The notes below the pieces were generated by a model. It saw only the letters and a list, made by a program, of their open reading frames with translations, did no database searches and was not told where the DNA came from. Source: Candidatus Altimarinota bacterium (GTDB lineage Bacteria > Patescibacteriota > Gracilibacteria > BD1-5 > UBA6164). From it: a stretch of 64,000 bases of DNA. The stretch is from contig JAOARJ010000012.1 in the NCBI GenBank assembly GCA_025210615.1, forward strand, positions 1 to 64,000, read 5' to 3'. The position numbers were made by a program, and so were the translations under genes. The first letter of the stretch is position 1, and each line of letters opens with the position of its first letter. Positions 1-64,000 of this stretch are shown piece by piece.

Positions 1-83
1 TTAGTTACAGTTATAGCATTAATAAAATTCGCTAAATAAATTCAAGATAATAATATAGAGATAAATAAAATTATTTTTTTCAT
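1..83 (-). CDS. N-terminus of exported lectin-like family protein (partial)
   Basis: Only the first 27 codons are in the window; the gene runs off the left edge. It begins MKKIILFISILLSGIYLANF and continues INAITVT, a Lys-Lys start and hydrophobic signal or membrane segment with one UGA read as Gly. The start closely matches the complete gene at 5592-6809 (MKKIILFLSLILSGIYLVNF), so this is very probably a third intact or partial member of the same surface-protein family. It has its own promoter directly upstream. Nothing can be said of the rest. Confidence 0.75.
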
Positions 84-112
84 GATTTTAAAAATTATTC
101 GATATTTGCTTA

Positions 113-141
113 ATTATAATATTTTTTAAATAAAATAGCAA
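113..141 (-). promoter_or_regulatory. Promoter of the partial exported protein
   Basis: Read on the minus strand: -35 TTGCTA (136-141), 17-bp spacer, -10 TATAAT (113-118), followed by a start codon at 83. The same -35 hexamer precedes rnr at 6888, and the arrangement fits other promoters in the window. Confidence 0.65.
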
Positions 142-159
142 GTTTTTATTAAAACAAAA

Positions 160-183
160 AAACTCTAGAATTAACTAGAGTTT
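160..183 (-). terminator. Terminator of the LPXTG protein gene
   Basis: Perfect 9-bp stem AAACTCTAG/CTAGAGTTT with a 6-base loop. On the minus strand it is followed by a run of T (As at 151-162 on the plus strand). It lies 17 bases past the stop of the gene ending at 200. Confidence 0.75.
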
Positions 184-199
184 AAATTATATTTTTGAT

Positions 200-1216
200 T
201 TATGCTTTTCTTCTAACAAAAATTAATCCTGCTAAAGCCATTGCTAAAAATAATACAATAACTTCTTGTGCTCCTGTTTGAGGTAAATTTTTAGCTTGTG
301 CTGGAGCAGCATTTAATTCAACTTCTGGTTCAACTACTTCATCTTTTGGAGCTTCTGGTTCATCAGTTTCTACTCTTGTAAATAGTTCAAGAGGAGTTAC
401 AAAACTTCTAGTTCCTTCTACACCAGCTTCAATATTACTTCCATCTTTAGCGTTTAATGCAATAACAGTTAAATTATATTCACTGTCAGTTTTTAATTCA
501 CCTGCTAAGTCAACAATAACTGTCATATCATTATTTGTTAATCTTGAATCTTCAACAGCAATTTCTTCTCCTGTATTTTTATCAGAAACTTTAAATTCTC
601 TAACAGCAGCTTCACTATTGTCTAAGTATTTATTAAAAGTAATTTCCATTTGGTTATTAAAAATTGTTTTAATATTTGAAATTTCTAAAGCTCAAGCATT
701 ATTAGTTTTAATTTCTTCAGTAGCTTTTACTTCTTCTTTTGTTTCTTCAACATTTTCTTCTATTGAAGCTTCTTCTTTAACAGGAGCTTCTCCATCCATA
801 ACTACTTCTAATTCTGGAGAAAATTTTGTTTCCTGCGCATTCTTATCAATAGCAGTTACTGCAAAATAATAAGTTTTACCTGAAACAAGAGCTTCTATTG
901 TATGTTCATTTCCTTCAATTAAATCAGGAGCTTCTTTCTCATATACTTCAAATTCTCCATTTGATTTTTCTACACTAATCTCACCATAAGATACAACATA
1001 TCCTAAAGCATCTGGTAATTCTTCCCAAGTTAAAGTGACTGTAGAATCAGTTTTTTCTTTAACTTCTGGAGATGCCGTAAAAGCAAATTCTTTTGTTTCA
1101 ACAGCTGAAACATTATTTTCAGCAGTTTTATTTGCTACTTCTTCAGCATTTACACCCATAGTAAAACTAAGTGTTGTAGCCATAACTGCTACTAAAATTT
1201 TATTTTTTGTATTCAT
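200..1216 (-). CDS. LPXTG-anchored surface protein with fibronectin type III-like domain
   Basis: 338 aa once a single UGA (689-691) is read as Gly; in the standard code it would break into two pieces. Order: signal peptide (residues 1-24, MNTKNKILVAVMATTLSFTM, ending VNA-EE); a fibronectin type III-like domain around residues 45-150 (TLTWEELPDALGYVVSYG); an acidic Glu/Lys linker; a second beta-rich Ig-like region around 180-280; a proline/acid linker; then LPQTG, a hydrophobic segment and RRKA at the C-terminus. This is the textbook sortase sorting signal, so the mature protein should be covalently attached to peptidoglycan, implying a monoderm wall and a sortase encoded elsewhere. It has its own promoter, a palindrome at the transcription start and a terminator, so it is monocistronic. 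It uses GGN glycine codons almost exclusively. Confidence 0.9.
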
Positions 1217-1255
1217 AACAACAAGTTAAATTTAATAAAGTATTTGTGTTTTTTT

Positions 1256-1273
1256 CAATAATAATTATTATTG
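1256..1273. promoter_or_regulatory. 18-bp palindrome at the LPXTG gene start site
   Basis: CAATAATAATTATTATTG is a perfect palindrome, placed just downstream of the predicted -10 (1283-1288) of the LPXTG gene, at about +3 to +20. The position suits a repressor operator. It could also be chance in AT-rich DNA. Confidence 0.35.
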
Positions 1274-1282
1274 GTTATATTG

Positions 1283-1311
1283 ATATTATCATTATTTTAA
1301 AAATATTGCAA
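1283..1311 (-). promoter_or_regulatory. Promoter of the LPXTG gene
   Basis: Minus strand: -35 TTGCAA (1306-1311), 17-bp spacer, -10 TAATAT (1283-1288). Predicted start near 1276, leaving a leader of about 60 bases before the ATG at 1216. Confidence 0.65.
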
Positions 1312-1318
1312 ATTTTTT

Positions 1319-1918
1319 ATGCATTTTTATCAAAAAAATAACAAAAAAGGTTTTACATTAATAGAAATATTAGTAGTTATAGCGCTTATTTCTATGTTAG
1401 CAGTTTCTGCTTTAAATACAAATTTTAATCCTTCTGATTCAGAAAAATTAAATATATTCAATTCTGAAATAATAAAACCAATAGAAGAGATAAAAAATAA
1501 TTCGCTAGTATGAAAATGAGTTATAGATTCATCTGGAAAATTAAATACTCCAGATTATTGGGAAATAATAATATCTCCTAATAACCTATGAGCAAGTAAA
1601 TGAAAAATTATTTCTAGATATAATATAGACGGAGCAGATACCATTTATAATGAATATAATGTTAAAAAAACTTTAAGTATAGATAAAATAGAATGTAATT
1701 TATTAGATGATACTACAGAAGAACTAGAAAACGATAAACAAATAATAATAAAACTAGAATGAAGTAAAATGTCTATAACATCTGATTCCATAAATTGCGC
1801 CAGCAATATAAAAGAAATTTTATTAACAACAAGTATTTTAAGTTGAAAAAAAAGTTTAATAACTATAAATAAATTATCTTGAGTTATACAAACAGAAAAT
1901 AATAAAGTGAGCAATTAA
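1319..1918 (+). CDS. Type IV pilin-like protein (prepilin N-terminal motif)
   Basis: 199 aa. A short leader (MHFYQKNNKK) is followed by the prepilin peptidase site G^FTLIE and the hydrophobic helix EILVVIALISMLAVSAL; Glu5 of the mature protein is present. The remainder is a soluble globular region with no cysteine pair of note. It is a minor pilin or pseudopilin that would be processed by PilD and assembled with the pilus encoded at 42-50 kb, but sits alone here. Its stop codon overlaps by 3 bases the stop of the convergent gene on the minus strand. UGA is used as Gly several times. Confidence 0.8.
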
Positions 1919-2463
1919 AAATACTCACTTTTTTTTATAATCTCATCAACCTGATTAAATAACTCCTCTAAATTTCAATTGTTATCTATAATATAATCAC
2001 ATTTTTGTAAACAAATTTCAGTATTAGAAATATTTGGAAGATTATTTTCTTTTTTCTCTAATTTTATAAGCTCATCTAAATTATTAGGATCTCAATATAA
2101 TTCTCTATTTTGCATTCTTTCAAATCTTTTTTCTAAATCAGTTCTAACTCAAATAAAAATACTTTCAGTATTATCTCTAATATAATTTAATTGCTCAGGA
2201 ACTCTCATTCAAACGATTATTCACTTATTTTTTATCTCTTCTAATAATCTTTCTGCTAAAACTTGTTTTCAATGTTTTTTTGCCATTTTTAAAGCTATAT
2301 CTATCAAATTATCTCTAGTTTTTTGAAGCCCTTGTTTGTCTGCTTCTTTTTTTATAACTCAACTTATACTATAAATTTTGATTCATAACTTTTTGCTAAT
2401 ATATTCAGCAATAGTATCCTTTCAAGAAGCATTAAATCAAATAATTGCAATAATTTTTTTCAT
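1915..2463 (-). CDS. P-loop nucleotide kinase-like protein (dephospho-CoA kinase/AAA_18 type)
   Basis: 182 aa. Starts MKKIIAIIGFNASGKDTIAE: a Walker A motif GFNASGKDT in which two of the glycines are UGA codons. The lid-like region and a late segment giving IIDNNGNLEELFNQVDEI resemble dephospho-CoA kinase and dNMP kinase-like proteins, where the C-terminal 'D..I.N.G....L' is typical. The phosphate acceptor cannot be decided from sequence alone. It is the last gene of a probable operon: 2 bases separate its start from the stop of ogt. Confidence 0.6.
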
Positions 2464-2465
2464 AA

Positions 2466-2948
2466 TTATTTTTCTAAATCTAATAATTTTTGTTTATTCC
2501 CTATTCAGTGAGCAAATCAAGTTAGTTTTCAATCACTTCAAATAACCCTATGACAAGGAATAATTATCGGTATAGGATTTTTATTATTCGCTAATCAAAC
2601 AGCTCTAGAAGCCTTACTATTTCATACTTTAGTCGCTATTTCTTTATACGAAGCTGTTTCTCAATAAGGTATTTTTATTAATTGCTCCCAAACTTTTTTT
2701 TGAAAATCCGTTCAATCCAAATTTAACTTTATATTAAACTTTTTTCTTTTTCAATCAAAATATTCTAAAATTTGCTCTCTAATATCAGTGAAAAAATCAT
2801 TATTTTCCTCCCAATTTTCATTTATTTTAAAGTCTTTTTCTAATTCATCTAAAAATTTCATCTCAAGGATTTTGAGTCAATCATTATTTCACACTAAAAG
2901 AACCTGACAAAGTTTAGTATCAAAAATATCATAATATAATTTTTTCAT
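2466..2948 (-). CDS. ogt: Methylated-DNA--protein-cysteine methyltransferase
   Basis: 160 aa. The C-terminal half carries IPYGETASYKEIA, the Asn hinge and the active site IIPCHRVIGSDGKLTGF, in which Cys of PCHR accepts the alkyl group from O6-alkylguanine or O4-alkylthymine. All glycines around the site except one or two are UGA, so the motif only appears under code 25. Length and layout match Ogt/MGMT without an Ada regulatory domain. Next to a NUDIX hydrolase and a nucleotide kinase-like protein, it forms a small nucleotide-care and DNA repair cluster. Confidence 0.92.
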
Positions 2949-2958
2949 AAATTCAAAA

Positions 2959-3390
2959 TTATTTTACTAAATTTATCTCTTCTTTTAGCCACTCTGGATA
3001 TCCTTTATTTTCTAAAATATCTTCTTTAGTAAGCCAAAAATAATCACTATGCTCGTGACTTAATTTTATATCAAAATTTTGTGATAATTCTATAAAATAA
3101 GTTAATCAAACAAGATGATAATTATCTTCTAAAATTGACCATGTTTTTAAAACTTTAAATTCAAAATCTAATTTTAATCAAATTTCTTCAAACAATTCCC
3201 TTTTTAAAGCGTCATCTGGCGCTTCTCAAAATTCAATTCATCATCACGGAATATCATAAACACCTTCATATAATCAATCTTTTTCTATATCATAGTTTTT
3301 CTTCAACATATCACTTTGACTTCTTGTTAATATCAAAAATTTATTATCATATTTTATGACAGCTTTTACGCAAATTTCTGTTGTTTTCAT
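2959..3390 (-). CDS. NUDIX hydrolase
   Basis: 143 aa. The Nudix box is complete: GGIEFGEAPDDALKRELFEE followed by IGL, matching Gx5Ex7REUxEExGU, with several Gly encoded by UGA. It should hydrolyse a nucleoside diphosphate linked to another moiety, using Mg2+ bound by the REL-EE glutamates. The N-terminus reads KTTEICVKAVIKYDNKFLIL, the usual first strands of the fold. Substrate unknown; MutT-like cleaning of oxidised nucleotides fits the neighbouring ogt, but this is inference. Confidence 0.85.
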
Positions 3391-3453
3391 AATTTAAAAA
3401 TTATAAATTATTACTATTTTTTATCATATTTTTCACAAAATTGTTAAAAAATT

Positions 3454-4959
3454 TTATATTTTTTCAACTCTAGCTCAATCTCTAGTATCAAGAATTTTAT
3501 AACCAGATTCTAATAACTCATCTCTTAATTTATCTGATAATTCAAAATTTTTATTCGCTTTCGCCTCATTTCTTGCTTCTAGTTTTTCTAAAATATCGCT
3601 AGGAATAGCCTCTTCTTTCTCATTAATTATTGCCATATTCATTATTCATAACACGTAATTCATAGTATCAAACATATCTATCATCGAAATAACTTCTTCT
3701 TTCGAAACTTCACCAGTATCTAGCTCACTATTCACAAATTTTTGGTAATCAAATAATACCGCTAGCGCTTCAGGAGTATTAAAATCATCTTCTAATTTTT
3801 CCATAAACTCGGCTATAAATGCTTGTTGTTCATCCCTAAATTCTCTTCTAATTCATTTTACTTTAAGTTTTCATCATTTTTGAGTAGTTACATTAATTTC
3901 GCTTTCTAAAGTATTTTTAGCTTGTTTAAGTCTTTTTAATGTTTCATCTAATTTATTTAATGTATTGAATCCTGCTTCTATTTTTTCAAAAGTAAAATTC
4001 ACTTGCTCTCTGTATTTTCCGTTTATAAAAGCTAATCTTATAGCTCTATATAATAACTGCGGTTTCACATTATCAAATTTTTCTTCTAAATCTCTTAGTG
4101 TGTAGAAGTTTCATAAACTTTTACTCATTTTTTTTCAATCTACCATTAAATGACCTGTATGAATCCAGTATTTAGAAAATTCTTTCCCAAAATATGCTTC
4201 ACTTTGCGCGATTTCATTTTGATGATGTGGAAACACTAAATCTTCTCATCACATATGTAAATCTATTTGAGCACCAAAATGCTTCATACAACAAGCACTA
4301 CATTCGATATGCCATCCTGGTCTTCATTTTAAAGTTTTTTCTTCTCAGTTTATCATAAATTTTTCACTCCAGAAATTTTCTCAGTCTGACTCTTTATAGG
4401 CTTTCCATAAAACGAAATCTGACGCGTTTTCTTTATCATATTCATCAGAATCTACTCTTGCTCAAGCTTTCATTCCAGAGAAATCTAAATTTGCGAATTT
4501 TCCGTATTTTTTAAATTTTGAAATATCATAATAAACACTTCAATCTTCTCATAAATAAGCATATCATTTCTTTATTAATCCATTTATCATCTCTACCATT
4601 TCTGGAATTAAATCAGAAATAGGTGTTATATTATCTGCTTTTTCTATACCTAATTTATCTAAATCTTCTAAAAATATTTTTGTATATTTTCTAGTGAATT
4701 CTAGTAGTGTTTCTCAAGATTCTTGGCTACCCGCAATAGTTTTATCTTCAATATCTGTTAAATTCATTGTTGTATGAATTTTATATCATCCGATAAATTT
4801 TAGTGTTTTAATAATCATATCCTCTAAAACATAGGTTCTTAAATTTCAGATATGAGCGTAATTATAAACAGTTGGCCCACAATAATAAATTTTTGTATTA
4901 TCGTTTCTAAGCGGTTTAAATTTTTCTTTTTTTCTCGTTAAAGTATTGTATAATTCCAT
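3454..4959 (-). CDS. cysS: Cysteinyl-tRNA synthetase
   Basis: 501 aa, normal length for the family. N-terminal Rossmann fold begins [17 protein letters not shown], with zinc ligand Cys in [15 protein letters not shown], the HIGH-class motif HIGN, further zinc ligands in [15 protein letters not shown] and [15 protein letters not shown]. The KMSKS loop is intact (KKMSKSLGNF), the Gly after it being UGA. It charges tRNA-Cys with cysteine at the expense of ATP. The C-terminal anticodon-binding helices end DGARVEKI. It lies alone between the NUDIX gene (gap 63 bases) and the double-hairpin repeat. Confidence 0.96.
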
Positions 4960-5007
4960 AGTTTTAATTTTTAATTATTATTTAGTTTATCTTTAAAAGG
5001 AAGTTTT

Positions 5008-5078
5008 ATTGATGGGGCGACTGCCCTTTGGACAGTCGCCCCTTAGTGTGGCACGCCAAAGGCGTGCCACACATCAAT
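5008..5078. repeat. Double-hairpin repeat element, copy 1
   Basis: Two GC-rich hairpins in tandem, GGGGCGACTG/CAGTCGCCCC (5014-5042) and GTGTGGCACGCC/GGCGTGCCACAC (5046-5072), enclosed by ATTGATG (5008-5014) and CATCAAT (5072-5078). An inverted-orientation copy is at 12866-12937. Similarity extends outward on both sides: to about 5100, through the 3' end of the ferredoxin-like gene, and to about 4990. The element stands out sharply by base composition. Confidence 0.85.
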
Positions 5079-5088
5079 AGTATCTACA

Positions 5089-5334
5089 TTATTTTTCTTC
5101 CTCTTTTTTTAACTTTTCAAACATTTTTTTCGAAGCTATTATAGGAGTACATCTTTCTATTATTTCTCAATCTATTTCTATATTAGGTCACTTTTTACAA
5201 TTTCAAAAGCAACAGCCTTCTTCTAAAAAAACATTTTCTAATCCAAATCTCTCTATGTCATTTTCTAATCTTTCTTTTATAAAATTAGAATAATAATTTT
5301 TACACTTTTGTCAGGCACATATACGAATTTTCAT
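5089..5334 (-). CDS. Small thioredoxin-like [2Fe-2S] ferredoxin-domain protein
   Basis: 81 aa. MKIRICAGQKCKN... then GCCFGNCKKGPNIEI and IIERCTP. The paired cysteines (CxxxxC, then C-FGNC) with the following 'KKGP' resemble the thioredoxin-fold 2Fe-2S ferredoxins related to NuoE, which bind one cluster through four Cys. Physiological partner unknown. An in-frame ATG 10 codons upstream (5364) is possible; the shorter form was chosen because it begins at the first strand of the fold. Its last codons (GAG GAA GAA AAA TAA) are part of the sequence shared with the end of truncated mutS. Confidence 0.7.
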
Positions 5335-5397
5335 ATATCTATTTTTAATATATAACTCTCTCATTATACGAAAAAATTATTTTTTACAAAAAAAAAC

Positions 5398-5425
5398 TTG
5401 CCTTTTGTAAAAAACTTTATATAAT
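5398..5425 (+). promoter_or_regulatory. Promoter of tRNA-Phe
   Basis: -35 TTGCCT (5398-5403), 16-bp spacer, -10 TATAAT (5420-5425), 31 bases before the mature tRNA. Confidence 0.7.
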
Positions 5426-5455
5426 GGCGGAGCTTTAAAAGATTTTATAAGCAAT

Positions 5456-5530
5456 GCCGGGGTAGCTCAGGGGTAGAGCAGGGGCCTGAAAAGCCCTGTG
5501 TCGGTGGTTCAAATCCGCCCCTCGGCACCA
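5456..5530 (+). tRNA. tRNA-Phe (anticodon GAA)
   Basis: 75 bases with encoded CCA. Acceptor GCCGGGG/CCTCGGC, D stem GCTC/GAGC, anticodon stem GGGGC/GCCCT around loop CTGAAAA, anticodon GAA at 5488-5490, T stem GGTGG/CCGCC with loop TTCAAAT. All stems pair with only G-U wobbles. It is a single-gene transcription unit with its own promoter and terminator. Confidence 0.97.
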
Positions 5531-5546
5531 TTTCAAAAATAAAATA

Positions 5547-5576
5547 AAACTACTTAAATTATATAAGTAGTTTTTT
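5547..5576. terminator. Bidirectional terminator after tRNA-Phe
   Basis: AACTACTTA/TAAGTAGTT stem followed by T6 on the plus strand and by a T-rich run on the minus strand, between the tRNA and the convergent gene ending at 5592. Confidence 0.75.
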
Positions 5577-5591
5577 ATTAATATTAATTCT

Positions 5592-6809
5592 TTATGGACG
5601 AACAACAAATCTTACATTCATATTAGGATAATGACTTCCACTACCATCATGATATTGGTATCAACATCCATCTTTTCCTATTATACGAGGTCACCGTCAC
5701 CAATTACAACCATTTACATTGTTACTAATTGCAGATAACCGTATCCAACTATTATCTGTATTATCATTAGTATCAGTTAATAAATTTGCTTCACAGGCAA
5801 CTTGATACTCTCATTTAGTAGTATCAATTGTTAAATTATTACAGTCTCATCATCAAGTACATGGTCAAGCATTACCATCGTTTATATAGCCAAAAGCTGA
5901 TGGTAGGTGAGATCCTGTTTTTTGTGTCCAAGCTGTTAAATATTTTTGTCTGTCTTGATAAATTTGATTATTTAAATTTCCTCCTATTGCATTTACTTCT
6001 TCATTTGTACTGTATCTAGAATAAGGTATTATCTCATTTAACATTTCATTTGGATAATGCTTATATTCCATGTTTTCCCCTAAATCCCTTACTCAATCTA
6101 TACAATCAGCTATATAAATAGACGGAATAGACAAGTTACTATCTGGTTTAGTGCTTCATACCCAATCTATACTTCACATTTTAGATCTATCATTTCAATT
6201 ATCAGTAAGCCACTTCATTCTTCAAATAAGTGTATCTCAAAAAACCGGATCAACATCATCCACAGCCTCTCATAAAGGTTTACAAGAAAATTCTGTATCT
6301 TTATTTACTACATGTATTAAGTCCCTTGTTTGTCAATAATTTGAATTCATATTTCAAGTATCATCTACATCATTAACAGGCCAAGAACGATAGTTATCAA
6401 GATCATAAGCTCACCAACCATTAAATGAAATTCATTCTCAAGCTCCAGCCCCAAATTCTCATAATCTCGGCGAAATACAAAATCATTCTCATTGAGAACT
6501 TCAAATATAAACATCTTTTTCATGTGGTACCCGCATCCAATTTGCTTTTTTACATCTATTTTCATCTATAATTCCTTTTCACAAACAACTTCAACTACTA
6601 TCACAAATATCTCCAGTCACATATAATTTTCAATCTAATTTTATATCATTAGAGCTAACGTCTATTTTATTAGTTAAACTAGAAATATTTGTCCATGTAG
6701 AATTATCTAAAACTTCTCAAGAATTTTTAGTTATAGTGATTGCACTAATGAAATTAACTAAATATATTCAGCTTAAAATTAGACTTAAAAATAGAATTAT
6801 TTTTTTCAT
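5592..6809 (-). CDS. Exported C-type-lectin-like surface protein
   Basis: 405 aa with about 35 UGA-Gly codons. N-terminus MKKIILFLSLILSGIYLVNF is a signal or anchor segment; then a conserved neck (SGEVLDN.TWTNISSL, KLYVTGDICDS) shared with the genes at 13921-14898 and 22808-23610. The large middle region is divergent, with scattered Cys. The last third has LTAWTQKTGSHLPSAFGYI, WIRLSAIS, Gly/Asn-rich segments and the C-terminus NVRFVVRP. This order recalls FISUMP and other C-type-lectin-fold domains that end in 'SVRC(V)', such as targets of diversity-generating retroelements; that is inference from pattern. No reverse transcriptase or template repeat is in the window. Monocistronic between a terminator and the rnr promoter; function likely adhesion or recognition. 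Confidence 0.75.
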
Positions 6810-6887
6810 AATTTTTAAAAAATTATTTAATATTTTAAGTAGTATATTATATTTATAAAAAAATACAAGAGATAAAAATAGAAAAAC

Positions 6888-6915
6888 TTGCTAAATTTAA
6901 ATACTTAATTATAAT
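6888..6915 (+). promoter_or_regulatory. Promoter of rnr
   Basis: -35 TTGCTA (6888-6893), 16-bp spacer, -10 TATAAT (6910-6915), followed by ATG at 6957. Confidence 0.65.
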
Positions 6916-6956
6916 ATTGTAGCTAAAAAATTATATTATTAACTCGCTGTCGGATT

Positions 6957-9392
6957 ATGGTAAAAATAAAGAAAAAAATCTGAAGTATTAAAGATGAAAT
7001 TCATACTTGAGAATTTAAAAAAATGTGAGATTTTGGTTTTATAACACCAAGAAAAAAGGCTGAAAAACAAAAAGATGTTTACGTTGGGGCTGGGAATATT
7101 GCTTGAGCTGAATCTTGAGATTTTGTTGAGTATCAAATTATTAAAATGGCAAGATGAGATAAAAAAGCTGAAGCTAGAATCACAAAAATTTTAGAAAATA
7201 TGACAAAATGATTAATTTGAGAAAAAATCACTTGAATATATGAATGTCATTGAAATTTTGGTTTTATAAAACCATTATGTAATATTCATTGTTGTGATGA
7301 TTTTTATGTATTTTCTTGAAATAAATGAGAAGCGCAAGATTGAGATAAAGTCGAAGCTGTTATAACTAGAAATCAAACTTATAAAACAAAACCTGAGGCT
7401 AAAATCACAAAAGTTTTAGAAAAAAATATTGCTGCTAAAAATAGAGAAACATTAATTTGAATTATTTCAAAGACAAAAACTGGGCTAACTTTTGTTGACG
7501 AAGAAGGTAAGAACAAATGATATTTTGTACATGAGACAAAATTAAATAAAGCTCTTCACGGAGATAAAGTTACTTTTTTCGTAAAAGAATTTAAATGAAG
7601 ACTAGAAGCCGAAGTTGTAGAAGTTATAAAAAGGTCTGACACTATTTTAATTTGAAAATTTGAAGAAAAAAAATGATATTGATTTGTAACTCTTGAAGAT
7701 GATAAAATCTGAAGAGATGTTTTTATTTTGAAGTCAAAGTGGAAAAATGCGCAGTCTTGAGATATTGTATGAGTAAAAATAGTAGATTGGGAAAAATGAA
7801 AAAGCCCTACTTGAGAAATTATAAAAGTTTTATGAAACAAACAATATCCAGGACTTGATATAGACAAAATTTTATTAAAACATAGAATTAGTGAAAAATT
7901 TGAATTTAGAGCTAGAAAAGAAGCTTTTAGTTATGGAGAAGAAATAAATCCTGATGATATTTCTTGAAGAGTTGATTTAAGAAATGAATTTGTTTTCACT
8001 ATAGATTGAATCGATGCTAAAGACCTTGATGATGCGGTTAGTATAACAAAATTAGACTCTTGAGATTATAACCTAAAAGTTCATATAGCAGACGTTGCTC
8101 ATTATGTAAAAGAAGATAGTTTTCTTGATGCCGAAGCCATCAAAAGAGGTACATCTATATATTTACCAGATAGAGTTGTACCTATGTTACCTCCTGAATT
8201 ATCAAATGGACTTTGTAGTTTGCACGAACAAGTTGATAGACTTGCGATGACTTGTGATATGATAATTTGACCTAAATGAGCTGTTAAAAAAGCCAGAGTT
8301 TATGAATCTGTTATAAATTCAAATTATAGATTGAGTTATGATTTTGTGCGTGATTTTCTTGAAATGAGAGAATCTATAAAAGCTGATGAAAAATGAAATT
8401 TAGTATACCAAAAAGAAAATTTTTTATTAACAATTGTAAAAAAAGATGTTAAATTGTTAAAAACTTTATTAACTCAAAGTAATGAATTAAGGCTTATTAT
8501 AGAGAAGTATAAGAAAATTTCTTGAGTGTTAGATTTTGATTTTCCTGAAAGTAAAATTAAATTAGATAAAAATTGAAAAGCTACTGAAATTATAAAGCAA
8601 GAAAGGCATTTTGCTCATAAAATTGTAGAAGAATTTATGATTTGTGCGAATGAAGCTGTTTCAAAACTTCACTCTGATTTGCCATTTTTATACAGAATTC
8701 ACCCTGTTCCAAAACCTGAAGATATAGAAAAACTTAAAAAATCTTTAGCAATTTTTGGCTATAATATAAAAAAAGATGATTTATCAAGCAAAGATTTTAA
8801 ACTACTGCTAAATAAATTTAAAGAAGACCCTAGAGAAGATTTATTAAATAAATTAGTTTTAAGAAGCCTTTCTAAAGCTATTTATAGCGATAAAAACGAA
8901 TGACATTTTTGATTGGCTCTTGATTTTTATAGTCATTTTACTTCGCCTATTAGAAGATATCCTGACCTGCAAATTCATAGAATTATAAAACAAAAGTTCA
9001 GAAAAACTTTAGATAATAATAAAATAAAATTTTATAAAGAGGAGTTACCTAAAACAGCTTTAAATACGTCAGAGTTAGAAAGAAATGCTGAAAAAATAGA
9101 ATACGAAGCAATTGATATGAAAAAAGCTGAGTTTATGGAAAATAAAATTTGAGAAACTTATGAAGGACAAATTTCTTGAGTTATTTCAGCCTGAATTTTT
9201 GTGAGTCTAAATAATACTGTTGAAGGATTTATTTCTAAAGATAAATTATGAACTTATGCTGCCTATAGCGAAGATTTTATGAATTTTCATAATTCAAAAA
9301 CTAAAGAAAGTTTTACTCTTTGAGATAAAATAAAAATAAAAGTTGAGTCTGTAGATAAACAAAATTGAAGAATTTATTTTGAAATAGTGTAA
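6957..9392 (+). CDS. rnr: Ribonuclease R
   Basis: 811 aa, typical for RNase R. Order: N-terminal cold-shock/OB repeats with DFGFITP and NFGFIKP, a third OB region, the RNB catalytic domain starting near residue 330 with [16 protein letters not shown] (the Asp cluster that binds Mg2+), [54 protein letters not shown], and a C-terminal S1 domain (GQISGVISAGIFVSLNN). It degrades structured RNA 3' to 5' processively. The lysine-rich tail often present after S1 is absent: the protein ends ...GRIYFEIV. About 40 Gly are encoded by UGA. Own promoter and terminator. Confidence 0.95.
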
Positions 9393-9417
9393 AATTTTGA
9401 AAATATATAATAAATAT

Positions 9418-9456
9418 GATAAACTATTGTTGTAATAAGATAATAGTTTATTTTTT
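9418..9456 (+). terminator. Terminator of rnr
   Basis: ATAAACTATT and AATAGTTTAT arms, then TTTTTTATTT, directly after rnr and just before the next start codon at 9466. Confidence 0.75.
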
Positions 9457-9465
9457 ATTTATTTT

Positions 9466-10635
9466 ATGGGAGAAAAAAGAGAAGTAAAACATGTGAATTA
9501 TAATTGAGAAAAAATAAATTTACCAGAAAATAATAATTTTTCTGATTTTCAGCCTATTGATAACAAAGATAATTTAGTATTAAAGTTAAGTAAAAAATTT
9601 GAATATAATAAAAAAAATATCTTAGCCAAAGATGTTTTTAAAACTGGTTTTGTGAATAAAAGAGAAAATTTATCAGAAGAAAAAAATACTTATTTAGCAC
9701 AACTTTCAAAAATTACTCAAGAGTGAACAGATAAATTAAATAAAGAAGTGAGAAAAATAGAAGAAGAATTTCAAGAAGTTCAAAGATTAAGAAGGTTAGA
9801 ATGGAGAAAATCACTTACTTGACTTGAAGCATTTTATGAAAACTTTTGAAAAGTTATACAAATATTATCTGAAAATTTATGATTTACCGAAGAATATTTA
9901 CTTGCGGTTATAAGCCTCGAAACTATTTTTAATATAGAATGAGATAAAAAACAGTCTAAACGTGGTTCTCTATGATATATGCAGTTAACTTCAATACCGT
10001 TCAAAGATATGGTAAGAAGATATAAAAAAGATAAAAATTGAAAAGAAGATAAACAAAATTATTATTGAAGATGAAGGTATGATTATTTACCTGTTTTTAA
10101 ACGCATTCCAGATTCTTTAATTAATATGGTAGAAAACCAAGAATGAAAAAACTTATTAATTAGATTAAAAGAAATAGATCCAAATAATAAAAACGATTTA
10201 CCAGAATATAAACAAATTGCAAATAAATTAAGAAGAATTTTAAAAAACAAAGAAACTGTAGAACAAAATTCCGTATTAAATATAATTATGTGAGGAGTTT
10301 ATTTAAAAGTCGTTCATGATACTTTATGAACTCATAATGTATATGGAAAAAAGCAATGGTATAAACCTTTTTTGAAATTAAAAATAGATACTATAAATAG
10401 TTGGTTAGAATATAGATGATGTAAAATATCTGAGGAAGAATTAAATGATTTTAAATATAAAATGGAAAATAAAAAATTTAGTGAAAAAGAACTTAGATTA
10501 TTATTGGCAACTAGAATTTATAATTGAGATTGAAATATAGAAACTCCATGAGTTGAGCATAAATATTATTATTGAGCTACTACATATTTTTTAGAACAAT
10601 ATTTATATAAGCAAAAACACAAATATGATAAATAA
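9466..10635 (+). CDS. Lytic transglycosylase-like (SLT-type) protein without signal peptide
   Basis: 389 aa. The middle holds GFTEEYLLAVISLETIFNIE followed by KRGSLGYMQLTSI, matching the SLT/goose-lysozyme pattern 'AvisxESxf....SxxGaxGlmQl' with catalytic Glu in LET, and later ATRIYNGDGNIETPGVEH in the place of the family's 'AYNxG' motif. It would cleave the MurNAc-GlcNAc bond. No signal peptide is visible: the first 100 residues are charged and coiled-coil-like, so export would need another route. The 74-base gap to rnr holds the rnr terminator. A degenerate catalytic role, or a pilus/secretion-associated transglycosylase, is also possible. Confidence 0.6.
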
Positions 10636-10636
10636 A

Positions 10637-10666
10637 AACCCTCCATATTTCAGGAGAGTTTTTTGT
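10637..10666. terminator. Bidirectional terminator between SLT-like gene and rpsO
   Basis: Imperfect stem AACcCTCC/GGAGaGTT followed by T6 on the plus strand and T-rich sequence on the minus strand. Confidence 0.65.
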
Positions 10667-10673
10667 TTTTGAA

Positions 10674-10937
10674 TTATTTTCTTAAATTTAATTCTTTTAG
10701 AACATTTTGATAACTTTCTGGATTTTTCTTTTTTAAGTAGTTAAGAAGTTTTCTTCTTTTAGCTACCATAAGCATAATACCCCTTCTAGAGTGATTATCT
10801 TTTCCGTGTTCTTTTAAATGGTTTTTAAGATTTTCAATCTTAGCAGTGAAAATAGCAATTTGCACTTCAGTAGAACCAGTATCTTTATCGTTACTAGCAA
10901 ATTGTGCCATTACTTTTTTCTTTTCATCTCTTTGCAT
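10674..10937 (-). CDS. rpsO: 30S ribosomal protein S15
   Basis: 87 aa, full length. Contains DTGSTEVQIAIFTAKIENLK, HSRRGIMLMVAKRRKLLNYL and ESYQNVLKELNLRK, the four-helix S15 fold that binds the three-way junction of 16S rRNA. All its glycines are GGN; no UGA occurs, unlike most genes here. It lies alone, not next to pnp as in many bacteria. Confidence 0.97.
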   Translation of the reverse strand: MQRDEKKKVMAQFASNDKDTGSTEVQIAIFTAKIENLKNHLKEHGKDNHSRRGIMLMVAKRRKLLNYLKKKNPESYQNVLKELNLRK

Positions 10938-11027
10938 AATGTATTAAAATTAATAATAATATAAACTAATCCCAGAATACATACCAGTTATTAGCGCTCT
11001 ACATTATATGAAAAAATTTTAAAAAGC

Positions 11028-11080
11028 AAAATTATTATTTAGTTTTTACAAAATAGCAAAAATTTATATAATCAAAATTA
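11028..11080. repeat. Direct repeat carrying a promoter, copy 1
   Basis: About 53 bases nearly identical to 11541-11592, starting AAAATTATTATTTAG. Contains -35 TTTACA (11045-11050), 16-bp spacer and -10 TATAAT (11067-11072), driving the gene at 11112. Confidence 0.75.
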
Positions 11081-11111
11081 TTAAATAATTAATTAAAGAA
11101 AATAATATATT

Positions 11112-11555
11112 ATGCAAGTATTTATACGTAAAGGTGGTTTTTGGAATGCTAAATCTTATAAATTTAGTTCTCAATTTGGTCATATAATGATTTGTATTGA
11201 TGATAAATTTTATAGTTTTACTCAAAGCGATTTTTTAGAAGATTCAAAATATGGTTGTGTTCAAATAATAACGAAGAAAGAATTTGAGAAGACTTATAAA
11301 GGACAAATATGGAATATTGTAGAGCTTACTAGTGATGAAAAAACGAAAGAAAATGTTATTAAATATTTTAAAGAAACAGCAAAAAATCATAATTATTCAA
11401 TAGTGAATAATTGCGCTTTAGAATGTCAACAAGCTTTAAATGAATCAAAGATACTAAACTCTAATAAAAATTATGTATATCCTTGAATGATTTTATCTTC
11501 ATTAAAAAAAGATGCGAAACAAAAAATATCTAAAATAGAAAAAATTATTATTTAG
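11112..11555 (+). CDS. Small papain-like (permuted NlpC/P60-type) protein, putative
   Basis: 147 aa with one UGA-Gly (11484-11486). The N-terminal half has SSQFGHIMICIDDKFYSFTQ and the C-terminal half IVNNCALECQQALNESKI. A His early in 'GHI.I.I....YS' and a Cys late in 'NNC....Q.ALN' is the circularly permuted papain-like arrangement seen in YiiX/LRAT-type proteins, where they form the catalytic pair. No signal peptide. It is flanked by two nearly identical promoter repeats, the second overlapping its own last codons. Specific function unknown. Confidence 0.6.
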
Positions 11556-11592
11556 CTTTTACAAAATAATAAAAATTTATATAATAAAATTA
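11541..11592. repeat. Direct repeat carrying a promoter, copy 2
   Basis: Near-copy of 11028-11080 with -35 TTTACA (11558-11563), 16-bp spacer and -10 TATAAT (11580-11585), driving mutS. Its first 15 bases are the last codons and stop of the preceding gene. Confidence 0.75.
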
Positions 11593-11613
11593 ATATATTA
11601 AATTAAAAATAAA

Positions 11614-12855
11614 ATGGCTAAGAAAAATAATACTAAAGAAAAAACTAAAGAGAAAAAAATAACACCAGCAATGGCTCAATATTATGAAATGAAAGAAGCT
11701 AATCCTGATTGTGTTCTTTTTTTTAGAATGTGAGATTTTTATGAAATGTTTGATGATGATGCTCATATCGCTCATAAAGTTTTGTGAATAAATATTACAA
11801 CTCGTAATAAAAATGCTGATAATCCTACGCCATTAGCTGGAATTCCTTATCACGCTAGAGAAAAATATTTACCTATTTTAGTTAATGCTGGTTATAAAGT
11901 AGCTATTGCGGAACAAGTGTCAGACCCGAGTTTAAAAGGAATAGTAAAAAGAGATGTTGTAAGAATAGTAACACCTGCAACTTTATCGCTTGAAGGAGAT
12001 GAATATAGCGCCTGAGAAGAATCAAATATAATTGTAGCTATTATTAAAGAAAAAAAATGATATTGAATAAGTTATACAGATATTACTTCAGGAGCTTGGA
12101 AAACTTGAGAATTTAAAAATTTCGATGATTTAGCGACAGCTTTATATAAAATGTCACCGAAAGAAGTTATATTAGATAAAAATTTATTTTGAGAAGAGCA
12201 AATAAAAGAAATTTTAAGCAAAAAATTCTCATTAAATATTTATTATTTTGAATTTAGATGAAACGCGAAAGAAAAATTACTTAATCATTTTAATATAAAA
12301 AATCTGCAATGCTTTTATTTAGATGATAAATGATTAGCACAAAGTTCTAGCGCGTTATTGCTTGAATATTTAGAAACAAATCAAAAATCAAGTTTAGATT
12401 TTTTAAATAGTATAAGTTTTGAAAGTTTTGATGAATTTATGTGAATTGATGAAAATACTATAAGAAATCTTGATTTAATTTATAATATGGCGACAAAATC
12501 TGGGACTGTTTGAACTCTTTTTTGAGTACTAAACACTACAAAAACTTCTATGTGAGCGAGAATGCTTAGAGAACAAGTTATCAAACCTTTACAAGATATA
12601 GAAGCCATTAACACAAGATTAAATATTATAGAAGAGTTTTTAAAAGATGCGATTTTATTATCAAAGGTTAGGGATAAATTAAGAATGGTGTCAGATATCG
12701 ATTTAATACTAAATAGATTGGCTTTATGAAGGGCAATGCCTAAAGATTTATTAAATTTAAAAAAATCTTTAGAAACAGTTTTGGAAGTTTTTGAATTAAT
12801 CAAAACTAGTGAAAATAAAAAATTAATAAAATTACTTGAGATAGAAGAAAAATAA
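11614..12855 (+). pseudogene. mutS: MutS, N-terminal half only (no clamp or ATPase domain)
   Basis: 413 aa against about 850 for the family. The mismatch-reading domain is intact, with the Phe-x-Glu region in LFFRMGDFYEMFDDDAHIAH and [12 protein letters not shown], then the connector domain and the first part of the core helices (TKSGTVGTLFGVLNTTKTSM, GARMLREQ). The protein stops at LIKLLEIEEK. The rest of the core, the DNA clamp and the ATPase with Walker A 'GPNxxGKS' are absent, and no remnant follows: next come the double-hairpin repeat and holA. The last codons match the sequence beside repeat copy 1, so the end was created by the repeat. Mismatch repair through this protein should be lost, unless a second MutS exists elsewhere. 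Confidence 0.85.
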
Positions 12856-12865
12856 TGTAGATATT

Positions 12866-12937
12866 ATTGATGTGTGGCGCGCCGAAGGCGCGCCACACTA
12901 AGGGGCGACAGCCCAAAGGGTTGTCACCCCTATTCAA
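12866..12937. repeat. Double-hairpin repeat element, copy 2
   Basis: Opposite orientation to 5008-5078: ATTGATG, hairpin GTGTGGCGCGCC/GGCGCGCCACAC (12872-12898), TAA, then the GGGGCGACA... hairpin with compensated changes, and a decayed closing repeat. Flanks AATAATGTAGATA (left) and AATTCCTT (right) also match copy 1, giving an element of about 100-110 bases. Confidence 0.85.
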
Positions 12938-12978
12938 ATAAAAATTCCTTATAAAAAACTATAAATAACAAAAAAATT

Positions 12979-13920
12979 ATGATAGAATTATTTATATGAG
13001 AAAATCAATTTTTGCTCTCTAGTGAGCTAAAAAAATGGAAAGACCGTTTTATTCAAAAATACGGAGATTTTAATTTGATTCATATTAAAGATTATTCTAG
13101 TATTGACAACAATTTTATTGTAGAAAGTGTTTTATCATGAGGTTTTATGTGACAAAAAAAACTCGTTATTTTAGAAGATATTCCTGTTTCTTCCGAAGAT
13201 AAAAAATTAGCTTATATAGAAGAATTATTATCAAACAAGCTAGAGCTTGTTCCGAAAGAAAATATCGTTTTATTTGTAAGTAGTAAACCTGATAAAAGAT
13301 GAAAATTTTATAAAAAATTAAAAAAAATAGCTAATATTCATGAGTTTTGAAACATTTCTTGACTAGAATTAAAGCGTAAACTAAATAGTAAATATTCTAA
13401 ATTTATAGATAATGACGCTTTGGATTATTTGATAAAAATTAAGTGAGAAAATTATACTAAAATAGCCTCAGAAATAGAAAAGTTATTAATTTGACATTTA
13501 AATATTTCAAAAAATATAATCAAAGAAAATGTTACGCCAGAAATAGAAGAAAGTATTTTCTCGCTAGTTGATGAAATTTTGATGAATAATAAAAAAATGG
13601 CTATTTCAAGATTAAGAAATCTATTAAATCAAACAAATATTTACTGAATTTATAATTTTTTACTTAGTAATATCAGAACTTTTGTTTATATAGATTTAAT
13701 GAAGAGAAGACGTGTAATTAGCAATAAAATTAGCTTTGAATTAAATTTATGAAAAAGAGGTTTTTTGGTGAATAAAAATTATTTTTTAAAGTGAGAAAAA
13801 TTATCAAGATTATTTAGTAATTTAGCTGAAATAGATTATAAAATGAAGAATTCAAAATTGCTTGATTCAGACGAAAAAGCGATGCAATATGAGCTTGAAA
13901 AAGTTATTTTAAGTAATTAA
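12979..13920 (+). CDS. holA: DNA polymerase III subunit delta
   Basis: 313 aa. Layout of HolA: N-terminal P-loop-less AAA+ fold (MIELFIGENQFLLSSELKKW; 'FGQKKLVILEDIP' equivalent GFMGQKKLVILEDIP), NIVLFVSSKPDKRGKFYKKL, the three-helix lid and a C-terminal helical collar (ESIFSLVDEILMNNKKMAI, LLNQTNIYGIYNFL). Delta opens the beta clamp during loading. Sequence conservation in this family is low, but strand and motif order are clear. It starts 41 bases after the repeat element. holB lies at 38775-39482. Confidence 0.8.
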
Positions 13921-14898
13921 ATTAAACTGAAAATTATATGTGACTTGAGATATTTGTGATTCTAATGGTAATTGTTTATGAGGAGGTATAATTGACCAAA
14001 CAAAATGTCAAAGTGCTAACTGGTTATGGATCCCTCCTGCTAGTGATATGAATATTTGAACCGGAAAATGAGAATGATTTTGTATTTCTCCTGCTTTAGC
14101 AACTGGTTCTAGTGGAGGATGATTATCAGTAAACTGATGGTGAACTCACCGGTCTTGATTGAACACTTCTAGTGTTTAAGATTCAGTTAATCCAAATCCT
14201 ACATATGGACAAACAAAAACTTTAGATACTCCTTGATGATATAATTGTAGGCCTTTATGAAGCTTAGCTTCCTGAACTTGAAATGTATGATGAGATGATA
14301 TTGTATGAAGAATGAATCGGCTTAATAACAATAAAGCAATCGCTAATTTGGCAAGTATTCCATGGATTACTTGAGATGTAAAACCAGCTTCTCATCAAGC
14401 TATTCCAGCTATCTATATAGCTGACTGTTTAGATTGAGAAAAAAATTTATGAACTTGAACTACAATGAAATATACTCATAATGACAATTCTTCTGAAAAT
14501 ATTACATATACTGAGTATAATACTGATATAAATTCTGCAACCTGACTTTATACAAATTCGGATTCAATTTATATAAAAAGACAAAAATACTTATTAGGTT
14601 GGAGTCAATCATCAGGTTCTCATCTTCCTTCTGCTTATAGCTATGTAAATAGTAGTACTGATTTTTGATGTACTGGGACCTCTTGTTTTTGATGAAGTCA
14701 AGCATGAGAATATATAGCTGCATTTAATGTAAATTGAAGTTTTTTTAATTCAAATCAATGGACTCACTTATCTGCCCTTTGAGATAATTGATGAAATGCT
14801 ATCGTTTAGCAGATTTTAGCAATGCAAACTGACATTCACGGGACCGTTCAGGTAGTACAAAATATTACTGAATCCTTAGAATAGTTATCCGTCCATAA
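13921..14898 (+). pseudogene. 5'-truncated, decayed copy of the lectin-like surface protein gene
   Basis: Begins exactly after the holA stop, inside the conserved neck: LNGKLYVTGDICDS is readable at once, matching KLDGKLYVTGDICDS of the 5592-6809 gene. Signal peptide, start codon and promoter are missing. One frame runs to a TAA at 14176-14178, a second part continues (SHLPSAYSYV, WTHLSALGDN) to a TAG at 14807, and the C-terminus IRIVIRP-like (GILRIVIRP) ends at 14898 in another frame, so at least one frameshift and a stop are present. The central part differs strongly from the intact gene. It is a dead copy or a silent donor cassette. Confidence 0.8.
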
Positions 14899-14938
14899 AA
14901 ATAATATTTTCAAAATAAACTTATTTTTTTATTTTATA

Positions 14939-14966
14939 TTGTATAAACTTAAATTTTTTATATAAT
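14939..14966 (+). promoter_or_regulatory. Promoter of the AI-2E-type permease gene
   Basis: -35 TTGTAT (14939-14944), 16-bp spacer, -10 TATAAT (14961-14966), ATG at 14998. Confidence 0.55.
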
Positions 14967-14997
14967 GTACAAGATTTATTTGTTTATTTAAAAAGAA

Positions 14998-16209
14998 ATG
15001 AAAGCACTAAAAAGATTTTTAAAAATTTTTATCAATAAAATATTTTTCCAAAGAATCCTCGCTTATCTGTTATTAATAGGCTTTTTTTATGTATTCCATG
15101 ATTTTATTTTAGTATTTTTCCTTACTTTTATTTTTTCTTACTTATTTTTATCAAGCTGAGAATTTTTAAAGAAAAAACTGGACATATTTATTGATAAACA
15201 CAAATTTAATAAAAAATATAAGAAAATTTTTTCGCTAAATTTATTAATCGCACTAGAATATATTTTGTTTATAACTATTTTGGCTTTTACCGTATCAAAT
15301 ATTATACCAAAATTAATTACAGAGTTATCTGCCCTACCTGATAAAATCCCATTTTTAAAAGACCAACTGATAACATTTACTGACCAACTTAAGGAAATAA
15401 AAGACTTTAATGCAGAAGTAGTAACTTGGGTTGAACAATTTATGGAAAATGGAGATTATGAAATATTCTTACAAGTTTTTGAAAATGTTAAACAAATTTG
15501 ATTAATAGTATTTAAATTCGTTTTATCGCTTATACTAAGTTTTATCTTTATATTAGACAGACATAAATTACAAGATTATTTTAGATGAGTTCAAGGTTCT
15601 AACTTTAGATTTCTGTACGACGAATATTCAATAATCATAGAAAAATTAACAAGAAGTTTCTGATTACTTTTCAAAGCTCAAGCAATGATAGCAATAGTAA
15701 ACGCAGTATTAACAAGTATCTGACTATATTTACTAGGATTATTCTTCTACCCTGCTGGATTCCCATATATCTTAACGCTAGCGGTTATCGTCTTTATATT
15801 CGGATTTATCCCTGTATTCTGAACATTTTTATCATCTGTACCTATTGCAATTATAGCTTTTACAATTTGAGGATTTAGCTGAGTTTTACAAATCGTCGTG
15901 CTTGTAGCCTTAGTTCATGCAATTGAAGCATATTATCTAAACCCAAAAATAATTTCAAGCTATATGGAATTACCTGTCAGTATGACGTTTATAATACTGC
16001 TTATTTGAGAACATTTCTTCGGTGTTGCGGGACTTATTATTTGAGTAAGTTGATTCTATTTTATAGTAGATTTATTCAAAGATTTTGATAAAGTAGTAAC
16101 CAAAACAAATAATACGCTACATAAAAATAAAAAGGTCGCTGACGAAGCAAAACAACTTTTAGCAGAACACGCCGTAACAACAAAAAATAATAAAAAATCT
16201 AAAAAATAA
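14998..16209 (+). CDS. AI-2E family transporter (PerM/YdiK-like permease)
   Basis: 403 aa, usual length. About eight hydrophobic segments: an N-terminal pair, a long amphipathic periplasmic-type stretch (residues 100-155, IPKLITELSALPDKIPFLKD), then the conserved C-terminal half with FRWLFKAQ-like region, GFIPVFGTFLSSVPIAIIAF and HAIEAYYLNPKIISSYMELP, the family's 'hxxexxxLxPkixg....lp' signature. Members move small molecules or ions across the membrane; the substrate here cannot be told. The C-terminal tail is Lys-rich and cytoplasmic. Shares a bidirectional terminator with the next gene. Confidence 0.85.
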
Positions 16210-16217
16210 TCAAACTA

Positions 16218-16242
16218 AAAACTCTAGAATCACTAGAGTTTT
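16218..16242. terminator. Bidirectional terminator
   Basis: Perfect 10-bp stem AAAACTCTAG/CTAGAGTTTT with T-runs on both sides. The stop codon of the minus-strand gene (16233-16235) lies in the stem. Confidence 0.85.
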
Positions 16243-16670
16243 ATTTTTTCTAAATCATTATTAATAATAACTGGATACATAGCATCTATCTCTTCTTTAT
16301 ATTTATTTTTTCAAAAATCATTTAAGATAAAAATCTTTTTATTCAAGAAAAAAGCTCATCACATTTCCAAAAAAGTATTCGCTCAAATATAACCTTCTTG
16401 TCAGTTTTTCTCAGGATTTATAACTAAAACAGCATCACACCATTTTATTTTTTCTTCATAAAAATCAAGCATAATTTTATTTTTAAATTTCTTGAAATTA
16501 TCTTCATTATCCATAATTTCTAAATATTTTTTCTCGGTAACTAATTCTCAAGAATCTAATTTAAAAGCCTTTTCTGGCATTTTTATACTATGTCATAATT
16601 TTTCTAATTTTTGCTTAATTTCTTGCATCTCCTTTATAAAAGCAATACTTCAAGATAAAGTTATTTTCAT
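16233..16670 (-). CDS. Nucleoside 2-deoxyribosyltransferase-like protein
   Basis: 145 aa. Starts MKITLSGSIAFIKEMQEIKQ, with KWCDAVLVINPEKNGQEGYI and GANTFLEMGGAFFLNKKIFI. The pattern 'I.lsgSi.f....e....L...Gh', an 'a D.vlv.n' strand and 'GYIG..T..EmG.A...nkkI' is that of the nucleoside 2-deoxyribosyltransferase-like/DUF4406 fold. The catalytic Glu would be the one in FLEMG. Nucleotide salvage or a sensing role; not decidable here. Stops inside the shared terminator. Confidence 0.65.
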
Positions 16671-16728
16671 AATCTTAATTTTTAATTATATAAAAATTCA
16701 AAATTAATGGAATTTATAATTTATTTTA

Positions 16729-17010
16729 CTAATGTATTCTTGCTCCATTTTCTAGAGCTTCTGGTTCTTCAGTATTATTTTCACTATTTTCAGTATTTTC
16801 ATCTTCTAGATTTATTTTTCCCTCTTCAATTTGTTTATTTAAATTATTTTTTATTTCTTCTAATTGTTCAGGAGTTAATTGAACTTCTTCAGCATTATTA
16901 GCGTTTTCTCACATATTTAATACAAAATTTATTCCAGTTCCTAATACTCAAATTAAAATTGCCAATAAAGCTATTAAAGCTACTATTTTTGTTGTCGTAT
17001 TTTTTTTCAT
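16729..17010 (-). CDS. Small single-pass membrane protein
   Basis: 93 aa. One N-terminal membrane segment (KIVALIALLAILIGVLGTGI), then a strongly acidic, Asn/Glu-rich exterior or cytoplasmic region (QLTPEQLEEIKNNLNKQIEE, ENTENSENNTEEPEALE). No family recognised. Starts 5 bases after the stop of the large exported protein, so the two are almost certainly cotranscribed and may act together. Confidence 0.65.
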
Positions 17011-17015
17011 TTTTA

Positions 17016-19859
17016 CTAATTATTAATATTTAAATTATATAAACTACCTATACTAACAGGTTTTCATACAAAACTTTGTCTTCATATAACAAATTTACTC
17101 ACTTTTCAATTAGAATCAAGTTTTATATTAACGCTTTGTCATCTTTTATCTTTATAAAAAATATTTATTTGACTATTCTCTAAGTTATAAATCATTTGAA
17201 AATCTGACGAATAATTCTTTTTTATAACTCAAATTAATTTTCACATATAAATCATATGTTCTAAAATTTCTGTCATTTTTTTCTTAAATTCAACTATTTC
17301 AATAGTCCCACTAATCTTCAATGGTTCTGAATAATAAGCATAATAATCAAAAAAATCTTCGCTTCATTTTCACTCATAAAAATACATTTCAATATTATCA
17401 AATTTATGATCTACATTAGTAAAAATATAATCAGAATCAAAATCTATTTTATAGTTTTCTATACCAGCTGTTTCAGATTCTATGCCTTCATTTATTGTTG
17501 CTCATTTTATTTTTATATCAAAAACATCATTCTCACCTACCGATAAATTTATATTATTATATTTTATATCTAAAAATCATTTTAAACTTCTAAATTCTCA
17601 TTGTGGACCTAATAATTTATCTTTTTTAAATACTATCTGAGCTCTTGAGTCTGTTATAATATTTGTACCTTTTTCATAATTATCTTTATGAGTTTCTCTT
17701 TGTTGCCTAAAAGTATTTGGAAAAAATAAAGAAAATTCATAATTTTGTTTTTTTTCATAATCCTCTTCTTCTGATTTTTTTTGTTCCCATTCTACTTCTA
17801 TATTATCAAGTTTATAAGCATATTTTTCTTCTTTTCAGTCTACAACAAAATTCTCTATTCTATTTCTTTGATTTGGATATAAGTCAAAGCTCACTAATTT
17901 TCAATTTATATTAACAAAAGATAAACTATATTTTTCGTTTTCATTATCTACAACTAAATTATCCAAATTATAATTTATTCATCTAAATTGACTAAAATAT
18001 TCTTCAAACTTTTCTTTAGATAAACTATAATCAACTTGGCTTCAAATAACCTGTGTTTCAAATCAGGCCTTTGTAGCCTTATCATATTTTGTTTCATAAA
18101 TATTATAATCATCTTTTGCTTCTATATGTTCCAAAAAATCATTTTTTAATTTATCAAAAGATTTTTTATCAGTATCATCTTTAAATAAAGCAACTCTTTT
18201 TTCTATATATTTATAAATTGAATTTGAATTATCTGAATTATCTCAAAACCCTTTTCATCAATAGACTAAATATCTAAATTTCTTATAAATTTCATTATCT
18301 TTATCAGGATATTTTTTCAAAACTAACAAATTACTCTCTCCTCTATCTTCCTCAAAAAAATTATTATAAAACTCTAGAGAAAATTTCTTAAGTAAGCTAT
18401 TATAAGAATATAAATAAGTTTCTTTAACTGTCTTATTAGCTCAAACTAACAAAAATTTATTTATTTTTAGAAAATTCTCTAATAAATCTAAATTAGACAT
18501 AGCATACTTAGGTGATAAATCAAAATTATCTTTAAACATTTTTTCGAACCAAAAAGACAAAGATTCAAAAGATTTTTTATCATAATTTCATAAATTTATC
18601 TCTTGTTTTTCACTAAAATAATAGTTATTAAGAAAATCTGAAATATAACCATAAAGCTCTTTCTTATCTATTTTATTTGTATCATAAGAAGAAAAAACCG
18701 AATTTAAATATAAGTATTTTTCAGAGAAAAATTTCTCTTTTTTAGCTCTTTTTCAAGAAATCTCTTCCAAAATCTCTCACAAAAACATTTTATTTATAAA
18801 TAAATCAAGACTATTATAATAAATCAAAATATTATAATAACTACTTAAAATTTCTTTCATATTTTTATATTCCTCTTCATCAAGGGATTTTATTTCTAAA
18901 AAATCATTTATAATTTCTTTTTTTAATTTTGAATTTATTTCTATATTTTCAGCAAAAAGTTCATTTATTTGTCTTAAAATTTTATTTTTATAATAAATAA
19001 TTTTCTTATCTTTGTTAATAAGTAAACCAAAATTCTTATCTAGCAATTCCCTATCTTCAAGTCAAGTCACCTTAGTTTTCTTTATTTCTTCATATTTTTT
19101 AGTAGTCTGATTTTCTTTAAAACTTAAAATACTTCAAAATATTTCCAAAAATTTAATAGCTTCTTCATCATTTTCTTTTATTCAAATTGATTTTGAGATA
19201 TTATTATTAATTTTTCAATCTTCATCAAAAATCGCATCAGGAAGATAAGAAAGACTCAATACATTTGAAATTCTAAATAAATCAGCATTCTTTAAATATT
19301 TATTCAAACCTATTTTCAATTTAAAAACATTATGAGGATACATCAAAAAACTTGTAACTTCAGCTTTAGTATCAGTATCTTTTAATTTCACATCCAAAAC
19401 TACATCAGAAGAATAAATTATCGTATTATTTGGATTTCTTGAATCTACATAAAATTTCCCTGTTGAAAGAGGTTCTAAGGTAAATCAATTATGCTCAATT
19501 TTCTTCTTTTGATTAATATCATTTAAAATAAAAGCAAAAAGTCAATCTCTAATTTGAAAAACATTTTCTGATTCTAAATTCTTTATTCAAAGACTACTTT
19601 TACCTTTATTAACAGTATAATAAACTCAATCTAAAATACTTAAATTATTTACATAAACCAAATTCTCTTTTTCTTTATCCTCTGGCATAATTTTGTCTAA
19701 CTTTATCGTATTAGAGTCAATAATTACTTTTTTTATTCATTTTTCTGTAGTTTCAAAAGACAAAGGATCAACACTATATCAAGGAGAAAAACTCATAAAA
19801 GAAATAATGGCAAAGCCAAAAAGAGCCAGACAAGCAGCAAATAATTTAGATGCGTTCAT
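17016..19859 (-). CDS. Very large exported protein of unknown function
   Basis: 947 aa. N-terminal signal or anchor MNASKLFAACLALFGFAIIS. The first 200 residues contain beta-rich sequence with NLSILDGVYYTVNKGKSSLG and TLEPLSTGKFYVDSRNPNNT, reminiscent of FecR-like or iron/carbohydrate-binding beta-helical folds but not convincingly so. The middle (250-560) is helical and rich in Lys, Glu, Tyr and Phe; the last third is again beta-rich with alternating Tyr/Asp. No repeats, no sorting signal, few Cys. It heads a two-gene unit with the small membrane protein. I do not recognise the family; a surface or periplasm-equivalent lipoprotein-like assembly factor or pilus-associated protein are guesses. 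Confidence 0.75.
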
Positions 19860-19968
19860 AAATTTTATTATAACAAAAATATTTAGCTAGATTTTATCAT
19901 AAAAAAGCGATTTTTCAACTTTTTTTAAGTCTTTTAGAGTTGTAATTTTGTTTATTTTAAGTGTAATA

Positions 19969-21051
19969 TTATTTTAAATCTTCTTCAAAAATTTTATTAA
20001 ACTTTTTTATTATTTCAGAATTTTTTATAACAAGCGAAACTTCTCTGTTTTTATCAATACTATAATCACTGTAATTTATACTTCAGATAAGCAAAAATTT
20101 GCTATCTATAACAAGTGCTTTAGCGTGAATATAAGGGCTCGTTTTTTCCACAATATTTATTCAAGCATTTTTTAATGCATTATAAGCTTCTAAATTATTT
20201 TCCATTTGAGATAAACTCGGCCCTATAATATTTATTTTTATTCAAGAATTCGCTTTATTAACAAGTAATTTAATAATTTTTTCATCAGAAAAATTTTGAG
20301 CATAAATATTTATATTTTCTTTAGCATTATTAATTAATTCTTCTAGTTTTATCCTAGAATATACTGGACTTAATGCTATTTCATGCTTATAAGGAGCTTT
20401 ATTAATTCCTTCAAAATCATTTTCAAAAATCCTTTCCAAAATTTTCACAATATTTTCATCACTAGTTTCTATAAAAAAATCTCTGTTTTTAGTAAAACTT
20501 GAATAAGAAATATTTCACGTGGAGATTATTGCGCTATCGTCAATCACAAAAAACTTCGCATGAGTAAGCGCATAATTATTTTTAGCCCAAGTAATATCTA
20601 TTCAATAATCTTTTAAATTATAAAAAACTTTATTATTTAGATTTGGCGCTTTATAAACATTTTTTTCTAAAATAATCTTTACTTGTAATCCTCTATCATA
20701 AGCTTTTTTTAAAGCTTTTTGAATTCTTTTTTCTGTCAAAATATAAGTTTCTAAATAAATTTTATTTTTCGCTAAATCTATTTTTTGGACAATATTATTT
20801 AAATAATCTTTATTTCATACAAATAAATCCGTATTTTTTAGCTCTTTAATTTTATCTAAACTAAATCCACTAAGTTTATCTTCTATTTCAGCTTTATCAG
20901 TGTTTTTATATAACGATTCTATCCTATTATCTTGATTATTATGAAACCCTATATAATCCTCAAAAAATCAAGAAAAAAAAGCAATTAATAAAACAATTAT
21001 AGATATCATTAAATTTTTTTGATACTTTTTATTTAGTGTAATTTTAGGCAT
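19969..21051 (-). CDS. Phospholipase D-family protein (cardiolipin synthase-like)
   Basis: 360 aa. One N-terminal membrane segment (LMISIIVLLIAFFSGFF), then two PLD half-domains. Active-site motifs: THAKFFVIDDSAIISTGNIS and IHAKALVIDSKFLLIGSINY, both HxKx4D followed by GS/TxN. Two HKD motifs with a membrane anchor indicate transphosphatidylation or phosphodiesterase activity on phospholipids or nucleic acid. Cardiolipin synthases usually have two N-terminal membrane segments; only one is seen. Separated by 109 bases from the next gene downstream. Confidence 0.85.
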
Positions 21052-21088
21052 ATTTTTTATAAATAATTTAAAAATATAATTATAAAAA

Positions 21089-21108
21089 AGTCCTTATTTT
21101 AAAGGACT
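21089..21108 (-). terminator. Terminator of dnaJ
   Basis: AGTCCTT/AAGGACT stem followed on the minus strand by T6. It contains the dnaJ stop codon (21107-21109) at its edge. Confidence 0.8.
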
Positions 21109-22228
21109 AATCGAATAAACTTTCAAGTATTCATTTTTTATTATGAGTTTTTATTTTCTTATTTTTCGCTATATTTTCGTATGCTTCTCTTTCTTCTTTT
21201 GATAATTTTTTCGGTACTTTTATATTAAGATTGATAAATAAATCTCATTTTTTATCTTTATCAACATATTTTATACCATCTCAAGATAATTTTATCACAC
21301 TTCAAAATTGAGTTCCTGATTTCACTCAAATATTTCTTTTTCATAAAATAGGAATATTCACTTCTCTATCTGTTCATAAAACGGCTTCTACAACATCTAA
21401 TTCTACATCATAATATAAATCATAATCTTTTCTTTTTAATCATTTTTCTGATTGTGATGCTCTAACTAAAACATATAAATCTCAGCTTTCAGCTCATCAA
21501 ATTCCATCGTTTCATTCTCATTCTATTCTGATTCTCATATTGTTGTCAATTCCTGCTGGCAGATCTATTTCTGTTTTATATTTTTCGCTTACTCTTTTCT
21601 TTCAATGACAAGTTTCACATTCATTTTCAACTGTTTCACCTGCTCAATTACATTTACCGCAAGCTTGGGTGTGTTCAATTACTCAGAAAACACTATTTTG
21701 TCTAACTTTTACATAACCGCTTCATCAACAATCACTACAAGTTTTTACTCAAGTTCATCATTTACCATTACAATCTGAACAAGTTTTTTCTCTTGTAATT
21801 TCTATCTCTTTTTTACCTCAATAAATACTAGTTTTTAAGTCTATATCTAAAATTATTTCAATATCTTCTCATCTAGAATAATTTCTTTTTTTTGTAAATC
21901 AAGAAGACCTTCTTCATCAGTTAAACATTGACTCAAAAATATCTCATAAGTCAAATTCAAAGCCACCTGCGCTAGCTCATCCAAAACCTCAAAATCATCA
22001 CATATTAGGTCATCAAGTTGAACCAAATGTGTCATATTGTTTTCTTTTTTGTTCATCTCACAATATGCTATAAGCAGAGTTTATTTCTTTTAATTTTGCT
22101 TCAGCTTCCTTATCTCAATTATTTCTATCTGGATGGTATTTCATAGCTAAGCGTCTATATGCTTTTTTGATTTCTTCTTTTGTAGCAGTTTTTGATACTC
22201 ATAATACATTGTATAAATCTGTTGACAT
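21107..22228 (-). CDS. dnaJ: Chaperone DnaJ
   Basis: 373 aa, full length. J domain with HPD (AMKYHPDRNN), a Gly/Phe-rich linker where most Gly are UGA (FGGFGGASAGGFEF), four zinc-finger CxxCxGxG repeats (CSDCNGKG, CSDCGGSG, CGKCNGAG, CETCHGKK), and the C-terminal client-binding domains (DLPAGIDNNMRIRIEGEG). Co-chaperone that stimulates DnaK ATP hydrolysis. dnaK lies 4 kb away on the other strand rather than adjacent; grpE and hrcA are not in the window. The zinc-finger glycines written as UGA are among the clearest evidence for code 25. Confidence 0.96.
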
Positions 22229-22264
22229 TTTTCTTATTTTTTATCATTAAATACGCAAAAATAC

Positions 22265-22316
22265 GGGCATGAACGATACTAGGTAAAAGGAGGTAAACCT
22301 GAATCGTAACATACCC
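22265..22316 (-). ncRNA. Structured leader or small RNA upstream of dnaJ (candidate)
   Basis: A long imperfect hairpin, GGGTATG...CATGCCC on the minus strand with inner pairs GATTCAGGTT/ACCTAGTATC, followed by TATTTTTG. It sits about 37 bases before the dnaJ ATG. It could be a transcription attenuator in the dnaJ leader or the terminator of a very short RNA. No known riboswitch core was recognised. Confidence 0.35.
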
Positions 22317-22450
22317 TTGAATTACATTTTATATATTTTTGGAAAAAAGCAACTTTTATTGTCAATTTTTTTTTAGTTTTTTTGTTGACTAATTTTAAAA
22401 AATATGATTTAATGTATTAGACTATTTAATTAGATAAAGCCAAAAGGAGT

Positions 22451-22771
22451 ATGCAAGAATTTAAAACAAAAATAAAAAAATTTCTAGAGAAGCACAAAGA
22501 AATATTGATAAAAAATTTTGAACAATATAAATTATTTTTTGACAAAAAGTTAAATACGACCATTACTGTAGGGATAGTTTGAATGTTATTATTATCAGTA
22601 TGAGCTGTATTTTATACTTGAAAAATAAATTTAAAAACTAATTTACTAGAGTCTGATAATCCGCAAGTTAATACTCTATCGGCTGACGATTTATTAGTAA
22701 AGAAAAGCACTGTTATAATGATTTGATGAGAAAGATATTTATTAACCCTTGAAAAAATAGAAAATTTATAA
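22451..22771 (+). CDS. Small single-pass membrane protein
   Basis: 106 aa, preceded by a strong AAGGAG ribosome-binding site 5 bases before the ATG, which is rare in this window. A basic N-terminal helix (residues 1-38), one membrane segment (TITVGIVGMLLLSVGAVFYT) and an exported tail ending TVIMIGGERYLLTLEKIENL. Four Gly are UGA. No family recognised. Single-gene unit with its own terminator. Confidence 0.7.
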
Positions 22772-22776
22772 AAAAG

Positions 22777-22800
22777 AAACTCCTAGATTAGTAGGAGTTT
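22777..22800. terminator. Bidirectional terminator
   Basis: Perfect 9-bp stem AAACTCCTA/TAGGAGTTT with T-rich run, between convergent genes. Confidence 0.8.
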
Positions 22801-22807
22801 TTATTTT

Positions 22808-23610
22808 TTAATATGTTCAAGGAACAATTTTCCGTCTCCGATACAATGATACTCCATGAAAAGATTTTACACTTCCTGAACCATGTAAATAAGCACTAAA
22901 ATTATATCAATTATAAGAATGTGATCCAGCATAAGTAAAATTTGCTGACCGATTATTAACATGACTATAAAGTCAAAATAAATATCAATCAACTACAAAA
23001 CTGCTTCCCAGTCCTGCTCCAAGTGGTGGAAATGAATGATAAGTCTTTCCATCTGCAATAATACAATATCATAAATGAGATTGAGTTTTATAACCATTAT
23101 ATTTATCAACTCAACAATTAAATGATTTCACACATTCATTATTCTTAATTTCATATCAACTATTACAAGTTTGAACGCTACATTCTCAATAATCATCAAC
23201 TCAATTCCAAGTTTTTGTTGCTAAAGTTGTATTAGCTTTATCTGACGTACAATCTAAAACATTATCTTCACAACTTAAACTATTTTGTTCCCAATGAAAT
23301 CATTCGCTACAACTTCATAAACATTTTTTCTCTCATCAAATCACACTACATAATTCTCAAGCTACATATAATTTTCAGTTTAACTTTATATCACTAGAGC
23401 TAACATCTATTTTATCTGCTAAACTAGAAATATTTGTCCAGGTTAAGTTATCTAAAACTTCTCAGGATTTTTTATTTATTCAATTTAATGCAAAACTTAA
23501 TCAAAAAATTCACACTAAAAAAACGAATATTGAAAACAATATCCACCTTAATTTGCTCCTTACGCCTTTCTTGTGACTAGCCTTTCTTGTGACTCTTTAT
23601 TCACACTCAT
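22808..23610 (-). CDS. Exported lectin-like protein, start out of frame behind a 16-bp tandem repeat
   Basis: The main frame encodes a membrane segment (WILFSIFVFLVGIFGLSF), the family neck (SGEVLDNLTWTNISSLADKI, KLYVAG), a Cys-rich middle (CSEGFHWEQNSLSCEDNVLDC and more) and a lectin-like end (YLHGSGS, VSLYRRRKIVPGTY). It is a paralogue of 5592-6809. The frame has no ATG in its first part. The natural ATG (23608-23610) opens MSVNKESQERLVTRKA and hits TAA at 23560-23562, because it is one frame off. Between them are two copies of a 16-bp repeat; three copies would join the ATG to the main frame. So it is either switched off by slippage, a recent pseudogene, or starts at a non-ATG codon such as TTG. 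Confidence 0.65.
23564..23594. repeat. 16-bp tandem repeat, two copies
   Basis: gcctttcttgtgacta at 23564-23579 repeated at 23580-23594 (last base differs). Unit length is not a multiple of three and it lies in the extreme N-terminal coding region of the lectin-like gene, so a change in copy number shifts the frame. Confidence 0.9.
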
Positions 23611-23654
23611 AAGCCAATCTTTTATTTATAATATAATAAATACTTATATAAAAT

Positions 23655-23682
23655 ATTGTACATTTTTTTCTTTTTCTGTCAA
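23655..23682 (-). promoter_or_regulatory. Promoter of the Cys-rich lectin-like gene
   Basis: Minus strand: -35 TTGACA (23677-23682), 16-bp spacer, -10 TACAAT (23655-23660), ahead of the ATG at 23610. Confidence 0.65.
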
Positions 23683-23734
23683 GAGTAAAATCTCACTTTT
23701 TTTATTTTTTGGTTGACAAAAATTATTAATTATT

Positions 23735-23911
23735 CAAAAAAATGCCCGTGATACTTAGACAAGCTACCATTCCACCAATCTGGAAAGTAACCTCTATAAG
23801 TACCACGGGTAAAGCAATGGAGAAAACACTCGCTTGTTCTGGCAGGTTTTCTTAAACAATGACAAAAAAGAAAACTGCCAGCTGACTTAATCGCGAGAAA
23901 ATTTAAGCCAG
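23735..23911 (-). ncRNA. Candidate structured small RNA
   Basis: No coding frame. A near-perfect promoter reads into it and it ends with a stem CCCGTGGTACTTA/TAAGTATCACGGG followed by CATTTTTTT. Inside are a long hairpin GGCAGTTTTCTT/AAGAAAACCTGCC, an outer stem CTCGC/GCGAG, and a hairpin around TTACTTTCCA/TGGAATGGTAG. Total about 177 bases. It lacks the conserved blocks of SRP RNA, RNase P RNA and tmRNA, so its class is unknown. The stretch 23611-23963 otherwise holds only the two promoters. Confidence 0.55.
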
Positions 23912-23917
23912 AAGAGA

Positions 23918-23945
23918 AGTATATTCAACTCCGAAACTTTGTCAA
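23918..23945 (-). promoter_or_regulatory. Promoter of the candidate small RNA
   Basis: Minus strand: -35 TTGACA (23940-23945), 16-bp spacer, -10 TATACT (23918-23923). One of the best promoter matches in the window. Confidence 0.7.
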
Positions 23946-23963
23946 AAGTTTTTTCTACTTTTT

Positions 23964-24860
23964 TTAATTATTTTCGTATTTTTTAAACCAAGTTATTTGT
24001 CTTTTCGCATAATGACGGGAATTCTTTTGAATTTCTTCTATGGCTTTTTCTTTACTAATTTCTCATTTTAAATATGGAATAATCTCAGCATATCAAATAG
24101 ATTTCATTCAGAAAGCCTCTTCTCCATATTTTTCATATAATTTTTTCACTTCTCTAAATACTCATAAATCTTCAAATTTTAAAACTCTCGCATTTATTTT
24201 ATTATATAACTCTTCCCTATCTCATTTATAAGGCGTAAAAAATAGCGCGTCATATTTTAATTTTTTCTTTTGTCTAAACTCTGTCTTAGATTTTCATGTT
24301 AATTTTTTTACCTCAATCGCCCTCATTACATATCTATAATTATTTGGATGAAGTTCTTTAGCGTATTCTGGGTCTATTTTTTCAAGCTCTTTATGTAACC
24401 GCTCGTTTCAATATTTTAATCTATCTTCTTCTAGTTTATTTCTCAAATCCCAATCAGCAGGCAACTCTGGAATATCAAATTCATAAATTATAGAATCTAT
24501 ATAAAGCCCTGTTCAACCTACCAGCATAGGAATTTTTCACTCACTATATAATTTTTCCATAATCTTCTCGGCCTCTCTTTTAAATTCTCCAACACTATAT
24601 TCTTCATTAGGCGCTACAATATCAAGCATATGATGAGGAACTCACTTCATTTCCTGCTTTGTGATTTTTCAAGTTCAAATATCCATTTCTTTGAAAATTT
24701 GCCTACTATCAGTGCTAATTATTTCGCTGTCAAGCGCTTTTGCAATATCTATACTCATATCAGTTTTTCAGGCTCAAGTTGGACCATAAATCACTATTAT
24801 TTTAGGTAATTCTGATGTTTTTTTAGAAAATTCTAAAACTTTTTTAACGTTTTTATCCAT
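23964..24860 (-). CDS. miaA: tRNA dimethylallyltransferase
   Basis: 298 aa, full length. Walker A GPTGAGKTDMS with both glycines of the loop UGA-coded, SEIISTDSRQIFKEMDIGTG (substrate Asp/Ser), GVPHHMLDIV, LVGGTGLYIDSI, and a late RHYAKRQITWFKK. It prenylates A37 of tRNAs that read UNN codons. Alone between the small RNA and the MazG-like gene. High confidence from the complete family signature. Confidence 0.95.
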
Positions 24861-24955
24861 ATTTTGTTATAATTTTTAGTTTTTTAGTAAAATTATTTTG
24901 ATTTATATTATTTATAAAGTAGAATAATGCAAAATATTGTTTAATTTATATTTTT

Positions 24956-25288
24956 ATGAAAAAATTGATTAGAGATAAAATCCCTGAATTAATAAAACAA
25001 AACCCTAGCAAAAAAGGGAGGGGGGGGGAAGAAATTTTAATAATAAAAAATAAACAAGAATTTTTAGATTATATATTACAAAAAGTTATAGAAGAACAAA
25101 AGGAATTATTTGAAGAAGTAAAAAATAATAACCTCCAAAATATTTTAGAAGAATTAGCTGATAATTTTGAAATATTAGAAACACTATGAAATCATTTTTG
25201 ATTTAATTTTGATGATATTGTAAAAATTAAACAAGAAAAGAAAGAAAAAAGATGATGATTTGAAAAATGATATATTTTAATTAAATAA
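24956..25288 (+). CDS. MazG-like nucleotide pyrophosphohydrolase family protein
   Basis: 110 aa. MKKLIRDKIPELIKQNPSKK, then KVIEEQKELFEE and ILEELADNFEILETL. The 'klvRDKIPeii' start and the ExxE...ExxD helices are those of the MazG-like/phosphoribosyl-ATP pyrophosphohydrolase-like house-cleaning enzymes. The ExxE (EEQKE) and later EExxD residues would bind Mg2+. A run of nine G (25020-25028) encodes the Gly-Gly after Arg at residues 22-24 and makes the reading frame prone to slippage. Read here it is in frame. Confidence 0.75.
25020..25028. repeat. Homopolymeric G tract (9 G) inside a gene
   Basis: GGGAG followed by eight more G, giving nine consecutive G in a genome where G runs are very rare. 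Located 65 bases into the MazG-like coding sequence. Confidence 0.9.
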
Positions 25289-25300
25289 TTTATTATAAAT

Positions 25301-26032
25301 ATGAAATGAAAAGTAATTTTAATAACAGGTTCATCTAGAGGAATATGAAAAGCTACAGCAAAATTAGCTAACGAGCAAGGAGCGAAAGTTATATTACATT
25401 GAAGAACTTTAACTGAAGAACTAAAAAATTTATCAGAGGAATTAAATACTGATTATATAATTTGTGATGTAACTGATAAAGAAGAAGTAACTAAACAAGT
25501 TAATAAAGTAATAGACAAATATTGAAAAATAGATTCCCTTGTTAATAGTGCTTGAATTGCAGCTTGAAAGCCTTTTTTAGAATGCGAAAAAGAAGATTTT
25601 TATAAAGAATTTGATGTGAATACTATTTGAACAATAAATTTTTGTCAAGCTGTCATTCCAAATATGCAAGAAAATAAAAAATGAAGTATAGTAAATATAG
25701 CTTCTATTAGATGAATTTCTAATATGGCTTCTACAAGGATCCCTTATTGTATGAGTAAAGCGAGTGTTATAAATTTAAGTGCTTCTTTATCAAAAGAATT
25801 CGCTCCACATATAAGAGTAAATTCTGTATCGCCTTGATTTACTGTTACAGATATGGCTTTTGAAGCTTGGACTGAAAAAACTTGGGAAAAAAGTAAACAA
25901 AATTTACTTGAAAGACCTGCTGAAGCTAGTGAAATAGCAGAGTGTATTTTATTCTTAGCTAGTGATAAAGCGTCTTATATAACAGGGCAAGATATGGTTA
26001 TAGATTGAGGATATTGATTAGCTTGAAAATAA
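25301..26032 (+). CDS. Short-chain dehydrogenase/reductase
   Basis: 243 aa, classical SDR length. Cofactor loop TGSSRGIGKAT near residue 10 (last Gly UGA), VNSAGIAAGKPF, catalytic Ser in NIASIRGISN, YCMSK giving Tyr-x-x-x-Lys, and the C-terminal 'SYITGQDMVIDGGYGLAGK'. Best fit is the FabG-like group, but no fatty-acid synthesis genes are nearby and such genes are rare in this lineage, so the substrate is open. 12 bases after the MazG-like gene, probably cotranscribed. Confidence 0.85.
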
Positions 26033-26057
26033 TAAAATATAATTAAATTAAAATAAA

Positions 26058-26084
26058 TTAGCACCTATCTATAAAAAGTGCTAA
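26058..26084. terminator. Inverted repeat: SDR terminator with CIRCE-like arms
   Basis: TTAGCACCT, nine bases, AAGTGCTAA. Seven of nine bases per arm and the 9-9-9 spacing match the CIRCE operator of HrcA (TTAGCACTC-N9-GAGTGCTAA), and dnaK follows. But it is also directly followed by TTTTTATTTG, so it is a good intrinsic terminator for the SDR gene, and it lies upstream of the dnaK -35 rather than over its start. A second possible promoter, TTGATT...TATAAT (-10 at 26038-26043), would place it as a classical CIRCE. Both roles are possible. Confidence 0.5.
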
Positions 26085-26091
26085 TTTTTAT

Positions 26092-26119
26092 TTGACAAAT
26101 ATTAAAAAATAAATAATAT
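26092..26119 (+). promoter_or_regulatory. Promoter of dnaK
   Basis: -35 TTGACA (26092-26097), 16-bp spacer, -10 TAATAT (26114-26119), 70 bases before the ATG. Confidence 0.65.
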
Positions 26120-26188
26120 TGGCACTGTAGATTATTATCTGCTAAAATTAAAAAATTTAAATTATTTTAAAAATTAATATTTATAATT

Positions 26189-28078
<1,890 letters not shown>

Positions 28079-28097
28079 AAATAAGGAATATTTATTT

Positions 28098-28127
28098 AAA
28101 AGCGCGGACCTTTGGTCCGCGCTTTTT
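28098..28127 (+). terminator. Terminator of dnaK
   Basis: AAAAGCGCGGACC/GGTCCGCGCTTTTT, perfect 13-bp GC-rich stem with a 3-base loop, 20 bases after the stop. Confidence 0.85.
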
Positions 28128-28201
28128 GTTTAGATTATTTTTAATCTAAACAAAGGGCGAAAATTCTCTTCAAAAATTAATTAAAGAAGAATTTTCACCC
28201 T
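28126..28201. repeat. Tandem hairpins between dnaK and leuS
   Basis: A perfect 13-bp stem TTTGTTTAGATTA/TAATCTAAACAAA (28126-28154) followed by AGGGCGAAAATTCT/AGAATTTTCACCCT (28154-28201). With the dnaK and leuS terminators this makes four hairpins in 135 bases. The second resembles a hairpin at 34054-34102 (shared GCGAAAAT.CT...). Confidence 0.7.
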
Positions 28202-28205
28202 AAAA

Positions 28206-28230
28206 AAAAACTCTCATATTGAGAGTTTTT
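28206..28230 (-). terminator. Terminator of leuS
   Basis: AAAAACTCTC/GAGAGTTTTT stem with A/T runs on either side, ending 2 bases from the leuS stop codon. Confidence 0.8.
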
Positions 28231-28231
28231 T

Positions 28232-32113
<3,882 letters not shown>

Positions 32114-32244
32114 ATTTTTTATAAAATTACTCAAATATTTCCTCTCTATTGTATATAATATATTAAATAAGGCAAAAAAAATTGCTAAAAAAAAATATTC
32201 ATATATAATACACAAAATTTATATAATAAAAAACAAAGAAAAAT

Positions 32245-32463
32245 ATGTTTTGAAAATGGTTATTTTATATTAGTGTGGTACTAGCTCTTATTTTAGTTAT
32301 TGAAAATATAGCATACAATTCAGGATATGGATTATTATTTATATCTGCATCCCCTGTATCAAGTATCGTTATTACTGCTATTTTTATATGATTTTGAGCT
32401 TGATTTTGATTAAAAACCTTTTTAATATCTTGAAAAGATGGTTTCAATGATGATGAATACTAA
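32245..32463 (+). CDS. Small two-pass membrane protein
   Basis: 72 aa. Two hydrophobic helices (WLFYISVVLALILVIENIAY and ISASPVSSIVITAIFIGFGA) and a short acidic tail FNDDEY. The size and topology recall LapA/DUF1049-type proteins, but no signature is certain. Divergent from leuS, followed at once by a terminator. Confidence 0.65.
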
Positions 32464-32477
32464 AACTCTTTAAATAA

Positions 32478-32502
32478 AAACTCTCTTATTTTTAGAGAGT
32501 TT
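32478..32502. terminator. Terminator between convergent genes
   Basis: AAACTCTC/GAGAGTTT stem with a 9-base loop and T-run. Confidence 0.75.
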
Positions 32503-32522
32503 ATTTTTTTATTACATTATTT

Positions 32523-32882
32523 TTAACCTACTTTTTGTCAAAATATTCATGTTATCAAGAATGTAACCAATGAACTAGCTAAAAATATTACTATTATTCA
32601 TAACATAGCCTCAAGAACTATTGTTTTTCATTTTTTTACTTTTTCGTCATCTCAGCCAGCTGTCATTATTAAAAAACCTCAATAAATTCATAATATAACG
32701 GCAGCTAAATAAAGAAAAGTCAAAGCATTTCATACATATCACTGAACAGCTTTATCAGCTGTATCATTACTTCATTTTAAATCACTGATAACATCCACTG
32801 CATTATCAAATTTTTTCGCAAAACAATAACCTTGCCCAAGCAAAGTTATTGTGAGTATTATGTAACTTAATATCTTTTTCAT
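32523..32882 (-). CDS. VirB2/TrbC-like two-helix membrane protein
   Basis: 119 aa. Signal peptide (MKKILSYIILTITLLGQGYC), then two membrane helices separated by a short charged loop: LTFLYLAAVILGIYGGFLIM, TAGGDDEKVKKGK, TIVLEAMLGIIVIFLASSLV. Signal plus two helices with 'G..i...G..kg..i......G' between them is the layout of VirB2/TrbC pilin precursors. Paralogue of the next gene and similar in layout to 38385-38759. It starts 14 bases after its paralogue's stop, so they are cotranscribed. Confidence 0.7.
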
Positions 32883-32896
32883 AAAATTTAATTTTA

Positions 32897-33265
32897 TTAT
32901 CCTCAAGTTGAACCTGTCCCAGATACGATATTAATAAGCCATTGAACAATAGAACTAGCTAAGAAAATTACAACAATACCGATAAGTGAATTGATAATAA
33001 TTTTTTTACCTTGCCCAACTTTGTCATCATCTCAACCAGCAGTAAGAATATGAAAACCTCACCATAAACCGTAGATAACAGCAGCCAAATATAAAAATCC
33101 TAAAGCGCTACTTATCCAATTTTGTATAACTTTTTCAGCTGAATCACCACTTCATTTTATCTTGTCTTCAGCAGTACCAACTTCAATTTTAGCAAAAGTT
33201 TCACTATATAATGCTGTACTCATAGCCGTAGCTGTGTAAATTCATGCTTTTATTGTCTTTTTCAT
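32897..33265 (-). CDS. VirB2/TrbC-like two-helix membrane protein (paralogue)
   Basis: 122 aa. Same plan as its downstream neighbour: signal-like start MKKTIKAGIYTATAMSTALY, first helix GFLYLAAVIYGLWGGFHILT, loop AGGDDDKVGQGKK, second helix IIINSLIGIVVIFLASSIV. The loop and second helix are nearly identical between the two, indicating a tandem duplication. In conjugation-type systems such proteins form the pilus or an export channel component; here no VirB4 ATPase is nearby. Confidence 0.72.
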
Positions 33266-33461
33266 AAATTCATATTAATTAATAAATTTAGCCCATTATA
33301 TATAATTATTGTATAAAAATCAAATTTTTATTAACCTTTTTTTAGTTTTTGTTAAAAATTATAGAAAAATTACTAAAAATTTAATCAAAAATTAATTGTA
33401 AAATATTACTTTTTTTATATAATCAAAACGAATTTTTAATAAAATAATAATTATAAATATT

Positions 33462-34019
33462 ATGAATAGTAGAGAAATAGAAGAGTTTTTAAGTGAATTA
33501 AAAGCCTATTGAATAAGCAATGATATTCCAAATGTAACAGAAAAAGGTGCTCAATTTTTAAAAGATATGATAAAAATAAAAAAGCCTAAAAATATTTTAG
33601 AAATTTGAACTGCAAATTGATATTCAACAATTCAAATGTGAATAGTAGCACAAAAAATTTGAACAAAAATCACAACAATAGAATTTTCTCCTTTATCTAG
33701 AAAGCAAGCATTAAATAATTTTAAAACAGTATGATTTGATAATTTTATCAATTCTCTTGAATGAAATGCTCTAGATATAATCCCTACTCTAGAAGAAAAA
33801 TATGATTTTATTTTTATAGATTGAATGAAAAAACGTTATCTAGATTTTTTAAATTTAATTTGGGATAAAACAGAATCTTGATGAGTTATAATTTTAGATG
33901 ACGTAATTAAATTTAAACATAAAATGGAAAATTTTTATGAATTTTTAAAAGAAAAAAACATAAAATATAACTTATTACCTATTGATGAAGATGATGGAGT
34001 TATATTACTTGTAAGATAA
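33462..34019 (+). CDS. O-methyltransferase-like SAM-dependent methyltransferase
   Basis: 185 aa. NILEIGTANGYSTIQMGIVA is the SAM-binding loop (both key Gly UGA), followed by the acidic residue in TKITTIEFSP, a 'YDFIFIDGMKKRYLDFLNLI' strand and GGVIILDDVI. This order is that of the catechol O-methyltransferase-like (Methyltransf_24/3) group that modifies small molecules. Acceptor unknown. Monocistronic. Confidence 0.8.
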
Positions 34020-34025
34020 ATTAAT

Positions 34026-34102
34026 GAGACGCAGCCTTTTAGGCTGCGTCTCTGGAGCGAAAATCTATCTTAATAAATTTTATTTGAAAAGATTTTCGCT
34101 CC
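34026..34102. repeat. Two tandem hairpins
   Basis: GAGACGCAGCC/GGCTGCGTCTC (34026-34052) then GGAGCGAAAATCT/AGATTTTCGCTCC (34054-34102). The second resembles 28154-28201. GC-rich arms with an A/T-rich loop, as in the other hairpin elements. Confidence 0.7.
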
Positions 34103-34106
34103 TTTA

Positions 34107-34134
34107 AAAAAAACTGCCTTAAAAGCAGTTTTTT
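34107..34134. terminator. Bidirectional terminator
   Basis: AAAAAACTGC/GCAGTTTTTT stem, immediately before the stop codon of the minus-strand operon. Confidence 0.8.
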
Positions 34135-35052
34135 TTAATCTTCATGTCAATGCATATTTTTTGCATTATCCAAAGCTTCTAAATAAGCATAATACCAAAT
34201 AGACGCCTTTAATATATCTAAAACGGTCCCTAAATAAGCAATTAAAGCAAAAACTCATAATCATATAATAGATAACAATATAACCGCTATAAATAAAAAT
34301 AATTGCGAAGTTATATAAGTAAAAGCTCAAATAAGAGCAATGGGAATAAATAAAAATACTATAAAATTAATTATTACTCTTGTATTTAATACAAACATTA
34401 AAAAATATAATCTGATAGTCACATGCAAATTAAAAAACACTAATTGAACTGATTTTGAAATAGCTTCAAATATCGGTTTTTTTTCTAAAACTATAATATA
34501 TTTCGCATAAGAAAATAGTATATTAATAATTACAGAAATAATAGCTAAAAACAAGAATACATAGCTTATTCAAGTTATATATTCAACTCAAACAAATCTA
34601 ATAGCAAATAAATATAAATTAAAAATACTCAGTAATTTAAATTCTGAAAAAATATTATTATATTCAAATAATGGCCAAAAATTTACTACTCATTGCCCTA
34701 CTGCATCTGATGCACTCATCTCTTTTTCTTTATAGATTGATTCTATTTTCTTTATTAATCAAACTTCAAAAATAGGAGCTAAGATAAAATAACACAAAAC
34801 AATTATTCAAGCCGTTATTAGTATCGGCATCAAATAATCACTATGAAAAAAATCAAGTATAATTTTTAATGCCCTATCATCCTGTTTAAATAAAACTACT
34901 GCAGTATAAGTAAACTGATAAACAAGGAGTCAAGTCATAAAAATCATCGACAAAAGCCCTGGCAGAATATAAAACTTTTTTAAAGAAGTTTTTGATAAAA
35001 CAATCTCCCAAGCTGGTGTTATTATATGTTGTCTAATCTGTTCTTTATCCAT
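34135..35052 (-). CDS. Polytopic membrane protein of unknown function
   Basis: 305 aa, about six hydrophobic segments, e.g. FYILPGLLSMIFMTGLLVYQ, TAGIIVLCYFILAPIFEVGL and a C-terminal pair. The cytoplasmic N-terminus begins MDKEQIRQHIITPAWEIVLS. It overlaps the preceding solute-binding protein gene by 8 bases and is the last gene of the operon, so translation is probably coupled. No ATP-binding cassette or permease signature was seen. Function unknown. Confidence 0.7.
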
Positions 35053-37204
35053 TTTTTCACACCATTATTTTGTATAAAAATTTTATAAATGAAATTAATC
35101 ATCTCTCCTCACTTCTAGCTTGTTTTTTAAATGTTATATAAGCGTTTAAATATCATTTTTTTCTTAAATCCATATCAGGAGTATGCTCCACTTTCTTAAA
35201 GTTCTTAATATTTTTATCAGTAAGATAATATAAACAAGGTGAATAAATTGTCTTCACAATATGCTCTTTGCTTAATATTTCTAACACTTTGTTTTTTAAT
35301 AAATCTCTTTTTTTCTCTGATAAATTATTTTCTTTTAATTCTTCAAGTAATATATCCAGCTCTGGCTTTTTAATATTACTAAAATTATTTCAATTTTTCG
35401 CTTGACTAGAATGGAAATAAGGAAATAAATTAAAATCAAAATACCCTAAATCAATTCAAGCGATAATAATATCATAATCTTTACTTCAATCTGAAATGCT
35501 AGCAAGTAGAGCGTTAACACTTATCGGTACTAATTCTACTTCTATTCAAGAAACTGCTAAATTATTTTTAAAATGTTCAGCGATAACTAAAGCATCTTTT
35601 TGAGAATCAATATAAAGAATTCTCAAAGTAAACTTTTTCAAATCAGAATTATAAAAATATTTTTTATCTAATTTTTCAACTTCAGCTAATTCTTCTTTTG
35701 TCATTTCTACATCAAGTTCTAAATTATCTTTTAATCTCTTTCTTAATGTTTCATAATAAGCCTGTTTAGCGTCTTTTAATTTATTAACGTCATTATTATA
35801 ATATAAATCAAATTCTTCTTTTAAAATTTTTTGTCCTCATTCTTCAAAATATATTTTATATTTATTTAATCATTTTTTAATATTTCAAAATTCTTCTTTT
35901 AATCTGTATAAAAACGTTTTATTTCAAGCTTTAAATCATTTTAATTTATAATCATTTATCCAAACACTAGTAACATTATCTTCAGCTGGAATTTCTCATT
36001 CTAATCTAAAATCATCATGATCAATAAAACTTTGGCTACGAGTCACAGGAGAAATAATATATTTTAAAACTGGATTTATTTCTTCCATTTTAGAGTCTAT
36101 TATCTCATTTTCTTTTTTAGTCACAATTTGTGTTATTAAACCTGATTTTTTATAATATCATTTTTCTTGTAATAAAGCTTCTATATTTTTATTTTCTGGT
36201 TCTTTATCAATAACAACATCAGTCAAATAAGGATTATTTACTTCTATATTTCATTGATCTAAATCTCACAATAATCTATCTTTATCAATATAACTAAGCA
36301 AAACTCATCTTAAATCTGTATTTGTTATTTTTTGCGCATTCACAAAGGCTCAGACAAATTGATTTAGATAATATTTATTATTATTAAATCTTGGCAAAGT
36401 ATCTCAAACAACTTTATTTTTATCATAAAAAGCATTAATTTTATCTTGATTTCTAAAGAATTCTGGCATATCTTTAAAAAATGTAAAACTAATATTTTTT
36501 ATATATTGATTTGATAAAGATTCTTGATTTTTTTCTAATACTAACCTTTTTATACTTGTTTTATCATCTGTCGTAATATCTTTTACAACATAATCTCAAG
36601 AATAAATTCCATTATATGGATTTAGTTTTCAAGAAATTTCGTCAGGTTTTAAATTAGCTAAATAATCAGCTTGTAAGACTGGTTGTCTTAAAATATTTAA
36701 AATATTTATATCTCTTGTTGGCGTACTAAAAGTAATATATCATTTTCTTTCTTCTATAACAGTATTTTTCAAAATTGCTTTTGCAAGAGGATTTATATCA
36801 GTGTCTTTTAAAATTTGGAATGATTTAACAAAATCTTTTGTTGTCACATCTTTTCCATCTGACCATTTTCTTCCCTCTTCAATATTACACTTAATAAAAG
36901 CCAAATTGTCTAAATTACAACTAGCTAAACTAGGCACAAATTTCTTTTCATTAATGTTATATTCCATTAAAGAACGATACAAATATCAAGTTATATATTG
37001 ATTATAATCTGTATCTTCTAAAAGTGGATTCAGAGAAGGAATTTCTCAAATAATTCATTCTTTTACAACTCAACCTTCTGTTGGAACTTCACTTGCATCA
37101 AAGTACAAAAACACATAGTATAAATGTGAAAAAATTGCTACAACAAAAGCAATACTTAATAAAAATAAGTATTTTTTTAATTTTTTAATCTTATATGATT
37201 GCAT
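35045..37204 (-). CDS. Membrane-anchored extracellular solute-binding protein, family 5
   Basis: 719 aa. An N-terminal membrane anchor (KYLFLLSIAFVVAIFSHLYY) and then the peptide/nickel-binding fold: EGIIGEIPSLNPLLEDTDYN, YLYRSLMEYNINEKKFVPSL, RKWSDGKDVTTKDFVKSFQI, FVGAFVNAQKITNTDLRGVL and the late KDYDIIIAGIDLGYFDFNLF. It should bind oligopeptides or similar at the cell surface. No DppB-D/OppB-F transporter genes follow; only an unknown membrane protein overlaps it. The long helical insertion near residues 420-480 (Lys/Glu-rich) is unusual. Sits directly after secG. Confidence 0.82.
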
Positions 37205-37232
37205 TTTTAAATATTAATTTTTTAAAAATGAT

Positions 37233-37451
37233 TTATTTGCCTAAAACAAATAACACAACAGCGTTTAAAATAAAAGCAGCAGATAAAACAATAGTAGCTA
37301 CAAATAAAAATTTTTCAGCTCCTCTTTTTTTCATTCATCCAGCAACCCCACTTCCCATAGTAGTCAAATTAAGTCCAGTAGATTTATTTTGTAATAATAC
37401 AGCAATAATAAGTAAAATTGCCAAAACTACTTCTAACATTTTTAAGTCCAT
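37233..37451 (-). CDS. secG: Preprotein translocase subunit SecG
   Basis: 72 aa. Two membrane helices with the conserved LLQNKSTGLNLTTMGSGVAG segment (family: 'LlQ...gg.l...fgg') and KKRGAEKFLFVATIVLSAAF. SecG assists SecYE during protein export. In the middle of an 11-gene operon, 16 bases from the preceding gene. Confidence 0.88.
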
Positions 37452-37467
37452 ATTTTCTTTTTTTTAA

Positions 37468-37884
37468 TTATTTAATAAATATTATAGAGTAGAGAGTATT
37501 TAAAAATGAAAAAATTGCAACTATAATTATAAAGTTTGTTATTCAATTTATATTATATGACAACATTGAAATCTTTAAGCTTTCTGTTATTCTAGCGAAT
37601 AATAAGAAGGTCGCAGTCGTTCAAAAAATTATTCAAATAAACTTCGTAATTATATATTCTGGAAGAGTTAATTTCTTAAATAAAAAAATTATCCCTAAAT
37701 TTACTATAGTTAACAACGTTCATAATAAAAAATAACTCCTAATATCACAAAAAGCTTTTACATCATTTATACAAGCCGTCGTGATAGACGCTAGATTTTG
37801 TGTTCAAAATAAATAATCATTTCAATATTTTATTCACACAAACAGCAATAAGCTATTCAGAATTATCAAAAATAAAACTTTCAT
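37468..37884 (-). CDS. Four-helix membrane protein of unknown function
   Basis: 138 aa, four hydrophobic helices (VLFLIILNSLLLFVGIKYGN; FLLGTLLTIVNLGIIFLF; TKFIGIIFGTTATFLLFA; ITNFIIIVAIFSFLNTLYSI). One pair of Cys in the first loop (TACINDVKAFCDI). No family recognised. In the operon between a DUF-like membrane protein and secG. Confidence 0.6.
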
Positions 37885-37909
37885 AATTTATATTTTTTAT
37901 CTAAATTTT

Positions 37910-38368
37910 TTATAATTTTAAAAGTCTAATTAATTTATCCATCATTGTATACTCTGCTTTCTCATCTTCTTCAGCATAATTATGCATTATATCAGTTACT
38001 TCTCCAGCAATAGAATTATCTAATTTTAATTCTAAAGTTTTTATTCATTTTATATTTAAATTTAATCTCAAAAATTGAGCTTGATCCCTATTATAAACAA
38101 CAGCAAAATTTCTAATTTTAGAATAATCATAAAAATTATTATCCACTTTTATTCATAAGCTTGTTATAATAACCTCCACTTCATCTTCACTATTATTTTC
38201 TACATAGATATACAGCCCTGTCACCAAAATAATCACAAAACTCATTATATATAAAGAACTTATAATCCCCCATAAAACAAATCAAATAACAATTGCTCCA
38301 GCAGTTATATACCATAATTGTCATCTCTTTTTATCTGTTGAAAATGTCCACGAAAAAATCTTTTCCAT
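37910..38368 (-). CDS. Membrane protein with cytosolic beta domain, unknown function
   Basis: 152 aa. Begins MEKIFSWTFSTDKKRGQLWY, two helices (ITAGAIVIGFVLWGIISSLY, SFVIILVTGLYIYVENNS), then a soluble domain with ISSLGIKVDNNFYDYSKIRN-like sequence that recalls PH-like domains of DUF-type membrane proteins. Its neighbours upstream and downstream are also small membrane proteins. Function unknown. Confidence 0.6.
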
Positions 38369-38384
38369 AAGTATTTTTTATTTA

Positions 38385-38759
38385 TTAAATATAATTTGAT
38401 AAAATATAATTCAAAAGAAACCGGCTTAAACTAGCTAAAGCAAATCAAGCTAATGCCATAATAATTGTATCTCTTCATTTTGTTTTCTCTTGAGAAATAG
38501 ACCCGAATAATATTTGATAAGCTCAAATTATTATAAATAAAACTGATACAGTTCAAGCAAAACCTAATAAAAAATCAATCGCATATTTCAAAATATGAGG
38601 AATATCATTAAGATGAATTTCTCAATTTCTAAGTTTATCTTGAGTTATATCTTTTCATCATAAGATTCAAGTATTCTCTTTTCACTCACCATCAGCAAAG
38701 ACTGTAAGACTAGTTAATTTAGTAGCAAATAATGTAATTAAAGCTAAATATTTTTTCAT
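38385..38759 (-). CDS. VirB2/TrbC-like two-helix membrane protein
   Basis: 124 aa. Signal peptide (MKKYLALITLFATKLTSLTV, then FADGEG), two helices (FLLGFAGTVSVLFIIIGAYQ and DTIIMALAGFALASLSRFLL) joined by the charged loop GSISQEKTKGR. Same plan as the pair at 32523-33265 but clearly diverged. Probably a pilin-like or channel component; not assignable further. Confidence 0.65.
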
Positions 38760-38774
38760 ATCATTATAATAATT

Positions 38775-39482
38775 TTATAATTTATTTTGTAATTTGAAAA
38801 TCAAATCATCTACAACATACTTTGATAAAACATTCGTTTTTTCTATCGCATTTATTTTCTCCTCTATATTATCCAAAAATTCTGTAAAAACAAGGTTTTC
38901 TTTACTATAAATAATAAAAGTTTTCAAAAAATCTAAATAATCTGATTTTTCTAACTTTTCACTATAAAAATAAGAAGCCAATTTATTATCCTGTTTTTTC
39001 ACAAATCTATCTAATAAATTATAATAAAACTCATTCTTACTAGACACCTTTTTATCAGATAAATATATTTTAGAAACCCTAGAAATAATAGTATCTAAAA
39101 TATTATTTTCTCAAGCATTAGTAAGCAAAATTATATTTCAATATCAAGGCTCTTCAAGAAATTTTAATAACGCATTTCCAGAATTTATATTCAGCCTACT
39201 TATATTTTCTATAATAAAAATTTGAAATCATTCTCATGGTTTTTGATGTGATTTATAAAGGAGTTCTCTCGCTTGCTCAGTTTTTATTCTTTCACCATTA
39301 TCATTAAGTGAAATCAAATTATATTTACTTATTTTATGCTCATCAAATAAACTTTGAGCCAAATTAAAAACATCTAAATTAGTCTTTACCAAATTATCAC
39401 TTAAAAACAAAAAAGGCGCTATTTCTTTATTATTTAAAATAGCATCATTTATCTTTTCTTTAGTTTTTTCTATAAAATCCAT
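38775..39482 (-). CDS. holB: DNA polymerase III subunit delta prime-like
   Basis: 235 aa, shorter than typical (about 330). Starts MDFIEKTKEKINDAILNNKE with IAPFLFLSDNLVKTNL in place of a P-loop, then IIENISRLNINSGNALLKFL-EEP, NIILLTNAGENNILDTIISR and a C-terminal helical region. The 'NALLKxLEEP' sensor and 'I.SR' arginine finger are the clamp-loader signature. The zinc-binding cysteines of DnaX/HolB are absent. With HolA (12979-13920) it supports a complete clamp loader. Confidence 0.8.
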
Positions 39483-39506
39483 AAAATTTTATTAAATAAA
39501 TAAAAT

Positions 39507-39884
39507 TTATGCCGCTTTATCAAATTTATCATCATTAAATATTTCTTGTTTTTCTTGCTCATTATTTCTTATTTCTGATAATTCATCTTTAGGTTTTATT
39601 GTTTCTGTTTCTATTTCTCTTTTTTCATCTCTAAGTTTAGATAATTCATCTGCCATTTTTTCGGGATTCATTCTTCAAGCCATAATAGTTTTTATTAATG
39701 CAGAAAATGGTATCCAATCACCATCAGGTTTATCACAAACTTTTACGACATCTAAAACCCTCCCAGAAAACTCTTCCTTAAAATCAAGAATATCTTCTGA
39801 AGATTTATCTACTTTTCATCTATGTTCAGCAAGATTAATAACATTATTCTCAATGTTATCAACTTTGTCATCAGCATTTCCCAT
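39507..39884 (-). CDS. Small acidic soluble protein of unknown function
   Basis: 125 aa, no signal peptide or membrane segment. Helical and charged: DKVDNIENNVINLAEHRGKV near the start, one aromatic patch (DKPDGDWIPFSALIKTIMAG), and a coiled-coil-like Glu/Lys tail. 24 bases before holB. No family recognised. Confidence 0.6.
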
Positions 39885-39955
39885 AATTCTACATTTATTT
39901 TTTATTTTTGTCACCCCTATTATAACAGATTTTCTATTTTTTTCAAAATTTTAAA

Positions 39956-40552
39956 TTAATTTTTATTTATTTCAACTAATTCAGGCTCTAATTTCAAATT
40001 TAAATTATTTTTTAGGTTTATTTTATCTCTATATAATCTAAAAATTGTTATTAAATTAATACTTATCATTAGTGTTTCAGTCATAACTCATCAAATTGAT
40101 TGATTATAAAAATGATAACTAAGCCAAAGTGTTGAGGTAAATAACAATCAACATCTAAAAATTATTCATTTTCAACTAAGATAAAAAAATGAATATAAAG
40201 CTGTAAAACAAGCTATTATAGCCAAAATAGAACCTGTGTTTTGATAATTTAAAATAGCATTTATTCAATATATAACTGCAAATAATATAAATAATTTAAA
40301 ATTTCTTGGATATCTCAAAGCTACTATTCACCTTCATATATTGATAAAACTAATTACTGCTGTAATAAATAATCCCATAAAATAATAATGTCATATCCAA
40401 AATACCAAAGCAAAAATCTGAAGATAAATAAATTTTTTATCATCTTTATTTGAAAGAGCTATAATTTGGATAAGAAAGGACATAATTCCCAAAATTTGTC
40501 CAACTGGATTAGCATTAAATATTTCTATTATGTTATTTATTATTTCTTGCAT
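39956..40552 (-). CDS. YgjV-family inner membrane protein (copy 1)
   Basis: 198 aa, about six short hydrophobic helices. MQEIINNIIEIFNANPVGQI, GIMSFLIQIIALSNKDDKKF, FWIGHYYFMGLFITAVISFI, NIGRGIVALRYPRN and the C-terminal ISINLITIFRLYRD match the layout of YgjV ('igqllGilgfil.i..f...dd....', 'fa.h....G....a....i...R'). Role of the family unknown. Tandem duplicate of the next gene upstream; the two share start, end and length exactly. Confidence 0.7.
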
Positions 40553-40563
40553 ATTTTTTAAAA

Positions 40564-41160
40564 TTATTTTTTATTTATTTCTACTAATTCAGGTTCTAAT
40601 TCTAAATTTAAATTATTTTTTAAGTTTATTTTATCTCTGTATAATCTAAAAACTGTTAATAAATTTAAACTTGTCATAGTTATCTCTGTCATTACTCATC
40701 ATATAGAATGATTCAAAAAATGATAAGCCATCCAAGTTATTCAAACTCAAAATAATGTTAATCTAAATAATATTCACTTTCAACTTAAAAAGAAAAATGC
40801 GTATAATGCCGTAAAACTTGCAACTATTGCTAAAATAGAAGATAAATTTTGATAATTATAAACAGCATTTATTCAATAAATAATAACAAAAATTAAAAAT
40901 ATTTTAATATTTTTAGGAAATTTCAATACAGTAAATCATCTCATCATATTTATAAAAGCAATTACACTTGTAATAAATAATCACATTAGTCAAAAATGAA
41001 CTATCCAAAAAATACTCGCAAAAGACTGAAAAAGAATTAATTTCTTGTCATCTTTGTTAATAACTCAGAAAATTTGCACTATAAATGCAATTAATCAAAA
41101 TGTTTGAGCAACAGGATTAGCATTAAATATCTCTATTATATTATTTATTATTTCTTGCAT
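40564..41160 (-). CDS. YgjV-family inner membrane protein (copy 2)
   Basis: 198 aa, same length as the neighbour 11 bases downstream, and clearly a tandem duplication: both begin MQEIINNIIEIFNANPV and end ...LEPELVEINK.. The middle has diverged while keeping the helix pattern, which points to an old duplication with the ends conserved, or to partial gene conversion. Starts 7 bases after the ymdB-like gene's stop. Confidence 0.7.
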
Positions 41161-41167
41161 AATATTT

Positions 41168-41977
41168 TTAATTTAGTTTTCAATTTATTCTGATTTTCTC
41201 TACTTTAGTCGCTTTTTTATCTTCTATTTCTACAAATAATCAATTTACAACATATTCAGTTGCCTCACGAGGCTCTATTTTCTTTAATCATCATCAAGTC
41301 ATAAATCCTTGCCTAAGCCCTTCTAAATCAGCTCAGATAACGCTATTTTCCGCCCCAACCATTCAAACATCAGATATCATAGCTGTTCATTTTGGTAAAA
41401 TTTTATCATCATTTGTCTGAATATGCGTATGAGTTCAAAAAACTACACTAGCTATTCAATCTTGCATCAAAGCCATTGCATTTATCTCGCTTGTCGTTTC
41501 TCTATGAAAATCTACAACTATTGCATCTAGTTCATCTCTATTATATTGTTTTAAAATTTCTTCAAGTCTAATAAAAGGATTATAAACATCAACTCTCAAA
41601 AACACTCCTGATAATAAATTTATCACTAATATTTTTTTTCAGTCTTTTTCATAAACCGCATGTCATTTTCAAGGCAATTTAAATTCATCTGTTTCATAAT
41701 AATTATCAGGCCTAAGAGCATAAGGCGATTCACCATCTAATTCTTCTAAAATATCCATTTTTCTGCTTAATGTATGATTTCATCAAGTTACAATATCTAC
41801 TCATAAATCTTTTAAAAAAGCCAAATGATTTTTGTTTGGTCCGCTTCAATGTGTCATATTTTCTCAATTCGCGATTATAAAATCTGGATTATATTTTTCT
41901 TTTAAAGAAACTATCTCTTTAGCCAGTCAAAACCTACCTACTTTTCCATAAATATCACCAAAAATTAATACTTTCAT
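41168..41977 (-). CDS. ymdB: YmdB-family metallophosphoesterase (2',3'-cyclic nucleotide phosphodiesterase)
   Basis: 269 aa. Metal-binding motifs in order: LIFGDIYGKVGR, NGENMTHGSG (GEN), VDIVTGGNHTLSRK (GNH), DFHRETTSE and GTHTHIQTND. These are the signature of the TIGR00282/YmdB family, which hydrolyse 2',3'-cyclic nucleotides and affect RNA turnover and multicellular behaviour in Bacillus. Most motif glycines are UGA. First gene of the operon that continues to 34135. Confidence 0.9.
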
Positions 41978-42073
41978 AATTTATTTTTAAATTTTAAATT
42001 GATTTTTTGAAATATAAAGTAATATAACTATAATAAAAAAATAATATTTTACAAAATAAAAGCTATAAAAAAT

Positions 42074-42460
42074 ATGAAAAAAAGAATCCTGCTTCTAATA
42101 ATACTTATAATTTTTCTATTAAATTTAATCACTTTTTGATTAATAATAAATTTCTTAAATCCTTTATGAAGTACTGAAAAATCTCAAATAATAGCATTAA
42201 TAATATTTAGCTGAAATTTATTTATGACTATCGCTTCATTTTTAACACTATTTATTTATTTTTTCAAAAGAATTTATAATAGATGAGAAGTTTTTGTAAG
42301 TCATGTTTTTTCTTCTATGAGGCAATGAGCATTAATCTGAGCTTATAGTGTGAGCTTGCTTCACTTTTATAGAATGGAGGTCTTAACAATCCAAACAGCT
42401 GGACTCCTAGCCGTAGCTCTTATATTTATAGAACTATTCTTTCAAAACTTTGAAGACTAA
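42074..42460 (+). CDS. Membrane protein of unknown function
   Basis: 128 aa, four hydrophobic segments (ILLLIILIIFLLNLITFGLI; QIIALIIFSGNLFMTIASFL; GALIGAYSVSLLHFYR; GLLAVALIFIELFF). N-terminus MKKR, C-terminus FQNFED. No family recognised. Divergent from the ymdB operon, 112 bases before the TPR gene; a palindromic repeat lies in that gap. Confidence 0.65.
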
Positions 42461-42489
42461 AAAATCACTTTTTTCTCAATAGATTAGAT

Positions 42490-42529
42490 AGCTACCCTCT
42501 CCTTGTAGGAGAGGGGCTGGGGGTGAGGT
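42490..42529. repeat. GC-rich palindromic repeat
   Basis: TACCCTCTCCTTGTAGGAGA followed by GGGGCTGGGGGTGAGG: a perfect 9-bp stem CCCTCTCCT/AGGAGAGGG with a G-rich tail, in otherwise AT-only intergenic DNA. From memory, very similar sequences occur in the intergenic regions of unrelated bacteria. Confidence 0.75.
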
Positions 42530-42571
42530 AAATATAAATAATAAAAAACTTAATAATTTAATAAAATTAAA

Positions 42572-44059
42572 ATGAATATAAATAAAACAAAAGTTATAAT
42601 CTGAATTTTCACAGCTTTATTTATCATTTCTTGATGATTAATTGTAAAAGATATTATTTTCCCTGAATATAATGACGACACTCTGATAAATAAAAACAAA
42701 AATTTAATAGAAGAAATAGATAAATTAGAAGATAAAAAACAAGAAAATATTAATACTAAAGATAAGAAAAAGGCAGCTTTAGAAAAAATTAGAAATAGAT
42801 ATTCGCTAAGATGAATTATAATTAAATGAGATTTATATAACAAACAAAATGAACCAGATAAAGCTCTGAAACAATATTTAAATGCGTTAGAAAAATTACC
42901 TAGTGATGAAGCAATAATCAAAAAGATCGCTGATTTATATTTCAATAAAAAAGATTTTAAAAACGCTTATGAATATTATTTAAAAATAAAAGATAGCGAA
43001 AATGCTCCGCTGGACAAACTCGTTTTATCTCTTATTTATGGAGAAAATTTAGATAGTGAATCAAGCCTTAGAAAATTAGCTTTTTTAATAAAACAAGACT
43101 TTCCTTTAGATTCTCAAAGCAAATTTTATTATATGAATAGTTTATGATGTTTAAACGATTTTCATCTATGTAAAAAGAATTTTAATACTTATTTTGAAAA
43201 AAATGAGAATATTACTGATCCAAAATTATTAGATATAAAAAATGCTATTCAAAAATATAGAGATTTTAAAATAGATGAAATTTATTATAAAGATACTTTA
43301 TTAACTGCTAGTTTTTTTGAAAATTGAATGTATCCAATTTCGGCTAATCTTTGAGAACAAATCTTAGAAAAAAAACCAAATTATCAAAGTGTAATGCAAA
43401 TTATTTGAAAAAGTTATTATGAATTACAAAACTTTGAAAAAGCTAGAGAAATCCTAGAAGATAGCTATGAATTAGATACTAATAATCCAAAAATTAGTTA
43501 TTTATTATGAATTATTAATTTTGAACTTAAAGATTATGAAAGCAGTAGTTTATACTTTAATGCTGCTATTAAATCAGGTTATACGCCTAAAGAAGATTTA
43601 GAAAGAAGACTTGCTTATAATTATTATATTTTAGAGCAAACTGAAAATATGCTTACAATATTTAAATACCTTCTTGATGAGGAAAATTCTACTATTTCAG
43701 ATTTTTCATTATGAATTTATCACGCTATCACAAATGATAAAAAAACTATGGCTATCAAATGGGCAAATAAGGCCAAAGAAAAATTCCCTGATGAGGAGAT
43801 ATTTTATTGATATTTATGATGGATTTATAGAGAATTATGACAACTAGATTTAGCTCAGCAATTACTTGAAAAATGATTAGAAAAAAACTCTAGAAATCCA
43901 CTAATAACACTAAATTTATGATATTTATATCAAACTAAAGGAGATTATGAAAATGCCGAGAAATATTTTAGAAAAACTTATATAATAAATAGCGCTTGAG
44001 AATTCTGACTGTTAGCTAAAAATGAATTAAAAGAACTAGAAAACTTTACAAATAAATAA
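42572..44059 (+). CDS. Membrane-anchored TPR-repeat protein
   Basis: 495 aa. One N-terminal helix (VIIGIFTALFIISGGLIVKD), a coiled-coil stretch (NKNKNLIEEIDKLEDKKQEN), then helical repeats of about 34 residues from residue 90 to the end: 'A...Y..AL...P......I..iAdlYf...df..AyeYYLKI' and near the C-terminus YLYQTKGDYENAEKYFRKTY. TPR scaffold, outside-facing. First gene of the pilus cluster on this strand; PilF/TapF-like roles in pilus assembly are plausible but not proven. Confidence 0.75.
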
Positions 44060-44102
44060 AAATAATTATAATCAAACTTAATTACATAATTATCTATAAA
44101 TT

Positions 44103-44726
44103 ATGGTAGAAAAAAACAATAGATCACCTGAGCAAAATCAGCCACCGGTAAACAGAAATATAGAGGCTTGATTTGCTGATTTAGAAAAAAGAATTCTCAA
44201 AGAAAAAGAGAATAAAGAAAAAAAGGCCAAAGAGCTTAGAAAACTTCTCACTTCCAAAGAGTTAAAAACATTAATAGAATGAATTAAATCTGAAGAAGCT
44301 AGAAAAAAATTAAAAATGGCTCTGGATAAAATCTGAAGAGACTTTGATCAAATATGAGATGATCCTGAAAAATTAGCTGAGCTTGCTAAATTAATCACAG
44401 AAATAAAGGATAAAAATATAGAGTCAACTCAAGAAAAATTATCAGATTTTCATAAATCGATTGATAATTATTCCCCTTCTCAAAAGAATTATTTATCTTC
44501 AAAATTATTCTGAGATAAATTACTTAATAGAGCTGAAAATCCGCAGAACATACTTGACCAAGCATTATGACTGATTATATGAATTATTGATAGCATTGCT
44601 GTTATTTGAAACTTTTCAAAAGATTTAATCAAGTGAATTATAACTTTGCCGAAAGATATTTATGATGAAATAGCATCAAAAAACACTAAAAAAAATCAAA
44701 AAAATGATAATAAAAATAAAAAATAA
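44103..44726 (+). CDS. Charged helical soluble protein of unknown function
   Basis: 207 aa. Long stretches of Lys/Glu-rich helix (residues 25-110, with DLEKRILKEKENKEKKAKEL), then QSQKNYLSSKLFGDKLLNRA-like sequence and a hydrophobic helix near 160 (LIIGIIDSIAVIGNFSKDLI) followed by a Lys/Asn tail. No family recognised. Between TPR protein and PilN-like gene. Confidence 0.6.
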
Positions 44727-44816
44727 GCATTAAAATAACTCATTTTTTGCAAATAAAAAAAAATTATGTTATTATGAGTTAGATATTTGTATATTATAAT
44801 CTTAAATTTCGACCTT

Positions 44817-45332
44817 ATGAATGAAACAAAAGAGGTAAAAACTAAAAAAAGTGGTTTAACACTTAGTGTAATTTTCTTTATTTTAGTTCTTGTAGTTACT
44901 GCTTGAATTAATTTCTATTCAAATAAAATTGAACAAGAAAATAATAAAACTCAAGCTAAAATTGATGAAGTTGTTGCTTCTATCAATAATATTAAAAAAG
45001 ATGAAAAAACTCAAATTTTTGAGCTAATTGAAAGAAATAAAAAAGCTCTTGATAGAAAGGCTATTTTATCTGATATTCCTAATTTTGTAGGAGTTATGAA
45101 ACAAATGAGTGATACTTACAATGTAGATTTTGAATGATTCAATTATTCTAAAGGAATTGTTACTTCTCAAAGTAAAGCTATCACTAATAATGAAAGTTTA
45201 GCTTATGAAAAAGTTGCTAAATTCATTAAAGAATACAGGGCTGATGAAGAAAGTTTATTCAATATCTTATTTATAGATGCTCTTGAATGAACAAATCAAA
45301 TCAAATTTAATGTAGAACTTGAAGTGAAATAA
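44817..45332 (+). CDS. PilN/PilO-like pilus alignment subcomplex protein
   Basis: 171 aa. Short cytoplasmic N-terminus (MNETKEVKTKKSG), one membrane helix (LTLSVIFFILVLVVTAGINF), a coiled coil (residues 38-75) and a small alpha/beta domain. This is the PilN plan (cytoplasmic tail, helix, coiled coil, ferredoxin-like fold) and it directly precedes a PilO-like gene and pilC. No PilM gene is adjacent. The helix-to-coil transition and position make this a good but not certain call. Preceded by a TTGCAA -35-like site at 44750. Confidence 0.65.
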
Positions 45333-45365
45333 ACTTCACTATCTTTATAATATAAAAATTTAAAA

Positions 45366-45893
45366 ATGGAAAACTTAAATGCTAAAAATAAACTAATAGC
45401 TAATATATTGATTATTATTTCTCTATTTGTTTTAGTGTTATTCACAAAAGATGCTTATTTTAATCTTCAAAATAACAAAGAACAAAAAGAAACTCTTGCA
45501 ATTCAATTAGAAGACAAGCAAAAAGAACTTAAAAAATTTGAAGAAATTAAAAATCAAATTGAAAATTCTGATAACACAGAAGTTAATAAATATAACAAAG
45601 ATTTTGCTGAAAATGAAATCATTGATTATTTATATGGTTTAACTGAAGCTGATGATTCTGGAATAAAAGTTATTTCTATGAATTTAGATGCTGGTGAAAT
45701 TAATAAACAAGGATTTATCGAATGAGAAATTAATATGAATCTTAATGTTGATAGTGAAGAAAATTTAATGACTTTAATCGGAAAATTAAATTCTAGTGAA
45801 GACTATAAATTCTTTATTGAAAACTTAGATTATCCTTTTAATGAAGATGAGAAATTCAAAGTTACTCTTCCATTAAAAGTATACTATAAATAA
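45366..45893 (+). CDS. PilO-like pilus alignment subcomplex protein
   Basis: 175 aa. N-terminal helix (LIANILIIISLFVLVLFTKD), a coiled coil (ETLAIQLEDKQKELKKFEEI) and a C-terminal alpha/beta domain (NEIIDYLYGLTEADDSGIKV, then KVTLPLKVYYK). Topology and position after a PilN-like gene fit PilO, which forms a heterodimer with PilN. Only one UGA-Gly is used. 33 bases after the preceding gene. Confidence 0.65.
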
Positions 45894-45919
45894 ATCCTAA
45901 ATATCTAACTATAATAAAA

Positions 45920-46996
45920 ATGAATAAAGATAATAAAATTTACTTATCTAAAAAAGTTTGAGATATAGAAAAATCAAATTTTTATGAATACTTAGCGGTT
46001 ATGATTGACTGATGAGTTAGTATTTCAAAGGCTTTAGAAAGTATTAAGAAAAAAAATAAAAATGCTTATTTTGCTGAAAGAATAGACGAAATTATCACTT
46101 TTATTGATAGTTGAGATTCTTTAAGTAAAGCGATGAAAAAAGTCCCTGATATTTTTATTGATTCTGAAACAGCTATCATTGAAGCATGAGAAAATTCATG
46201 AAGTATGTATGATTCTCTTGTAATGCTTAGTGAAACATTAAAAAATAGATATAACTTGAAGAAAAAAGTTAAAGGTTCTTTGACTTATCCTCTAATTATT
46301 ATGATATTTTTAGTTATCGCTATTGGTATTGTTATGGTATATGTTATCCCTAATATCATGCCATTATTTGCTAATTCGGATACTGAATTACCACTAGCGA
46401 CTAAAGCATTAATCGCCACAAGTAGTTTTGTATCTAACAATATAATTCTAATATTACTTGTGATTATTTCAATAATATTATTTGTTGTTTGATATAAAAA
46501 TACTGATTCAGGAAAAAAGACTTTTGATACAATGTTTTTAGATATGCCTTTAGTTTGAAATGTTTATAGAAATTTTATTTTAGCTAATGTAGCTGCGAAT
46601 TTATGAACATTATTTGCTAGTTGAATCCCTATTACAAAAACATTAAAACTTACTTGAAGAGCAACTAATAATTATGTTTATAATAAAGCTTTTGAAGAAA
46701 TAAATTTGCAAGTATCAAAATGAAATAAAATTGTAGATTCTATGATGAGTGTAAGTGAAGAAGAAGAATTATTCCCTGCTGATTTCTTACAAATGTTATC
46801 TGTTTGAGAAAGAACTGCTACTATTGACAAAATTAGTAAAAAAATCAACGACCAATATACAAGAGAAGTACAAACTTCACTTGAAGTACTGACAAAATGG
46901 ATTGAACCAATTGCTATTTTAATAGCTTGAGTATTTGTGTTATGGTTTGCTTTTGCGATTTTCTGAGCAATTCTAAAAGTTACTCAAACTCTATAA
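45920..46996 (+). CDS. pilC: Type IV pilus inner membrane platform protein PilC
   Basis: 358 aa. Two GspF/PilC half-domains: first with FYEYLAVMIDGGVSISKALE and SLTYPLIIMIFLVIAIGIVM, second with NLWTLFAS-like segment ANVAANLGTLFASGIPITKT and QMLSVGERTATIDKISKKIN. Three membrane helices, ending FVLWFAFAIFGAILKVTQTL. The platform protein couples the PilB/PilT motor ATPases to pilin insertion. The ATPases and prepilin peptidase are not in the window. Confidence 0.93.
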
Positions 46997-47023
46997 AAAT
47001 TTTAAATTAAAGTAAAAAATATT

Positions 47024-47707
47024 ATGAAAAAAAACTTAAAAGCTTTTACATTAATTGAATTACTTGTTGCAATAAGCATATTTTTTGCTTTGGTTATAAC
47101 TACTTATATTCCTTATGCTTTTTATCAAAATAAAGCAAAAGTTAATATAACAATAAAAGATATTTCTCAAAGTATTAATGAAGCTAGAAATCTAGCTATA
47201 AACTGACTTGAAAGAGAAGTTACTGTTGATAGTGTTGACGAAGATTGACTTCCTATAAAAATAAAAGTCAAAAAAAATCTAAGTATTTGAATTTTATTAT
47301 CAAAAACTGATAAAAACCAAATAAAATATTATTGATATCCTTATGATATGAATATTGATGATATTAAAGTACCCGAATTTAATTGAATCTTAAGCTGAAC
47401 CCCTGAAGAATTAGAAGAAAATATATTTATAGTAAAATCAAATAATATATTATACCCTATTAATATAGATGAAATAAAAACTATTGATACTTCTGTTAAT
47501 ACTGAGGAAGATAATGAAAATATTTTTATCTTATTTTCAGCTATCAAATGAACGCCTAGTATACATAAATTAGATACTTATAATCATACTATCGCGCCTC
47601 TAAGTTGAGATGAAGTAAAAGTTGCTGTTTCATTTAAAAATGCTAAGCCAGGTCCACTTAGAAAAGAGCTTACTTATACACCAAAAACTAACTTAATCGA
47701 TTATTAA
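47024..47707 (+). CDS. Pseudopilin with non-canonical leader site
   Basis: 227 aa. MKKNLKAFTLIELLVAISIF: class III-type N-terminus with FTLIE, but the residue before Phe is Ala rather than the usual Gly (codons GCT TTT). Glu5 is present. Hydrophobic helix of about 20 residues, then a mixed soluble domain. First of three pseudopilin genes following pilC; likely a minor pilin of the priming complex (GspH/FimU-like by position). Confidence 0.82.
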
Positions 47708-47722
47708 AATAATAAAAAAATT

Positions 47723-48343
47723 ATGAAAAAATTTAATAATGCATGATTCTCTATTATTGAAATTCTAGTTTGAATATTTATTTTCACTCTAGGACTTTTA
47801 TCTGTCTATTTAATGCTTCACTCTAGTGTTAGAATGAATGATTATTCAAGACATGAAATAATCGCTGCTAATTTAGCTAGAGAATCACTAGATTTGGTTA
47901 AAAATATAAGAGATACTAATTTCAGTGAACAAACTGCCTGGAACTTAATAAATCCAAATAATTATTTAGGCGATAAATTTGAATTAGAAACTTATTATAA
48001 GATAGAAAATAATTTTGATGATAGTGTATTTGCTGTAAAAACTTCTAAAATTGATTATTTTGCTGAATGAAAAAATGAAGTAAATTCAAAGATGAAAGAT
48101 TATAGATTATATTTAGACGACAAAGATAGATATATCTATGAAAATAATAGTATAAATAATAAACCTACTGAATTTTATAAATATATTAAAATAGAAAAGG
48201 CTGATTATACTGACGAAAATTGAGATTTAGTTGAGATAGATGAAAATGAAGCTCTAAGAGTTATATCAAAAGTAATCTGGACAACAAATTGATACCATGA
48301 AGTAGAATTAAGAACAATAATAACAAACTGGAAAAAATTATAA
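47723..48343 (+). CDS. Pseudopilin (PilV/GspI-like)
   Basis: 206 aa. MKKFNNAGFSIIEILVGIFI with Gly-Phe cleavage site, the Gly being UGA, and Glu5. The segment 'LGLLSVYLMLHSSVRMNDYS' and early RxxxxAANLAREgL-like sequence (HEIIAANLARESLDLVKNIR) is typical of PilV/GspI minor pilins. 15 bases after the previous pseudopilin. Confidence 0.82.
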
Positions 48344-48366
48344 TTAAATCATATAATTAATTTATT

Positions 48367-49005
48367 ATGAAAAAGAATAATACTTGATTTACATTAGTTG
48401 AAGTTATCGTAGCTGTTGCTGTATTATCTATTATTATGGTGTCTGTTTTAACTTGATTTAGTATCGCATCAGATGTTAATAATAGAACAGAAGTTAGTAG
48501 AGCAATGCAAAATAATATAAAAACAGCTCTAGAAATTATATCTGAAGATATCAGGCTTAATGATATAACTTTTGAATATACTGATAAAAATTGAGTTTTA
48601 CAAAATGCTTGAACACATAAAATAACTTGAAATAATAATCATGATGAAAATGATACTCTTTATGCTTGAACTAGTGAGTATTATTTAGGTACAAAAAGTT
48701 CTTCTTGAGTATGGACTTATGATGAAGATTGTTATTGAAACCAGCAAAGAATTCCTTATAAATATTGCAGCTTAATCAAAAATGATTGAACTCCCCTACC
48801 TATAACAAATTCTTGGGTGGATTTCACAGACCTAAAATTTTATGTATCAAATAAAACAAATGATACAGCCGGAAGACCTAAAGCAACAATAAATTTCACG
48901 ATAAGACCTTCTTTTAGAAAATGAATCAAACCTGATTTAATAAAGAAAAATATAATCAAATTACAAACAACTTTAAATAGCGAATATATAAGACATAGTG
49001 AATAA
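48367..49005 (+). CDS. Pseudopilin (PilW/GspJ-like)
   Basis: 212 aa. NTGFTLVEVIVAVAVLSIIM with UGA-Gly at the cleavage site and Glu5. Followed by a soluble part with SRAMQNNIKTALEIISEDIR, the 'al..i..Dir.a' pattern of GspJ/PilW minor pilins, and a Cys pair (EDCYGNQQRIPYKYCSL) that could form a disulphide loop. 23 bases after the preceding gene. Confidence 0.82.
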
Positions 49006-49042
49006 AAAATTAAAAATTTAATCTCTTTAATCTAGTAAGATT

Positions 49043-49792
49043 ATGAAAATAAGTAAAAATAATATAAAAAATAACGGCTGATATTCTACTGTTTTAGCCT
49101 TATTACTTGTTGGTTTTATGATTATTATCACAACAGGTATTTTCAATCTTGTTATGAATGAAATGAAAGACACTAGATGAATGAGCCATTATTTTAAAGC
49201 TTACGCTTGAGCTGAAGCTGGTATTGAATTATGACTACTAGATATCAAAAACTGAGAAGAATTAATAAATATTGATGAAAATAATCCTAAATCAGATATA
49301 TTAGATTCTAAAACAAAAGTTGTTTATAATTTTGATTGATATACTGGAGAATATATAAAAAATTGATTAAAGCCTTGAGAATACGCTTTAGTTGACTTAG
49401 TTCAAGCTAAAAATCCTACACTAGTAGCAACCTGACAAATTTTATGGAATATCGTTTGAAAAGAAAATTGAATAACTTGAAAATGAAATAGTTTCTCCCC
49501 TTATACTAACGGAAACAAAAAAACATTAAATTCATCAGATAATTTTATTTATGATACTCAAAGTATAAATGGATTTCTAAACTCATCTATTGATAATTAT
49601 TTAATAGTTTATAATCCTACATTATTTGATGTAAATTTTACTCTAAATGTATGAAACTGAGAAAAAATTTACAAAGATACTATTTGATTAAAATCTAGTT
49701 GAATTTCTGGTAAGTATAAGCAAAATCTAATATTAGATATAAATAAAAGTTGATATTTGAATTTCTTGAAATATTCTATATTCAGCTTATAA
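49043..49792 (+). CDS. PilX/GspK-like pilus assembly protein
   Basis: 249 aa. NNGGYSTVLALLLVGFMIII then NEMKDTRGMSHYFKAYAGAE-AGIEL: a hydrophobic N-terminus after a Gly-Gly, with the 'A..Ar.aaEaGi' motif just after the helix that marks PilX/GspK-type proteins. The usual Glu5 is not at the FTLxE position. Last gene of the pilus cluster, directly before a terminator. It probably caps or primes the pilus with the three pseudopilins before it. Confidence 0.75.
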
Positions 49793-49816
49793 AATCGCTT
49801 AAATAAGCGGTTTTTA
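49792..49816 (+). terminator. Terminator of the pilus cluster
   Basis: AAATCGCTT/AAGCGGTTT stem with short loop and T5, overlapping the last stop codon. Confidence 0.75.
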
Positions 49817-49870
49817 TTTTGTTTACATAATATATTCCCTTACTTAAAGGAAAAAAAGTCAAAAAAAAAC

Positions 49871-49898
49871 TTGCAATTATTAATTATTAAGATATATT
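49871..49898 (+). promoter_or_regulatory. Promoter of the HU gene
   Basis: -35 TTGCAA (49871-49876), 16-bp spacer, -10 TATATT (49893-49898), 39 bases before ATG. Confidence 0.65.
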
Positions 49899-49936
49899 AA
49901 GTCTGTAAAAATTAATTTATTAATAAGTTACGAGTT

Positions 49937-50209
49937 ATGAAAAAACAAGATTTTATTAAAGCTATTGCTGCTAAAGCAAACTTAAGTCAAGATGCTGCTT
50001 CTAGAGTTGTTGCTTCTATGATTGACGTAGTTACTGATGAACTTAAAAAAGACGGTGAAGTAAACATCACTGGATTTGGTGCTTTTAAAGTATCACACAG
50101 AAGTGCTAGAAATGGTGTTAACCCTAGAACTGGTGCTAAAATCACTATCCCAGCTATGAAATCTCCTGTATTTAGAGCTGGTAAAACTCTTAAAGAAGCT
50201 ATCAGATAA
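49937..50209 (+). CDS. hup: DNA-binding protein HU
   Basis: 90 aa, full length. MKKQDFIKAIAAKANLSQDA, EVNITGFGAFKVSHRSARNG, the DNA-clasping arm NPRTGAKITIPAMKSPVFRA and GKTLKEAIR. It bends and compacts DNA as a dimer. All six glycines are GGN; no UGA. Monocistronic with clear promoter and terminator, in keeping with high expression. Confidence 0.97.
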   Translation: MKKQDFIKAIAAKANLSQDAASRVVASMIDVVTDELKKDGEVNITGFGAFKVSHRSARNGVNPRTGAKITIPAMKSPVFRAGKTLKEAIR

Positions 50210-50230
50210 GAGTATACTAAACAAAATTAA

Positions 50231-50258
50231 AGCTACCTAATTCGGGTAGTTTTTATTT
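50231..50258 (+). terminator. Terminator of the HU gene
   Basis: GCTACC/GGGTAG stem followed by TTTTTATTTT, 21 bases past the stop. Confidence 0.75.
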
Positions 50259-50281
50259 TCCTTATAATCTAAAAATTATTT

Positions 50282-50995
50282 ATGCAAAGACTTGATAAAT
50301 TCATCTCAAATTTATGATACTGAAGTAGAAAACAAATCAAAAAATTATTAAAAGATGAATATGTTTTAGTAAACTGAGAATTAGCTTTAGACTGACAAAT
50401 AAAAATAAACTTCTGAGATATTATTAGCGTTTGAGAAGAAAATATTGAATATAAAAAAAATTTATATTTAATTTTAAATAAACCAGCTTGATATGTAACT
50501 AGTAATAAACCAGAGGCATCTTACGCTTCTTATTTAGAATTATTAGTTGATTATCCTTATGCAAATTTAGTTAATCCTGTTTGAAGGCTTGATGCTGATT
50601 CTACTTGATTATTATTTTTGACGAATAATGGTGATTTAACTCATAATTTAATCTCCCCTAAAAAAAATTTATTCAAAAAATATCTAATAACATTAGAAAA
50701 TAATTTATCAGAAAAAGACGAAGAAAAAATAAAATCTTGAGTAACTATCAATAAAGATACTCCGAAAAAGTATCTAACAAAACCAGCACTACTTGAAAAA
50801 ATAGAAGATAAAAAATATTATATTTCTATATCTGAAGGAAAATTTCATCAAGTGAAAAAAATGTTTGAAGCTATTAACAATAAAGTTCTAACTCTTCACA
50901 GAGTCGCTATCTGAGGTTTAGAATTATGAGATTTAAAATCTTGAGAATTTCAAGAATTAAGTAGCGAGCAAATCAATGAAATTTTTAATAAATAA
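50282..50995 (+). CDS. 16S/23S rRNA pseudouridine synthase, RsuA/RluB family
   Basis: 237 aa. S4-like RNA-binding start (MQRLDKFISNLGYGSRKQIK), LNKPAGYVTS, the catalytic GRLDADSTGLLFLTNNGDLT with Asp nucleophile (canonical GRLDxxTxGLL; here an extra-residue variant 'DADST'), and GKFHQVKKMFEAI. It converts a uridine of rRNA to pseudouridine. The target is not clear; RsuA or RluB/E/F are alternatives. Starts 72 bases after HU. Confidence 0.88.
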
Positions 50996-51084
50996 AATCT
51001 TGTAAAAAATAAATTTTCTCTTAAAATAACTTAAATTTTTGTAAAAAATTAATAAATTAAATAAAAAATAATATTTTTAAAAAT

Positions 51085-52194
51085 ATGAATAAAAATACTG
51101 AAAATAATAATAAAACACTTGTTTTTCACGATACTTTTTTGTATAAATGAGGTTGAGAAAGACTTATAATGATGATGTGAAAAGCATTAAACAGCAATAT
51201 TGCTTCTGGTTTTTTTGATGAAAATAGTTTTGATTTAAGAAAGAATAATTTTAAATGAGAAATGATAGAAGTATCTAGCCCAATTTTTAAATCTGGATTT
51301 AGACATATAAAACTAAAATTAGCATTTTATTTCAAGACTAAATTTTTAAAAAATTATGACAATATAATTTTCTCTTGAGATTGTACTATTGCTGTTAGAA
51401 ATGCCAGAAAAGACGCTAAAAAAATCTATTATTGTCACACTCCTCCAAGATATTTATACGACCAATATGATAGATATATCAAAAAAATTAATCCTGTTTT
51501 AAAACCTATTTATATCTTGCTTGCTAAGTTATTTAAATATTTATATGAAAAAGATTTAGAAAAATTTGATTTAATTTTAACAAATTCAAAAAATACGCAA
51601 AGTAGAATTAAAAAATTCTTATGAAAAGAAAGTGAAATATTATACCCTCCTGTTGATACTGATGAGTTTAAATACATTTCTCAAAGCGACTATTACTTGA
51701 GTTTTGCTAGAATTTCTGAGATAAAAAGAGTTGATAGGATTGTTGAAGCGTTTAAGAGAATGCCTGATAAAAAACTAATAGTTATTTATTGAAAAAATGA
51801 TCCTCAAAAAGAAGAAGTTTTTGAAATTGGTAAATGATGTAAAAATATCAAATTTATAACGCTAGAAGATAATTCTAAATTAAAAGATTATATTTGAAAC
51901 AGTATTGCTACAATTTATATCCCTGTTGATGAAGATTTCTGAATGAGTCCTGTAGAATCTATGGCATGCGGAAAACCGGTATTGTGAACTGATGAATGAG
52001 GTCTTAAAGAAAGTATTATTCATGAAAAAACTTGATTACTTATAAATCCGCAGGCAAAAATAGAAGATATTATGGAAGCGGTAAAGTATTTATCTCCGGA
52101 AAAATGTTTAGAGATGAAAAAAGATTGCATCTCTAGAGCAAATGATTTTGGGTTAGCTCAATTTGAAGAAAAATTAAAAAATTATATAAAATAA
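51085..52194 (+). CDS. Glycosyltransferase, GT4 family
   Basis: 369 aa. N-terminal domain HDTFLYKGGGERLIMMMGKA, the acceptor side; IYYCHTPPRYLYDQYDRYIK; then ILTNSKNTQSRIKKFLGKES, YLSFARISEIKRVDRIVEAF, and the donor site DEDFGMSPVESMACGKPVLG with the E-x7-E pattern (SPVESMACGKPVLGTDEGGL). Family GT4 transfers a sugar from a nucleotide sugar; probably cell-surface glycan assembly. No other polysaccharide genes are nearby. Confidence 0.88.
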
Positions 52195-52206
52195 AATTAA
52201 AAAAAT

Positions 52207-52608
52207 ATGCTAGCAAATAATTGATTAAATAATATAAGAAATTTACAGGATAATCCAATTCCTTCTCCCTTTTTAGTTCCCAAAGAAATTCCTTGAAAAA
52301 TCAACGATATAATTTGATTATCTAATAATTTACATAGTATTGAAGATATTATTAATAACTTAGATTTTTCATGAAAAACTTCTGTTGAGGATATTTGTAA
52401 TCATATAGTTGCATTAGTAAGAAGTTCCAATGAATCTAACACTAAATTTATTTTAAAAGCTTTTCAAAATATATGAATGGAAATTTCAGAATGAAGAATG
52501 TTAGAAAAAAATACAAGAACTTATTGGCAAACATGACTAGAATTATGAGAAAATAAATTAAAAAAAGAACGGAAAGAATATGATGATAATTATAATATAA
52601 CACTCTAA
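52207..52608 (+). CDS. Small soluble protein of unknown function
   Basis: 133 aa. Starts MLANNGLNNIRNLQDNPIPS; helical and polar, no signal or membrane segment. Nothing recognisable. 12 bases after the glycosyltransferase, so in its operon. Its stop codon lies inside the terminator stem. Confidence 0.6.
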
Positions 52609-52622
52609 ATTTGGAGTGTTTT
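52599..52622 (+). terminator. Terminator of the glycosyltransferase operon
   Basis: AACACTC/GAGTGTT stem followed by TTTTATTTTATT; contains the stop codon of the upstream gene. Confidence 0.8.
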
Positions 52623-52634
52623 TATTTTATTCAA

Positions 52635-52667
52635 TATTTGCAAATATATAAAAAATATATTATTATA
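52635..52667 (+). promoter_or_regulatory. Promoter with shared TTTGCA-A-tract motif
   Basis: TATTTGCAAATATATAAAAA followed by ATATATTATTATAG. The same block occurs, inverted, ahead of the gene at 58088-58555 and, slightly changed, ahead of 54225. Contains -35 TTGCAA (52638-52643). Confidence 0.55.
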
Positions 52668-52699
52668 GCCTATATATTATATTTATAACTTTAAAAAGT

Positions 52700-53464
52700 A
52701 TGTCAAATCATAAATTAAATACACCCACAAAAGCTCCAGAAAATCAAGGAAGCATAGTTTCTGATGATACAATTAATACGGGTTGAGCACAAAAAGAATA
52801 CATTCCTTTTTACACATGATTGAGAGAAAAAACAGAATTTGAAAAAGCAGGACATTTTTATAATGAAAGGGTTTATAAAGTGTGTGATAAATTATGAATA
52901 GGTGATAGTATGTTAATAGAAAGAGATTTTTTTACAGAAGATGAATTTAAAAAATTTCTTCCTGGTCTTCCAGATCCTATTCTTAAATCTCTTATTAAAA
53001 AAACAGCAAGAGAATATATGGATACTGGTGAATTACCAAATGGTATGGAAGAACATTATTCAGCTATTAGAAAAAGAAAAAATACTTTGTTAGATATTAT
53101 TGATTCTGATAAATTTTTAAAAGAATATGCTGAAGATTTTGTTTCTAGATGAGTTCACGGAGCTTATTCACAAGAATCTTTAGATTTTATAAGAAAATAT
53201 ATGTTAGGTGAAGAAAAATTATTATCAAATAAAGAATCTGAAGAACTAGCATCAATTTTAAAACATTCAAGATGACATACAGAATATATGTCAGCTATGA
53301 TAAGTTTTTTAGAAAATGTTAATCTTAGAAAAGAAATGCTAAAAGAAATGACATTTCTAAGTTCTGAAGAAAGAGAAAAAATAGAAGCTATGTGAACTAT
53401 AGAATGAGCACATTATATAAGAAATATGGTTAGAAATTTAAACAATAGAATGGATAGTTTATAA
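52700..53464 (+). CDS. Soluble protein of unknown function
   Basis: 254 aa. No signal peptide or membrane segment; starts MSNHKLNTPTKAPENQGSIV (low-complexity lead), then helical sequence with FTEDEFKKFLPGLPDPILKS and KKTAREYMDTGELPNGMEEH. No family recognised. Monocistronic under the shared promoter motif; possibly coregulated with 54225-55385 and 58088-58555. Confidence 0.65.
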
Positions 53465-53540
53465 AAAACTAAATAAATATTGAAAAACGAAAAAAAAAGC
53501 ATATAATAGCGCAAGATTTTATATGTTTAACTAAATAAAG

Positions 53541-54071
53541 ATGAACTTATTTCACGATTTAAAATTAGGAAATGAAGATTTAACTGAGCTTAATGCTATT
53601 ATCGAAATACCAAAAGGTTCAATGGTAAAATATGAGTTTGATAAAGCTCTGGGATGTATTATGGTTGATAGAATTGGTAGAACACCTATGCCTTATAATT
53701 TTAATTATGGACTTTTACCTCAAACTTGGAATAAAGAAGACAATGATCCACTTGATATAATTGTTTTATCAAAAGAATCTTTTGTACCTGGATGTGTTGT
53801 TCCTTGTAGAGTTATTGGAGGATTAAAAATGATTGATAGCGGAGAGTTTGATTATAAAGTTGTTGCTGTAGCCGATGATAAATATTATGATAGTGTAAAT
53901 GATATTGCTGATTTAGATGAAAATGAAAAAGAAGATATCTATTATTATATGCAACATTATAAAGATTTACATGGTAAAGTTGTAGAATTAGAATGATGGG
54001 ATGATAAAGCTGCTGCAATAAAAGTTACTAAAGACTGTCAAGATTATTATCCAGTTAAATTTCAAAAATAA
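53541..54071 (+). CDS. ppa: Inorganic pyrophosphatase
   Basis: 176 aa. Family I signature: IIEIPKGSMVKYEFDKALGC, PMPYNFNYGLLPQTW, metal ligands in NDPLDIIVL and FDYKVVAVADDKYYDSVNDI, and the late HYKDLHGKVVELEGW. Hydrolyses pyrophosphate released by biosynthetic reactions. Only one of 11 Gly is UGA (in EGW). Monocistronic with terminator. Confidence 0.96.
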
Positions 54072-54091
54072 TTTAAACAAAAATTAACTAA

Positions 54092-54127
54092 AAACACTTA
54101 TTTTTTTATAAATTTAAGTGTTTTTTT
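54092..54127 (+). terminator. Terminator of ppa
   Basis: AACACTTA/TAAGTGTT stem followed by T7. Confidence 0.75.
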
Positions 54128-54156
54128 ATTTTTTTATATAAAAAAGAAATTCAAAA

Positions 54157-54186
54157 TTTGCATTTATTTAAAAAATATATTAAACT
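54157..54186 (+). promoter_or_regulatory. Promoter with shared TTTGCA-A-tract motif
   Basis: TTTGCATTTATTTAAAAAAT then ATATTAAACT: -35 TTGCAT (54158-54163), 17-bp spacer, -10 TAAACT (54181-54186). Shares the A-tract block with 52635 and 58609-58637. Confidence 0.5.
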
Positions 54187-54224
54187 ATATCTAGATTTAA
54201 TATTTTATTTATAATTTAAAAATT

Positions 54225-55385
54225 ATGACAGCAGAACAACAAAAAACAATTGAAAATAATGATTTAGTAACAAGTCTATCTGACACACAAGTTAATAACG
54301 ATCCTGCAGATCCAAAATATACTAATACTTCTAGAGAAAAAGAAACTTTAGTAACTATGGTAAATGCGACTAATCCTGAATGACCTAATAAATTTGAGCA
54401 AATTGCACATGCAAATTTTGAACAAGAAATGGATAATCTCTGAAAAAAATTAGAGAAGATACAAGTTTTAATTGAAGATGCTAAAAAATTCAATTGAATA
54501 GCAAAATTAGAAGCATTATATAAAGCAGAAGAGCAAATTGCAGATATGAGAGATACAATATCAAATATGCCGAGTACATTAACAAATGATAATACAAATA
54601 ACATAGGATGAGAATTAGATTTTTTTGAATGAGATATAGCAGCATTAAAAGCTCCTATTGAAAAACAAATACATGAAATTGCAGACTTACAAATAGAATT
54701 AACAAAGGCAATGGAAAAAGGAGAAGATTTTATGCCATTTTTTAATAAAATACAAGCATTAAGTAGAGAATATGGTATTGATCCAAAATCAAAAGATGTG
54801 GAAATGAAAATAGTCGAACTGGAACAAACTTGATTTAATCCTTCAACAGCGGAAAACACTAAATGAGGATATGTAGAAAAAGAAGAACAAACTGATAAAG
54901 AAAAATTTGATGCAGAAATGGCTGAACGTTCTAAAAATGGAACAAAATGAATATCATTAAAAGATATGCCAAAAGAAGAACAAGAATGGGCTAACGAAGA
55001 TACATTAGTTAAAAATATCGATGATGATATAAAAAAATATGTCGAAAATTGACAACCTGATGTAGCAATAAACTACGTAAAAAGTCTTAACCTTTCTCAT
55101 AGAATAATGGAAAAATTAGGAGATATGGAAGGATATCAAGAATTAATTGATAAAGATTATAATATAAGCAAAGTTCAATATATGAGAGGACTTGGTTTTG
55201 AATTAGAATTATATGCAAATAAAACAGATTCAAAATGACTTAATTTATTTATACAAAATAATAAAAAACAATTAGAAGCTTGGATACCAACAGATGAAGA
55301 ACAATTAAAATATGCTAATGCTGTAAATCTTAGTAAAGAAGCTAGAAAAATATTTTGAATTCCTGAACAAGAAAAGAACTCATAA
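54225..55385 (+). CDS. Acidic helical soluble protein of unknown function
   Basis: 386 aa. No signal or membrane segment. Strongly helical with predicted coiled coils (e.g. EQEMDNLGKKLEKIQVLIED, residues around 65-130), Gln/Glu/Lys rich. Mid-region DPKSKDVEMKIVELEQTGFN; C-terminal KYANAVNLSKEARKIFGIPE. No family recognised. Under the shared promoter motif. Ends in a terminator containing its stop codon. Confidence 0.65.
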
Positions 55386-55399
55386 TGAGTTCTTTTTAT
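55374..55399. terminator. Terminator with embedded stop codon
   Basis: AGAACTCA/TGAGTTCT stem, TAA stop in the loop, then TTTTTATTTT. Confidence 0.8.
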
Positions 55400-55412
55400 T
55401 TTGTCTGAATTA

Positions 55413-57941
<2,529 letters not shown>

Positions 57942-58076
57942 ATTTTATTATAAAAAAATAAAAAGTTTGTTTAAAAACAAACTAAATATACTGATAAAAC
58001 GTAAAAATTCAAGTTTTAAGAAGAGTTTTTTATTTTTTCGTTAGTATAACGATAATAATATTTTTATATAATATAA

Positions 58077-58106
58077 AAATCCCTATATTAAAGAGGATTT
58101 TTTTGT
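58077..58106 (-). terminator. Terminator with embedded stop codon
   Basis: AAAATCC...GGATTTT stem (arms around 58078 and 58096), with T-run on the minus strand; contains the stop of the 155-aa gene. Confidence 0.7.
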
Positions 58107-58555
58107 AAATAATTATGAAGTTCTTTAAATCATAATGATTTTATTTTTTGTTTTTCTTTATATGTTAGTCATTTCTTTTTTTCTAAATAACTGTCTCTGA
58201 AATCTAATAAATTTAAATAAGCTAAAGCAAAATTAATATTTATTTCTCTTAATTCCTTGATTTGACTATCCGTTAAATCATTTCTTAATGAAATAAGTTC
58301 TTCTCTTTTATCAATCAATCATAATATTTTCATAGCTTCATCATGAGACATCTCTTTCAATTGTTGTTTATCATCATCTGTTAAGTATTTTCTAGTAGAT
58401 AATATTGAATCCGCATATTCTTTCCATAATTGATCTTGAGAACTTAATAATTTATCATTTGGAATTAATCCTCATTGTACAACATCTGTATTAATTAAAT
58501 CACTACGAACTTTAGGGTCACCAGATTGTCACTCAAATGAATTAGGTTTTGTCAT
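58088..58555 (-). CDS. Soluble protein of unknown function
   Basis: 155 aa, helical, no signal or membrane segment. Starts MTKPNSFEGQSGDPKVRSDL; later KYLTDDDKQQLKEMSHDEAM and an amphipathic C-terminus. No family recognised. Its leader holds five TAATA units and its promoter carries the same TTTGCA-A-tract block as the genes at 52700 and 54225. Confidence 0.65.
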
Positions 58556-58565
58556 ATTTCTAAAA

Positions 58566-58590
58566 TAATATAATATAATATAATATAATA
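58566..58590. repeat. Five tandem TAATA units in a leader
   Basis: TAATA repeated five times between the start codon at 58555 and the -10 at 58609-58614. Confidence 0.85.
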
Positions 58591-58608
58591 ACAATGTATT
58601 ACATGCAT

Positions 58609-58637
58609 ATATTACACTATTTTTTATATATTTGCAA
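58609..58637 (-). promoter_or_regulatory. Promoter with shared TTTGCA-A-tract motif
   Basis: Minus strand: -35 TTGCAA (58632-58637), 17-bp spacer including A6, -10 TAATAT (58609-58614). The first 22 bases are identical to 52635-52656. Confidence 0.6.
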
Positions 58638-58648
58638 ATATTTAATTT

Positions 58649-60175
58649 TTATTGTTTTCTATAAGAAAGCGCTTCCAAAATATGCGTAGAAGTAATTATA
58701 TCATCTCCTCATAAATCTGCTATAGTCCTTGATAATTTCAAAATCCTAAAATAACTTCTTGATGATAAATTCATACTCGTTGTTGCTCTTGCTAAAATCG
58801 TATCAGCTTCTTCATCTAAGCAGCAATATTTTTTTATTAACTTACTTTGCATCTCACTATTTGTCAAAATAGAGTGTTCTTTTAATCTAGCTTTTTGTAA
58901 ATTTCTCGCCTTTTCTACTCTGCGTTTTATCTTATTTGAAGACTCATTTTTATCAAATCATTTTTTTATATCAAGCTCTTCTATATCAAGACGAGGTACT
59001 TCAATAAACATATCTATCCTGTCTAAAAGCGGACCAGATAACTTTGCATTATAATTTTGAATTTGAAAATTTGAACAAGTACATTCTTTATCAGGGTCAG
59101 TCAAAAATCCACAAGGACAAGGATTCATTGCTCATAACAAAATAAATTTTGATGGATAAGTATAACTAGCATTCACTCTATTTACAGTAATTTGTCCATC
59201 TTCTAGGGGTTGTCTAAGCACTTCTAAAATATTTTTATTAAACTCAAGCATTTCATCTAAAAACAAAACTCATTTATGCGCTAGACTTATTTCTCAAGGG
59301 CTCGCATTCCTCCCTCAACCTATTATACTAGCTCACGAAGCCGTATGATGAACTGTTCTAAAAGGACGTTTAAAAATTATCGGATTTTCACTATCGAGCA
59401 TCCCTGAAATAGAATAAATTTTCGATACTTCAATAGATTCATCAATATCTAAATCCGGCAATATTGTACTAAAAGTTCTCGCCAATAAAGTTTTTCAACT
59501 CCCAGGAGGCCCATTCATAATAATATTATGGCCTCAAGCTGCTGCTATCTCTAAAGCCCTTTTCGCATTTTCTTGTCATACAATATATTGAAAATCAAAA
59601 TTATTTATTTCATCAATTTGAAGACTTTTAAAGTCTATCGGCGGCTCTATATCTAAATCTTTATCACCATTTAACATCATAGTTAAATCTTTCAAATTAT
59701 TTACTCAAATTATATCTATTCATGGTATTATAGAAGCTTCTTTTGCATTTTCTTTGGGTACAAAAATTCTTTTATAACCTTTTTCTTTTGCTCAAATTGT
59801 TGCTGGCAGCACACTAGAAATTTTCCTAACTCATCAATCTAATCATAATTCTCAAATAAAAACAGAATTTTTTATATGCGTAGAATCAAAAATAAAATCG
59901 CTTTTGTACAAAATCCCCACTGCCATAGGTAAATCAAAGCTCGGTCAAGTCTTACGAATATCTGCTGGAGCTAAATTTATAACTATTCTTCATTTTGGTA
60001 ATTTCGCTCAAATAGATTTTAAAGCTGACTTTATTCTTTCTCTACTTTCTTGTACTCATTGGTCAGGAAGTCATACAATTATAAAGTTTGGTAATCCATT
60101 ATTTATATCTACTTCTACATCTATAATATCGCTTTTTAATCAGTTTACTGTTATAGATTTTACTAAATTCGTCAT
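58649..60175 (-). CDS. comM: YifB/ComM-family Mg-chelatase-like AAA+ ATPase
   Basis: 508 aa. N-terminal Lon-like domain ([60 protein letters not shown]), Walker A GPPGSGKTLLA (Gly of the loop UGA), Walker B HKGVLFLDEM, the zinc-site-like [17 protein letters not shown], and [10 protein letters not shown]. ComM promotes integration of incoming DNA during natural transformation as a branch-migration helicase. With the type IV pilus this suggests competence. Monocistronic. Confidence 0.93.
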
Positions 60176-60295
60176 TATTATTTAATATCAAAAAATAAAT
60201 ACTCTTATAATTAAAGTATATATTTAATATATTAAATTATATTTTTTTGTCAAAACTTTTTATATACTTTTATTTTTAAGTTTAATTGTAATAAA

Positions 60296-60327
60296 AAATT
60301 CCCCCCGAAGATTTCTCTCCAGGGGGT
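60296..60327 (-). terminator. GC-rich terminator of the foreign-looking gene
   Basis: CCCCC/GGGGG arms around TGGAGAGAAATCTTC, followed on the minus strand by AATTTTTTATT. Very GC-rich compared with the other terminators here. Confidence 0.75.
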
Positions 60328-60358
60328 ATAAACAAACAATGAAAAAGAAATTAAAGAT

Positions 60359-60826
60359 TTATTCAATATACCAGTAATAGGCTATCCAAAAATACCTCCT
60401 GCCATTCTCAGCAAGCCTTTTGGTTTTGAGCTGGTTATATTTTTCCAGCTGTTTTTCTTCTATAAAAGCCAACATTTCGTTGACCTCATCCAAATATTCA
60501 GAAGGAATCAATTCCATTCCTCCCTTACCTTTGTATCTATAATCTACAAACTTGCAGACGCCAGTGGGATATATTTCAAAAACCGTCGCGATGTCATCCT
60601 TTAGTATCCTTAGATACACCCACCGTTGATTAACAGTTCGACATCTGGTCCGCGAACCAGAGTTAAGATTAAAGGATATCCTAAAACTATCTTCAATCTT
60701 TCTATCAATAATATTGACAAACTCCTTTTCTATCTCAGCATGTTTCGGCGAAATTATCCCCGCGTACGCCTGGTATGTTTGAAGAGAAAGCACTACCAAC
60801 AACACTGCGATAAAGAAATTTTTCAT
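60359..60826 (-). CDS. Secreted protein in standard-code, higher-GC DNA (recent acquisition)
   Basis: 155 aa. Signal peptide MKNFFIAVLLVVLSLQTYQA-YA, then GIISPKHAEIEKEFVNIIDR, a Cys in SRTRCRTVNQ and in TGVCKFVDY, and an amphipathic C-terminus. No UGA at all: every Gly is GGN, including GGG and GGC, and codons like CGC, CGG, CTG and GTC that neighbours avoid are common. Local GC is around 40 percent against roughly 25. A strong GGGGGAG ribosome-binding site precedes the ATG and a GC-rich terminator follows. It looks like an intact cassette from a standard-code organism. Function unknown. Confidence 0.8.
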   Translation of the reverse strand: MKNFFIAVLLVVLSLQTYQAYAGIISPKHAEIEKEFVNIIDRKIEDSFRISFNLNSGSRTRCRTVNQRWVYLRILKDDIATVFEIYPTGVCKFVDYRYKGKGGMELIPSEYLDEVNEMLAFIEEKQLEKYNQLKTKRLAENGRRYFWIAYYWYIE

Positions 60827-60945
60827 TGTAAAACTCCCCCTTTTTTTTTATTTTGTCAAAATCGACAAATATATAATATATGTCAAGTTTTTTTATATGT
60901 TTTTATAAAAAATAAAAGCCAGTATTTAAACTAGCTTTATATTAT

Positions 60946-63117
60946 TTAAGTTGTTGTTTTCTTTTTTAAGTCTTTATAAAGTTGTTCTAATGCATCATCT
61001 GTCATAGTAGATTCATCAATATCAGGAGCAAGAGCTTTGATAATAGTCTTAAGAATTTTGGCTCATATTTCACCATTTACATCTCCACTCTTCATTAATC
61101 TAGCAAACGCAGCATCATCATTATTTAATAATAAGTTACTTATATCTTTTATATCAGTAATATCTTTAAATTTATTTGCATTATCTATGTTAATAGTAGT
61201 ATTATTTTCTTCATCTCAAATAACAAACTCTTGAGATTTAGTTCATTTCATTCATATCTCAACATTAAAATTTCTTGGTGAACCTGTCAATTCTCATTCT
61301 TTATAAACCTTAAACTCATTCCCTTTTTCATTATATTTACCTTCTCTAAATTCTCTATAAATTTTTTCATTTCAATTTGCAAATAATTTAAACAGATTAT
61401 CTTTCTTAGTAAAGTCATCACTATTAGTTCAATATTTTTCTTTTAATTTCTTAGCTAAAGCTGGATCTTTATTAATGGCTTCTCAGAATGCTTTTAATGC
61501 TTTTTCTCATTCATCACTATTAATTCAAAGCTCTTTGATAAATGGCTCAAATTCTTTCATAGCTTTCTTTATACTAGCTTCTGTGGCTGGATTATCTCTA
61601 AGTCCATCAAGCATTTTATAATATCAATTTCTATCAAAATTGGCTCACATGGCATTCATAATTCCTGTATTATATCTATTTGCTTTATTAACGGACCTTT
61701 GTTCAATAGCGGCAGCGGGCACAGCACTAAGTCTTCATAATCACTTGATATCAAGTCAAGCAAAAGGAATAGGAGTATATTGAGGTAAAGATGAAACAAG
61801 TCATCATATATTTTTACCAAAAGTAGCAATAGGCTCTATAACGGCTCCTGTAATTTCCGAGCCTTTCAAGGCTGCCATTACTGTTATCCGGATAATAGCT
61901 AAAGTAATACAATTTATAATTAGATTTCATACTGGTCATAAAATGACATTTCATACTCATCATTGAAAAATTGGTGATTTTTGCCAATTAAATAAATCTC
62001 ATTTAATTGTTATAAGATTACCTCAACCTTTAGTTTTTAAAGTCGTTGTTTGACTATCTTTATCATAATCTACTGACATTTGTCATTGTTGTACTGGAGA
62101 TTCTATTTTACTTTGTACAACTTTTAAGAAAAATATTCAGAATGATAAAGCTGCTCATACATAAACAGGTACAAAGGCTAGAGATAAAAATTGTTTAAAT
62201 TCAAAACTTTTCATTGATTCTCCGCCAGAACCAAAATAAAAAAGTAATCAAAATAATGGCGAAGCAATCATAAATAACCAAACCCGAACAATCCTAACAA
62301 ATAGTGCAAAAAACATAGATACAAGCAACACAATGTATACTACAAAAAATATTACTTTAAATAACTGAAAGATTATAAGCGACAATGAATTAGCAATAGT
62401 TCACTGAACCAATTGTTCTTTCCAAACTTTTCATATATTTTGGAATCATAATAAATCATATGAATAAACAGCTAATAAATTATAAGGAGAAGTTTCTAAA
62501 AGATTCTTTATTGATAAATTATTTTTTTCATCATAATGAACATATTCTGAAAAATCTCATCAACCAGTTATATCTCACATTTTTGATAATTTATTTACAT
62601 CTATTGTTATATTAGATGGAATAACTTCTCTATCAAAAATCTTTGAATCATATTTTTGTGGAAAAACTGACGCTGGTAATTGCATAACAGAAGCTGTTAA
62701 TACGGAGCTTAAACTCACAACAAACTGCACTATAAACCAAGTAAAAGGCACCATAATAACTCATACAATAAACTTCGGTAGAGCTGTTTTTAAAGCAAAA
62801 TTATCTCATCATTTTCAAATAATATTCATGAAAGCAATTACTATCAACAAAAAAGCAAAAATTAAATAAACAATATTCGACATAAGTATCCAAAGCTCTT
62901 TCATAATACCTTCCATGCCAAAAATAGTACCATTTATCCAATCAGGAGATAAAAGCCGTCAAAGTAGAATAGTAATAAGCGACATTATAAGAGTTCAAAT
63001 AGTGATTATTAAATCAATAAAATACAAAAGAAAATCCTTAGGAGAACCTGAATCTCCTGCAGCAAATGCCACACTAGGAATGAACAGTAATAATGTTATT
63101 AATATTGCTTTTTTCAT
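60946..63117 (-). CDS. VirB6/TrbL-like polytopic membrane protein
   Basis: 723 aa. Signal peptide (MKKAILITLLLFIPSVAFAA), about seven to eight hydrophobic segments to residue 480 (SNIVYLIFAFLLIVIAFMNI; FIVGVIMVPFTWFIVQFVVS; VIFFVVYIVLLVSMFFALFV; SLAFVPVYVGAALSFGIFFL), then a cytoplasmic charged tail of about 240 residues (EKALKAFGEAINKDPALAKK). The periplasmic-type loop plus membrane core plus long tail is the layout of VirB6/TrbL. With the VirB2-like proteins at 32523-33265 and 38385-38759 it suggests a type IV secretion-like assembly, though no ATPase is visible. Cotranscribed with the next gene upstream, which lies 28 bases away. Confidence 0.72.
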
Positions 63118-63145
63118 ATTAGAATATTATTTAATAATTTTTATT

Positions 63146-64000
63146 TTAATTACCTGAAGTATTTCAATCATCATCTGGATCTAAATTAGGTACTCCACGA
63201 GTTTGTAATTCTTGTAAAGTAACTTCTCTTCAAAATAATTCTTTCAATATTTTTGAAATATATTTATCGTAACTTCAACTAGACATAAGGTCTTTTAATT
63301 CATCTACTTGAGCTTGAGTTAAATCTGCTAAATCATTTACAATACCTAGTTCTACAGATGTATATTCTCATCAATCTATATATTCTATTGTCTTCTTACC
63401 TGTTTCATTTTCTTCTATAAGTCTTATATTATTATCATGATTAATTTGTGTTTCTTTCAGTTTAGTTTTTCAAGATAATACTCTCACTTCATCTCAAGGA
63501 TTATTCCATGCTTCTACTGTCACTTTAACAGTAGAGCCAGCTCATCAACCTGCTCAAGTTCAAGAAGTCATTCTCATATATTCTGTAACCTTTGAAGCAC
63601 GACGGTCACCAAGAATAAGTCTTGCTCAAGCTCTTGTCAATTTTCCATTTTCATCCATCAATTTTTTCGCTTGTTCAATAGTAACTCATGATTTATCTAA
63701 TTCTCTGGCGGCAAAACTCAAATCTCTCTTTTGTAATTCTGATAAAACTCTCTTTTCTAACTCCCTTACCTTAGGATTATTTCTTCAGAATTTTTGAGCT
63801 AATGATTTAAGTTCGTCTAACAATGCTCTTAATGATGCTTCTGTATTTACTTGTTGTGCTTGTTGTTGTAATTCTACCATTTTCGCAGTATTGATAGTAC
63901 TTCAAGCTCAAAGCATTTCATAAAGTTTATCTTCATATACTGATGTTTTTTTAGCAGAAGCTGTTTCCAAAGCCTTTTTAGGAAATTCACTCGCTTTCTC
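63146..64000 (-). CDS. C-terminal part of a soluble helical protein (partial)
   Basis: 285 codons to the window edge, no start seen. Charged, helical, with Gln-rich patches (ELQQQAQQVNTEASLRALLD) and a Gly-rich stretch with several UGA in a row (TSGTGAGGGAGSTVKVTVEA). Ends PNLDPDDDGNTSGN. No family recognised. First in the unit with the VirB6-like gene, so possibly a partner of that membrane complex. Confidence 0.6.

Follow-up and report, generated by a model that had tools for sequence, protein, structure and literature searches.

A leader with two copies of a 16-bp repeat precedes surface-protein genes at six or more loci and may act as a slipped-strand switch

What brings a surface-protein gene to expression when the ATG behind its promoter runs into a stop codon in another reading frame? 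The question is posed by a gene on the reverse strand of the window, the whole 64,000-nt stretch of DNA analysed here, which corresponds to C5:1-64000 of a 1.25-Mb genome. TGA encodes glycine (code 25) in this genome, as only with this assignment do long frames stay open; the window surface gene contains 19 TGA codons, and neighbouring genes likewise read through TGA. This reassignment, the presence of the leader at five or more other loci and a predicted hairpin around its ATG were all overlooked in an earlier note on this DNA. Shine–Dalgarno (SD) motifs are nearly absent ahead of start codons (examined upstream of 60 long ORFs in the window and at L137-L142), and AAGGAG precedes the first ATG in 0/60 of these ORFs. 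One clear exception in this nearly SD-less genome is L140, which displays CAGGAGGTATT-ATG.

The locus is bounded on its 5′ side by a conserved box, TTTTGTCAACCAAAAAATAAAAAAAG (the GTCAACC box; 23696..23721, minus strand, as for all features below), which hardly differs among the leader loci that cover it, the sequence further upstream being unrelated. The promoter, TTGACA-16-TACAAT (23655..23682), has 11/12 consensus matches and is kept in all leader loci, in agreement with the earlier note, which had described it as intact. The ATG at 23610 opens a leader ORF of 16 codons, MSVNKESQERLVTRKA (23560..23610), which traverses two copies of a 16-bp repeat, AGTCACAAGAAAGGC(T/G) (copy 1, 23579..23594; copy 2, 23563..23578), and ends at a TAA (23562-23560) that is kept in all loci; this arrangement too is as originally described. 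The repeat is the sole perfect tandem repeat with a period of 10-60 bp in the window, and ten shuffled windows contained no perfect tandem repeat with a period above 12. An SD-like AAGGAG (23556..23561), invariant in all leader loci, overlaps the leader stop, and 13 nt past the TAA an invariant GTG (23544..23546) begins an ORF of 24 codons that is not in the main frame.

The main frame extends from stop to stop over 262 codons under code 25 (22808..23596) and, as previously claimed, is out of phase with ATG 23610, the two being unjoined at two repeat copies. It encodes, in order, a basic stretch, a signal peptide or membrane helix, KLRWILFSIFVFLVGIFGLSFA (23489..23554), which is indicated by N/S, codon scores and a helix in a low-confidence model, a conserved neck (23315..23488), and a variable C-terminal part that is Cys-rich and then beta-rich (22811..23314). 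A terminator-like hairpin follows (22777..22800). The suggestion that the body is ‘lectin-like' did not hold up, as the window protein (P0001) has no Pfam or NCBIfam match and its structure model is of low confidence. No relative of P0001 was found in viral contigs. Its C-terminal part shows a partial match at one other place in its own genome and no match outside that genome among 98 relatives.

The number of repeat copies determines whether the ATG and the gene share a frame. In all five complete loci carrying this leader the two are joined at zero or three copies, and not at one, two, four or five; with three copies the ATG product acquires a basic n-region followed by the signal peptide, as the earlier note had proposed. 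Comparison of the five loci revealed no conserved ATG, GTG or TTG upstream of the signal peptide in the main frame. The candidate start in this region is TTG in three loci and is replaced by TTA and TCG in the others, while the only invariant main-frame candidate, GTG 23515-23513, lies inside the hydrophobic stretch. It is quite possible, if somewhat short of probable, that these genes are subject to slipped-strand switching, with the leader as a contingency element that is OFF by default and is assembled here in that state. In the two-copy state ribosomes entering at ATG 23610 would halt after 16 codons and no surface protein would be made. A third copy would arise occasionally, when the 16-bp repeats slip during replication or exchange unequally, and would bring ATG and main gene into one frame, providing the basic n-region and signal peptide; loss of the third copy would switch the gene off again. 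The anatomy, the frames, the paralogs and the purifying selection on the main frame are established from the sequence, and the existence of three-copy cells that make the protein is inferred. With the element on at least six dispersed genes of one family, a population could hold cells displaying different members.

The same 5′ cassette, extending from the GTCAACC box to the signal peptide, is located at no fewer than six loci, comprising five complete genes, among them the window gene, and at least one incomplete locus. The cassette was initially found at seven places; these were not taken as seven loci, as three carry one identical 141-bp stretch regarded as an assembly node, and the count was revised to at least six. 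The assembly resolves both repeat copies, the shared 141-bp node included. The identical 141-bp leader stretch is located at the start and end of C2 and the end of C10, an apparent break of the assembly at the cassette, and the body of one or more leader genes is missing from the assembly. The leader genes are dispersed, set among unrelated genes, and have unrelated 3′ ends; their DNA similarity to ordinary family members starts only at the neck, ∼132 nt downstream of the leader ATG. No DNA relative of the leader was found in 98 relatives, and the exact two-copy pattern was absent from the viral and genome contigs searched. The presence of the same two-copy leader on five or more sister genes indicates that it is a conserved control element, which may act as an on/off switch.

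Within the genome the repeat pattern was found 14 times, always paired, and two copies followed by the same stop are present in 6/6 leader loci, with no one- or three-copy locus and no copy-number variation among the six. The earlier note had held that fixation at two copies would speak against switching; such uniformity is seen here between loci only, all six holding exactly two copies. The repeats nevertheless appear to turn over. In a diverged paralog, L138 (C4:250 kb), both copies bear the same three changes, whereas the other loci retain the common repeat sequence except for one base in L137. As the chance that these changes arose independently in both L138 copies is 8e-5 to 2e-3, it is likely that the repeats were homogenised, either by slippage via one or three copies or by conversion. 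The leader ORF of L138 also contains one in-frame 3-nt deletion.

Substitution patterns in the leader genes point to a main frame that is maintained. Compared across the five genes, N/S is 0.46 over the initial half of the signal peptide, 0.09 in the segment just after that half and 0.44 in the neck. Beyond the leader the main frame is therefore under purifying selection, indicating that its protein is made, now or until recently. The promoter and leader have diverged by ∼3% among four loci (6% in the −35/−10 stretch) compared with ∼30% at synonymous sites, and the block is consequently either constrained or recently exchanged. Main-frame codon scores past the repeats resemble those of canonical signal peptides. 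The view that the six leader genes are permanently off, or constitute a silent stock that swaps 3′ parts with expressed members by recombination, would accommodate the common 5′ block and neck joined to unrelated 3′ ends at dispersed loci, together with the out-of-frame assembly of all of them. It is, however, difficult to reconcile with N/S values far below 1 (0.09-0.46), with long main frames that are intact in all five complete genes and with a near-consensus promoter retained in all six loci, which show that the leader genes are not dead. We therefore regard permanent silence or storage as decidedly unlikely.

The leader RNA is predicted to fold. In the window GATTGGCTT (23619-23611) pairs with AGGCTAGTC (23583-23575), the junction of repeats 1 and 2, in a hairpin spanning 23575..23619; the 3′ arm is thus provided by the repeat junction itself. 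An inner pairing, TGTGA/TCACA, leaves the ATG in an internal loop. In four loci the folding z-score lies between about −2.4 and −3.2, with −3.1 for the window gene, whereas in L138 it is −1.1, not a significant excess. A consensus structure was recovered on five loci, including the diverged L138, in which the outer stem still pairs through two one-sided changes; two-sided covariation in the hairpin was not seen among the five. Among leader models containing one to three copies, the two-copy form is predicted to expose the AUG most. Rfam contained no credible match for the leader.

Slippage accounts for the missing start codon, the concerted repeats and the out-of-frame state. It is favoured by the joining of the frames at only zero or three copies, by the lack of a conserved canonical start, by the concerted L138 repeats and by two further family members, L021 and L040, which the assembly likewise shows out of frame, the remainder of each being intact. 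Among the published features of frame-transition classes, a tandem repeat at the transition fits phase variation (PMC3711429), and in another bacterium a repeat with a long unit is present in either two or three copies within populations (PMC12817950). The match of frames at three copies has a 1-in-3 chance and is weak evidence. Against slippage are the uniform two copies, in an array that at this length is very short, the predicted dependence of the hairpin on the repeat junction and the modelled accessibility of the AUG at two copies. Main-frame codons across the repeats fall in the lowest 0-0.5% of coding windows and look non-coding, and slippage leaves unexplained an AAGGAG placed over a stop in a genome nearly devoid of SD motifs. 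The slipped-strand architecture put forward in the earlier note thus stands with respect to its frame logic, the missing canonical start, the concerted repeats and the additional out-of-frame members, while the copy-number uniformity, the use of the repeat junction by the hairpin and the codons across the repeats tell against it.

Two copies may instead be the working state, with the leader controlling entry into the main frame, as the copy-number uniformity, the hairpin and the TAAGGAG suggest. The hairpin would present or hide the AUG. Once the leader had been translated, ribosomes terminating at the TAA, which overlaps AAGGAG, would enter the main frame through re-initiation at a non-standard start, a frameshift or a bypass. 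Such control draws support from the fixation of two copies in six loci, from a hairpin kept in five (its pairing in L138 preserved by one-sided changes), from the predicted AUG accessibility and from a TAAGGAG that is invariant although SD motifs are almost absent. The low divergence of promoter and leader and the purifying selection on main frames of genes assembled out of frame point in the same direction. For translational coupling, however, the main frame offers no canonical start close to the leader stop or the AAGGAG, the invariant GTG 13 nt away being in the wrong frame. The leader contains neither an X_XXY_YYZ heptamer nor a prfB-like site that would indicate programmed frameshifting, and no homopolymer run of ≥8 at the frame change that would permit transcriptional slippage (the longest run is T7, T6 in L138); the folding of L138 is not significant, and two-sided covariation is lacking. 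We consider leader-controlled frame entry with two copies as the working state somewhat unlikely, and the specific proposal that the RNA leader (AUG hairpin, 16-codon ORF and TAAGGAG) is a common translational switch into the other frame, with no canonical start, is unlikely. Initiation at a GTG would dispense with the ATG, either at 23546 after the AAGGAG, with a subsequent +1 frameshift in the T7 run (23523-23517), or at main-frame GTG 23515-23513. Both GTGs are invariant in five loci, and the 23546 frame surpasses the main frame in codon scores in 4/5 loci. This seeming advantage vanished once the family's canonical signal peptides were scored, as their values are just as low as those of the main frame here. 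Moreover, neither GTG yields a basic n-region, the slippery heptamers found would shift −1 rather than the +1 that the 23546 frame needs, and canonical family members start at ATG, making a GTG start very unlikely.

Comparison with known systems reveals partial likenesses. The slipped-strand phase-variable surface genes such as opa, lic1 and mod (known generally and from PMC11868660 and PMC3711429) likewise hold a repeat between start and body, with a unit that is not a multiple of 3, several loci and an intact downstream frame. In contrast to them, the leader described here has only two copies of a long, 16-bp unit, shows no variation among six loci and carries a conserved hairpin and TAAGGAG. 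Promoter tandem repeats in M. tuberculosis (PMC12817950) share the long unit and the alternation of two and three copies, but alter the promoter, not the reading frame, and their variation was shown in reads. Translational coupling or attenuation by leader peptides is similar in its short leader ORF, hairpin and stop overlapping an SD-like site, but here the main frame lacks a start codon near the leader stop. A hypervariable surface protein of a gracilibacterium (PMC6851277) is also membrane-anchored, encoded by repeat DNA and from a code-25 bacterium; it differs in that its 9-mer PTD repeats are in frame within the protein, and no frame switching was described. If slippage is correct, it adds a multi-gene surface-protein contingency system in an uncultured lineage in which expression switching is hardly documented; if frame entry is correct, a genome that reads TGA as glycine would possess an uncommon mechanism of recoding or of translation start.

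The family to which the leader genes belong is extensive. The neck occurs ∼40 times in this genome (L009-L048), with no relatives in 49 relatives or in the genome contigs searched, and the ∼40-member family is thus confined to this genome among those searched. Most members possess an ordinary ATG-KK signal peptide with no SD motif, the canonical ones beginning at ATG. The family represents a large expansion of surface proteins with a common signal peptide and neck and differing C-terminal domains (fibrinogen-like motifs, Cys-rich and others). In L021 (G000:C8:6300-8300) the frame changes at an A8 tract within the neck, and the 204 codons that remain are intact in the other frame; in L040 (G000:C9:86800-88800) a single frameshift, with no obvious repeat there, is followed by 77 intact codons in the other frame. 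Their out-of-frame assembly fits a family prone to frame changes, and could also reflect errors or pseudogenes. Of the five complete leader genes two, L137 and L138, encode the fibrinogen-like YCDxxxxGGGW domain (NF040941, GGGWT_bact) and score above its curated cut-off, whereas the window protein has no match to it. The out-of-frame remainder of L021 also carries a fibrinogen-like YCD..GGGW motif.
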